Shown here piece after piece: positions 1 to 39,819 of a stretch of 39,819 nucleotides of DNA (position 1 is its first letter; the number at the start of each line of letters is the position of its first letter). Position numbers and translations under genes: made by a program. Source of the DNA: Nitrososphaerales archaeon (GTDB lineage: Archaea > Thermoproteota > Nitrososphaeria > Nitrososphaerales > Gagatemarchaeaceae); contig JAJTZB010000012.1 of assembly GCA_032906765.1 (NCBI GenBank), forward strand, positions 1 through 39,819, written 5' to 3'. The notes under the pieces were generated by a model, which saw only the letters and a program-made list of their open reading frames with translations, did not search any database and was not told the origin of the DNA.

Positions 1-2
1 GT

Positions 3-20
3 ACTTCGGATAATCGAAGT
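3..20. other. Possible tyrosine-recombinase core site
   Basis: A perfect inverted repeat, ACTTCG / CGAAGT, flanks a 6-base centre (GATAAT). It lies 30 bases beyond the stop of the tyrosine recombinase at 50-985. Arms around a 6-8 base spacer are the usual layout of Xer/dif and integrase core sites, so this may be an attachment core. It could equally be a small transcription-terminating hairpin for the integrase gene. The window edge hides any outer arm. Confidence 0.3.
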
Positions 21-49
21 TATGCGAAATTACTTGCTCGCCAAATACT

Positions 50-985
50 TCAGGGGAGGGTTATCTTGCCAAGTACGCAGAGGGCCTCTTCAACATTTCT
101 AGCGGCCACATGAGTGTATATCTGGGTGCTCAGAATGCTCGAATGCCCGAGTATTGTCTGCAAGGTTCTGAGGTCAGTGCCCTTCTCGAGAAGCAACGTT
201 GCCATGGTGTGCCTCATGGAGTGGGGGGTGAAACTACCCTTCACTCTTGCAATGCGCAAGTAGGCACCAAAACCTCCTTGGATTGACCTCGGCGTGAGGC
301 GCTGTCCGAACCTGTTAAGGAATAGCGCTTGTTCGTCACCTGGTAGACGAAGCCGCAGCTCTAGGTAGCGATGTATGTTCGAAACTAGACGCCGATTCCT
401 TACGTACAACATGCGATCCTTTCTTCCCTTGCCGTGAACTAGAAGAGACCCCGACCTAGAGTCGAAATCCCTGATGTCGAGCTTCGTGACTTCGCCGACC
501 CTCATCCCAGTGAAAAAAAGCAGTGACAATATTGCACTGTCTCTCAGCGCTTTGAATCGCTTGCTTCTGTTTCGGCCTGCAGTCAGCCCGCGCGCATTCA
601 TCTGTGCGAGGATTGGAGCTTCCAGGAGCCTCTTGAGATCGGCTAGAGGTATCAGGCGAGGTAACGGTGCCGACGACCTGAATCGAAGCCCAATTTCCCT
701 CATTGGCGACGCATCGCAGAAGTCGAATTGCACCAAGTACGCGAAGAAGCGTCTTAAGGAAACAAGCTTTCTCTTGAATGTGCTCTCGGAGTAGTGTTTC
801 GATTCGCGGGCGGCTGAGAAGTAACCGACCACATCGTCCGGCGTTACAAGCGACAGTTCTGTCCGACCAAGATATTGGAAGAAGTGCTCGATGTCGCTCT
901 TGTAGGCTTTGAGTGTGTTCGTAGAGCTGTTTGAATCAATTTCAAGGAATCTTAGGAATGACGATGTTGCGTCTCCAGGAATCAA
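50..985 (-). CDS. Tyrosine recombinase / integrase (XerA-like)
   Basis: This 311-residue protein is a complete tyrosine recombinase that breaks and rejoins DNA strands through a 3'-phosphotyrosine. Residues about 5-90 form the SAM-like core-binding domain and about 110-305 the catalytic domain. All catalytic residues are visible: R162 (GMRVGE), K186 (HGKGRKD), H255 and R258 (HSMRH), H281 (GHSS) and nucleophile Y290. The TTG start is favoured because a TATA-like box (CATAAAA on the minus strand, about 1011-1018) lies about 26 bases before it, which predicts a leaderless transcript. A 6-bp inverted repeat overlaps that box. The length fits the XerA/XerC/D family, but the position at the edge of an AT-rich island suggests an element integrase rather than the chromosomal dimer-resolution enzyme. 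Confidence 0.93.
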   Translation of the reverse strand: MIPGDATSSFLRFLEIDSNSSTNTLKAYKSDIEHFFQYLGRTELSLVTPDDVVGYFSAARESKHYSESTFKRKLVSLRRFFAYLVQFDFCDASPMREIGLRFRSSAPLPRLIPLADLKRLLEAPILAQMNARGLTAGRNRSKRFKALRDSAILSLLFFTGMRVGEVTKLDIRDFDSRSGSLLVHGKGRKDRMLYVRNRRLVSNIHRYLELRLRLPGDEQALFLNRFGQRLTPRSIQGGFGAYLRIARVKGSFTPHSMRHTMATLLLEKGTDLRTLQTILGHSSILSTQIYTHVAARNVEEALCVLGKITLP

Positions 986-1007
986 CAGTCACAAACCCAG
1001 TGGTTAC

Positions 1008-1023
1008 GCGTTTTATGAAACGC
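1008..1023. promoter_or_regulatory. Inverted repeat over the integrase promoter
   Basis: GCGTTT and AAACGC face each other across four bases and cover the TATA-like box of the leaderless integrase gene. A repressor bound here would block TBP/TFB, so this is a plausible autoregulatory operator. That role is inferred from position only. Confidence 0.35.
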
Positions 1024-1263
1024 ACGCTAATTGTATTCCCTAGTTGCTCGAAACAATCGCAGCGATTGGTATCGACCCCAGATTGAAACCAAGAGAGGGA
1101 GTGTCAGGATTCGAGGCCGGACTTCTTCATGAATTCCAGATTCGCTATTTTTCTAACCTAATGACTTCGAGTAAAGTTACCGCGAGTGGCTGGATGGACA
1201 CCGACCTTTGGATAGATGTTAAGAGCTAGTCTATGGAAAGAAGTCAACATGATTTGGAGAATG

Positions 1264-1271
1264 CTTAAATC
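1264..1271 (+). promoter_or_regulatory. TATA box for the basic-protein/nuclease operon
   Basis: CTTAAATC is centred about 26 bases before the ATG at 1293. This is the spacing seen for leaderless archaeal promoters across this window, and it supports the start of the small basic protein. Confidence 0.5.
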
Positions 1272-1292
1272 TCCGAAGAGAGTGGAAGTATC

Positions 1293-1361
1293 ATGAGACG
1301 GGTCAAGTTCAGGACACGGAGAGGGAAGAAAATCTCCTTCCTAGCGAGAAAGCGAAGGTAG
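1293..1361 (+). CDS. Tiny Arg/Lys-rich protein (22 aa), ends in an amber codon
   Basis: This very short basic peptide has a core (TRRGKKISFLARKRR) that resembles the core of the next open frame (TRRGKVSFKAKVPSKRRK). It starts on an ATG with a well-placed TATA box, so the transcript is probably leaderless. The frame ends with TAG and the very next codon, in the same frame, is ATG. The two pieces could be separate translationally coupled proteins, one protein made by amber read-through, or one gene broken by a nonsense mutation. The strong positive charge suggests nucleic-acid binding. No known family is recognised. Confidence 0.45.
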   Translation: MRRVKFRTRRGKKISFLARKRR

Positions 1362-1502
1362 ATGCGACGAGCGAGCTTCTACGCCAAGAAGAAGGTCAGG
1401 AGAACAATCTCATTCAAGACTAGAAGGGGCAAGGTTTCATTCAAAGCTAAGGTTCCATCCAAGCGGCGGAAGAAAGTTACATTCTACCACTCGGAAGGTT
1501 AG
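1362..1502 (+). CDS. Small Arg/Lys-rich protein (46 aa)
   Basis: This 46-residue basic protein is in frame with, and immediately after, the TAG of the preceding mini-gene. It repeats the same motif twice (RRTISFKTRRGK, VSFKAKVPSKRRKK), which gives a repetitive basic and beta-prone pattern (S/T-F-K/R-aromatic). It has no promoter of its own, so it depends on the upstream start by re-initiation or read-through. The nuclease-like gene begins only five bases after its stop and its end supplies that gene's Shine-Dalgarno site. Small basic proteins of this sort are common in archaeal mobile elements and viruses, where they bind DNA. The function here is unknown. Confidence 0.5.
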   Translation: MRRASFYAKKKVRRTISFKTRRGKVSFKAKVPSKRRKKVTFYHSEG

Positions 1503-1507
1503 CAGAA

Positions 1508-1951
1508 ATGAGTGGTTCAATCTGGTCCTGGGGAAACGAACCCAAGAAAAGGAAGACGAAACGGCGAAGAGGTCAAACGGCGTATAGAAAGGGGACTATT
1601 GGAGAGACCAAAGCGACTGGTTTCCTGAGAAGGCGGGGTTATTCCCCCATTGTCCTAGGCCGCCTGCGAACGAACGCGGGTGAATTCGACCGCATAATGC
1701 GTTCACCACAGGGAAGGAAGGTTGCAGTTGAAGTCAAGAATCTTTCCTCACCAGTTCAGGCGACAAGCGTCAAGAAATTCGCGAAGAAAGTCGCACAAGA
1801 AAGAAGACATGGGATGGTGAGCAATGGCGTCATGGTGTCTAAGAGTGGTTTTTCGCCTCAAGCCAAGAAGGTGGCCAGAGGGCAACATGTCAAACTGATA
1901 AAATACGCTCCGCTTAAGCGAAAGCGGAGCCGGTCGCTGTTCGGATGGTGA
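1508..1951 (+). CDS. PD-(D/E)XK nuclease-like protein
   Basis: This 147-residue protein has a restriction-endonuclease-like core at about 28-125. A GE pair (E33) in the first helix is followed by G58-E59-F60-D61 and then VEVK (E75, K77), the layout of Holliday-junction-resolvase, UPF0102 and Mrr-type nucleases. Both tails are strongly basic (PKKRKTKRRR near the start, LKRKRSRS at the end), which should help DNA binding. GGAAGGT lies about 9 bases before the ATG, and the gene follows the small basic protein by 5 bases, so it is in the same operon. In an integrase-bearing island it could process recombination or replication intermediates, or act in restriction. The substrate cannot be told from sequence. 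Confidence 0.65.
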   Translation: MSGSIWSWGNEPKKRKTKRRRGQTAYRKGTIGETKATGFLRRRGYSPIVLGRLRTNAGEFDRIMRSPQGRKVAVEVKNLSSPVQATSVKKFAKKVAQERRHGMVSNGVMVSKSGFSPQAKKVARGQHVKLIKYAPLKRKRSRSLFGW

Positions 1952-2231
1952 CATCTGGGTGGTATTCACTCAGGAAGAATAGGAACAGAGAATCAAGAAG
2001 AATATGAAGAGATAGTTCAGTAGTACATCACAATCATCTTACGCAAGAAGGATAATACTTGGCCTGTTAGATTATCTGCGTAAACGATTGCCCTGTCGCC
2101 ACCATGGAAGAAAACGAGCATCTCGCGCAGGACCTCGGCCCCCGTCATCCTCGGTTCAACCGTCAGTTATCCTGTCCTCAAGGGCGAATAGGCGGAAAAG
2201 ATACTCATCTAAGAAGAGCCGTGTCACGGTC
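1952..2231. other. Intergenic region between two accessory operons
   Basis: This gap separates the nuclease-like gene from the end of the convergent HEPN gene. It is purine-rich on the plus strand at about 1970-2010. A 52-codon frame beginning at ATG 2104 has a TATA-like sequence (TAGATTATC, about 2068-2076) at leaderless distance. It overlaps the 3' end of the opposite gene and has no recognisable domain, so it is not called as a gene. Confidence 0.4.
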
Positions 2232-3044
2232 TCAACGCATTTGCTTTACCCAGTCGTTATAGAAGACCTTCAATCGTCTGATATCGTCTTCGGACAATGG
2301 ATTGTTATGGGCTACAACGTTTCGTGAGATTTCAATCTCCTCAATTCTCTGAGATACCCACTCAAGGGGTCTTCTCAAGTCTGGCATTTTGGCTTTGAAG
2401 GATGAGTAGTTTGCCGTAATGATCTTGTTTAGGTCGTCAATATCGACATAGAAGATAGGATGCGCTCCTCGTTTTCCGTGCCACCTATTCCTGCCTTCCT
2501 TTTGCATTCTGTCCTGGGCTTTCGACTGAATCGGCTTCGCTACCGTGGTAGTCCACCATTCACTTCCATGCTTGGCTTCCATGTTTGACATGATGAAATG
2601 CCGAACGGAGTTCTCGAATAGGTAAAGGTAGGGGTATAGCTTTTGCATTTCGAGGGCTTCTCTGATTACTGATTCAGGCAGTCCGGGGTTCTCTATCTTG
2701 AGTTCGTCTGAGAATCTTACTGTGACATTCCGAGGGGTCGTCGAGAACTGACCTCTCGACTTCTCGGAGATTGTGGTCTTTATGACGGACCTCAGGTTGA
2801 GGGTTCTCACTTGAGGGCTTTGACGGTATATTCCCTTGCGTTTTCCTACCTCTTCGACTAGGTTGAGGTGGGACATAGCTTTGAGGAATTCAGAACAAGT
2901 TGTGGGATTCAACTTCGTGATATTGGAAACCTCTTTGTAGTGTTTTGGCTTCCTCACTGCCTCAAGGACAGACAGGCGTTCGGCATTCTTGCAGAATGAG
3001 ATAAGATTTGCCTTCACAGATTCTATATCTTCGACCGGAGGCAC
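2232..3044 (-). CDS. Winged-helix + Swt1-type HEPN domain protein
   Basis: This 270-residue protein has two parts. Residues about 10-85 form an ArsR-like winged helix (recognition region TKLNPTTCSEFLKAMSHL, wing GKRKGIYR). Residues about 130-268 match the Swt1-like HEPN fold (LFENSVRHFIMSNM, then DLNKIITANYSSF), with a terminal RNVVAH that gives the R-x4-H motif (R241, H246) typical of HEPN RNases. HEPN proteins with this motif often cut RNA in toxin-antitoxin and abortive-infection systems. The GTG start lies 4 bases after the preceding stop, with GGGG about 11 bases upstream. It is the last and largest gene of a six-gene operon of small HTH proteins, which suggests they control it or form a complex with it. 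RNase activity is inferred. Confidence 0.72.
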   Translation of the reverse strand: MPPVEDIESVKANLISFCKNAERLSVLEAVRKPKHYKEVSNITKLNPTTCSEFLKAMSHLNLVEEVGKRKGIYRQSPQVRTLNLRSVIKTTISEKSRGQFSTTPRNVTVRFSDELKIENPGLPESVIREALEMQKLYPYLYLFENSVRHFIMSNMEAKHGSEWWTTTVAKPIQSKAQDRMQKEGRNRWHGKRGAHPIFYVDIDDLNKIITANYSSFKAKMPDLRRPLEWVSQRIEEIEISRNVVAHNNPLSEDDIRRLKVFYNDWVKQMR

Positions 3045-3048
3045 TTAG

Positions 3049-3219
3049 TTACTTCCCCGACTTGACTTTCTCTTTGCCGAGCATCTCTCTGAGTTTTGAC
3101 TCTCTTATGCCCATGATCTTTGCGACCTGTTTGATGCTCGGTTCTCTATCTAGCAATAGGTTCGCTAATAGGAATTCAATGCTTAGAAGATGTTCGTCAG
3201 TTTCCTTCTTATTTGGCAC
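3049..3219 (-). CDS. Small helix-turn-helix protein E (about 56 aa)
   Basis: This is the fifth gene of the HTH/HEPN operon. A helix (HLLSIEFLLANLLLDRE) leads into an HTH (SIKQVAKIMGIRESKLREML). GTG at 3219 is chosen because GGTGA sits five bases before it; a GTG nine bases upstream is the alternative. The start lies inside the end of gene D, whose stop is at 3209. The helix-LLxxLLL-HTH plan is shared with genes A, C and D and more loosely with B. The HTH is of the sigma-region-4/Cro type. No named family is recognised. Confidence 0.6.
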   Translation of the reverse strand: MPNKKETDEHLLSIEFLLANLLLDREPSIKQVAKIMGIRESKLREMLGKEKVKSGK

Positions 3220-3463
3220 TTTCTTCACCTTGACGAGCTGACGGTTGAGTTTTTGTTCCCGGTTGGTACTTCGATACTTGGCGCTGGGGGAAGAGTTTTG
3301 AAAGTGTGCCGTGTCTGACTTTGATTAGTTCTTCTAGGCTACGAAGGCTTGGTTTCGGCTCGCTTTTCAGCAGCAAGCCTGCTAATAGGATTTGAGCTAC
3401 CTTCGTTGGTTCGTTTTCGAGCTCTTGTTCGTCCTTGGAATTCTTGGGGTTACTTTGCGCCAT
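3209..3463 (-). CDS. Small helix-turn-helix protein D (84 aa)
   Basis: A polar N-terminus of about 18 residues is followed by a leucine-rich helix (KVAQILLAGLLLKSE) and a degenerate HTH (SLRSLEELIKVRHGTLSKLF). A Gln/Ser/Lys-rich tail of about 25 residues looks disordered. The ATG follows an AAGGGGAAG Shine-Dalgarno site and overlaps the end of gene C by 14 bases. The HTH is the least canonical of the set, so this member may have turned from DNA binding to protein binding. It probably works with its paralogues and the HEPN protein downstream. Confidence 0.65.
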   Translation of the reverse strand: MAQSNPKNSKDEQELENEPTKVAQILLAGLLLKSEPKPSLRSLEELIKVRHGTLSKLFPQRQVSKYQPGTKTQPSARQGEESAK

Positions 3464-3614
3464 CTTTCTTCCCCTTTCGGCTTAGCATCTTACTGACGGC
3501 GGGTTGTTTTACACCTAGAGCCTTTGCGATGTTTCCTTGGTCGACCTTGTTGGCCTGCAGAAGTAGAACTAGTAGCTTCTTGATGTCTCTGAGCTCGTTT
3601 AGTTCATCAGTCAA
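3450..3614 (-). CDS. Small helix-turn-helix protein C (54 aa)
   Basis: This is the shortest and clearest member of the set. A helix (LRDIKKLLVLLLQAN) precedes a textbook HTH (VDQGNIAKALGVKQPAVSKML) and a basic tail (RKGKKDGAK). The start is a TTG that overlaps the TGA of gene B, with GGTGA nine bases upstream. Without this TTG the frame has no suitable start. Its HTH resembles Cro/sigma-region-4 domains, and the near absence of anything else suggests it acts as an oligomer or together with the other HTH proteins of the operon. Confidence 0.65.
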   Translation of the reverse strand: MTDELNELRDIKKLLVLLLQANKVDQGNIAKALGVKQPAVSKMLSRKGKKDGAK

Positions 3615-3864
3615 CTCGTTTCTTCACCAATCTTGCAAGAAGTTTCTTGTTGGTAGCTCTTCGCAGGTAGGACGCGACCTGATTACCAGGTATTCCAAGG
3701 ATCGATGCGGCTTGTCCTTGCGGTAGTCCGGCATCCTGCAGAATGAGAATTTGGTCTCCGATAGTAAGGTCTTCGTCTTTGGCTCTCTGTTCCTCTAGGG
3801 CCAGTCGTAGAAGAGCTCTTAGGAGGGACTCGGAAGTTGGTCTAAGCTCTTTGTGCTCAGACAT
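3607..3864 (-). CDS. Small helix-turn-helix protein B (85 aa)
   Basis: This is the longest HTH protein of the operon. An N-terminal amphipathic helix (SLLRALLRLALEEQRAKDE) is followed by an HTH (GLPQGQAASILGIPGNQVASYLRRA) and a basic C-terminus (TNKKLLARLVKKRVD). The ATG has GGAGG eight bases upstream and overlaps the stop of gene A by eight bases. The leucine-rich helix plus HTH matches the plan of A, C, D and E, so the five genes look like diverged paralogues. It is expected to bind DNA, perhaps as a heteromer. This is an inference from architecture. Confidence 0.7.
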   Translation of the reverse strand: MSEHKELRPTSESLLRALLRLALEEQRAKDEDLTIGDQILILQDAGLPQGQAASILGIPGNQVASYLRRATNKKLLARLVKKRVD

Positions 3865-4021
3865 TTTCTCGCCTCCTCGTCATTCCCTTCAACGGAAATC
3901 TATTCTGTATGGTCTTGACGTTTAAGCCTGTTACGTTGGCTATCGCTTCATGGCTCACGCCTGACTTGATGAGAAGGAGGATTAGAAGGTCTCGCAGCGT
4001 CTCGTATTGTTCTTGTTCCAT
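3857..4021 (-). CDS. Small helix-turn-helix protein A (54 aa), first gene of operon
   Basis: This protein starts MEQEQYETLRD, continues with a leucine-rich helix (LLILLLIKSG) and an HTH (VSHEAIANVTGLNVKTIQNRF), and ends in a basic tail (KGMTRRREN). The ATG at 4021 is chosen because a TATA box (CTTTATATC, 4046-4054) is centred about 29 bases upstream, so the mRNA is almost leaderless. A longer frame reaching 4249 would start upstream of the promoter and is rejected. As the first cistron it is the natural autoregulator of the six-gene HTH/HEPN operon. Confidence 0.68.
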   Translation of the reverse strand: MEQEQYETLRDLLILLLIKSGVSHEAIANVTGLNVKTIQNRFPLKGMTRRRENV

Positions 4022-4045
4022 CACATGTGTTAACAAACTCCCTGA

Positions 4046-4054
4046 GATATAAAG
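4046..4054 (-). promoter_or_regulatory. TATA box of the HTH/HEPN operon
   Basis: Minus-strand CTTTATATC is about 29 bases before the ATG at 4021 and is the only well-placed promoter for the six overlapping genes that run down to 2232. The internal genes have Shine-Dalgarno sites and no TATA boxes, which fits one polycistronic transcript. Confidence 0.55.
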
Positions 4055-4249
4055 ATATTCTGCAGATGACAAATACCCGTATTTTTGGAATAATCGTGCA
4101 TGGGAAGGCCTTCTTGCGGGCTGCCAGCATAATCCTCGGAGAGTGTTTAGAAGTTTGGTGGTCGTCAGTCCTTGTCCCGACTGATGGTAGTAGCTTGCGG
4201 AGAGACTGTCAGGGACTGCTTGATAGGAAAAGAAGGGGGGAGAGAGCAT

Positions 4250-4351
4250 CTAGGCTCTCTCTGTTATCAGCTTCGCTAGTCTCAGTAGCTGTTCTTTTAA
4301 TCCGGCGTTCTCTTGCCTGAGGTGTTCGAGTTCGTTTGGCTTAGGCTTGAA
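4250..4351 (-). pseudogene. Start-less coiled-coil fragment at island edge
   Basis: A stretch of 33 codons between stops reads as a clean leucine-zipper helix (NELEHLRQENAGLKEQLLR and onward) but contains no ATG, GTG or TTG. It looks like the C-terminal end of a gene whose front part has been lost. It sits where base composition changes between the AT-rich island and the core radical SAM gene, so it may be the stub left at an integration boundary. A role for the surrounding 4022-4427 region, apart from the promoter of gene A, is not visible. Confidence 0.35.
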
Positions 4352-4427
4352 TCAATGACCCGGCTACGGCAATAGTCCGATTGGAGTGGCTACCCGTTCA
4401 AGGTCTGAGTCCGGCCACAGATGACCT

Positions 4428-6092
4428 TTAGGTTCCAGTAATTGGCTGGATTGGAATCTCGCCGCCAGCCGAGCAACCGCAACCGGGGGCGTGACCTCCC
4501 CTTCTGAGCGTTCCCTTGTACAGCCCATCCTCGAGTTTCTTCCCAGTCATGGCTTCCCACTGTTCAATCGGCATTCCATACTTCTGTTGGATTCTGTCAC
4601 GGTACCATTCTGGAATTACGTTGAACGAGCAAAACGGAATTATCCTCAAGTCTGGAGTCAGGTAGTGAATGTCACAGCGCTGAAGTCTCTCCTCATCCTG
4701 ATTGAATTTATCTTGGAAGTGCATCATCCCGAGGAACATCGACTTTAGGTGGAACTGGCCCACAGCGGCGTAGTCGTGCTTCACCAGCGCGTCCGTCAGC
4801 AGCTTCGCGAACGAGAGTCCGTGGGGCTGCTTCGACTTGTCGACGAAGGACGATATCTGCGTCAGGACCTTCGCGGCCACCAGGTAGCGGTTGGTGCCCG
4901 AGTTGATCTCGTCCGTCTTGTCGGCCAGGTACTCTATCATGCCCGGGATGTCCACGAACTTTGTGATCTGGACCAGCTTGCCCTTCTCTGTGTCCTTGAA
5001 GGCGTAGGTGCCTGCGCCGCACGCGAAGTGGATGGAGAGCTCGTACTGCTCCTTCTTCGTGAAGGCCTCGATGAAGCTCGTCACCGGAGAGCAGGACGGA
5101 ACGGGGAACCAGCCGTCGGAGGTTATCTCGCCGTTGGTCTGCTCCTCAATCCTTTCGATGCAGTCGGGAATCGTTATCCTGTACTTCGCGCGCTCCGTCT
5201 TGGTCAGCCTTCCCGTGAGCGAAACGGGTTGGAAGTTGACTGCGTGGACCGTGTCGATGTTGCTCTCGCCGAACTTTATGATGGAGCCGAGCTCGTGGTC
5301 GTTTATCGACCTTATGACAGTAGGGACTAGGACGACGCCGAGCCCTGCCTTCCTGCACGAGTCGATAGCGTAGGGCGCCTCCCAGTGGTTCTTCGGATTG
5401 GTCCTGGGCGTGGTGCCGTCGAAGCTCATGTAGAGGTTGGACACGCCTGCGTCCTTCAGCCTCCTCGCCATCGAGGGGTCGAGTGCGAGGTTGATCCCGT
5501 TCGTGTTGAGCTGGACGTGGTCGACGCCCTCTTCCTTCATTATCCTGATAATCGTCGGCAGGTCTTCCCTCATCGTCGGCTCGCCGCCTGTTATCTGGAC
5601 CGAGTTGCCTGCGACCGGCCTCTCCGACTTCAGCGAGCGGGCCATCTCCCTGACCTGGTCGAGCGTCGGCTCGTAGACGTAGGCTCCCTCGAGGCCCTTC
5701 TTGACGTAGAAGAAGCAGTACCAGCAGGTGAGGTCGCACCTGTTGGTGACTATGATGTTCGAAAGGCCTGTGTGGGAGAGGTGGTTTGAGCATAAGCCGC
5801 AGTTCGCAGGGCAGGAGCAGACGTCCATCGGGACGTTCGCAGCGTGTGTACCCTTGCCGTCCTTCCAATATCTTGAAAACTTGGTGTACATTTCGTAGGA
5901 GCCAAAGTAGAGCTCCTCTGTCTCGCCGTGCTCGGGGCACGTCTTCGTCATCCAGACCTTGTTGTCTCGCTCAAAGACGAGTGCGGGCAGGATGCGGTTG
6001 CAGTCGGGGCAAATCGACTGCGTCTGTCTGATGAAGTTCCCCTTCGAAACCTGCTTTCCGAGTTCTAGACTGATGTCTGCGATTTGAGCCAA
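4428..6092 (-). CDS. tes: Radical SAM enzyme, tetraether lipid synthase (Tes) candidate
   Basis: This 554-residue radical SAM protein has its CX3CX2C cluster motif at C119, C123 and C126 (CDLTCWYCFF), followed by the SAM-binding GGEP. The N-terminus carries extra cysteines: a CPDC/CPEHG zinc- or iron-ribbon (C28, C31, C52) and a second cluster-like group (C92, C94, C98, C101). The C-terminus has more (RCDIHY, IIPFCSF, GCGCSAGG). This layout and length fit the MJ0619/MA_1486 family, where tetraether lipid synthase joins the phytanyl chains of two archaeol lipids to give membrane-spanning GDGT. A TTG start is used, with a TATA box (CTTATATGG, about 6132-6141) about 45 bases upstream. Family membership is strong. 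The exact lipid reaction is inferred from the family. Confidence 0.8.
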   Translation of the reverse strand: MAQIADISLELGKQVSKGNFIRQTQSICPDCNRILPALVFERDNKVWMTKTCPEHGETEELYFGSYEMYTKFSRYWKDGKGTHAANVPMDVCSCPANCGLCSNHLSHTGLSNIIVTNRCDLTCWYCFFYVKKGLEGAYVYEPTLDQVREMARSLKSERPVAGNSVQITGGEPTMREDLPTIIRIMKEEGVDHVQLNTNGINLALDPSMARRLKDAGVSNLYMSFDGTTPRTNPKNHWEAPYAIDSCRKAGLGVVLVPTVIRSINDHELGSIIKFGESNIDTVHAVNFQPVSLTGRLTKTERAKYRITIPDCIERIEEQTNGEITSDGWFPVPSCSPVTSFIEAFTKKEQYELSIHFACGAGTYAFKDTEKGKLVQITKFVDIPGMIEYLADKTDEINSGTNRYLVAAKVLTQISSFVDKSKQPHGLSFAKLLTDALVKHDYAAVGQFHLKSMFLGMMHFQDKFNQDEERLQRCDIHYLTPDLRIIPFCSFNVIPEWYRDRIQQKYGMPIEQWEAMTGKKLEDGLYKGTLRRGGHAPGCGCSAGGEIPIQPITGT

Positions 6093-6168
6093 GTTGACGT
6101 CCGACTCTCGGACGGGTAGACGAATTGTCCATATAAGGCTTTTAACTTCTCAGAGGGTAAGAGGTTAA

Positions 6169-6327
6169 TTATCGTGCTCGGGAAGGGGCGCTGATGGCGA
6201 AGACCTTCTTCTCCGGCGTGATTACGATGACGCTCAGGCACGAGTGGCACTTTAGGAAGGTGTTGACCCCCTCGTCGGTCTTCTGCTCACCGACGAAGTC
6301 GGCATTCCTGTGGTCGCACTTGGTCAT
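6169..6327 (-). CDS. Small zinc-ribbon-like protein (52 aa)
   Basis: This short protein starts MTKCDHRNADFVGEQ and contains C4, H6 and a later CHSC pair, enough for one zinc site. The ATG has a TATA box (GCGTATATCG, 6351-6360) at leaderless distance, and the frame is intact to the TAA. It lies just upstream of, and in the same direction as, the tetraether lipid synthase candidate, with about 75 bases between them, so co-expression is possible but not shown. Its function is unknown. It shares the CDH-start, CxxC layout with the larger protein at 10162-10584. Confidence 0.55.
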   Translation of the reverse strand: MTKCDHRNADFVGEQKTDEGVNTFLKCHSCLSVIVITPEKKVFAISAPSRAR

Positions 6328-6350
6328 CAGATTAGGGTCCGGCCGTTGAC

Positions 6351-6367
6351 CGATATACGCTTTTTAG
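6351..6367. promoter_or_regulatory. Back-to-back divergent TATA boxes
   Basis: GCGTATATCG read on the minus strand is about 26 bases before the ATG at 6327. The adjoining plus-strand TTTTTAG is about 28-30 bases before the ATG at 6395. The two divergent promoters therefore touch, and a single bound regulator could silence both. Confidence 0.5.
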
Positions 6368-6394
6368 TTCGGGACGGCCGAAAGGGGACGAACG

Positions 6395-6787
6395 ATGAGG
6401 CCGGCCTTCAGGGACTACTTCAACAAGAACTGCAACCTGGAGCTGCTCGCGGACGCAGTCGAGGAGCACTTCCAGGTGGAGGGCTACGAGACGCAGAGCG
6501 GCAGGAAAGACGAGGGCTGGGTGGTCCAAGCGAGGAAGGGCGGGGCGCTGAGGGAGCTGCTGGCAGCGGACAGGGCGTTCACTATCACTGTCGCGGGTGG
6601 GCCGGCCAACTTCCGCGTCACGTTCGGGATAGGGAAGTGGCTGCAGAACCTTGGCGTCGCGGTCGTCGAGGGCATCGCGATAGCGCCGTTGGTCACGTTC
6701 GTGGAGATACCGATCTCCCTCTGGAGCTACGAGATCGAGCGAGAGTTCTGGAGCTACGTGGAGAAGCAGGTCGAGCTGAGGATCTGA
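6395..6787 (+). CDS. Conserved-looking hypothetical protein (130 aa)
   Basis: This protein is not recognised. It starts MRPAFRDYFNKNCNLE and has an alpha-beta pattern: a helix (LELLADAVEEHFQVEG), strands (WVVQARKGG, FTITVAGG, FRVTFGIG), a hydrophobic stretch at about 90-110 (GVAVVEGIAIAPLVTFVEI) that could be buried or membrane-associated, and a C-terminal helix ending EKQVELRI. GGGG lies about eight bases before the ATG. The TrmB-type regulator starts eight bases after its stop, so the two are probably one operon and the regulator may sense something this protein handles. Confidence 0.7.
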   Translation: MRPAFRDYFNKNCNLELLADAVEEHFQVEGYETQSGRKDEGWVVQARKGGALRELLAADRAFTITVAGGPANFRVTFGIGKWLQNLGVAVVEGIAIAPLVTFVEIPISLWSYEIEREFWSYVEKQVELRI

Positions 6788-6794
6788 GGAAGCC

Positions 6795-7559
6795 ATGAGC
6801 GTGAGCGAGCGTGCCCAGGCCGCACTCGAGCTGCTCGGGCTGACTGGGAGCGAGGTCAAAGCCTACGTTGCGCTGCTCAGGGGAGGGACGATGACTGCGA
6901 GCGACGTGAGCAGGGTGGCGAGGATTCCGTACTCGAAGGTCTACGACTCCCTCGAGTCGCTCCACAAGAAGGGATGGGTGGAGGAGCAGAAGAGCAGGCC
7001 GATAGTCTACACGGCGAAGCCGCCAGACACGGCGCTGGAGGAGCTGAAGTCGAGGCGGGAGACGGAGAGAAAGGAGAAGCAGCAGCTTGCGCTGGACGAG
7101 CTGATGGGAATCTACGTGAATAGGGGAGAGCAGGAGAAGCCCGACATCTGGATAATGAGGGGGGCGAACGAGATTCTCTCGAGGGTGAAGAACCTGTTGC
7201 TGAACTGCAGGTCCGAGCTGCTGATAGCGCTGCCGCCCCAGATCCTGCCTTTCACCGAGCAGATGGACCCCCTCCTCGGGGCATTGAAGGAGAAGGGCGT
7301 CAAGACACTCATACTCACGTCCCCGGACGTGCCCCCGAAGTCGAGGGAGCAGCTTTCGAAGTACGCTGAGCTCAGGACGAGGAAGACGATGTACGGCGGC
7401 GGGCTCGTCTCGGACGCGAGGGAAGTGGTCCTGCTCCTTGGGGGGGCGGAGCAGGGGTCCGTCCCGCTGGCCATCTGGGCCTCCCACCACGGCCTTGCGA
7501 GCTTCGCGAAGGACTACTTCGAGTTCCTCTGGAGCTCCCCCGGCACCTCGAAGGCGTGA
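6795..7559 (+). CDS. TrmB-family transcriptional regulator
   Basis: This 254-residue protein has an N-terminal winged helix (about 8-75: ELLGLTGSEVKAYVALL, then VSRVARIPYSKVYDSLESL, wing QKSRPIVYTAKPP). A coiled linker (LEELKSRRETERKEKQQ) follows, then a C-terminal phospholipase-D-like or sugar-sensing domain (from about 115: IWIMRGANEILSRVKNLL) of the TrmB type. TrmB proteins regulate sugar transport and central metabolism in archaea. The ligand here is not evident. GAGGA overlaps the upstream stop and sits five bases before the ATG, which shows coupling with the preceding gene. It ends 12 bases from the convergent regulator gene. Confidence 0.88.
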   Translation: MSVSERAQAALELLGLTGSEVKAYVALLRGGTMTASDVSRVARIPYSKVYDSLESLHKKGWVEEQKSRPIVYTAKPPDTALEELKSRRETERKEKQQLALDELMGIYVNRGEQEKPDIWIMRGANEILSRVKNLLLNCRSELLIALPPQILPFTEQMDPLLGALKEKGVKTLILTSPDVPPKSREQLSKYAELRTRKTMYGGGLVSDAREVVLLLGGAEQGSVPLAIWASHHGLASFAKDYFEFLWSSPGTSKA

Positions 7560-7571
7560 AGGGCGGCTCGT

Positions 7572-8387
7572 TTACAAGAAGATAGTGGCCATGGTCGCGT
7601 AGAGCAGGATGAGCCCCACCACGAGCGTCTTCTCGACCCTGACGGCGGTTGAGACGCTGACCCCGGCGGCGAGGATGGTGGCGCTCCAAGCCTGGAAGAA
7701 GACGAAGAGTGCAGTCGAAACGGGCCTCGAGGCCCCCAAGCTCGGGAAGAGGGCGAACGCTGAAGCGAGCGCCGCTACGGGGACGAAGGAGAGAACGCAA
7801 CCAAACGCCAGCTGAGACGGGCCAGGTCTTGCGCGGAAAATCAGCGCCGATGCGGCGTAGCTTACCACGAAGATGATGACTAGAGAGGCGACGTAGTCCT
7901 CGACTGCGCCGTAGAGCCCCGCGCTCTGGAAGTAGAACAATCTGACACCGAAGTTCAGGTAGGCCATGTCTAGCAGGAGCGCGGCGGAAAGAACGAGTGA
8001 CGCGGCGATTGAACGGGGAGCTTGCGAGCCTGCCTTCTGCATCAGCGACCTTGGAGCGAAGACCCCCTCAATGGCTGCAGCGACGCGGCTCCGCGACGAC
8101 ACCGCGGCGAGCAGTTCCTCGGGCGATGACGCCGGGTTAGACGTGAGCGAGGAGAATATCTGCCCGCCCTGCTTGGTGAGGCAATACTTCTTGTCCGGCG
8201 TCCTCGTCACAAGACCCTCGAGGGCGTCGAGGTGGTAGTAGAGGGCGCCGGTCGCGACTCCGAGCTCTGTCGAGAGTTCCTTCCAGGAGAGAGGTCCCCT
8301 GCTACCGAGGAGTTCGACAGTCCGCTTCCTCGCTGGATGGTTCAGCACCTTCCCGACATCCCTCCCCATCGTCTCCTCTGACATCAT
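7572..8387 (-). CDS. Membrane-tethered winged-helix regulator
   Basis: This 271-residue protein has an ArsR-type winged helix at about 8-85 (LNHPARKRTVELLGSRG, then ELSTELGVATGALYYHLDAL, wing TPDKKYCLTKQG). About five hydrophobic segments follow from residue 125 to the end (SLVLSAALLLDMAYL, VASLVIIFVVSYAASALIF, QLAFGCVLSFVPVAALASA and others), a Yip1-like membrane domain. It should sit in the cytoplasmic membrane with the DNA-binding part inside. A TATA box (TTTTATAC, about 8411-8418) is 26 bases before the ATG-ATG start, so it is leaderless and transcribed separately from the surface protein gene 33 bases upstream. The two may form a sensing pair. Confidence 0.82.
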   Translation of the reverse strand: MMSEETMGRDVGKVLNHPARKRTVELLGSRGPLSWKELSTELGVATGALYYHLDALEGLVTRTPDKKYCLTKQGGQIFSSLTSNPASSPEELLAAVSSRSRVAAAIEGVFAPRSLMQKAGSQAPRSIAASLVLSAALLLDMAYLNFGVRLFYFQSAGLYGAVEDYVASLVIIFVVSYAASALIFRARPGPSQLAFGCVLSFVPVAALASAFALFPSLGASRPVSTALFVFFQAWSATILAAGVSVSTAVRVEKTLVVGLILLYATMATIFL

Positions 8388-8420
8388 TTCGATTCCAAAT
8401 ATCCGAGTATAAAACGGGCA

Positions 8421-9713
8421 CTAGAGGCGTATCTTAGTTCTCCGCGCGTAGACCGACGCGAAGACCGCGGACACTGCCAAGAGCGAAAGGAGGAAAACGG
8501 ACCCGTCGACCGAGAGCAGGGTGCTGACCACTTGAGCTAGGACCGGAAGTATCTCTATGGTGTGGGTGGAGAAGTGGGGTATCGAGACAAGGAGCTGGAG
8601 ACCCGTGCTGGTGCTGATGACGATGTACCTCGCTGGGTCGCCAGGCGAAGGATTGAGGACCTGGGTCAGCGACGCTGCCTGCGTTATCGAGTTCCCGTCC
8701 AGCGTTACACGCAGCGAATTCGTGGTGAGGCTCGCCGAATTGGACAGGTTGACGAGGAGGACTCTCGGTCCTGTCACGTTGGTCCCAGTGATCTGGATTG
8801 CCAAGCCGTTTCCGGCCAGCTTGCCCACTGATACGCTGAATTTCGAGTCCAGCACTGCCACTGTCGCACCTAACCCGGTTACCTGCACGACAGCTGGTAT
8901 GCTGTTGTTCTCTTCAGCCTTCTTTATCTGCTGCTCGTGCTCCTGGTTTCCCTGCACGGTGTTCACATGCTCGCCTTGCTGGTTCCCACTCTCCGACGTA
9001 TTCGTGGCACTCTGGGCGAGCACGACCGTCCGAGACGATGGGTCGCTCTTCAAGGCGAGGACGCCTCCTAGGAGCAATGACACCCCAATCAGGTACGTCC
9101 CGGGCTTGGTCGCGTTGAATTGGGCGTGTATCTCGCCGCCCCCTTCCTCGCTCGTCACCATCGTCCCCAGCGCGTGGCTGGTCCCATTGACCAAGAGCGC
9201 AAGGGTGTACTGCGTCGAAGCGTTCAGACGCTCGACATGAGCCTGGATGTCCAGGATCAGCCCGTCGACCTCAACCCCCACCTCCCCAAAGCCCCTCTGG
9301 TGGGCCGCGGCGGACACAAAGTGGAACTGCAGCTCGCCCGATTGGTTTTGACCCTCCTCGCTGGCAGACGTGGTCTCGTTGTTTCCGGTATGTTCTTGGC
9401 TGCCCGACTCTCCGGTCGAAGTCTCCGTGTCGTTCTCTGAGTGGGTAGTCTCGGAGCTGTGCTTGGATGTTTCAGTCTCGTTCGAGGTGCTGCTCGTCCG
9501 GTTGCCAGAATCTTCGGATGGTGCGCGGCCCCCATGCGAATGGCTGGCGGGGTGCGGGTGCGCGGCGGAGGCTTCAGCCTTGTGGACTCCGGTCGCAGGG
9601 ACTCTGGTGGCGTACGCGAAGACCGCGCTGCTGCCGAGAAGGAAGAGAACCACGAAGGTCGACGCGAGCCGAGCAGCCCTCTTTGAGCGTAAACTGTTCA
9701 ACACACACCCCAT
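8421..9713 (-). CDS. Ser/Thr/His-rich surface protein with N- and C-terminal membrane anchors
   Basis: This 430-residue protein begins with a signal or anchor segment (about 18-36: STFVVLFLLGSSAVFAYA). A low-complexity stalk at about 45-128 follows, rich in His, Ser, Thr, Glu and N-x-S/T sites (HPHPASHSHGG, TSSTSNETETSK), and is probably glycosylated. Then come beta-rich domains with no recognised family, a Gln/Glu/His linker (about 245-270) and a C-terminal membrane helix (VFLLSLLAVSAVFASVYA) with an RRTKIRL tail. It should be exposed outside the cell. A TATA-like CTATATTC lies only 20 bases before the ATG, so the true start may be the GTG or TTG at codons 4-5. The His-rich part could bind metal. 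Confidence 0.75.
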   Translation of the reverse strand: MGCVLNSLRSKRAARLASTFVVLFLLGSSAVFAYATRVPATGVHKAEASAAHPHPASHSHGGRAPSEDSGNRTSSTSNETETSKHSSETTHSENDTETSTGESGSQEHTGNNETTSASEEGQNQSGELQFHFVSAAAHQRGFGEVGVEVDGLILDIQAHVERLNASTQYTLALLVNGTSHALGTMVTSEEGGGEIHAQFNATKPGTYLIGVSLLLGGVLALKSDPSSRTVVLAQSATNTSESGNQQGEHVNTVQGNQEHEQQIKKAEENNSIPAVVQVTGLGATVAVLDSKFSVSVGKLAGNGLAIQITGTNVTGPRVLLVNLSNSASLTTNSLRVTLDGNSITQAASLTQVLNPSPGDPARYIVISTSTGLQLLVSIPHFSTHTIEILPVLAQVVSTLLSVDGSVFLLSLLAVSAVFASVYARRTKIRL

Positions 9714-9800
9714 GGAGTAGAGGGAATATAGGCAGGGACTTCCAGGAAGTCCGTTCGGCCTAGGGATTGATTTTTCTACCTGGGCTTGAGCGGAAGGGCC

Positions 9801-10169
9801 GTGGTTTCAGACGATGCGGAGGTCGTGGGACAGCTGGTGAGGGAGCTCAACATGACCGAGGCCGAAGCGTGGCTCTACGTCAAGGTGCTGAAGGACGGCT
9901 CGGTACCCGCGGCCCCGAAGACCCTAGAGCTGTCGAGGCTCCTCGAAAGAGGGATGGTTATCCTCTCGGGAGACAACAGCAGCTTTATCCCTGTCCACCC
10001 GAGGTTGGCGATAGCAAACCACTACAGGACTTGGAGAGAGATGATGGTGAGGGAGATCAACGAAAGAAGGATGAGGGTGGACAAGCTGATACTGAGGCTG
10101 ATACCAGTATACGAGACCACGGTCGAGAAGAAGTTCGCCGCCGGCCGAGCAGGTGGAAGAAATGACTGA
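9801..10169 (+). CDS. Small TrmB/MarR-like helical protein (122 aa)
   Basis: A short protein whose first half (LNMTEAEAWLYVKVLKDGS, then LELSRLLERGMVILSGDNSSFIPVHPR) looks like a degenerate TrmB winged helix. The second half is a long helix (RTWREMMVREINERRMRVDKL) like the dimerisation helix of that family. GTG at 9801 is preferred because the TATA box (TGATTTTT, 9768-9775) sits about 28 bases before it. A TTG at 9786 would be too close. The next gene begins inside its last codons, so the two are coupled. Without a clear recognition helix it may act as a dimerising modulator rather than bind DNA. Confidence 0.6.
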   Translation: MVSDDAEVVGQLVRELNMTEAEAWLYVKVLKDGSVPAAPKTLELSRLLERGMVILSGDNSSFIPVHPRLAIANHYRTWREMMVREINERRMRVDKLILRLIPVYETTVEKKFAAGRAGGRND

Positions 10170-10584
10170 GTGCGACCATGAAATAGTCTTCGCTGCGATG
10201 GTGAACGTCAACAGGGACAACTACCTCCAGGGCGTGGTTGACGTCTGGCGCTGCAGGAAGTGCAAGAGGCTCTTCTGCGACGACAAGCGTTACGGGGAGG
10301 GGCTGAAGCCGAGCGTCGGGTTCGAATCGATCCCAGACGACGAGGACTGGGCGGTCCTGACGTGCACCACCCCGAAGGAGGTCTACATGTACAGCCTCGG
10401 CGTCAAGCCCGGGAAGAAGGTGACGCACGCCTGCAAGAGCGGGGAGACCCACGAGTTCAGGGTCACCGAGGATTACTCCATCGAGCCCTCAGGGGGGACG
10501 CCGATTCACAGGATCTTCCTGGTCAAGGACAACATGAACAGGAACATCGAGGCAGGCTACTACAAGCTGACGATGGTAAAATGA
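10162..10584 (+). CDS. Zinc-ribbon-containing hypothetical protein (140 aa)
   Basis: The protein starts MTECDHEIVF and has a probable zinc site from C4/H6 and CRKC (WRCRKCKRLFCDD, about 32-42). A beta-rich part follows (WAVLTCTTPKEVYMYSLG, HRIFLVKDN) that has no recognised family. ATG at 10162 is preferred over GTG at 10153 because AGGTGG lies five bases before it. It overlaps the preceding regulator-like gene and its TGA overlaps the ATG of the next membrane protein (ATGA), so three genes form one operon. The function is unknown. Confidence 0.65.
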   Translation: MTECDHEIVFAAMVNVNRDNYLQGVVDVWRCRKCKRLFCDDKRYGEGLKPSVGFESIPDDEDWAVLTCTTPKEVYMYSLGVKPGKKVTHACKSGETHEFRVTEDYSIEPSGGTPIHRIFLVKDNMNRNIEAGYYKLTMVK

Positions 10585-10952
10585 ACGCCCGAAGAGCGGC
10601 CGCCGGAGCGCTAGGCCTCGCTGACTCGGTTCTTGGACTGTATCTCGGATACACGTCTCCGGCTTCGAGCGTGTTTGGCGCCCTGCTAATGTGGCTGTTC
10701 TGGCTGAGCATCGTTCTCCTAGTCGACTCTCTGCTGTGCCTCTACGGAGTGCACTATGCCTTCCTCGTGGCTGGAGTGCTCGCGGTGGCACTTGCGGTCG
10801 ACGCCCCCTTCGCTTTGCCGTCGACGTTGGGGCCGCAGTTGGCGCTGGTGGCCTTATCCCTGCTTGCGTTGGCTGCCAACATCCTCGCCTTCAGATCAAA
10901 GTCGCGTCTCTCGGAGCAGGGGAACCCGATGAACCTCCCAGTTTTCGGTTAA
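10581..10952 (+). CDS. Small four-helix membrane protein (123 aa)
   Basis: Translation is coupled to the preceding gene through an ATGA stop/start overlap. There are about four membrane helices: ALGLADSVLGLYLGY, VFGALLMWLFWLSIVLLV, YAFLVAGVLAVALAVDA and LALVALSLLALAANILAF. A short positively charged tail (RSKSRLSEQ) follows. No family is recognised. It is the third gene of the operon with the TrmB-like and zinc-ribbon proteins and ends four bases inside the convergent DUF309 gene. Confidence 0.7.
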   Translation: MNARRAAAGALGLADSVLGLYLGYTSPASSVFGALLMWLFWLSIVLLVDSLLCLYGVHYAFLVAGVLAVALAVDAPFALPSTLGPQLALVALSLLALAANILAFRSKSRLSEQGNPMNLPVFG

Positions 10953-11509
10953 ACGCTGAACACATTGAACCGCTTTGAGTCAAGTATCCTCCCGACCTCT
11001 CTCTTGACACGCTCCACCTCAATCCCACGATACGAAGCAGTGCCGTAGGATAGCTGCTTGCTGGCCCGGCCAAGGACGCCCAGTGCGACCTGCTCCTCGC
11101 CCTTCTGATGGTGGACGAACGCAGCGCAGACCAGAATCAAACCCTGGACGTACAGCTTCTCCTCTCCCTCGAGGTTCCTCCAGAGCCCTTCGAGAACCTC
11201 GTGGCATTCCCAGTACCGCTCCCGGTTGAAGTACATCCTGGCCTCTGCGACAATCTCCTCCTTAGTCAAATGGGGCTGCGTCACGTTCAGGTCCCTCGAG
11301 AACTCGAGTTTGGCCACCGGCTCCACAGCAGCCAGGAAGAGAGCGAAGTCCTGCTTCGACTTCGCGAAGACGTCCACCTCCAGCGCCCCGTACGAGGTCC
11401 ACTTTGGATTCCTCGCCTCCACCATCACAGACCTGGCCAGGGCCCTGACCGAATCTAGGAACTTCGTGCCACTCCCGTGCGGAGGAAGCAGTCTGACTAA
11501 GAAGCGCAA
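10949..11509 (-). CDS. DUF309-domain protein
   Basis: Residues about 80-170 match the DUF309 pattern (ARMYFNRERYWECHEVLEGLW, then LYVQGLILVCAAFVHHQKG), a helical domain with conserved H and E residues of unknown biochemical function. The N-terminal 75 residues form a separate alpha-beta part. The TTG start is tentative. A TATA-like GATTAAAG (about 11556-11563) lies about 50 bases upstream, so the leader would be about 25 bases. It converges with the small membrane protein and the coding ends overlap by four bases. Confidence 0.75.
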   Translation of the reverse strand: MRFLVRLLPPHGSGTKFLDSVRALARSVMVEARNPKWTSYGALEVDVFAKSKQDFALFLAAVEPVAKLEFSRDLNVTQPHLTKEEIVAEARMYFNRERYWECHEVLEGLWRNLEGEEKLYVQGLILVCAAFVHHQKGEEQVALGVLGRASKQLSYGTASYRGIEVERVKREVGRILDSKRFNVFSV

Positions 11510-11740
11510 ATCAACCCCACCGCGGCCTGGGCCCCTTTTTCGGTTTCGTCATGCTTTAATCTTCGGGGAGGCTAATGGAAGATTTGTGGGTAATGACCTG
11601 ATTAGCCCTCTTGACGCCAATGAGAAAGATCTTGAGTTGGGAACCCACACTTCGGGAGGGGCGGACGGAGGAGGTTGCCTCCTTCGGCGAGATATGCGTT
11701 TATAACCCATCGGGAATTTCGTGGGGAAAGGCGGGCAGCC
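11510..11740. other. Intergenic region with divergent promoters and a hairpin
   Basis: This gap has no convincing gene. It contains a near-palindromic TATA (CTTTAATC, 11554-11561) usable on both strands, a perfect small hairpin (AGGAGG-TTG-CCTCCT) at about 11668-11682, and the TATA box (GTTTATAACC, about 11697-11706) of the gene at 11741. A short untranslated RNA from the plus-strand TATA is possible but is not supported further. Confidence 0.35.
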
Positions 11741-12211
11741 ATGGTGGCCATTGACGTCCAGAGTAACCTCGAGGGATTCAGGAGGTTCCTGATCAGCAGC
11801 ACGTGCAGGAGCTTCATCCCAGAGTCGTACCTCCGCGACCCCGAGGTCTTCCCGGAAAAGGAGGGTGACCAGGGCTCAATTTACATCGAGGCGGTCGACA
11901 AGGTGGACCTCAAGAAGATCAGGGACATCACGTTCGTCAACGCGAGGGACGTGCTCGGCATCATTTACGCGTCGAAGAGCGGGAACACGAAGCTGAAGTG
12001 GAGGCAGCTGAGGGGCAGAATCGGAAGGGTCTCCGGCGAAGCGTCGAGCAACAGCCTGGTCAACCTGTCAATGGCGAGGATAATATCGCCAGAGGAGGTC
12101 GAATCGATAATGGCGAGCCAGCAGGAAGCCGGGCAAGCCGAAGTAGAGGGGCAGGAGCAGGGGCAAGAGCAGAGCCAAGAGAACCCCAACCCGCCGCAGG
12201 AACAGAACTAG
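11741..12211 (+). CDS. Hypothetical archaeal protein with Gln/Glu tail (156 aa)
   Basis: The first 115 residues are an alpha-beta domain (VQSNLEGFRRFLISSTCRSF, DQGSIYIEAVDKVDLKK, DVLGIIYASKSGNTKLKW). The last 40 are a low-complexity Gln/Glu/Ser/Pro tail that is probably disordered. ATG at 11741 is preferred because the TATA box GTTTATAACC lies 35-44 bases upstream. A longer frame from 11675 would start before the promoter. No family is recognised with confidence. It is followed by another small gene with its own promoter in the same direction. Confidence 0.7.
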   Translation: MVAIDVQSNLEGFRRFLISSTCRSFIPESYLRDPEVFPEKEGDQGSIYIEAVDKVDLKKIRDITFVNARDVLGIIYASKSGNTKLKWRQLRGRIGRVSGEASSNSLVNLSMARIISPEEVESIMASQQEAGQAEVEGQEQGQEQSQENPNPPQEQN

Positions 12212-12277
12212 CAGTCCCTGAAAACGTACCGCAAACACAGAATCCGTTTATAGCGGCCTAGCTTTGGGCCGCCTTAG

Positions 12278-12613
12278 TTGGCCAGGGTCAAAGTAAACAG
12301 GATCAGCAGCGTCACCGACCCGACGACAGGCCTCCCAGCAAAGCAGATCGAGCTGGTGGAGGTCAGGGACGTCCGGAGGGCTGAGAGCTTCCCTGCGAGC
12401 GACGACGGACGGGTGCTTCAGGGGATGTTATCGCAGCTGCAGTCGATGGGGCTGATGCCCCAGATACGCGAGATTGGTTTCGCGAAGGTGACGATGACCC
12501 TCACTGAGACTGAGTACGACATGTTCGGCATGAGGCTGGACGTCAACGAAGTCTACGACCTTGACATTAGGAATGGTTCGCTCTCGCTGCGGAAGATAAT
12601 CGAGGGGACGTAG
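12278..12613 (+). CDS. Small beta-rich conserved protein (111 aa), unassigned
   Basis: It starts VKVNRISSVTDPTTGLPAKQ and then IELVEVRDVR, with a middle helix (VLQGMLSQLQSMGL) and a second beta part (KVTMTLTETEYDMFGM, VYDLDIRNG). The TTG start has a TATA box (GTTTATAG, about 12246-12253) about 28 bases upstream, so it is leaderless. The start pattern (I-x-D-P-x-T-G, then IELVEVR) recalls arcadin-1-like proteins of crenactin operons, but no actin gene is nearby and this is from memory only. The peroxiredoxin gene follows within 11 bases, so the two are probably co-transcribed. Confidence 0.65.
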   Translation: MARVKVNRISSVTDPTTGLPAKQIELVEVRDVRRAESFPASDDGRVLQGMLSQLQSMGLMPQIREIGFAKVTMTLTETEYDMFGMRLDVNEVYDLDIRNGSLSLRKIIEGT

Positions 12614-12623
12614 GGTGGGACAG

Positions 12624-13079
12624 ATGCTGAAGCCGGGAGACAAGGCGCCAGACTTCGAGCTTGAGGCGCAGGACGGGAGGAGGGTGGCACTGCACGAGTT
12701 TATTGGCGCAAAGAACGTCGTGCTCTACTTCTATCCAAAGGATTTCACTCGCGGTTGCACAGCGGAGACGAGGTCGTTCGGCGAGAACTACGGAGTGCTC
12801 CAGGAGCTGGGAGCCGAGGTGATAGGAGTCAGCTCGGACGACATCGAGAGCCATAGGGAGTTCGCCGGCGAGTGCGGCGCGAAGTTCCCGCTGCTTGCGG
12901 ACGAGGAGGGCAGGGTAAGGGGACTTTACGGCGTCCAGTCGTCTCTAGGGCTCATCCCCGGAAGGGCGACTTTCATTATAGACAAGGAGGGAGTTGTCAG
13001 GCGCGTCTTCTCGTCTCAGCTGAACCCTCGGCGACACATCGCTGAGGCAGTGGAAGCTTTGAAGTCGCTTCCAAAGTGA
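12624..13079 (+). CDS. bcp: Peroxiredoxin, Bcp/PrxQ type
   Basis: This protein of about 150 residues reduces hydroperoxides with a thioredoxin-fold active site. KPGDKAPDFELEAQDG opens the fold, and LYFYPKDFTRGCTAET carries the peroxidatic cysteine. The usual FTPGCT has Arg in place of Pro. The second Cys found five residues later in many Bcp proteins is absent (TAETR instead). The other Cys, in GECGAKF, may resolve, or an external thiol may be used. ATG at 12624 is preferred over GTG 12615 because GGTGGG sits seven bases before it. It likely shares a transcript with the gene at 12278. Confidence 0.9.
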   Translation: MLKPGDKAPDFELEAQDGRRVALHEFIGAKNVVLYFYPKDFTRGCTAETRSFGENYGVLQELGAEVIGVSSDDIESHREFAGECGAKFPLLADEEGRVRGLYGVQSSLGLIPGRATFIIDKEGVVRRVFSSQLNPRRHIAEAVEALKSLPK

Positions 13080-13102
13080 TGAGGAGGCCCTTTCAGAGTG
13101 GG

Positions 13103-13194
13103 TGCGGCCGCCGGGATTCGGACCCGGGCAAAAGGCATCCCCGACAGGTCATGTCTTTGGGAAGCCTCTATCCTAACCACTAGATCACGGCCGC
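13103..13194 (-). tRNA. tRNA-Gly (anticodon CCC) with a 20-nt intron
   Basis: The minus strand folds as a tRNA: acceptor GCGGCCG / CGGCCGC with discriminator A at 13103, D-arm ATCT...GGAT, anticodon stem GAGGC / GCCTT, and T-arm CCGGG-TCCGAAT-CCCGG. The loop TTCCCA gives anticodon CCC. Twenty bases (13138-13157) interrupt the loop between positions 37 and 38, the canonical site for archaeal introns cut by the splicing endonuclease. A TATA box (GATTTATACC, 13225-13234) sits about 35 bases before the 5' end. No CCA is encoded. The mature length is 72 nt. Confidence 0.93.
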
Positions 13195-13289
13195 ATTTTG
13201 CACGCTGGACTAGATGAAACGGGTATAAATCAAATTCAGTCCTTTTTACATGCAGGAGTGGTAGGCGCTTAAATCGAGACTTAACGTGA

Positions 13290-13676
13290 GTCCGAGTACA
13301 CCTCAGCTTCGCGGGTACACTCCTTTATTGGTGCGAAGGCAGCAAGAGAGAAAGAGACCGTCGTGTCGAATTTGTGAATTCCGATCCAAGGATGATTTCG
13401 GTTTTCATGAGGTACCTTCGAGCAAAGGGTGTCGATGAGAAACGAATCAAAGTGAGAATGATGATTCATTTGCAAGATAACGAAGCGCAGTGCAGAAACT
13501 ACTGGAAGACGGTGACCTCTCTGAAGGATTCGAATTTCATTTCCACTGTTGTGAAGAGGACTGGCCCAGTGAGAAGCCCCCTGCCTCATGGCACTGTCAC
13601 CATACGATACAACTCGATCGAACTTCTGCGCCGGATAAATAGCGATATTTCAGACCTTGTGGATAGAATCTCGTAG
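13290..13676 (+). pseudogene. Truncated LAGLIDADG/HTH-type hypothetical, C-terminal part
   Basis: The open frame reads LLYWCEGSKRERDRRVEFVN, then SDPRMISVFMRYLR, and later NYWKTVTSLKDSNF and LPHGTVTIRYNS. This is the C-terminal half of a family known from archaea and actinobacteria in which an N-terminal HTH or resolvase-like part precedes a LAGLIDADG-like domain (YWxEG, VxFxNSDP). Here the frame opens after a TGA at 13287 and has no start codon before GTG 13374, well inside the conserved domain. A TATA box (CTTAAATC, about 13268-13275) remains upstream. The gene has lost its front part and is probably dead, or a 100-residue stump is made from 13374. It lies next to tRNA-Gly, a common insertion site. 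Confidence 0.5.
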
Positions 13677-13766
13677 GTCAGAATCCCGCACGCCGCACCA
13701 TTTCCATCCCACCCTCGCGGAGCAGGAAAATACTATAAACGAAACCCTTGGCGACCGTCACTTGGC

Positions 13767-14633
13767 ATGGAAGAGACGCTCCTCGAAAAGCTCGCACCGC
13801 GGCTGAAGGAGCTTGGGACGGGTGGGTACAGTCGTGTCTACAGAGGCAAGTCTGGTACCTACAGCACGAGCCTGAGGCTCGCGATTGCCGAGATACTCGA
13901 CTCGCTAGGCATCGGCTTCAAGGAGAACGTCAAGGTTCCATCGACGTCACTGACGGCCGACTTCGAGGCAAACGGGACCTTCTTCTTCGTTGACAGGGAG
14001 TTGAAGGGGGCAGAAATCGCACGGCTTGGCAAGGCAGGCAAGAGAGTGGTTCTGGTCAAGGTTTCTTCCGAGAGGAGCGACAGGGCGGACGCGGGCGTCA
14101 GGGTGGTGGAGGTCGGCTCGTCGGTCGGGGAGAGGCGGCAGACAATCTTCCTTGATGACCCCTCCTTCAACTTCGACTACGCGCATATTCTTCCTCACAC
14201 CCAGAAGTGCTCTGTGATGCACGGCCATACCTCGTCCGCTCTCGTAGAGATCATAGGGACTCCGATCGAGGGCATGGTCGTCGACTTCGGGGAGGCGAAG
14301 GACATCATCAGGGACGCGATAAGGAGCTTGGACCACAAGCTGTTCATCAGCGAGAAGTACGTCTCCAAGGACGACGGAAAGAGCGTGACGCTCAGCTTCG
14401 ACACGGTGCACGGCAAGTTCGTCATCAAGGCACCGAAGGCTACAACCGTGCTGCTCGACGGTGAGGCCACGGTCGAGAACCTCGCGCGAGAGGTGTTGAA
14501 CAGGATATCGCCCAGGATGCCGCCGAACGCGTCCGCTGTCGGCGTCTACGTGTACGAAGGGCTGAACAAGGGAAGCCATCTGCTGGCGCAACTGCACAGC
14601 TCCGGGGCGGGAGCCAGACGAAGGAAGCGATAG
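13767..14633 (+). CDS. queD: 6-carboxytetrahydropterin synthase with extra N-terminal domain
   Basis: Residues about 130-270 are a QueD/PTPS domain. Zinc ligands are H140 (DYAHIL), H152 and H154 (CSVMHGH). C148 is the catalytic cysteine, D189-H190 complete the relay, and E264 (VYEG) should hold the pterin. QueD makes 6-carboxy-tetrahydropterin from dihydroneopterin triphosphate in the preQ0 pathway to archaeosine. The first 125 residues are not part of usual QueD proteins (about 120-140 aa in total). They form an alpha-beta domain (LRLAIAEILDSLGIGFKENV, GTFFFVDRELKG, RVVLVKVSS) of unknown role, vaguely nuclease-like in pattern. The TATA box (TACTATAAAC, 13731-13740) supports the ATG. queC follows in an overlapping frame. 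Confidence 0.87.
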   Translation: MEETLLEKLAPRLKELGTGGYSRVYRGKSGTYSTSLRLAIAEILDSLGIGFKENVKVPSTSLTADFEANGTFFFVDRELKGAEIARLGKAGKRVVLVKVSSERSDRADAGVRVVEVGSSVGERRQTIFLDDPSFNFDYAHILPHTQKCSVMHGHTSSALVEIIGTPIEGMVVDFGEAKDIIRDAIRSLDHKLFISEKYVSKDDGKSVTLSFDTVHGKFVIKAPKATTVLLDGEATVENLAREVLNRISPRMPPNASAVGVYVYEGLNKGSHLLAQLHSSGAGARRRKR

Positions 14634-15277
14634 TCCTCCTCTCGGGAGGAATCGACTCGGCGACCTGCCTGTACATGGCGAAGGAGGAAGGGTACAGCGC
14701 GAGGGCGCTGACCTTCGAGTTCCACGGCGTCGCTTCAAGCGAGCTCAGGGCTGCCAGGGCTGTGGCGCGGTCGGCGGGAGTCAAGCAGCACAGATTCGTC
14801 AGGCTCCCGGACATGAAAGAGGCCGCAGACATCAGAGGAGCCAAGTTCGAAGGCCTTCCCCCCACCTACATCCCCCTGCGCAACAGCATCTTCTACTCCA
14901 TCGCAGCTGGATACGCGGAGGAGGTCGGGGCAGACTACATCATCGGCGGCCACAACAAGGACGACGTCAGCGTCTTCCGCGACGCCGGAAGGGAGTTCTT
15001 CGCCAGCCTGGAGCGTGCCCTTTGGGCCGCCTCCAGCACACTGGCTGAAAGACGGACAAGGTTGCTCAGACCCCTGGGGTCCAAGACCAAGCCCGAGGTG
15101 ATACGGACAGCGGTGGCGCTTGGTGTGCCGCTGAATCTGACTTGGAGCTGTCATGGAGACGGCCGCACGCACTGCTGGAGGTGCGCCGGATGCGCGTCGA
15201 GGACTGACTCGTTTCGCCTGGCAGAGGTGCCCGACCCTCTGCGAAAGGCCTCGGAGCGGGGAAAACTCTTAAAGTAA
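14618..15277 (+). CDS. queC: 7-cyano-7-deazaguanine synthase
   Basis: QueC converts 7-carboxy-7-deazaguanine to preQ0 using ATP and ammonia. The PP-loop is complete (LLSGGIDSATCLY), and the C-terminal zinc site is visible in TWSCHGDGRTHCWRCAGC. The start is a problem. The first Met lies inside the PP-loop region, and no ATG, GTG or TTG precedes it in this frame for a long way. The open frame overlaps the end of queD at one base earlier in phase. The likely options are a near-cognate ACG at 14618 (GGGAG lies upstream), a -1 frameshift that fuses QueD and QueC, or a one-base sequence error. The position given assumes ACG. Confidence 0.85.
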   Translation, partial: TKEAIVLLSGGIDSATCLYMAKEEGYSARALTFEFHGVASSELRAARAVARSAGVKQHRFVRLPDMKEAADIRGAKFEGLPPTYIPLRNSIFYSIAAGYAEEVGADYIIGGHNKDDVSVFRDAGREFFASLERALWAASSTLAERRTRLLRPLGSKTKPEVIRTAVALGVPLNLTWSCHGDGRTHCWRCAGCASRTDSFRLAEVPDPLRKASERGKLLK

Positions 15278-15298
15278 GAAACTTGGCAGCGGGTCAAC

Positions 15299-16048
15299 TT
15301 GGTCAGCAGAGAGGAAGAAACCTCTCAGAGCGTCTCGTACATCGATGCCACAGCCGACGTCCAGAAGGAGCCTGCCCAGATAGCAGTGGAAGCGGGGGTT
15401 GCGGACCTCAGGGTTCTCTACAGGGACGGGGGACTGAGCATGCCGGTCACGCTCACCATTCAGACCTCCACCAGGCTTCACCGAGGGGTTCACATGAGCA
15501 GGCTGGTGAGGGCAGCCAACAACCGGAAGTCGAGGAACATGGAAGAGTGGCTGAAGTGGATTTGCAAGGAAGTCAACAGGACGCAGCCTGGCTCTTCGGT
15601 CACTTCTGCGTTCGAGATGCCATACGACGACCAGTTCGCCAAGGTAAGGATGAGGGCCACTGAGAGGGGAGCGATAACATACCAGTTCTCGGTGCAGGGA
15701 ATCACAGCGTGTCCGTGCAGCAAGAAGATGATTGGCGTAGGCCACATGCAGAGGGCGGAAATCACAATGGTATTCAGGAGTGGAGGGCCGGTCGACTTCA
15801 CAGCGCTGGTGGACAAGCTCTCGGAGTGCTTCTCTGCCACGCCGAAGGAGGAGATGAAGAGGCTAGAGGAGGCGAAAAAGATCCTCGAGGCGCAGGCCAA
15901 CCCGAGGTTCGCAGAGGACCTCGTACGCGAGTGCGTGAAGAGATTCCCAAACGCCTTCTTCGTGAGCGGAAGGTGCTTCGAATCAATCCACGCCCACGAC
16001 GCCATAGCAACGTGGTCATCGAGGCCGGGCTGGATGCCAGTCATCTGA
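15299..16048 (+). CDS. mptA: GTP cyclohydrolase MptA / FolE2 family
   Basis: This 249-residue enzyme opens GTP to start pterin synthesis. In archaea MptA gives dihydroneopterin 2',3'-cyclic phosphate, while bacterial FolE2 gives the triphosphate. Family marks are RLHRGVHMSRL, the active-site CPCSKKM with the metal-binding cysteine, GHMQRAE, and the terminal FFVSGRCFESIHAHDA. The TTG start has a TATA box (CTTAAAGT, about 15268-15275) about 27 bases upstream, so it is leaderless and has its own promoter although it follows queC by 21 bases. Together with queD and queC it covers three steps of preQ0 synthesis. queE is not in the window. Confidence 0.92.
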   Translation: MVSREEETSQSVSYIDATADVQKEPAQIAVEAGVADLRVLYRDGGLSMPVTLTIQTSTRLHRGVHMSRLVRAANNRKSRNMEEWLKWICKEVNRTQPGSSVTSAFEMPYDDQFAKVRMRATERGAITYQFSVQGITACPCSKKMIGVGHMQRAEITMVFRSGGPVDFTALVDKLSECFSATPKEEMKRLEEAKKILEAQANPRFAEDLVRECVKRFPNAFFVSGRCFESIHAHDAIATWSSRPGWMPVI

Positions 16049-16093
16049 CCGCGCTAATCGCTGAAATCTTGCGGGTACCTGGGCTTCTGAGGC

Positions 16094-16828
16094 ATGGCAA
16101 GCTTCGACAGAGTCGCTGACGTCTACGACGCCACCAGGTCGCTTCGGGCGGATGTAATGTCGCTGGCTGTTGACGCCCTTGTGACACGCATGCGTGGCTC
16201 GAGCGTGCTCGACTTCGGGGTGGGCACGGGCAGGTTTGCTGGCCCGTTGGCGCGGGCAGGTCTGAGGGTGGTCGGCGTCGACGTCTCCCTCAAGATGATC
16301 CGCCAAGCACTGGCCAAGGGGGTGCGCGGCCTAGTGCTCTCGGATGCCGCATCTGTCCCGTTTCGGGACATGTCTTTCGACTACGTCCTTTCCGTGCACT
16401 TCATGCACCTCGTAGGAGACTGGAGGGCAGCAGTGAGGGAGATGGCAAGGGTGGGCAGGAATGGGCTCCTTTCACTGATGGAGGACTGGCAGGGCGCCTG
16501 GCCAAGGGACCTCTACATCGAGCTGCGGGAGAAAAAGGGTTTGCCGATGGGGGCGCTGAAGCTGGGAGAGCGAGACCTGGTCAAGCTGGTGAGGCCCGCA
16601 GTGGTCGAGGAGGTAGCGAGATACACGGAAGTCTTCGACCCGAAGGCGCTCCTCGCAGAGTACTCGTCGAAACTTCACTCTGTCACGTGGGAGGTCCCTG
16701 ACGGAGTCAATGCTCAGATAGTGGATGAGATGACCGAGAGGCTTGGTGTGAAAAGGGAGTTGTCGAGGACCTTGACCCTCGCCGCCTGGACCCGCGACCA
16801 GCTACTGGGACTCGACCCATTAGCTTAA
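16094..16828 (+). CDS. Class I SAM-dependent methyltransferase
   Basis: This is a 244-residue Methyltransf_11-type enzyme. Motif I is VLDFGVGTGRFAGPLARAG (about 38-56), the acidic strand end VVGVDVS follows, and the post-II region is DYVLSVHFMHLVGDW. The start ASFDRVADVYDATRSLR is typical of UbiE/BioC-like methyltransferases. The substrate cannot be inferred. It lies 45 bases after mptA and 30 bases before the DUF72 gene, which has its own TATA box inside the end of this gene. A role in modified-nucleoside or pterin chemistry is only a guess from position. Confidence 0.85.
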   Translation: MASFDRVADVYDATRSLRADVMSLAVDALVTRMRGSSVLDFGVGTGRFAGPLARAGLRVVGVDVSLKMIRQALAKGVRGLVLSDAASVPFRDMSFDYVLSVHFMHLVGDWRAAVREMARVGRNGLLSLMEDWQGAWPRDLYIELREKKGLPMGALKLGERDLVKLVRPAVVEEVARYTEVFDPKALLAEYSSKLHSVTWEVPDGVNAQIVDEMTERLGVKRELSRTLTLAAWTRDQLLGLDPLA

Positions 16829-16858
16829 ATCGGAACGAGCGGCGAAACGGCCGAACCG

Positions 16859-17722
16859 ATGTCTGACATTCTGCTGGGCACCTCAGGTTGGTCGTACAAC
16901 GAGTGGGCGGGAGTGTTCTATCCCAGCGCGAGCACCAACAAGCTCTCGTTCTACTCGAAGGTTTTCAGGACTGCGGAGATCGACTCCACCTTCTACGCCT
17001 ACCCGTCGAAGGGGTTGGCGCTGGGATGGGCGCGGTACACGCCTGACGACTTCGTTTTCTCTGCGAAGCTTCCTCGGACAATCACACACGAGAAGAAACT
17101 CGCGCTGAAGAAGGGGGCGGAGGGAGATCTCGTAAGGTTCCTAGGGCTGATGAAGCCACTGATCGCCGGCGGGAAGCTCGGGCCGGTCCTGATCCAGCTC
17201 CCACCGAGCTACACGTTCGACTCCGACTTCGATTCGCTGAAGGGTTTCCTTCGGATAATTCCCGAGGACGTCAGGTTCGCTGTCGAGTTCCGGCATCCCT
17301 CGTGGCTTAGGCAGGAGGTCTGGTCGTTGCTAAGGGACAGGAACGTAGCGAACGTGATCGTGGACGAGCCGCTCCTCCCACCCGACACGGTGGTGACCGC
17401 CGACTTCGCCTTCATCAGGTGGCACGGGAGAGGGAGCAGGCCTTGGTACAACTACAGGTACCGTGATGCTGAGCTAAGCTCGTGGGTCCCGAAGGTCAAA
17501 GAAGTCTCCAGCAGGGTCGAGAAGACTTATGGCTACTTCAACAACCATTTCAAGGGATTCGCTGTGGAGAACTCTCTCAAGATGATGGGGATGCTTGGGA
17601 CGTCGACTGCCGAGCAGAACGAGGCCGCCGTGAAGGCGACGAAGTTCTTGGAGGGTGGCAAGAGCAAGTCAGGAGACACATCCATGTTGGAATTCATGGG
17701 CAGGGAAGGGACGGCTGCGTGA
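16859..17722 (+). CDS. DUF72 (YecE-like) TIM-barrel protein
   Basis: This 287-residue protein has the DUF72 signature: a start of ILLGTSGWSYNEWAGVFYP, EIDSTFYAYPS, FVFSAKLPRTITHEK, ILIQLPPSYTFD-like GPVLIQLPPSY, FAVEFRHPSW, and a late VEKTYGYFNNHFKGFAVEN. The family forms a TIM barrel and is widespread, with no settled biochemical role. A TATA-like GCTTAAATC (about 16823-16831) lies about 30 bases upstream of the ATG. Its TGA overlaps the GTG of the NAD kinase gene (GTGA), so the two proteins are translationally coupled. Confidence 0.9.
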   Translation: MSDILLGTSGWSYNEWAGVFYPSASTNKLSFYSKVFRTAEIDSTFYAYPSKGLALGWARYTPDDFVFSAKLPRTITHEKKLALKKGAEGDLVRFLGLMKPLIAGGKLGPVLIQLPPSYTFDSDFDSLKGFLRIIPEDVRFAVEFRHPSWLRQEVWSLLRDRNVANVIVDEPLLPPDTVVTADFAFIRWHGRGSRPWYNYRYRDAELSSWVPKVKEVSSRVEKTYGYFNNHFKGFAVENSLKMMGMLGTSTAEQNEAAVKATKFLEGGKSKSGDTSMLEFMGREGTAA

Positions 17723-18507
17723 AAGCGAAGATAATCCTCGACGGGGAGAAGCCGAAGGTCTCCTACGCGGAGGCCAGGAAGGCGCTCCGCACGGCTGGGG
17801 TGTCAGTGACGGCAAAGAGGCCCGACATTGGTGTTGTAGTCGGGGGTGACGGAGTCTTCAGCAGAGTCGGGAGGCTCGAGTCGATCCCCCTCCTCTTCGT
17901 GGGCATTAGGTCGACTTCGGCGACCGACTCCAAGGCGTACCTCGCGGCTGCATACTTTGACGAGCTTCCCTCTGTTCTCCGCGAGATATCGGCCGGCCGT
18001 TTCAGGGTCGAGGAGTACAGGCGTCTGGAGGTCTTGAAGAACGGAAAGAGCCTGGGCACTGTGTTCACCGATGTCTACCTCCAGAGGGGAGCGGACAGCA
18101 ACTGCATCAGGTACAAGGTGAAAGTATCCGGGAAGGGTATCGAGATCGATGAGGCTGCCATCGGGGACGGAGTTGTAGTCTCGACTGCTGCCGGCTCGAC
18201 GGGCTACTTCTCCTATCCCGACAGGGTGAGGGGAGGCGACCTCGACCCCGCTGGCCACACCGCCCTGGGTCGCGACCAGGTCGGCATCTGTCACATACTC
18301 CCCACCTACACGGAGAGGAGGGCAACGGGGGGGCACCCGCTCCGATACACGGTCCCCTGGGGATGCAGGGTCGAGCTCTCCGTCACCAGGCCCGCAGACG
18401 CCAGGCTGTACGGTGTCGGGCGTGGTAGGGGTGGAATCAGGGTCTCCACGAGAGATGTGATTACGGTCTCAGCCAGCCCCGAGACGACCAAGCTAGTAGT
18501 CCTCTAG
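17719..18507 (+). CDS. nadK: NAD kinase
   Basis: This protein of about 262 residues phosphorylates NAD to NADP. The diagnostic GGDG (VVVGGDGVFSR, about 40-50) is followed by the second motif GDGVVVSTAAGSTGYFSYPD, which forms the nucleotide-binding beta domain. The usual NE motif between them is less clear than in bacterial enzymes (YLQRGADSNCIRYKV). The GTG start overlaps the TGA of the DUF72 gene by four bases. A longer frame upstream belongs to a shadow of that gene. Residues after about 195 are more divergent than is usual. Confidence 0.85.
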   Translation: MKAKIILDGEKPKVSYAEARKALRTAGVSVTAKRPDIGVVVGGDGVFSRVGRLESIPLLFVGIRSTSATDSKAYLAAAYFDELPSVLREISAGRFRVEEYRRLEVLKNGKSLGTVFTDVYLQRGADSNCIRYKVKVSGKGIEIDEAAIGDGVVVSTAAGSTGYFSYPDRVRGGDLDPAGHTALGRDQVGICHILPTYTERRATGGHPLRYTVPWGCRVELSVTRPADARLYGVGRGRGGIRVSTRDVITVSASPETTKLVVL

Positions 18508-18622
18508 GGGCCGCCGGCGCGTCCGTGAGGGGCGCTACAGATGCACAGATTTACATGATATTATCAGAGCTACTTGATGACTACGCTGGTACACCGCGTT
18601 TGGGACTTCGCTCCTTTGCGAA

Positions 18623-18763
18623 ATGAACTCGCAAGACAAGGTCAGGATAGGAATCCTGGTCCTGTCAGTCGCCCTGCCGGCGATAGTCGCCGTCGTGGGC
18701 CTCTGGGCAGGCCAGCTGATTCTGCCTCACCTGGACCCAATAGGCGGCGGTGTTCCGCACTAG
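18623..18763 (+). CDS. Small single-helix membrane protein (46 aa)
   Basis: This short frame begins MNSQDKVRIG, has one membrane helix (ILVLSVALPAIVAVVGLWAG) and ends with a His/Pro/Gly-rich tail (LPHLDPIGGGVPH). No well-placed TATA box or Shine-Dalgarno site is seen, though plausible AT-rich sequence (GATTTACATG) lies about 75 bases upstream. A strong terminator begins six bases after its stop, which supports it being the last transcribed unit. Small proteins of this kind often associate with membrane complexes. Nothing here shows which one. Confidence 0.5.
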   Translation: MNSQDKVRIGILVLSVALPAIVAVVGLWAGQLILPHLDPIGGGVPH

Positions 18764-18768
18764 ATGGC

Positions 18769-18792
18769 ATGAGGCGTCCCTTGACGCCTCAT
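18769..18792. terminator. Hairpin terminator between convergent genes
   Basis: ATGAGGCGTC and GACGCCTCAT form a perfect 10-bp stem around the loop CCTT. AATTTTT follows on the plus strand. It lies between the small membrane protein and the end of the convergent regulator at 18795 and could serve both strands. Confidence 0.7.
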
Positions 18793-18794
18793 CC

Positions 18795-19916
18795 CTAATT
18801 TTTGACCCGCCTTACTGCGCGGGCGAGTTCGGCCTTCATTTTCACCGGGTCGAAGCGCCAGTCGGAATCGTACATCTGGTAGGTCATGGTGAAGAGCGAG
18901 GCTTCACTCCTGTTGATGTAGCCTATCTCCACCCTGTCGTAGAGCCCCGGCACCTCCCCGCTGAGGTAGTTGAATACGGTGACCGCTTCCTTCACTGGGA
19001 TGCATAGGATGGCGATGTAAGTTCCGTCTTCTGTCAGGTACTCTGACCAGAGGAAGGGTATCTTGCTGACAGCCAGCTGAACCTTTGCGAAGTCGTCGCC
19101 CAAGTCCCTGAATACGAGACGTGTCAGCATCACCGAGTGGGCGACGGACTTTTCCACGTCGCGCATCCACCTCACGAAGTAGGCCGGAATCAGCTTCCGC
19201 TTCTGCACGTGCGCTCTGTAGTGGTACTCCAGGGTCTTCTGGTGGACCTTCAGTTTCTTGGCGATTCCCGCGATGTGCTGGAGGGCGTCTATCTGCAGCT
19301 CCTTCATCAAGAGAAGGTCATAGGCGTCGAGGTCGGACTGGGCCTGTTGCCTGTGCGCTGGAAGCGGCCTCCCTCCTCCCAGCCTGACCCTGCTCCAGTC
19401 GACGTCCCATTGTCCCGACTGGAAGTTGAAGTAGCTCGGCAACATCGAGTCGTGCCTCGACACAGCGGCTCGGCTCAGAGTGAACTCGCTCAGAATGCCC
19501 ATCTTCCGGAGGCCTTCCAGGAAGCCCTCGAACTCCCCCGACTTGCCCGCCGGTAGAGAGAAGATCGCGATGAAGTACCCCTGGGGGACTACCTTCGCGT
19601 AATAGGTCAGGTACGCAACGTCGTTCAGGCTCGTGAGAATCTTGTCAGCCACGCCCTGGTAGCCCTTCGAGAAGTGCAACTCGGCCCAATGCTGGGTAAG
19701 GCCGAGCTTTGCGTAATCAACGTCGGCGTGAATCTTGAAGCCGAGTTTCTTGAACTGCCTCTTCACCTTGTACCTGATGGTCTCCGCGTGTGCACCCGTC
19801 ATCCGCGAGAGGAGAGAGATGTTCTTCGGGCCGACCTTCTGAATCGCGTCAATGATCCTGGCCTCGAGGTTTAGGGACTCGTCCTTGAATGACTGTACCG
19901 CCTTTGTCTTGGCCAA
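18795..19916 (-). CDS. Transcriptional regulator with two Lrp/AsnC-like HTH parts
   Basis: This 373-residue protein has an N-terminal HTH (about 17-55: RIIDAIQKVGPKNISLLSRM, then AHAETIRYKVKRQFKKLG). A middle alpha-beta part follows, then a second HTH (about 190-240: DLLLMKELQIDALQHIAGIA, then KVHQKTLEYHYRAHV) and a C-terminal alpha-beta part. The duplicated HTH plus sensing layout is known from archaeal Lrp-like regulators. The TTG start has a TATA box (TTTTATTAG, about 19942-19950) about 28 bases upstream, so it is leaderless. It follows the end of phoU by only 65 bases on the same strand but has its own promoter. A role in phosphate control is possible but unsupported. Confidence 0.8.
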   Translation of the reverse strand: MAKTKAVQSFKDESLNLEARIIDAIQKVGPKNISLLSRMTGAHAETIRYKVKRQFKKLGFKIHADVDYAKLGLTQHWAELHFSKGYQGVADKILTSLNDVAYLTYYAKVVPQGYFIAIFSLPAGKSGEFEGFLEGLRKMGILSEFTLSRAAVSRHDSMLPSYFNFQSGQWDVDWSRVRLGGGRPLPAHRQQAQSDLDAYDLLLMKELQIDALQHIAGIAKKLKVHQKTLEYHYRAHVQKRKLIPAYFVRWMRDVEKSVAHSVMLTRLVFRDLGDDFAKVQLAVSKIPFLWSEYLTEDGTYIAILCIPVKEAVTVFNYLSGEVPGLYDRVEIGYINRSEASLFTMTYQMYDSDWRFDPVKMKAELARAVRRVKN

Positions 19917-19981
19917 GATTGGGCTACCCTTCGCGCATGGCTAATAAAACGATTCCGCGCGGAACTCTCGCCAGGCTCGAT

Positions 19982-20617
19982 CTATGACTTCGGCTCGACG
20001 CCAGTCTCTATGTAGACTATCGATTCACCGATGTAGGCGGCGTGGTCGGCGATCCTCTCGAGGTACCTTAGAATCAGCGTGGCAGAGAGAGAGCATCTTA
20101 GGTCGCCCTTCCCCCCCATTACCTCTCTCAGCTGATGCCTGTAGCTTTCGTCGACCTCGTCGTCCATGGTTGGGATTTTCCTCGCAAGGTCGACGTCCCT
20201 TCGCGTGAAGGCGTCGATGCTCATGCCGATCATCTCCTCAGTCCTTCGCGCCGTTTCGATGACTGAGGTGGTGTCGCAATCCTTCAGGTTGCCGAAGATT
20301 TCCAGAACTTCCACGATGTCGTGGGCGTACCGCCCAAACCGGAAGAACCCGTACGAGATCTCGAAGCAGGCTTTGATGAACCTGAGGTCGGAGGCGACAG
20401 GTTGGTACCGAGCGATTAGCTCCATCGATAGTTCGCTGACCTGGCGGTGGAGGGACCTGAGCTGGGCGGCCCACTCGTTCACCAGCGTCTGCTTCTGCCC
20501 CGTCCGGTACGCTTCGATTGCAGCCGATACTGCGTTCTCTGATATCGAGGCCATCTCCAAAAGAAGGCTGTTGAGCTTCTGGAGCCCCATGTCCATCAAT
20601 CTTGGTATTTCAATCAC
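19982..20617 (-). CDS. phoU: PhoU-family phosphate regulator
   Basis: This 211-residue, all-helical protein has two PhoU repeats. The first includes [21 protein letters not shown] and [20 protein letters not shown]. The second includes [20 protein letters not shown] and [21 protein letters not shown]. PhoU damps Pst transport and phosphate signalling. The E/DxxxD metal motifs are present. GTG starts within the TGA of pstB (GTGA), the usual last place in a pst operon. A second PhoU-domain protein, fused to AbrB, is encoded divergently at 24818. Confidence 0.92.
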
Positions 20618-21450
20618 CCGAACTTGCCCGTGATGTACCTCTCCGTCAGCTCCTGCTTTGGTGTCTCAAATAAGTCCGCAGTTGGGCCGAACTCAACGAG
20701 CTCGCCAAGGTAGAAGAACGCGGTGTTGTCGGCTACCCGCGCGGCCTGCTGCATGTTGTGCGTGACTATGACCATCGTATAGTTCTTCTTGAGCTGGACC
20801 ATCGCCTCCTCGATCTTCGCAGTGGCAGTGGGGTCGAGCGCCGAGCAAGGCTCGTCCATGAGTATGACTTCGGGCTCTACCGCGAGCGTCCTTGCAATGC
20901 AGAGCCTCTGTTGCTGCCCTCCCGACAGCGCCGCCCCCGACTTCTTCAGCTCGCCCTTGACCTCGTCCCACAGGAACGCCATGCGCAGGCTCCGCTCGAC
21001 CACCTCGTCCAACAGTTTCCTGTCCTTCTCCCCGTTCAGCCTGAGTCCGGCAGCCACGTTGTCGTAGACAGACATTGTCGGAAACGGGTTGGGCTTTTGG
21101 AAGACCATCCCAATCTTCCGGCGAACCGAGACCGGGTCCACCTTCGGGGAGTAGATGTTCGTCCCATCGATGATGACCTCTCCCTCGACCTTTGCTCCGG
21201 GGGTGAGTTCGTGAAGCCTGTTCAGGCATCTGATGAAAGTGGTCTTCCCGCATCCCGAGGGTCCCATGACAGCGGTGACCTTCCTCTCTGGAATCTGCAG
21301 GTCGATGCCTTTCAGCACCTGGAGTTCGCCGAAGCTGGCCTTGAGGTTCCACGTTTCCAACTTCACCGAGTTCCTTGATGGGGATGGTCCCTGCACTAGC
21401 AGCTCTTCCTCCCTGACCCCCTCCGACCCGAGCTCTTTCTGGATTTCCAT
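20614..21450 (-). CDS. pstB: Phosphate ABC transporter ATP-binding protein
   Basis: This 278-residue ATPase has Walker [10 protein letters not shown] (about 63-71), the Q-loop region [16 protein letters not shown] typical of PstB, the signature LSGGQQQR, Walker [14 protein letters not shown] and the H-loop VTHNMQQA. It powers import of phosphate through PstC and PstA. The N-terminal 28 residues before [10 protein letters not shown] are an extra charged tail. It follows pstA by 13 bases and overlaps phoU. Confidence 0.96.
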
Positions 21451-21463
21451 CTGAGCGTCCCTC

Positions 21464-22369
21464 CTAGATCTCCGCCCTCATCTCCGAGTACCGCCGTCCA
21501 ATCACGAGTTTGACCGTGAGGTTGAGGCCGAGCATGACGATGACGAGGATCAGTGCCGCACCCCATGCCCGCGCGTGCCAGTCTGCAAATGGGGAAATCC
21601 CATAGGTGTAGATCAGGAGAGGCAGCGCCGCTGTCGGCTGGAACAGTCCGGTCGCGAAGAAGGTGCTGCCGAGGGCGGTCAGCAGCAGCGGTGCGGTCTC
21701 ACCAGCGGCCCGCGCAACCGCAAGAAGTATGCCAGTGGCCAAACCGCTCTTGCCGGTGCTAATCACAATCCTGATCACCGTCTTCCATCTCGAAATCCCG
21801 AGCGCCATCGAGGCCTCCCTCAGGGTCACCGGAACTATCTTGAGGGACTCTTCGGTGGTTCTGGCGACTATCGGGATCATGATGATGCTGAGGGCCACAG
21901 CGCCTGCCAAGGCGGAGAACGTCCTTGTGGTGAGCACGATCACAACGTACACGAATATCCCTATGACTATCGAAGGGAACTCGGCAAGCACATCATTCAT
22001 GAAGCTCGAAATGAAAGACAGCCTCGACTCCGGCCACTCGGAGAAGAAGATTCCCGCCCCGACGCCGATTGGCACGGCTATCAGCGCGGCTATTCCGACC
22101 ATGACGAAAGACCCGACCAGAGCGTTCGCAATGCCTCCGCCGGGGACTCCCACGGGAGTCGGCAGGCCCGTCAAAAATGAAAGACTGAGGACGGGCGCTC
22201 CCTGGATGACGACGTCACCTATTATGAGGACGAGCGGAGTCAGCGCCAGAATGACGGCGACTCCCACCATGGCAGTCATGACCCTGTCGACGAGCCTCCT
22301 CCGATCGGCGCCAAGGGATGCGATATCTTGTGTCAAAGCTGGATCACCTGACCCTGGACCTGACCCCAT
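21464..22369 (-). CDS. pstA: Phosphate ABC transporter permease PstA
   Basis: This 301-residue membrane protein has about six helices and the binding-protein-dependent transport loop ([20 protein letters not shown], then [12 protein letters not shown]) that contacts Pst[19 protein letters not shown] is the PstA mark. The ATG at 22369 lies 26 bases inside pstC. A TTG at about 22335, nearer the pstC stop, is an alternative that would remove the unusual Gly/Ser/Pro start ([10 protein letters not shown]). It pairs with PstC to form the channel. Confidence 0.94.
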
Positions 22370-23336
22370 GGGTCATCCTCCAGACCAGGAATCTGGCGAA
22401 GACGTTGATCGCGAGGGCCACAACGAAGAGAATCAGGCCGAGTTCGACGAGGGCGGAGAGGTAGAGCGGCGAGGTGGCCTCGGTAAATTCGTTTGCGATG
22501 ACGGCCGGGAGAGTGTAGCCGCCTGAGAAGAGGGAGGCCGTAATTCTCGGCGTGTTGCCGATCACCATTGTCACGGCCATCGTCTCCCCGACGGCCCTTC
22601 CCAGGCCGAGAATCGTGGCTCCGAAGATTCCGGACCTGGCGTAGGGGAGGACGCTCTTCCGTGTCACCTCCCAGTTCGTGCCGCCGAGAGAGTACATCGC
22701 CTCCCTCTGGCTGTTCGGGACTGCGTTCAAGATGTCCCTCGATACTGCGGTGACAGTTGGGATTATCATTATAGACAGTATGACTCCAGCCGTGAAGAAG
22801 TCGAGGCCGAATGGAGTCCCGGAGAAGATTGGGATGAAGCCGAGGTATGTGCTCAGTGGCGTCTCCACATATTGCCGGAGGAGAGGGCTCAGGAAGAAGA
22901 GGCCCCACAGACCGTATATGACGCTCGGTACGGCCGCGAGGAGCTCTATCAGCGTCCCGAGGAGGTACCGCGTCGTCCTCCTCCCCTTAATCTTCTCCGT
23001 GAGGAAGATGGCCACCCCAAGGCTGATCGGGAGGCCAATCAGGAGAGCCAGAAGCGAAGTCACAATGGTGCCGTAGATGAAAGGAAGTGCCCCGAAGATC
23101 TCGTGCACGGGGTCCCACGTTGTTCCCGGTAAGAAGGAGAACCCGAACTTCGAGATTGTTAGTGAGGAGCCTGAGTATAGGTTGTACCCAAGCGCCAGAA
23201 GGAGGCCGATGATTGCCACCGCTGCCGTCGCTACGGCTGCCTTCAGGACGGAGTCTCCCCTGAGCCTTGTCCTGCCAGATGCAGAGTCGGGTCGACTCGT
23301 GTTCAAGATTCTCTTTTCAGTGTCGTCTAATTGCAA
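22344..23336 (-). CDS. pstC: Phosphate ABC transporter permease PstC
   Basis: This 330-residue protein has six membrane helices after a charged tail of about 30 residues. TWDPVHEIFGALPFIYGT is typical of PstC, as are LIELLAAVPSVIYGLWGL and the coupling loop PNSQREAMYSLGGTNWEV. LGRAVGETMAVTMVIGN lines the path. It is separated from pstS by 32 bases and overlaps pstA, so pstSCAB-phoU reads as one operon in the classical order. Confidence 0.95.
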   Translation of the reverse strand: MQLDDTEKRILNTSRPDSASGRTRLRGDSVLKAAVATAAVAIIGLLLALGYNLYSGSSLTISKFGFSFLPGTTWDPVHEIFGALPFIYGTIVTSLLALLIGLPISLGVAIFLTEKIKGRRTTRYLLGTLIELLAAVPSVIYGLWGLFFLSPLLRQYVETPLSTYLGFIPIFSGTPFGLDFFTAGVILSIMIIPTVTAVSRDILNAVPNSQREAMYSLGGTNWEVTRKSVLPYARSGIFGATILGLGRAVGETMAVTMVIGNTPRITASLFSGGYTLPAVIANEFTEATSPLYLSALVELGLILFVVALAINVFARFLVWRMTHGVRSRVR

Positions 23337-23368
23337 TCATAAAAAGATGGGAGGGTTCTGTCGCGAGG

Positions 23369-24568
23369 CTAGGATCCCGTGTGTAGTGGCGTTCCGTTGT
23401 AGGTGATTGAGTTGAGTGTGGCGTCGTCCAGGGCAACCACGTTGGCCGGAAGTGGCACATAGCCGAGGTTAGCACCGGCCACCTGTGCGGAGTTCACGAC
23501 CCACCAGAGGAAGTTCACAAGTGCGGCGCCCTTTGTCTGGTCGGTCTGTTGCTGATACGCCAGCGCATAGGTGAACGTGGTGATTGGATAGACGTTCGTC
23601 GCTGCCGTGTCGTTGTATATGTTGTTGATTATGGAGACGCTCGTCCATTGCGCGCTTCCCGCAGGAAGACCAGCGGTGCCTCCTGCCTGGACTGCGGCTT
23701 GGGCATTGGTCAGGTTTGCGAGGATGAACTTGCCAGCTGCGTTCTGCACAGAGCCGTACGAAATCAATCCCTTGTTCACGATCTCGTATGCGATTTCAAG
23801 AGGGCCTATGGAGTACTGCGTGTTAGAAATGCAGCCCGCTACGCCCTCGTTGCCCTTGCATCCAAGCCCAGTCGGCCAATTGACAGAGGTCCCCTGCCCG
23901 ACCTGCGTCTTCCACTGCGCGCTTGCGTCGGAGAGGTAGTTGGTAAAGGCGAACATGGTTCCGCTGCCGTCCGACCTGTGGATCACAGTGATTGCGTGGG
24001 CAGGCAGTGTCACACCCGCGTTGATGGCCACGAGCGCAGCGTCGTTCCACTGCGTGATGTTGCCAAGGAATATCTGAGCGAGGATTGCTCCGGTGAATTT
24101 CATGCCGTTGGTCATGCCGGGTAAGTTGTAAGCCGGCACTACCGCGCTGGCGGATATTGGTATGGTCAGAAGGGTCGTCGTATTGAGGGCGGCGTATTGT
24201 TTCGCGGTCAATGGGGCGTCGCTCTCGCCGAAGTTGACGGTCTTTGCGGTGATTTGTGCGATTCCCGCGCCGCTGCCGACGCTGGCATAGTTGACTTGGA
24301 CGTTTGATGTGACTTGGGCATAGGCGAATGTCCAGGCGGACATCAGCGGGAACACGAGGGTTCCACCGGCGCCGTTGAGGGACACGGTCGGTCCCACGGA
24401 GCTAGTCAGCGACGTGGTTGTTGTGGTTGAAATCAGCGTACTCGTCACCGTCGTCGGCTGGGCGCCAGGGCTGAGGGCTACGTACGCCCCCGCCGCTACG
24501 ACGACCACGACCAAGACGACTGCGAGTGCGATTGTTGAAGCGCTCACACCGTTTCTTTGAATTCTCAT
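23369..24568 (-). CDS. pstS: Phosphate-binding protein PstS
   Basis: This 399-residue secreted binding protein has an N-terminal membrane anchor (about 13-33: TIALAVVLVVVVVAAGAYVA), a Thr/Ser-rich linker that is probably glycosylated, and a PstS domain. Phosphate-contact motifs are visible: GGTLVFPLMSAW, ASVGSGAGIAQI, NFGESDAPLT and HRSDGSGTMFAFTNYL. There is no lipobox cysteine, so it is held by the helix. The ATG has a TATA box (CATATATCAA, about 24593-24602) about 28 bases upstream, so it is leaderless. AGAGAATAT-like motifs lie behind that box. Confidence 0.95.
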   Translation of the reverse strand: MRIQRNGVSASTIALAVVLVVVVVAAGAYVALSPGAQPTTVTSTLISTTTTTSLTSSVGPTVSLNGAGGTLVFPLMSAWTFAYAQVTSNVQVNYASVGSGAGIAQITAKTVNFGESDAPLTAKQYAALNTTTLLTIPISASAVVPAYNLPGMTNGMKFTGAILAQIFLGNITQWNDAALVAINAGVTLPAHAITVIHRSDGSGTMFAFTNYLSDASAQWKTQVGQGTSVNWPTGLGCKGNEGVAGCISNTQYSIGPLEIAYEIVNKGLISYGSVQNAAGKFILANLTNAQAAVQAGGTAGLPAGSAQWTSVSIINNIYNDTAATNVYPITTFTYALAYQQQTDQTKGAALVNFLWWVVNSAQVAGANLGYVPLPANVVALDDATLNSITYNGTPLHTGS

Positions 24569-24817
24569 CTTCGGCCTTTGGGCTTACTCCGAGTTGATAT
24601 ATGGCTCGCCGACTGATTACATAGAGAATATCGAATCATATAGAATCAATATACTTGCTTAGGGCATCGGAGGGGAGGTTTCCCCAGGCGGGCGTAGGAT
24701 GGCTAATGTGGACTCGGGAGGCGCACATTCGTTCGGGGAAGCCGTTCGGACGCGCGGCAAGTATATTGTTGAGTAGACATTATATATGGAGAATATATCT
24801 TCTCGCCGCGGAGAGAC
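24569..24817. promoter_or_regulatory. Divergent pst / AbrB-PhoU control region
   Basis: This 249-base spacer holds the minus-strand pstS TATA box (about 24593-24602) and the plus-strand TATA box of the AbrB-PhoU gene (ATTATATATGG, 24779-24789). It carries copies of an AGAGAATAT-type motif (24623-24632, and GGAGAATATAT at 24788-24798). A perfect 12-bp inverted repeat is also present, CAATATACTTGC at 24647-24658 and GCAAGTATATTG at 24757-24768. Phosphate-dependent control of both sides is the simplest reading, inferred from the arrangement. Confidence 0.6.
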
Positions 24818-25837
24818 GTGGAATTCAGAAAGGTGCAGGTCACAGGCGGGAATAGCTTTGTCGTTTCGTTGCCCAAGACATGGGTGAACGACGTCGGCCT
24901 GAAGCCGAAGGACGCTGTGGCCGTAATAATACAGGCCGATTCGTCGCTGCTGATAGTCCCGAGAAGGGACATCAGGGAGGCGGCGAAGTCGGAGGCGACA
25001 ATCGAGGCCATTGCGGGCTCGGACAAGGATGCGCTACTCCGTAAGTTCATCTCATACTACTTGGCGGGATACGACATAATCAGGATAAGCGTAGGAAGGT
25101 CGGACCCGTCGCTGAGGAATTCGATTCGGGAGGGCATCCGAAGGAAGCTGGTTGGCGTGGAGATCATTGAGGAGTCGTCGACTGGCATCCTGACGCAGTG
25201 CCTCTCTGGGTACGTGGACATCCCTCTCAAGAAGGCGCTGGAGCGGATGTCGATTATCGCGGGGGGGATGTTGACCGATGCCATCGGCGTGCTTCATGGG
25301 AGCGGTAAGGGACTGGGCGAGGAAGTCATACTGAGAGACGACGAAGTCGATAGGTTCTACCACTTCATACTGAGGCAGCTCAACATCGCAGTCAGGGACA
25401 GGTCTGTAATCCAGGAGATAGGGCTAGGCTCCCCGAGGGACTGCTTGGGCTACAGGCTGGCAGCCAAGAGCGCGGAAAGGGTCGCAGACCACGCAGCCTC
25501 GATAGCGGCACAGGCGGAGAACTTGCAGACCATCCCGGAGGGTGCGATCAAGAAGGTCCAGGAGATGACAAACGCTGCGCGGAAGGTTTTCGAAAGCTCT
25601 GTCAACGCCCTCCTCAGGCTCGACGCTAAGCTGGCGGAGGAGACAATCACCAAGACGAAGGATGTTGTTCAGCTCGAAGAGAAGCTGAGTGGCGAGATCC
25701 TCGCGCCAAGGAAGACTGGAGCGCAGGTAGCTTCAGTCAAGCTGATACTCGAGGACGTCAGGCGTGTCGCCGAGTACGGAGCAGACATTTCCGAGATTGC
25801 AATCGACCTGACAGTAAAGGAGCCGCAGGTCCGGTAG
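24818..25837 (+). CDS. AbrB-PhoU fusion regulator
   Basis: This 339-residue protein has an N-terminal SpoVT-AbrB DNA-binding fold (about 1-50: FRKVQVTGGNSFVVSLPKTW, then VNDVGLKPKDAVAVI). Two PhoU helical repeats follow (about 115-220 and 235-330: ALERMSIIAGGMLTDAIGVL, RLAAKSAERVADHAASIAA, VRRVAEYGADISEIAID). Such fusions are found in archaea and probably link phosphate status to transcription. The GTG start is about 35 bases from the TATA box. It is divergent from pstS and likely binds the shared spacer. It differs from the operon's own PhoU by having the DNA-binding part. Confidence 0.9.
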   Translation: MEFRKVQVTGGNSFVVSLPKTWVNDVGLKPKDAVAVIIQADSSLLIVPRRDIREAAKSEATIEAIAGSDKDALLRKFISYYLAGYDIIRISVGRSDPSLRNSIREGIRRKLVGVEIIEESSTGILTQCLSGYVDIPLKKALERMSIIAGGMLTDAIGVLHGSGKGLGEEVILRDDEVDRFYHFILRQLNIAVRDRSVIQEIGLGSPRDCLGYRLAAKSAERVADHAASIAAQAENLQTIPEGAIKKVQEMTNAARKVFESSVNALLRLDAKLAEETITKTKDVVQLEEKLSGEILAPRKTGAQVASVKLILEDVRRVAEYGADISEIAIDLTVKEPQVR

Positions 25838-25848
25838 CTGGGAGGACG

Positions 25849-26184
25849 TCACTCGAGCTCTGGGAGCTCGCACATCCTCTCCAACATCAGCTGTAGCGCA
25901 GACGCGCCCTCTTCTGTAAGCCGGAGGTGCTCAACCACAGAACCATCCTGCAGCTGAGAGACAACGTCCACGAGGTACCTCCTCTGGAGCTGGTCTAGGA
26001 GTCCGCGGAAGTCGCCTTCCGAGAGCCTCAGACGATTCCTCACCGTCCCAGCTTCGACTGCCTTCGAGCCCGCAACAACAAACAGGGCAGAGAAGCACAG
26101 GTCGGGTTCCCGGGCGTCGGAGCCGTCATGGCTGAGGTAGCCGACGCCGCGTGTCGCCGCAACTTGCATTCCTTTCTTCACCAA
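25849..26184 (-). CDS. Small winged-helix-like protein (about 110 aa)
   Basis: The core LCFSALFVVAGSKAVEAGTV, with RLRLSEGDFRGLLDQLQRRY and then DGSVVEHLRLTEEGASALQL, has the helix-helix-wing order of a MarR/PadR-like winged helix. The TTG at 26184, or the GTG next to it, fits a TATA box (GCTTTAACC, about 26204-26212) at 26 bases. ATG at 26169 is the other choice. It converges with the AbrB-PhoU gene (11-base gap) and is divergent from the ArsC gene, so it could regulate the latter. Confidence 0.7.
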   Translation of the reverse strand: MVKKGMQVAATRGVGYLSHDGSDAREPDLCFSALFVVAGSKAVEAGTVRNRLRLSEGDFRGLLDQLQRRYLVDVVSQLQDGSVVEHLRLTEEGASALQLMLERMCELPELE

Positions 26185-26240
26185 GACTGGAGAACTGCGG
26201 CGGGGTTAAAGCGGTTGCCGATTTACGCTATGGGCCTATT

Positions 26241-26254
26241 CAGAGAATATAGAG
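26241..26254. promoter_or_regulatory. AGAGAATAT motif upstream of arsC
   Basis: CAGAGAATATAGAG repeats the motif seen twice in the pstS / AbrB-PhoU spacer. It lies about 90-100 bases before the ArsC start, in the divergent spacer, so the arsenate reductase may be controlled together with phosphate uptake. This is an inference from three matches. Confidence 0.4.
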
Positions 26255-26342
26255 TTGCAATAGACTCCCAGAGCGTGCGACGGCGGGAGCAGTCAACAAT
26301 AACTATCGTCTCCTGGGGCGTGCGTGGTAGACCGGTGAGAGA

Positions 26343-26750
26343 ATGGAACGGACTGGCCTGATACTGTTCGTCTGCGTCGAGAATGCGGGCCGAAGCCAGA
26401 TGGCCGAGGCGTTCGCGAAGAGGAATGGGCTGGAAGCCTCGAGCGCGGGCACGATTCCTAGCCAGAGGGTCAACCTTGAGGTCGTGGAAGCCATGAAGGA
26501 GAGGGGGATCGATCTATCGAAGAACGTCCCTAGGATGCTCACCATGGAAATGATAAGGAATGCAGCCCTTGTCGTGACAATGAGATGCTCGGTTGAAGAT
26601 GTCTGCCCCCGACCCATGCTCGCCAGGATGCAGAAGAAGCTGGCGGAGTGGCATCTTGACGACCCGAAGGGGAAACCCTTGGGCGAAGTGCGGAGAATCA
26701 GGGACGAGATAGAAGAGAGGGTGAAGGCGCTGGCGAATGTGCGCTCCTAA
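26343..26750 (+). CDS. arsC: Arsenate reductase / low-molecular-weight phosphatase family
   Basis: This 135-residue protein has the LMW-PTP P-loop CVENAGRSQMAEA (C-x5-R) right after the first strand. CSVEDVCP matches the second and third redox cysteines of thioredoxin-linked ArsC (Cys82 and Cys89 in the S. aureus enzyme), and WHLDDPKGK is the general acid loop. It therefore looks like a true arsenate reductase rather than a tyrosine phosphatase. GGTGAG sits just before the ATG, with TATA-like AATAACTATC about 40 bases upstream. Arsenate enters through Pst systems, so its place beside pst makes sense. No arsenite exporter is in the window. Confidence 0.85.
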   Translation: MERTGLILFVCVENAGRSQMAEAFAKRNGLEASSAGTIPSQRVNLEVVEAMKERGIDLSKNVPRMLTMEMIRNAALVVTMRCSVEDVCPRPMLARMQKKLAEWHLDDPKGKPLGEVRRIRDEIEERVKALANVRS

Positions 26751-26818
26751 GCCGTCTCGCTGAAGACGTCGTGGCTCCGTGGCCATACCAATGCTCTAAG
26801 ACGTCGTCGCCCGTCAGA

Positions 26819-27007
26819 ATGGCGTCCAAGTTGGACCTGAGTCTCTACCAAGTCTGGTGCCTCATAGCGGCGTTCCTGATGGGCACTGGTGTCCCTCATT
26901 TCGTCTTTGGGCGGGCAGGGATGGTCTTCAGGAGCCCTTTCGGCCAGCCTCCAGTCCGATGCTCCGGCCCTATCGGAACTGGCCGTAAACTGATGGGTAG
27001 GCGTTGA
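26819..27007 (+). pseudogene. Remnant of a small membrane protein gene
   Basis: The frame reads QVWCLIAAFLMGTGVPHFVF, then GRAGMVFRSPFGQP. This resembles the first half of a small membrane protein family in which GVPHFVxG and TPFGxPS are followed by NVLWG and another helix. Here the sequence after SPFGQPPV loses similarity, and the frame runs into the end of the convergent kdpC. The back half is missing, so this is probably a decayed gene. The family link is from memory and moderate. Confidence 0.4.
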
Positions 27008-27428
27008 TCAGTGCAAGATTCAGCGTCAGGACGTTGACGTATGGTTCTCCGAAGACCCTCGATTGTCCGTCCGTGTTCTGATCCACCAGCTGTTGGAGCG
27101 TGCTGGCGGGAATGCCCGACGCACTGCTGATTCGTGGAATCTGGGAGTATGCGTCCTGGACAGTGATGTCAGGGTCCACGCCAGACGCCGAGTCGTTCCT
27201 CGGTTGGAAGAAGATTGACTGGTTGAAGCCCTGGGCGATCAGAGCGGAGCCCACGGGACGACCGTCAAGCTGAACGACCTCGCCGTTCGCCTGGTACGGG
27301 AGAGCGACTTGGGCGATGCCCGTTATCAGAAGCGGGAAGAAGAGGCCGCAGAGCAGTAGCGAGACCAAAGCCATCGCTACGAGTGGTCTGACTCTGACTT
27401 CGTTTCTGCCACGGGTTGTGTCGGCCAT
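26970..27428 (-). CDS. kdpC: K+-transporting ATPase subunit C
   Basis: This is a protein of about 152 residues with one N-terminal membrane helix (VAMALVSLLLCGLFFPLLIT). The KdpC core follows: VGSALIAQGF, NDSASGVDPDITVQDAYSQI, PRISSASGIP, then VFGEPYVNVLTLNLAL. KdpC stabilises the KdpFABC pump. The protein is about 35-40 residues shorter than usual. The segment between FFQPR and NDSASGVDPDIT, where bacterial proteins have the Tyr-Asn-Ala and Ser-Gly-Gly/Asn-Leu-Gly stretch, is missing. ATG at 27428 is preferred because AGGTGA lies five bases before it, directly after the kdpB stop. Confidence 0.9.
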   Translation of the reverse strand: MADTTRGRNEVRVRPLVAMALVSLLLCGLFFPLLITGIAQVALPYQANGEVVQLDGRPVGSALIAQGFNQSIFFQPRNDSASGVDPDITVQDAYSQIPRISSASGIPASTLQQLVDQNTDGQSRVFGEPYVNVLTLNLALINAYPSVYGQFR

Positions 27429-27437
27429 TCTCTTCAC

Positions 27438-29597
27438 CTACAGGTGCCCCAGCGATAGCAGTATGTCTATCGCCTTGATTCCAACGAACGGGGCGACCAC
27501 GCCTCCCACCCCGTAGACCAGGGTGTTGCGCAGGAAGATCGACATTGTGTCAGCAGGCCTGAAGGCAACGCCCCTCATGGCAAGTGGTATCAGTAGAGGG
27601 ATGATTACGGCGTTGAAGATTAGCGCGGACAAGACCGCGCTGTTGAGGCCGAGCTGTAGTACGTTCAGCGCCTGGAGCTGCGGTATCGCTGCGGCGAAGA
27701 GGACGGGCACGATGGCGAAGTACTTCGCTACGTCGTTGGCGATGCTGAACGTGGTCACGGCCCCGCGCGTCATCAGCAGTTGCTTGCCCAGCATGACGAC
27801 GTCGATTATCTTCGCGGGGTTGGACTCGAGGTCCACCATGTTGGCTGCCTCCTTCGCGGGCTCCGTCCCAGAGTTCATCGCGAGTCCGACGTCCGCCGCA
27901 GCGAGCGCCGGCGCGTCGTTGGTGCCGTCGCCTATCATCGCGACTATCCTCGACTGCGCCTGCTCCCTCTGAACGATGTCGTACTTGTCTGCGGGCTTCG
28001 CCTGGGGGACGAACTCGTCGATTCCTACCTCTCTGGCTATGCTCTTGGCCGTCAGCGGCTGGTCTCCGGTTATCATAACCGGCCTGATGCCCATGGCCTT
28101 GACGGCCCTCACCCTATCCTTGATGTCTGGTTTCAGGACGTCCTTCAGCCTAATCATGCCTAGCACTTCGGCCCCCCTCGTTATTGCAATAGGCGTGTCC
28201 CCATCGGCCGAGATCTGGTCGGCGACGGCGTCGAAGCTCTCGGGGAAAGAGGCCAACTTCTTGATTGCGTCGGGGGCGCCTTTGATTATCTCCACCTCGC
28301 CAGTCGGGAGCGTCCCAACTACCGAGTCCGCAAGCTTCCTGCTGAACCTTCCACGCTGCTCGAACTCCTTCCCGCTCTTTGGCAGCGAGAATCCCCCGCT
28401 GTCGGCGAGTTTGACGCCGCTGGTTCGTGTCGTGGCCGAGAACTCGTACACCTGCGAGAGCGTCAGGGCGTTCAGCTCCTTCGGGACCAAACCGCGTTCA
28501 TAGGCGAGTTTGACTATGCTGCGCCCCTCTGGCGTGTCGTCGTACCAAGAAGAAAGGAACGCCGCCTCGCCAACTTCCCTGATCGAATGGTCACCCAGGG
28601 GGACGAACTCGGTCGCCTGCCTGTTTCCTACAGTTATGGTTCCGGTCTTGTCGAGCAGTATCACGTCTGTGTCTCCCGCTGTCTCGATTGCCTTCCCTGA
28701 TTTCGCCACCATCTTCCTCCTGAAGAGCCTGGAGACTCCGGAGAGCCCTATAGCGGGGAGGAGGGCGCCTATCGTTGTCGGCAGAAGACAGACGTAGAGG
28801 GCAATCATGACGGAGAGGTCCCCGCCCAGATTGAGGGCGGCTGAGACGCCGACGAGGGAGGCGACTATGATGCTGAAGATCGCTGTGAGGCCGATTAGGA
28901 CCATCGTTACTGCCTGCTCGTTCGGAGTCTTGGGTCTCTTGGCAGCCTCGACCAACTTGATCATCTTGCTGATGTACGACTCCTCGGGGTTGACAGTCAC
29001 CCTTGCCGTCAGGGTGTCGCTGAGCAAGGTCGAGCCCCCAATCAGGACGTCTCCTGGCGCCTTCTTGACAGGGGTGGACTCTCCCGTCATGAGAGACTCG
29101 TCCAGCATCGCGATTCCTTCCAGAACTTCGGCGTCTATCGGGACGAGGTCGCCCTTCTCGAGGAGGATGAGGTCGCCCCTGCGGAGACTGGATGAAGGAG
29201 TTGGGATTACCTTCTGTGACCATTGCTCTCTTACCACCTTCTTGCTTACCACCTCGCTCTCAAGGCTCCTCAGACTGTGCGCGGTGTTCCTGGCCTGGTG
29301 CTCGGCGAGCGAGTCAGAAAGTGTGCTGAACCAGACCGTGAGTAGCAGAATGGCGGCTACCTCGATGTAGAAGTTCGTGTCCTGGAGGCTCGACAGAGGG
29401 AGGAAGCCCCTCGGGTAGATGGCCATCGCGGCCACGACGAAAAAGGTCGCCTCGACAATGAACATGACAGGGTTTGAAATCAAGGAGACGGGGTTCAGCC
29501 TGACTAGGGAATCTCTGAGGACAACTCCGGTGATCATGGAGCGCCGCAGTCTGCCCTCTCTGGGCGCCGCTCCGGACTGCGTGGGCTGGCTAGCCAA
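27438..29597 (-). CDS. kdpB: K+-transporting P-type ATPase subunit B
   Basis: This 719-residue P-type ATPase energises K+ uptake through KdpA. It has the TGES actuator motif (SLMTGESTPVKK), the phosphorylated Asp in LLDKTGTITVGN, the KGAPDAI nucleotide-binding loop, and GDGTNDAPALAAADVG. There are about seven membrane helices. The TTG start overlaps the end of kdpA by eight bases. No kdpF was found between them. All catalytic motifs are intact, so the pump should work. Confidence 0.97.
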   Translation of the reverse strand: MASQPTQSGAAPREGRLRRSMITGVVLRDSLVRLNPVSLISNPVMFIVEATFFVVAAMAIYPRGFLPLSSLQDTNFYIEVAAILLLTVWFSTLSDSLAEHQARNTAHSLRSLESEVVSKKVVREQWSQKVIPTPSSSLRRGDLILLEKGDLVPIDAEVLEGIAMLDESLMTGESTPVKKAPGDVLIGGSTLLSDTLTARVTVNPEESYISKMIKLVEAAKRPKTPNEQAVTMVLIGLTAIFSIIVASLVGVSAALNLGGDLSVMIALYVCLLPTTIGALLPAIGLSGVSRLFRRKMVAKSGKAIETAGDTDVILLDKTGTITVGNRQATEFVPLGDHSIREVGEAAFLSSWYDDTPEGRSIVKLAYERGLVPKELNALTLSQVYEFSATTRTSGVKLADSGGFSLPKSGKEFEQRGRFSRKLADSVVGTLPTGEVEIIKGAPDAIKKLASFPESFDAVADQISADGDTPIAITRGAEVLGMIRLKDVLKPDIKDRVRAVKAMGIRPVMITGDQPLTAKSIAREVGIDEFVPQAKPADKYDIVQREQAQSRIVAMIGDGTNDAPALAAADVGLAMNSGTEPAKEAANMVDLESNPAKIIDVVMLGKQLLMTRGAVTTFSIANDVAKYFAIVPVLFAAAIPQLQALNVLQLGLNSAVLSALIFNAVIIPLLIPLAMRGVAFRPADTMSIFLRNTLVYGVGGVVAPFVGIKAIDILLSLGHL

Positions 29598-31245
29598 GGC
29601 TGTTCACCTGTCCTTGGAAGTACTGGAGTATGGGACCGAGCGCGAGGAATGGAAAGAAGGTGAGGGCGACCAGCACCAGGATGCTGCCGACGAGCACGAT
29701 GGAGAAGACGAGGCTATCTGTCTTGAGGCCAACCTCTGGGCTCCTCTTCCTTCCGATCATCGAGCCGGCAAGGGCGAGCAAGATTCCAATTGGTGCATAA
29801 CGTCCTAGGAAGATCACTATGGCCGTCGAGATGTTGAAGAACGGAGTGTTGGCAGCTGCACCGAGGAAGTCCGAGCCGTTGTTTGCAGCAGCGCTCGTGA
29901 ACTCGTAGAGCACCCGGGTGAAACCTATGGAATCGGCCTGTAGGCCCATCTGCGCCGCCGCTCCGGTCGCGAACGCAAGGACAGTGGGTATGAGTATTAT
30001 GAGTGGATGGACGAGGAACGCAATCATGACGAGCTTGACGTCTCGCGCAGTAATCTTGATGCCGAGATACTCAGGGGTTCTCCCGGACATGAGGCCCACA
30101 ACGAACACGGTAATCACGATGAACATTATCATGTACATCAGCCCAACTCCCTTGCCGCCCGGCGTCGCCTGAATCAGCATCCCCATGAAAGCGGCCAATA
30201 TGGTCAGTGGGTGCATGGCCGCAAGCTGGGTGTTTACTGAACCGGTGGTGACCGCAGTAGTGACCACCGTCCAGAACGCAGAGAAGAACCCTCCGAATCT
30301 GGTCTCTATGCCGGGTCCCAGCGGTATCGTCGGGATGAAGGCGATGACCAGGTCGATCGCGAACAAGGAGTACGCGCCTATCATGATAGGCCTGTACTCG
30401 CGCTTCTTGCCGAGAAGCTCTCCGAAGACGAAGATCAGGGCGGTCGGCAGAAGAAGCATCAACGATATCTCAAGCACATCGCTCACAGGATTGGGGTTCT
30501 GGAACGGGTATGCGGAGTTCGCGCCGTAGTAGCCGCCGCCGTTGGTGCCTAGCTGCATTATCGACACGAGCGAGGCGACCGGACCGATGAGGATTGACTG
30601 CGTCGCTCCCTGAATGGTTGTAACCGTCTTGTATCCGTTGAGGCTTTGTGGGATTCCCAGCCAAACAAGTAGGAGGGCTGCGACGACGCACAGGGGAATC
30701 AGAAGCCGGGTGAGGCTCCTAACGAAGTCGACGTAGAAGTTGCCCAGGTCCTTGGAGCCGACGATGAAGCCACGCACCATCGCGACCCCCATGCAAATGC
30801 CAGTCGCTGCCGAGGTGAACTGCAGGAACTGAATCGCGGACATTTGGCTCAGGTACGAAAGCGTGGTCTCTCCGTTGTAGTGCTGGAGGTTCGTGTTGGT
30901 AGCGAAGGAGACCACGGTGTTGAGGGCCAGGTCCCAGTTCATCCCCGAGAAGCCTTGCGGGTTCAGAGGCAGAATCCCTTGGTAGGAGAGTACCAGGAAC
31001 GCGATAGCCATCTGCACTATGTTGAGGAAGAGCCCTGACAGGAAGTACTCCTTCCAGCCCATGACGTGGAGAGGGTCCACGCCAATCACTCTGTAGAGCG
31101 CGTTTTCGACAGGATTCAGGAACCTGTCGAGTCTGCTGGGGGCGCGCGTGAATACTCGGGCGACATAAGGAGACAGAAGCTTAGCTACGACTAGTGTGCC
31201 GCCTAGAATCAGGATGACGAACGTAGCTTGGAGTAGATTGATCAT
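29590..31245 (-). CDS. kdpA: K+-transporting ATPase subunit A
   Basis: This 551-residue channel-like subunit binds and passes K+. It has about ten membrane helices and four selectivity-filter loops, including QLGTNGGGYYGANSAYPFQN and EFTSAAANNGSDFLG. The start ATG has GAGGT about ten bases upstream and no close TATA box. It therefore probably shares a transcript with the RAM-domain gene 61 bases upstream. No KdpD or KdpE sensor genes are visible here. Confidence 0.96.
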   Translation of the reverse strand: MINLLQATFVILILGGTLVVAKLLSPYVARVFTRAPSRLDRFLNPVENALYRVIGVDPLHVMGWKEYFLSGLFLNIVQMAIAFLVLSYQGILPLNPQGFSGMNWDLALNTVVSFATNTNLQHYNGETTLSYLSQMSAIQFLQFTSAATGICMGVAMVRGFIVGSKDLGNFYVDFVRSLTRLLIPLCVVAALLLVWLGIPQSLNGYKTVTTIQGATQSILIGPVASLVSIMQLGTNGGGYYGANSAYPFQNPNPVSDVLEISLMLLLPTALIFVFGELLGKKREYRPIMIGAYSLFAIDLVIAFIPTIPLGPGIETRFGGFFSAFWTVVTTAVTTGSVNTQLAAMHPLTILAAFMGMLIQATPGGKGVGLMYMIMFIVITVFVVGLMSGRTPEYLGIKITARDVKLVMIAFLVHPLIILIPTVLAFATGAAAQMGLQADSIGFTRVLYEFTSAAANNGSDFLGAAANTPFFNISTAIVIFLGRYAPIGILLALAGSMIGRKRSPEVGLKTDSLVFSIVLVGSILVLVALTFFPFLALGPILQYFQGQVNSLG

Positions 31246-31306
31246 TTTCTTGGAAACCTCGAGGATTCATGGCGTCGTGCATGGCCGACTCCGATTTCGG
31301 CACTTC

Positions 31307-31603
31307 CTACTGACGTTGCAGGCGGGGGGTCTTCGGCCCGTCTCCGTTGTATCGGGGACCCTTGTGCGCGTGCAGAACAACGGAAGTGACTGTGCTCTTG
31401 ATGCCTCTGATCTTCATTATCTTGTTCTTCAGGACTTCCCTGAACTCCTCGATATCGCTCGCAGAGACAAGGCAGACAATGTCAAACTCTCCCGTCACCT
31501 CGTACATCTCCTCAAGGTCAGGGAGCTCCTTTAGAGCGCTAACTACATCGTCCATCAGGGGCGATTCTACGAAGATGTCGACGAAGGCGAGTAGACGAGA
31601 CAA
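31307..31603 (-). CDS. Stand-alone Lrp/AsnC ligand-binding (RAM) protein
   Basis: This 98-residue protein is a RAM/AsnC effector domain without an HTH. It reads AFVDIFVESPLMDDVVSALK, then ELPDLEEMYEVTGEFDIVCL, then EFREVLKNKIMKIRGIKST (the beta-alpha-beta-beta-alpha-beta order with the G-x-F/Y-D-I loop). Such proteins oligomerise and bind amino acids or other small ligands. The TTG start has a TATA box (CGTAAAAGG, 31622-31630) 26 bases upstream. It is the first gene before kdpA on the same strand, so it may sense a signal for K+ uptake or modulate another Lrp protein. The basic C-terminal tail (KGPRYNGDGPKTPRLQRQ) is unusual. Confidence 0.82.
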   Translation of the reverse strand: MSRLLAFVDIFVESPLMDDVVSALKELPDLEEMYEVTGEFDIVCLVSASDIEEFREVLKNKIMKIRGIKSTVTSVVLHAHKGPRYNGDGPKTPRLQRQ

Positions 31604-31640
31604 TTCCGTTCATCGGAGCCTTTTACGGACGCCTCGGACT

Positions 31641-31668
31641 GTCGTATATATGTTTGACGTCCCGTCAA
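31641..31668. promoter_or_regulatory. TATA box with adjacent perfect inverted repeat
   Basis: GTATATATG (31644-31652) is followed by TTGACG-TCC-CGTCAA (31654-31668). The repeat lies upstream of the RAM-kdp operon and downstream of the MFS gene. It could be an operator for an Lrp- or other dimer-type regulator. A plus-strand transcript starting here would run antisense into the MFS 3' end. Confidence 0.4.
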
Positions 31669-31756
31669 GCGTGAATGGTTCAAGATTAGCCCTTTGTCAT
31701 TTGTGGGACACACGGCCCGCCTCCAGCGGCCCTATCGCACACGAGTTAGCTTGCAA

Positions 31757-33046
31757 TCAGGGGAGGGAACCAGTTCGTCTGACCCTCCACCCATAGGCGA
31801 GAACTATGATGAAAGCGAGCAGCGGCACAGCTGTCGACCAGACTAGACCGGCGTAGATGTTTCCGGTGGCGAGGGTCAGGGCAGGAGCGATTAGTAGTGT
31901 GCCGTCCCCGACGTCGCCCGTGCCGATGCCATACGGAACCGAGAGGGACGTGTACCGTATCCTGGTGGGGAACAGCTCGGCAAGGTACGCAGCCAGGGGG
32001 CCGTAGGCCATGGCCGAGAGGGCGGTCTGCGAGAAGACCATGAGGACCAGCCCCGGCACGTTCAAGGGGGAGGAGAACGATTTCATCGCCACGTATATCG
32101 GGAGGAAGCCGACAGCGCCCAGGATGTTCGCGAGCAGCAGCAGCCTGAGCCTCCCCACCTTGTCCGAGAGCCAGCCGAAGACGACGAAGAGCGGGGCCGA
32201 AAAGGCTAACGCGATGAGCAGCACCATTGTCGTTGTCAGCAGGTCAATCTTGAGGACGGATTGCATGAATATCGTGGTGTAGAACTGCGCCGTGTGCCAG
32301 ATGACGGACGCCCCAGAGACAACGACCACGGCGAGCAGCACCAGCCCAAGGTTGGCTCGGTCGGTCAGGCTCTCTCTGATAGGAGAAACTGAAACCGTTC
32401 CCGACTCAATGAGGCTGGTGAATGGCGGAGTCTCCCCCAACCTCCTTCGTGCCACGAAGGCTACAAGAATCAAGACAGAAGAGAGGAGGAAGGGCAGACG
32501 CCATCCCCAATCGGAGAAGGTTGTCACCCCGAGAGCTACCCTCGCCGCCAGCACCACGGCCGACGAAAGCAAGAGGCCGAGGGTTGCAGTGGCCTGGATC
32601 AGGCCCGTCCAGCGCCCCCTCGACTTCGCGTCCGTGTGTTCAGCCAAGTACGTGACCGCTCCCCCGAACTCCCCGCCGAGGGCCAGTCCCTGCACCACCC
32701 TCACGACGACGAGGAGGATAGGTGCAATGATGCCTGCCTGTTGATAGGTAGGCAGAAGGCCAGTGAGAGTAGCGCCCAGCCCCATGACGAGGACTGTCAG
32801 GATGAAGGCGCGCTTGCGCCCGGCTGTGTCGCCGAGCCTCCCGAAGATGGCACCGCCGATTGGTCTGACCGCCGCTCCCGCCACGAAGGCAGCGAGCGCA
32901 TACAGAAGGGAGAGAGAAGCGTCTTGGACTGGGAAGAAGACCTTCGACAGGACGACCACCAGAGAGCCGTAGACGAAGAGGTCGTACCATTCAATCATGC
33001 TCCCGAGTGTAGCAGCGATGGCGACCGAGCGGAGAGTGTTTGTCAT
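31757..33046 (-). CDS. MFS transporter, metabolite:H+ symporter (MHS) family
   Basis: This 429-residue membrane protein has twelve helices. The start LRSVAIAATLGSMIEWYDLF and the first loop GRLGDTAGRKRAFILT are marks of the MHS (ShiA/ProP/citrate) group. RVVQGLALGGEFGGAVTYLAEH is the fourth-helix signature, and WLSDKVGRLRLLLL is the repeated loop in the second half. It should import an organic acid, compatible solute or similar compound with protons. The substrate is unknown. ATG 33046 is chosen because AGGAG lies upstream and the longer frame to 33451 overlaps the Tfx gene. The TATA box is shared with the divergent Tfx gene. Confidence 0.9.
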   Translation of the reverse strand: MTNTLRSVAIAATLGSMIEWYDLFVYGSLVVVLSKVFFPVQDASLSLLYALAAFVAGAAVRPIGGAIFGRLGDTAGRKRAFILTVLVMGLGATLTGLLPTYQQAGIIAPILLVVVRVVQGLALGGEFGGAVTYLAEHTDAKSRGRWTGLIQATATLGLLLSSAVVLAARVALGVTTFSDWGWRLPFLLSSVLILVAFVARRRLGETPPFTSLIESGTVSVSPIRESLTDRANLGLVLLAVVVVSGASVIWHTAQFYTTIFMQSVLKIDLLTTTMVLLIALAFSAPLFVVFGWLSDKVGRLRLLLLANILGAVGFLPIYVAMKSFSSPLNVPGLVLMVFSQTALSAMAYGPLAAYLAELFPTRIRYTSLSVPYGIGTGDVGDGTLLIAPALTLATGNIYAGLVWSTAVPLLAFIIVLAYGWRVRRTGSLP

Positions 33047-33141
33047 GCTGCGAACGCTCCTGCAGACCCACGCACGAGATTCTCCGGCGGCTGGACGCTG
33101 TCCAGATTCAAGGGGTGGCTTGCTTGACGCGGGGGTGATTG

Positions 33142-33149
33142 CTTTTAAG
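33142..33149. promoter_or_regulatory. Near-palindromic TATA between Tfx and MFS genes
   Basis: CTTTTAAG can be read on both strands. It lies about 26 bases before the TTG of the Tfx regulator, which is therefore leaderless, and about 100 bases before the MFS start, which would leave a leader of roughly 75 bases. Tfx is the obvious candidate to control both. Confidence 0.5.
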
Positions 33150-33169
33150 CGACGTGCAACGGAAATGCG

Positions 33170-33592
33170 TTGCTCATGCGGCACGGGATGCTCACCGAGA
33201 GACAGTACAGAGTTCTCATGTTGAGGGGAAGGGGTATGTCGCAGCTTGAGACGGCAAAGGAGCTTCGCACGACTCGTGCAAACGTCTCGATGATAGAGCT
33301 CCGGGCGCGGAAAAAGATCGAGCTGGCGAGAGAGACGCTCCAGGCTCACCAATCCACCCTCACCGACCATTCTGTGCAGATTGCGAGGGGAACGAGGACG
33401 TACGACATCCCGCCTACGGTGCTCAGGGAAGGAGATAGGTTCGGAATCCACGTTCAGAGCAACATTGTGGAGATAATCAGGTTGGTGAAGAGCGTCCGTC
33501 CGTCTTGTTTGACGGGGGGAAGGACAAACAGAAAGATTACCCTGGTGTTCAATCAGAGCGGAAAGCTCCGGGTGGGGTCAAGAGCAGACTAG
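33170..33592 (+). CDS. Tfx-family DNA-binding protein
   Basis: This 140-residue protein has the Tfx HTH at about 7-55 (LTERQYRVLMLRGRGMSQLE, then TAKELRTTRANVSMIELRA, then KKIELARETL). A C-terminal beta domain (VQIARGTRTYDIPPTVLREG) follows. Tfx was first described in methanogens as a regulator of formylmethanofuran dehydrogenase genes, and it is now known more widely as a molybdate-linked or general regulator in archaea. The C-terminal part after about 110 is short and variable. The TTG start fits the TATA spacing. ATG at 33176 is the other choice. It is divergent from the MFS transporter. Confidence 0.88.
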   Translation: MLMRHGMLTERQYRVLMLRGRGMSQLETAKELRTTRANVSMIELRARKKIELARETLQAHQSTLTDHSVQIARGTRTYDIPPTVLREGDRFGIHVQSNIVEIIRLVKSVRPSCLTGGRTNRKITLVFNQSGKLRVGSRAD

Positions 33593-33655
33593 GCCACTGA
33601 ACGGGTCTGGGCATGCAGCCCCTGTTCCGTCGTGATTGCACAGAGTGATACAAGT

Positions 33656-34417
33656 CTAGCCGGACCGAGGCGCGACCTTCAGGCCACGGTCTGCCGTTTC
33701 CTTCCACTCTTCCATTATCTTGACGCTGGAGCTGGTGCCGATTCTGTCGGCCCCAGCCTTGATCATCTCCAATGCCTTCTCTAGCGTCCCGATACCGCCA
33801 GCCGCCTTGATTCTCGCGGTGCCCGCAAGCGCTTTCTTCAGGAGCGCGACGTCCTCAACCGTCGCGCCGCTTGTGCCGAATCCCGTAGAGGTCTTCACGT
33901 AGTCCGCTCCAGCTCGCTCCGCAAGTCTCGCTGCGCCCACCTTCTCGTCGTTGGTCAAGTAGCAGCACTCGATAATCACTTTGAGGAGCTTGCGCGCGCC
34001 ATGGCAGCACTTTGCGGCATCCTCAATTTCGTGGAAGATGAAGTTGTAGTCGCCTGACTTGAAGGCGCCAAGGTTCATTACCATGTCAATCTCGTCGGCA
34101 CCGTCTCCGATTGCAGTCTCAGCCTCTGCCAGCTTCACGCTGGTTGAACTGAAGCCGAGAGGGAAGCCGACAACCGCACAGACCTTCACTCCGCTGCCTC
34201 TGAGGTTCTCTGCCGCCCGCTTCACGTAGAATGAACCCACGCAAACGCTCCAGAAGTCGAACTTCATGGCCTCGGCGCAGAGCCTGTCGATATCCGCTCC
34301 TGTCGCGTAAGGCTTCAGGAGAGTGTGGTCGATGCACTTCGCGAATTCGTGCTTCCCGACCGCTCTCCTCGTTCCGCTCGCGACTGTGCCGGACAACTTC
34401 GGGGAGGGCCTCATCAA
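33656..34417 (-). CDS. deoC: Deoxyribose-phosphate aldolase
   Basis: DeoC cleaves 2-deoxyribose 5-phosphate to glyceraldehyde 3-phosphate and acetaldehyde. The class I aldolase TIM barrel is complete: CIDHTLLKPYAT, VCAVVGFPLG, DEIDMVMNLGAFKSGDY, the Schiff-base lysine in YVKTSTGF, the proton-relay lysine in IKAAGGI and the phosphate loop RIGTSSSVKI. The N-terminal 20 residues before KHEFAKCIDHTLL are extra. A TATA-like CTTAAC lies only about 10 bases before the TTG-ATG start, so the real start may lie further in, but no good codon is seen there. Confidence 0.94.
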   Translation of the reverse strand: MMRPSPKLSGTVASGTRRAVGKHEFAKCIDHTLLKPYATGADIDRLCAEAMKFDFWSVCVGSFYVKRAAENLRGSGVKVCAVVGFPLGFSSTSVKLAEAETAIGDGADEIDMVMNLGAFKSGDYNFIFHEIEDAAKCCHGARKLLKVIIECCYLTNDEKVGAARLAERAGADYVKTSTGFGTSGATVEDVALLKKALAGTARIKAAGGIGTLEKALEMIKAGADRIGTSSSVKIMEEWKETADRGLKVAPRSG

Positions 34418-34503
34418 GCCTGTTGTTAAGACAGAGAGATGATTTTCAATGCTGAGAATGGAAGGAGGATCGTGGATGGTGTCTCAGTGCTATTCAGGTC
34501 GTC

Positions 34504-35334
34504 TCAGGAGCTCGTCGTTGCTGGTCCTTGGCCAGACTTGATTCTTTCCGACCGCGAAGCTGACCGGAAGAACAACCCCAAGGCGAAAATTGTCGCACCG
34601 ACGATCACGACCAGCGGTCCCGCGGGAACATTCACGTAGCTGGAAAGCATGATTCCTGATGTTGCGCTCAGCAGGCCGATTAGAGAGCTCGTCAATGAGT
34701 ACGTGCGCATCGTCGTGCTGACATTCCTCGCCGCGGCTGCGGGCACGATCACGACTGCGCCGACAAGCAAGGTGCCGACCTCTTTTATCCCGATGGCGAC
34801 TATCGTGGCTACCAGCAGTAGGTAGATCAGGTTGATCCTTTCAACTCTGACGCCATTTGAGACAGCAAGTTCCTTTGAAATCACGCTCAGAGCAAGTTTG
34901 TCATGGATTGCCCTGGTCACAATTATCACGAGGACAGAAGTCGGTACGGTCACAATGACGTCAATCAAGGTCAACTTCGATATGTCGCCGAAGAGTGCTT
35001 CGAGCAGGTCCACCTGGGGGGTGATGAGGATACCGATTGCTAGGGCCAGGACGAAAAGCACGCCTATGATCGCTTCTATGGAGAGCGTGGTCGACCTTTG
35101 AATTTGCCACGTGATGATTGCAGTGACGGCCAAGAAAGTGAAGGCTCCAATGAAGGGGTTGAAGCCGAAGAGTATCCCGAGAGCGAGGCCGGGGAGTGCC
35201 ACGTGCGACATCGCGTCGCCGACCAGTGCCATGTGTCTGGAGACCATGATCGATCCAAGGTAACCGGCTGCAGAGCCCGCGAATGCCCCAACCGCGAGAC
35301 TGAACAGGATTGTGCTTGGCAGTTTCCGTGTCAC
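34504..35334 (-). CDS. Zn/Mn-type ABC transporter permease
   Basis: This 276-residue protein is of the ABC-3 (ZnuB/MntB) family. The start region GYLGSIMVSRHMALVGDAMS, with HVALPGLALGILFG, is diagnostic. About eight helices follow, with VGTLLVGAVVIVPAAAARN near the end. It should form the membrane part of a zinc, manganese or related metal importer with the ATPase encoded just upstream; the two genes meet at 35334. No substrate-binding protein gene is in this window. The C-terminal 25 residues are a charged tail. Confidence 0.9.
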   Translation of the reverse strand: MTRKLPSTILFSLAVGAFAGSAAGYLGSIMVSRHMALVGDAMSHVALPGLALGILFGFNPFIGAFTFLAVTAIITWQIQRSTTLSIEAIIGVLFVLALAIGILITPQVDLLEALFGDISKLTLIDVIVTVPTSVLVIIVTRAIHDKLALSVISKELAVSNGVRVERINLIYLLLVATIVAIGIKEVGTLLVGAVVIVPAAAARNVSTTMRTYSLTSSLIGLLSATSGIMLSSYVNVPAGPLVVIVGATIFALGLFFRSASRSERIKSGQGPATTSS

Positions 35335-36089
35335 TACTCTCTGTCGGTGTGCTCGTCACCCGACACGTCGAACTCACCGCCATACATCATCCCGAGCAAG
35401 TTGGAGTGTGTGACGGTGTTAGTGTCGCCGAAGAACATTACCCGCCTGTTAAGCGCCAACACCTTGTCTGAGTAGTGCATCACGACATGCATGTTATGAG
35501 ATATCAGAAGTACAGTTATGCCGAGCGTCTCCTTTAGTCGGGTAACCTTCTGGTAGATGGGCTCTTCTGCACCTATGTCCACTCCCGACGTCGGTTCGTC
35601 GAACAAGAGCACGTTGGGGTTGTCCACGATGGCCCAAGCGATTAGAATCCTCTGGAGTTGTCCTCCGGACAATGACCCCAGCGACTGGCTCAGGATTTCC
35701 TTGTCCAAGCCGACAGAACTTACGCACGCCTCGAAATCGGTCTTGCACTTGAACCTTAGGAACTCTTCCACAGATATCGGAAGGTCTGTCGCAACTAGGC
35801 TCTGGGGAACGTACCCGACTCTCACCTTTTCCCTCCAGCTGATGGATCCCGAGTATGGGACCAGGTTCAGCAGCGACCTGAACAACGTTGTTTTGCCGCC
35901 GCCGTTCGGGCCGACGATAGCTAGGGTGGTGCCCCTCTTCACCCTGAAGGTCACATCTTGGAGTATGGCTCCGTTCTTGGAAACCACGCCCAAGTTGGAG
36001 ACGGCCAGCAGGTAATCGGTTGCTTCCCCGGTCTGGTCAAGAGTCCTGCTCTTGCCCGAACCCAGGCCACCCAATTCAAGCACACCCAC
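35334..36089 (-). CDS. Zn/Mn-type ABC transporter ATP-binding protein
   Basis: This 251-residue ATPase has Walker A GPNGGGKTT (about 59-67), VGYVPQSLVATDLPISVEEF, the signature LSGGQLQR, Walker B VLLFDEPTSGVD and the H-loop LLISHNMHVV. The VGYVPQ and PISVEEF pattern is typical of ZnuC/MntA-like ATPases. The N-terminal 25 residues are extra. The GTG start is tentative, with a second in-frame GTG two codons later. A TATA-like GGCTATACG (about 36127-36135) lies about 40 bases upstream. Confidence 0.92.
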   Translation of the reverse strand: MGVLELGGLGSGKSRTLDQTGEATDYLLAVSNLGVVSKNGAILQDVTFRVKRGTTLAIVGPNGGGKTTLFRSLLNLVPYSGSISWREKVRVGYVPQSLVATDLPISVEEFLRFKCKTDFEACVSSVGLDKEILSQSLGSLSGGQLQRILIAWAIVDNPNVLLFDEPTSGVDIGAEEPIYQKVTRLKETLGITVLLISHNMHVVMHYSDKVLALNRRVMFFGDTNTVTHSNLLGMMYGGEFDVSGDEHTDRE

Positions 36090-36240
36090 TCACTCTAGTT
36101 TGATTGCGCCCGCCGTAAAGAAGAACGTATAGCCGGTAACCCGCGATTCATCTAACATGCATGAATTTGGCGTCCTTTAAACAATGGGCGCGCGCCGTGT
36201 GGGTTAAGAAGCCAGTTACTTGCCCAACTCCTGGCCGAAA

Positions 36241-36405
36241 ATGCTTCGGAAGGTGTCGGTATTGCCAATCACGTTCCTTGGCAGTGGCAGCGGCCGCGTA
36301 GGTGGCAGCGATGATAGCGTAGGTGGCAGCGTGACCGACAACGTGGGCTGTTCCGAGTGTGGGCACGTGTTCGTCTCTGCGGCCACCGCCCCGCCTGCTC
36401 CCTGA
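36241..36405 (+). CDS. Doubtful small Gly/Ser-rich protein with one CxxC
   Basis: The frame (also open from TTG 36220) reads LRKVSVLPITFLGSGSGRVG, then GSDDSVGGSVTDNV and CSECGHVFVSAA. The CSECGHVF resembles one half of a zinc ribbon, and the Gly/Ser part is made by the 21-bp tandem repeat. A TATA-like GGTTAAG at about 36203 is roughly 38 bases upstream. It is divergent from the metal ABC transporter, so a zinc-related role is tempting. Low complexity makes the coding call weak. Confidence 0.25.
   Translation: MLRKVSVLPITFLGSGSGRVGGSDDSVGGSVTDNVGCSECGHVFVSAATAPPAP
36296..36331. repeat. Tandem 21-bp repeat
   Basis: GCGTAGGTGGCAGCG occurs at 36296-36310 and again at 36317-36331, separated by ATGATA. 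A partial copy (GGCAGTGGCAGCGG) precedes them. It encodes a Gly/Ser/Asp repeat in the plus-strand frame. Confidence 0.75.
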
Positions 36406-36662
36406 CCAAGTGCGATCTCCGGGCTGCGGACGCGATCACGGCGAATTTCTTCAAGAACGAGAAATCGACCCCTCGCTACCTTTACTTTATTGAAATTCGT
36501 CGAGATTGCAATAGCGGAAGCGGGATTTGCAGGGGCCGGTCGTCAAACGCGCTTTTGAAGGCCGTCAGTGTCCTTCTAATGAGTTTGGTCTAATAAGCAT
36601 GCCTTCGAACCTGCTAGCACTGGGAACGCCGGAGCTCGCTCGCACTGGCGGAGAATCTTGAT

Positions 36663-37886
36663 TCAGAGCTCGCCTTCGTCAACGCGTGGTCGGAGTGGAT
36701 GCTCTGTTTCTGCAAGCCTGGTGATGGTCAACCGCTGAAGTATAGGCCCCACCACAGCCGTTCCTAGGACTGTCACCCCGATTATCGAGAACAAAGAGCT
36801 GTCGATCACACCGAGAGAAAGGGCGAATTGGCCTATGACAAACGAGAACTCACCCCTTGGTACCAACCAAGCGCCGAAAGTTTGGGCCCTCTCTGTGATC
36901 TCCCCTGCATGTCGGCCGCTCACGATTCTTCCGACCAAAATCCCGCCCAGGAACTTGCCCACAATGGCCAGGGCCAATGATGCCAGGATTATGACACCAA
37001 GAGAGAGCGCGGGGAACGGGTCTATGAGACTGCCCATTGAGACGAAGAACAAGACCAAGAAAAGGTCCTTGATCGGTCCGACCTTCTCCGAGAGGAACTT
37101 CGACTGCTTTCCCCTTATCGCGAGACCGATGACAAAAGCTCCCGTCCCGGGCGAGTACCCGAAGTAGGCGGCAAGAATCGCGAAGACGAAGCCGAGGCCG
37201 AGCGCGAAGAGGAACGGTATCTCCTCTGATTCAGCCTCATAGTGGCTGAGGTAGTTTATCGCAATAGGCGCTACGTATCTGGCCACGAGGTACCCAAGTG
37301 CGAGAAGCCCCAGGCCCCCGAGTGCCGTTTGGAGGACTTGAAGCGTGAGGCCCCCGGGACTACCCGGCCGCACGAGGGAGGAAAGGACAGTTAGGAACCC
37401 TACCGCGGCGACATCCTCGATTATCAACAGACCAATCAGGATCGTTGACTCCTCGGTGCGGAGCGTCCGCCTCTCGAGGAAGGTCTTCCCCGCTATCGCG
37501 GTGCTCGTAATCGCTGCGGTCATGGAGAAGATTAGTGACTGAATGAGGGTCAGATTCAGGATGAAGGACGCGAGCGCACCAAACCCGAACGCGACCCCCA
37601 TTTCCAGGAGGGCCAGAAGCAGAACCTCTCCGACGACCTTGCTGAGCTTGAGGGGGTCGAGCTCTAGCCCGATGATGAAGAAGAGAAGGACGACCCCGAT
37701 CGAAGCTATGTCGCCTATGATCTCGGTGTCCGTAACCCAACCCAAAACAAAAGGCCCTACAATCATGCCCGCGAGAATCTGCCCGGAGACCATCGGGAGC
37801 CTTAGCCTGGCGAAGGCAAGGCTCAGCAGGAGGGCTGAAACGGCGAAAATCCCAAGGTCAAGAAGGAATGCAAACTGCCCGGCCAC
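36663..37886 (-). CDS. CPA2 (Kef-type) cation/proton antiporter
   Basis: This 407-residue protein has about 12-13 helices. RLRLPMVSGQILAGMIVGPF opens the fold, LLFFIIGLELDPLKL is typical of the CPA2 group, LLIIEDVAAVGFLTVL carries the ion-binding acidic pair (ED), and FGYSPGTGAFVIGLAIRG and FFVSMGSLIDP follow. It exchanges Na+ or K+ for H+. There is no TrkA/RCK domain at the end, unlike KefB/C. The GTG start has a TATA-like CGCTTTTCAATC 26 bases upstream, so it is leaderless. It may export K+ or Na+ in balance with Kdp. Confidence 0.92.
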   Translation of the reverse strand: MAGQFAFLLDLGIFAVSALLLSLAFARLRLPMVSGQILAGMIVGPFVLGWVTDTEIIGDIASIGVVLLFFIIGLELDPLKLSKVVGEVLLLALLEMGVAFGFGALASFILNLTLIQSLIFSMTAAITSTAIAGKTFLERRTLRTEESTILIGLLIIEDVAAVGFLTVLSSLVRPGSPGGLTLQVLQTALGGLGLLALGYLVARYVAPIAINYLSHYEAESEEIPFLFALGLGFVFAILAAYFGYSPGTGAFVIGLAIRGKQSKFLSEKVGPIKDLFLVLFFVSMGSLIDPFPALSLGVIILASLALAIVGKFLGGILVGRIVSGRHAGEITERAQTFGAWLVPRGEFSFVIGQFALSLGVIDSSLFSIIGVTVLGTAVVGPILQRLTITRLAETEHPLRPRVDEGEL

Positions 37887-38010
37887 GTTGTAGCTTGCTC
37901 GGTCTTGATTGAAAAGCGTTTTTCGCGCTGGTCAAGTGCCGAGTCCGAAGGGCCGTTCAATAGCCGGCCGGGGCGCCGTCTCCCCTCACGTCGCAGACTG
38001 CCTTCTTTGC

Positions 38011-38495
38011 CTAGGAATCGGGCGTGCCCACTTTCGTGTCGTCCAAGCGGGCCTGGAGGCTGGCCGATGTCCAGCCTGCTTGGGCGACCAGGTTCCTGCC
38101 CGCCTCGGTGGCAACGTAGCCTTTTCCCTTCCTTTGCACCAACCTCTTCGCCTCTAGCGCGTCCAGGGCCCTTTTGTCTTCTCGCTCCCCAGCTTGGAGA
38201 GCATCTTCTGGACGGCAGGCACCTGCGCGAACTCTTCCAGCCCCGGCGTGCGAAAGAATCCGGTGCTCTCGGTCCTCAGGGCTTCGCAGTACTTCTTCAG
38301 GTGGAAGAGCAGAGGGATGACGTACTCCTTGGACTTGCCGAGGCGCGCGGCGATCTCGCTTCCGGTCAGGCCGGGGTTCTCCTTGACCACCTCTATGACA
38401 GCGGCATACGTTCTGGGATGGTGGAATGGCCTCCCAGCGCTGTTGGCAGCCGGGAAGACCGGTTCCTTGACGTAGAACCACCGCGCGACCCTCAT
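38011..38495 (-). pseudogene. Winged-helix regulator split by a -1 frameshift
   Basis: The first frame (38495 to about 38176) has an HTH: AAVIEVVKENPGLTGSEIAA, then RLGKSKEYVIPLLFHLKKY. It stops at 38154. The sequence then continues in the -1 frame as RALDALEAKRLVQRKGKGYV, then ATEAGRNLVAQAGW, a second winged-helix end, to a stop at 38011. The phase changes at AAAAGGG (plus-strand 38169-38175). This may be a one-base sequence error, a real mutation or programmed slippage on the A-run. The ATG has a TATA box (GTTAAATTC) 26 bases upstream, so the promoter is intact. Confidence 0.6.
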
Positions 38496-38540
38496 TCCAG
38501 GCCAATGATTTGGGCTGGGAATTTAACGATGGATAGTCAA

Positions 38541-38642
38541 TGGGCCGGAAGGAACCTGTCCGCTGCACATCCCGATATTCCCGGCCCAAACCCTTGGCCT
38601 CAGTGACAAGGGTCGGAACTGGCCCAGTTTCGAGTCCTTGAC
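38541..38642 (+). repeat. Dispersed repeat, copy 1
   Basis: This 102-base sequence starts TGGGCCGGAAGGAACC, contains TGCACATCCCGATA and the hairpin ACCCTTG...CAAGGGT (38590-38596 / 38607-38613), and ends CCTTGAC. It aligns along its whole length with copy 2. A plus-strand TATA-like AATTTAAC lies about 22 bases before it, so it could be transcribed as a small RNA away from the winged-helix gene. Confidence 0.65.
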
Positions 38643-38675
38643 GTGATGTGAAGTAGCACCGTTCGACAACTTGGA

Positions 38676-38915
38676 CTACTTGGCTCGTAGCTCCTTGAGC
38701 TGCTCTTCCACAGCGGCCAAGCGCTGCGTCACGTCCATGCGTCTGTCCAGTTCGTCAATCTTTGTGCCAAGCGTCTGCTCCACTCTCTTGATTTCTGAAT
38801 GGACGACCTTGAACTCGCCATCCATCCTGGCGTTAATGGCCTTCAACTCACCCTTCACTTCGCTGATTTGCGGAAGGAGTACCCTTTCGAGCCAGCCGGG
38901 GACCTTCTCTGCCAT
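38676..38915 (-). CDS. Small coiled-coil protein (79 aa)
   Basis: After MAEKVPGWLERVLLPQISEV the protein is one long coiled coil (KGELKAINARMDGEFKVVHS, then EIKRVEQTLGTKIDELDRRM, then AAVEEQLKELRAK). Short proteins with this start and a coiled-coil body occur in many archaeal genomes, often in several copies, with unknown function. The ATG is leaderless with a TATA box (GGTTAAATAC) 26 bases upstream. Confidence 0.7.
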   Translation of the reverse strand: MAEKVPGWLERVLLPQISEVKGELKAINARMDGEFKVVHSEIKRVEQTLGTKIDELDRRMDVTQRLAAVEEQLKELRAK

Positions 38916-39060
38916 TTCTTGTAATCATTACGCAATGCCCGTATTTAACCGCCAATTTGATTGGCCACTCACCTGACGTGTAGCACCCCACACACTTCAT
39001 GATCGCCTTTGCCCGTGGGCGTCGAACATCAAGGACACGCTCTGCGACTGTGGGGATAGG

Positions 39061-39126
39061 AGGTCGGCCCTTGGACAGGGCAGGTAGTCTCCGACTGCTG
39101 TCTGACAGGTCAGAACCAAGGGACCT
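39061..39126. other. Bulged inverted repeat, possible structured RNA
   Basis: AGGTC-GGC-CCTTGG (39061-39074) pairs with CCAAGGGACCT (39116-39126), leaving a three-base bulge. The loop contains a second small hairpin (CTGT-CTG-ACAG). The CCTTGG / CCAAGG core echoes the hairpin of the dispersed repeats nearby. The rest of 38916-39176 has no recognisable gene. Confidence 0.35.
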
Positions 39127-39176
39127 CCACTGCTCGCATCTTGACAATGCGACTTATTCTGAGCTGTTTCAAAGGA

Positions 39177-39275
39177 TGGGCCGGAAGGAACCCAGGTTGT
39201 GCACATCCCGATACTTCCGATACGAACCCTTGGCACAGCCAAGGGTTTGAATCTGCCTAGACTCGGACCCTTGAC
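39177..39275 (+). repeat. Dispersed repeat, copy 2
   Basis: This 99-base copy starts TGGGCCGGAAGGAACCC, shares TGCACATCCCGATA with copy 1 and carries a perfect 10-bp hairpin (AACCCTTGGC-ACA-GCCAAGGGTT, 39225-39247). It ends ACCCTTGAC. The stem is kept in both copies although the loop differs in length and sequence, which suggests selection on RNA or DNA structure. Confidence 0.7.
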
Positions 39276-39321
39276 ACCCCGCCGGTAGCGATGAGGACAA
39301 CGAAGCCTCGTCTCGGTGAGA

Positions 39322-39570
39322 TCAACCATATGCTGAGCCCCTTGGTACAATCTTGAACACAACTATCTCATCATGCGAGAGAATCAGATACAAGATGCGG
39401 TAGTCGCCAACCCTGAGCCGATAGGAGTTCGGAGCGCCCCTGAGCTTCTTGCACCCCGCAGGATAAGGGGTGCGAGCGAGTTCGGAGAGCCCAGACTCTA
39501 ATCGAGGCTTCATTTCCGCCGGCGCGTTGTCTAGACTTTTCTTTGCTCTTGTTGAGAGGTAAACCTTCAA
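39322..39570 (-). CDS. RelE/ParE-family toxin
   Basis: This 82-residue protein reads KVYLSTRAKKSLDNAPAEMK, then KKLRGAPNSYRLRVGDYRIL, then YLILSHDEIVVFKIVPRG. It is the classic RelE fold, with the conserved LRVGDYRILY strand. RelE toxins cut mRNA at the ribosome, while ParE toxins target gyrase; archaeal members of this shape are usually RelE. The TTG start overlaps the TGA of the antitoxin (TTGA), so the pair is translated together. Confidence 0.9.
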   Translation of the reverse strand: MKVYLSTRAKKSLDNAPAEMKPRLESGLSELARTPYPAGCKKLRGAPNSYRLRVGDYRILYLILSHDEIVVFKIVPRGSAYG

Positions 39571-39740
39571 CGCCTGCTTTTCCTGACGAAGGAAACAGTC
39601 TTGCCTTCCTTATGCTCCTTGAGAGCCTCGGCACGGGCCCTCTTGTCGTCCTCGGACATCTCCTCTGCCAAGGTGTCTTCGATGGAGTCGAGCCGTTCAC
39701 GGATTAGCCTGAGCTCCTTCTCGAGACTCGTTGCCATCAT
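39567..39740 (-). CDS. Antitoxin of the RelE-type module (57 aa)
   Basis: The protein begins MATSLEKELRLIRERLDSIE (after a second ATG), continues DTLAEEMSEDDKRARAEALK and ends with a Lys/Arg-rich tail (VSFVRKSRR). It is acidic and helical, as expected for an antitoxin that wraps a RelE toxin. No DNA-binding domain is evident. Two in-frame ATGs start it, with a TATA box (GTTTAATTATC, about 39761-39770) 26 bases upstream. It overlaps the toxin start by four bases. Confidence 0.8.
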   Translation of the reverse strand: MMATSLEKELRLIRERLDSIEDTLAEEMSEDDKRARAEALKEHKEGKTVSFVRKSRR

Positions 39741-39805
39741 CAGCCAATGATGCGGCTGAGATAATTAAACACAACCACGTAGGAAGACCATCCATGAAGT
39801 GATTG

Positions 39806-39819
39806 TGGGCCGGAAGGGA
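39806..39819 (+). repeat. Dispersed repeat, copy 3 (cut by window end)
   Basis: TGGGCCGGAAGGGA matches the first bases of copies 1 and 2 with one change. It starts 629 bases after copy 2, while copy 2 starts 636 bases after copy 1. The rest lies outside the window. Confidence 0.5.

Follow-up and report, generated by a model that had tools for sequence, protein, structure and literature searches.

What is an operon in which five small genes, each apparently for a helix-turn-helix (HTH) protein, precede a single gene for a HEPN-type RNase, and is it a module in its own right or a local accident? The question is raised by one end of a 39,819-nucleotide stretch of DNA from a Nitrososphaerales archaeon (hereafter the window), for which the initial annotation, made from the letters alone, proposed a defence, dormancy or element-copy-control role. 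Here we trace this arrangement through other archaeal genomes, ask which of its parts are constant and which are exchanged, and weigh what it might do.

Results

A tight six-gene operon in a low-GC island

The window is contig 12 of a 1.77-Mb genome in 13 contigs and begins at the contig end, with a GC content of 47–52% over bases 1 to about 4,400 versus about 59% beyond. Inside this low-GC integrase island, genes A to F form a single tight operon on the minus strand (4021–2232; Table 1), 1.2 kb from the integrase gene; the contig starts inside the island, whose att repeats are not identifiable. Successive genes from A to E overlap by 8, 8, 14 and 20 nt (A/B, B/C, C/D and D/E, respectively), a gap of 4 nt separates E from F, and codon-usage log-odds, trained on three island genes with gene F among them, give the called frame the best score for all six genes. 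The operon and its coordinates are borne out. The claim that only the first gene has a TATA box likewise withstood inspection of the sequence, in which a TATA-like box precedes A and no second one was seen over the internal starts. A Shine-Dalgarno site at every internal gene was, in turn, an overstatement: that of B is good (AGGAGG) and those of D and F are purine-rich, but C has a weak one and E has none. The window contains another mechanical chain of six tight ORFs, on the plus strand at 34059–35475.

Table 1. Positions of the operon features and of two context genes in the window
Feature	Position	Strand	Evidence
TATA-like box CTTTATATCT, operon promoter, 24–33 nt upstream of the gene A ATG	4045–4054	-	sequence
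Gene A, 54-aa mini-HTH, leucine-rich N-terminal helix	3857–4021	-	mini-HTH profile and blastp
Gene B, 85-aa sigma-r4-like mini-HTH	3607–3864	-	delta-type profile from other arrays
Gene C, 54-aa mini-HTH, TTG start	3450–3614	-	mini-HTH profile
Gene D, 84-aa small protein, leucine-rich helix, HTH uncertain	3209–3463	-	codon score and operon position
Gene E, 59-aa mini-HTH, GTG start	3049–3228	-	mini-HTH profile
Gene F, 270-aa effector, GTG start, N-terminal wHTH-like region and Swt1-type HEPN	2232–3044	-	PF18731, PDC-M34B, motif
Mrr-like PD-(D/E)xK nuclease gene (context)	1508–1951	+	Pfam Mrr_cat 1.4e-10
Tyrosine recombinase/integrase	50–985	-	Pfam Phage_integrase 7e-33; island context

HTH arrays recur across Thermoproteota

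Homologous arrays were found at 16 loci in 15 Thermoproteota genomes, each with a bank of 4–9 small coiled-coil/(winged-)HTH proteins: the window, G155, G114, G401, G495 (two loci), G510, G421, G363, G652, G665, G637, G645, G187, G051 and G112, the last cut by a contig end. A single-sequence search with F of 300 genomes of the order yielded G155 and G114, and a search with a three-row alignment returned Nitrosopumilus and Nitrosarchaeum only; G401 came from a phylum-wide M34B search, the arrays lacking a HEPN gene from a profile of the LSDG type (the commonest small protein, about 120 aa), and G051 and the contig-cut G112 from a mini-HTH alignment. In Nitrosopumilus (G155, OX638319.1) five small HTH genes lie ahead of the F homologue (44% identical over residues 89–269) and share its orientation; in Nitrosarchaeum (G114) the HEPN gene has two small HTH genes behind it and, in front, two more that are divergent; and in G401 the HEPN gene is flanked by HTH genes on both sides. 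The pairing of an HTH array with a HEPN gene, for which the initial annotation had suggested a search in other archaea, therefore recurs in Nitrosopumilus, in Nitrosarchaeum and in a distant Thermoproteota family, and comparison of these genomes demonstrates both the module and its recurrence. One further genome, G475, has a solitary LSDG gene without an array, and none of the array proteins was found in the viral-contig, phage or plasmid collections searched.

The banks consist of old, distinct HTH families

A mini-HTH profile built exclusively from the arrays of other genomes recovers A (E = 1.2e-9), C (1.4e-11) and E (1.3e-4), the first decoy appearing at E = 2.2 in the first version of the test. 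Protein A also matches the array proteins T6 and U6 by blastp (6e-9 and 2e-7), and C is 40% identical over 48 aa to a small HTH protein encoded next to the HEPN gene of Nitrosarchaeum. Other arrays supplied a delta-type, sigma-r4-like profile that recognises protein B at E = 3.8e-5, against 0.017 for the first decoy, while the Pfam matches of B to Sigma70_r4_2 (0.001) and of E to Sigma70_r3 (0.0011) fall under the cut-off, and D has no significant match to the other-array profiles (best 0.035; decoy 0.079). By these profile comparisons A to E represent at least two old families, with A, C and E in one and B in a second, and are not close paralogues; of the five HTH paralogues originally described, A, B, C and E thus keep their HTH assignment, whereas D lacks a profile match and the implied close kinship is lost. 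In PADLOC, PHROGs and NCBIfam the bank proteins tested receive no name beyond generic HTH similarity, and no Panacea (DUF4065) domain was matched among the small proteins scanned.

The window array is a reduced form, with mini-HTHs of 54–85 aa, and is closest in style to that of G051, where three mini-HTH genes, a wHTH-nuclease gene, two further mini-HTH genes and a diverged HEPN gene follow one another. For a larger array member, the Nitrosopumilus LSDG protein, the predicted structure consists of a 33-residue helix and a winged helix (pLDDT 84.6), and the best Foldseek matches of the model in the PDB are mostly winged-helix regulators, for example of the MarR type (probability up to 0.99, E no better than 0.011), in keeping with a predicted winged-helix fold.

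Across the 14 loci analysed first, the best blastp match lies in another locus for 89 of 90 small proteins, in a small database that makes the E-values relative, and this rules out per-genome tandem duplication as the origin of the banks. Linked at 1e-12, the 90 proteins fall into about 14 types, several of which are common to arrays with HEPN, nuclease and membrane effectors. A tree of the 26 LSDG proteins displays no grouping by effector class (14 changes versus a shuffled mean of 13.1) and contains well-supported sisters from different classes, such as T2 (TM) with V2 (nuclease) at 100/100 and B4 (HEPN) with Ga3 (nuclease) at 95/92.

Gene F encodes a HEPN_Swt1 protein of the PDC-M34B family

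Residues 140–268 of F match Pfam HEPN_Swt1 (PF18731) at E = 1.9e-11, with 44.7 bits against a curated cut-off of 27.5, and the protein matches PADLOC PDC-M34B (PDLC04592) at E = 2e-48. Both families are already known, and F is a member of each. Its R-x4-H pair, R241-x4-H246, is invariant in the four closest array HEPNs (window, G155, G114 and G401) and kept in nearly all wider relatives aligned through that region, and an ENS-x-R motif is also conserved in the array homologues; the Swt1-type HEPN domain with its RNase motif was accordingly read correctly at the outset, and the conservation of the pair, on which that reading had been made to depend, holds. The AlphaFold monomer model of F is weak (pLDDT 61) and a fold search with it gave no significant match, so that the HEPN assignment is one from sequence profiles and motif. 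For the N-terminal region, a CARF3 profile (6e-6) and an array-wHTH profile (0.0023, with decoys at 1.3 or worse) lend weak support to a winged helix, which makes it the tentative half of the proposed winged helix–HEPN fusion. The architecture itself is more than chance, because it recurs in other genomes.

Among A to F, no MNT nucleotidyltransferase was matched in Pfam, nor any Cas family apart from weak wHTH matches. A peptide-pattern search with F of viral and GTDB contigs found nothing. F has one distant match on a cyanobacterial plasmid, where no array is present among the neighbouring genes.

The effector is interchangeable

In nearly every locus an effector gene overlaps or abuts bank genes, and its product differs between arrays. 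HEPN effectors were counted five times (window, G155, G114, G401 and, in diverged form, G051), as were putative nucleases fused to an N-terminal adaptor (two in G495, one of them truncated by the contig end, and one each in G510, G363 and G645). A wHTH fused to a putative PD-(D/E)xK-type domain occurs four times (G421, G637, G051 and G112), and three arrays (G652, G665 and G187) have a small putative membrane protein with about three hydrophobic segments, assigned by hydropathy only. The adaptor is common to effectors with different C-terminal domains, including the single HNH domain (Pfam HNH 7.5e-12), which in G401 follows an adaptor recognised by homology. Partial catalytic motifs are present in the G112 protein (D...E-V-K) and in that of G363 (D...Q-I-K); several putative nuclease effectors, these two included, match no Pfam family, so "nuclease" is there a reading from motif and context.

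M34B is absent from 10 of the 14 loci analysed first, with the same bank present. HTH genes without the HEPN gene, which the initial annotation had reckoned against its own proposal, do occur in relatives, but we regard this as swapping and not scatter, since the arrays are unbroken and keep a gene of effector type in position. These comparisons document effector exchange across arrays. As the effectors differ, the HEPN protein is just one option, and the notion that it defines the system has to be given up: most arrays carry another effector, be it a putative DNase, an HNH protein or a membrane protein. Replacement of nuclease by membrane effectors is typical of known immune systems, and a conserved control part with an exchangeable nuclease or membrane effector is a signature of immune and toxin systems.

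Particular HTH proteins accompany particular effectors

The HTH protein encoded directly before the effector is often specific to the effector class. It is of type i or m before all five adaptor-nucleases and of type k before all three membrane proteins; types i and m are found only in the former position and type k only in the latter, and the probability that eight cases would separate this cleanly by chance is 1 in 56. Furthermore, the membrane protein X10 is unrelated in sequence to its counterparts S8 and T9, and the HTH protein that precedes it is 41% identical to theirs. Finally, U7 of G637 is a fusion of a wHTH similar to V5 (3.6e-4) with a nuclease-like domain similar to V6 (39% identity, 3e-29), V5 and V6 being separate adjacent genes in G645; because of this Rosetta-stone relationship, the class-specific HTH protein and its effector may be suspected of working together. 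The wHTH-like region of F would fit the same arrangement of an effector-linked HTH, on weak evidence.

Several arrays lie beside defence-type genes

Integrases are present in the window and G637 islands, the Mrr-like nuclease gene near the window operon counts among the defence-type neighbours, and the G114 neighbourhood includes a terminase-like gene, so called from a weak match in Pfam, as well as a gene for an EVE-GmrSD-Schlafen protein. G363 adjoins an Old/GajA-like ATPase, G401 a Lamassu LmuB-like SMC protein and a phosphoesterase, and G187 a TIR protein. In G155 and G495 a cas1 gene lies within about 5 kb, with no CRISPR array in the stretch; a CRISPR link of these arrays was ruled out, no CRISPR-like repeat family being present in L032 or L072. 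As a control, one of 10 core proteins of the window gave a PADLOC match, at the superfamily level to radical-SAM. The neighbourhoods point to defence islands, a comparison that stands on this small control and not on a formal enrichment test.

Discussion

CBASS, Thoeris, type III CRISPR ancillary effectors and retrons use interchangeable effectors, and the arrays may be likened to them by analogy, with a conserved sensing part joined to exchangeable nuclease or membrane effectors. Unlike these systems, the array operons contain no cyclase, TIR, reverse transcriptase or Cas effector, and their conserved part is the HTH set. The Panacea network of hyperpromiscuous type II toxin-antitoxin systems similarly combines one regulatory module with many toxins, membrane-acting ones included (PMC10440598), but has two genes and its eponymous domain, whereas the arrays have 4–9 different HTH partners without a Panacea match. 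F shares with the HEPN_Swt1/Abi2-Swt1 families (PF18731) the profile-based HEPN fold, the R-x4-H motif and a single C-terminal domain; fusions of these families to AAA+, helicase, R-M and wHTH domains have been described (Anantharaman 2013, PMC3710099), and in the parts of that account available to us we found no small-HTH bank. The cryptic integrated elements of thaumarchaea, from the same archaeal group, are also small islands that carry an integrase and wHTH genes (PMC6563490), and the accessible portions of that report likewise describe no HTH bank with an interchangeable effector. No described system with a bank of HTH proteins before such an effector had been known to the initial annotation; none emerged from our literature search, outside which lay preprints and most subscription papers, and the HTH-bank module is apparently undescribed.

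We consider the arrays to be mobile immune or abortive-infection-type modules whose HTH bank is the sensing and restraining part, a reading to which we assign a probability of about 0.5. Such a module would comprise a bank of 4–9 different small helix-plus-(winged-)HTH proteins and one interchangeable toxic effector, often together with either an HTH protein that is specific to the effector class and encoded immediately ahead of it, or a wHTH or adaptor domain that forms part of the effector itself. In the mechanism that seems most likely, contacts between their N-terminal helices would join the small proteins into a heteromeric complex that binds nucleic acid and either restrains the effector or limits its expression. 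Engagement of foreign or replicating mobile DNA, or disruption of the complex, would release effectors or bring them together. In the window version a HEPN dimer would then cut cellular RNA and arrest the cell, and sister versions would cleave DNA or damage the membrane, an outcome of the abortive-infection or immune type that could also help the island persist. Assembly, DNA sensing, inhibition and activation, effector toxicity and the defence role itself are all inferred here, and the bank could instead consist of ordinary regulators. The defence or dormancy function first suggested thus keeps its conditional status, now favoured by effector swapping and by the defence-type neighbours.

The main rival is a toxin-antitoxin module for addiction or stress, in which the effector would be the toxin, the adjacent HTH protein or fused wHTH its antitoxin and the remaining bank co-regulators of the operon, with retention of the island as the main benefit. 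HTH antitoxins are common, and the classic layout places small HTH genes, coupled in translation, ahead of a gene of toxin type. Further points in its favour are the class-specific HTH gene next to the effector, the carriage of arrays with integrases or near a terminase-like gene, and the existence of toxin-antitoxin networks that pair a single antitoxin domain with varied toxins, some of them membrane-acting (PMC10440598). Known type II systems, however, have one antitoxin where the arrays keep a conserved set of 5–9 dissimilar partners; none of these showed a known antitoxin domain, and several HTH genes follow the effector (in G401, G114 and G421). Sequence cannot separate immunity from toxin-antitoxin function, and we hold the latter to be a serious if somewhat doubtful candidate. 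A cassette for transcriptional or replication/copy control, with the nuclease and membrane genes as separate cargo, seems unlikely. In its favour, archaeal mobile elements commonly carry HTH proteins, wHTH proteins have been suggested as replication initiators there (PMC6563490), and an integrase lies close to the window operon. Against it, almost all loci have effector genes that overlap or adjoin bank genes, the HTH protein ahead of the effector is specific to the effector class, one effector is fused to such an HTH domain, and homologous HTH proteins precede the sequence-unrelated membrane proteins S8/T9 and X10. Untargeted annotation of the window island brought up no replication protein, and for the copy control originally entertained the support is limited to the mobile-island location.

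The strong match of F to the HEPN subunit M34B could be explained by an ordinary two-gene candidate defence system of the PDC-M34 type to which extra HTH genes were recruited, and typical M34A–M34B pairs also occur in the same order (G024 and G292; L017 and L018). This last point itself marks the array-linked HEPNs as a separate context; moreover, M34A (DUF5343-like) has no match among A to E or among the genes beside the HEPN genes of G155, G114 and G401, where the small-HTH bank takes its place, and sister arrays have the same bank without M34B. Since the effectors are swapped, this explanation is largely refuted and now looks improbable. Least credible of all, to the point of being negligible, is a chance run of several small ORFs that happen to adjoin a HEPN gene in a degraded island. 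It is easy to over-call ORFs of this size, and the window does hold the other six-ORF chain, but homologous arrays occur in 14 other genomes, A, B, C and E have significant profile matches, and the called frames are the best on codon usage.

Within the immune or abortive-infection reading, a bolder version is possible, and we put it forward tentatively: the unlike HTH proteins, assembled through their N-terminal helices, may read foreign DNA in a combinatorial manner and thereby license a swappable RNase, DNase or membrane-disrupting effector, in an archaeal immune system unknown until now. Known modular immune systems have a sensor of a single or few components, whereas here the conserved part would be up to nine HTH proteins, whose types stay distinct across at least two widely separated Thermoproteota groups while the effector changes. 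If the arrays are functional, prokaryotic immunity or toxin control would gain a new architecture, from archaea whose defence biology is little studied. The arrays make it a testable question why a cell should keep many small DNA-binding-type proteins beside one nuclease or membrane protein, and their common bank may serve as bait for new toxic effectors.

Genes within and around the HTH arrays

Relatives of the window's HEPN effector occur in ordinary archaeal PDC-M34 pairs, one of which (L017) adjoins type I restriction-like genes, and, more distantly, on a cyanobacterial plasmid (L119), where an HTH array is absent beside the HEPN gene. Separately, in the plus-strand region at 1268-1502 of the window, immediately 5' of the Mrr-like gene, an (R/K)x(I/V)SFxx(R/K)-like motif is repeated within a short basic ORF and the stretch preceding it.

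Features at array loci and related loci (L, stretches read around loci; G, genomes)
Feature	Position	Strand	Context
DUF5343-like M34A + HEPN M34B, typical PDC-M34 pair	L017:7250-8450		archaeon; same order as window
DUF5343-like M34A + HEPN M34B, typical PDC-M34 pair	L018:5811-7008		archaeon; same order as window
Distant HEPN homologue of effector F	L119:3713-4462		conjugative plasmid, cyanobacterium Sphaerospermopsis
HNH protein	L034:9234-9839		shortly downstream of HTH array already holding HEPN gene
223-aa protein	L098:3036-3707		after G637 wHTH-nuclease
cas1	L015:9079-10311		~5 kb or less from G155 (Nitrosopumilus) array
cas1	L072:6615-7499		~5 kb or less from G495 array
46-aa ORF, strongly basic	window 1362-1502	+	directly 5' of Mrr-like gene
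909-aa protein, EVE + GmrSD_N + Schlafen AlbA_2	L016:2772-5501		adjoins G114 (Nitrosarchaeum) array

No CRISPR-like repeat family was found in the stretches carrying cas1 near the G155 and G495 arrays, and these genes could represent solo cas1 or casposon remnants. The 223-residue protein of L098 has a C-terminal Ribosomal_L13e-like stretch (Pfam, 2e-10). The HNH protein of L034 shares its N-terminal adaptor with nuclease-like effectors from other arrays and may constitute a second effector of its HEPN-bearing array.
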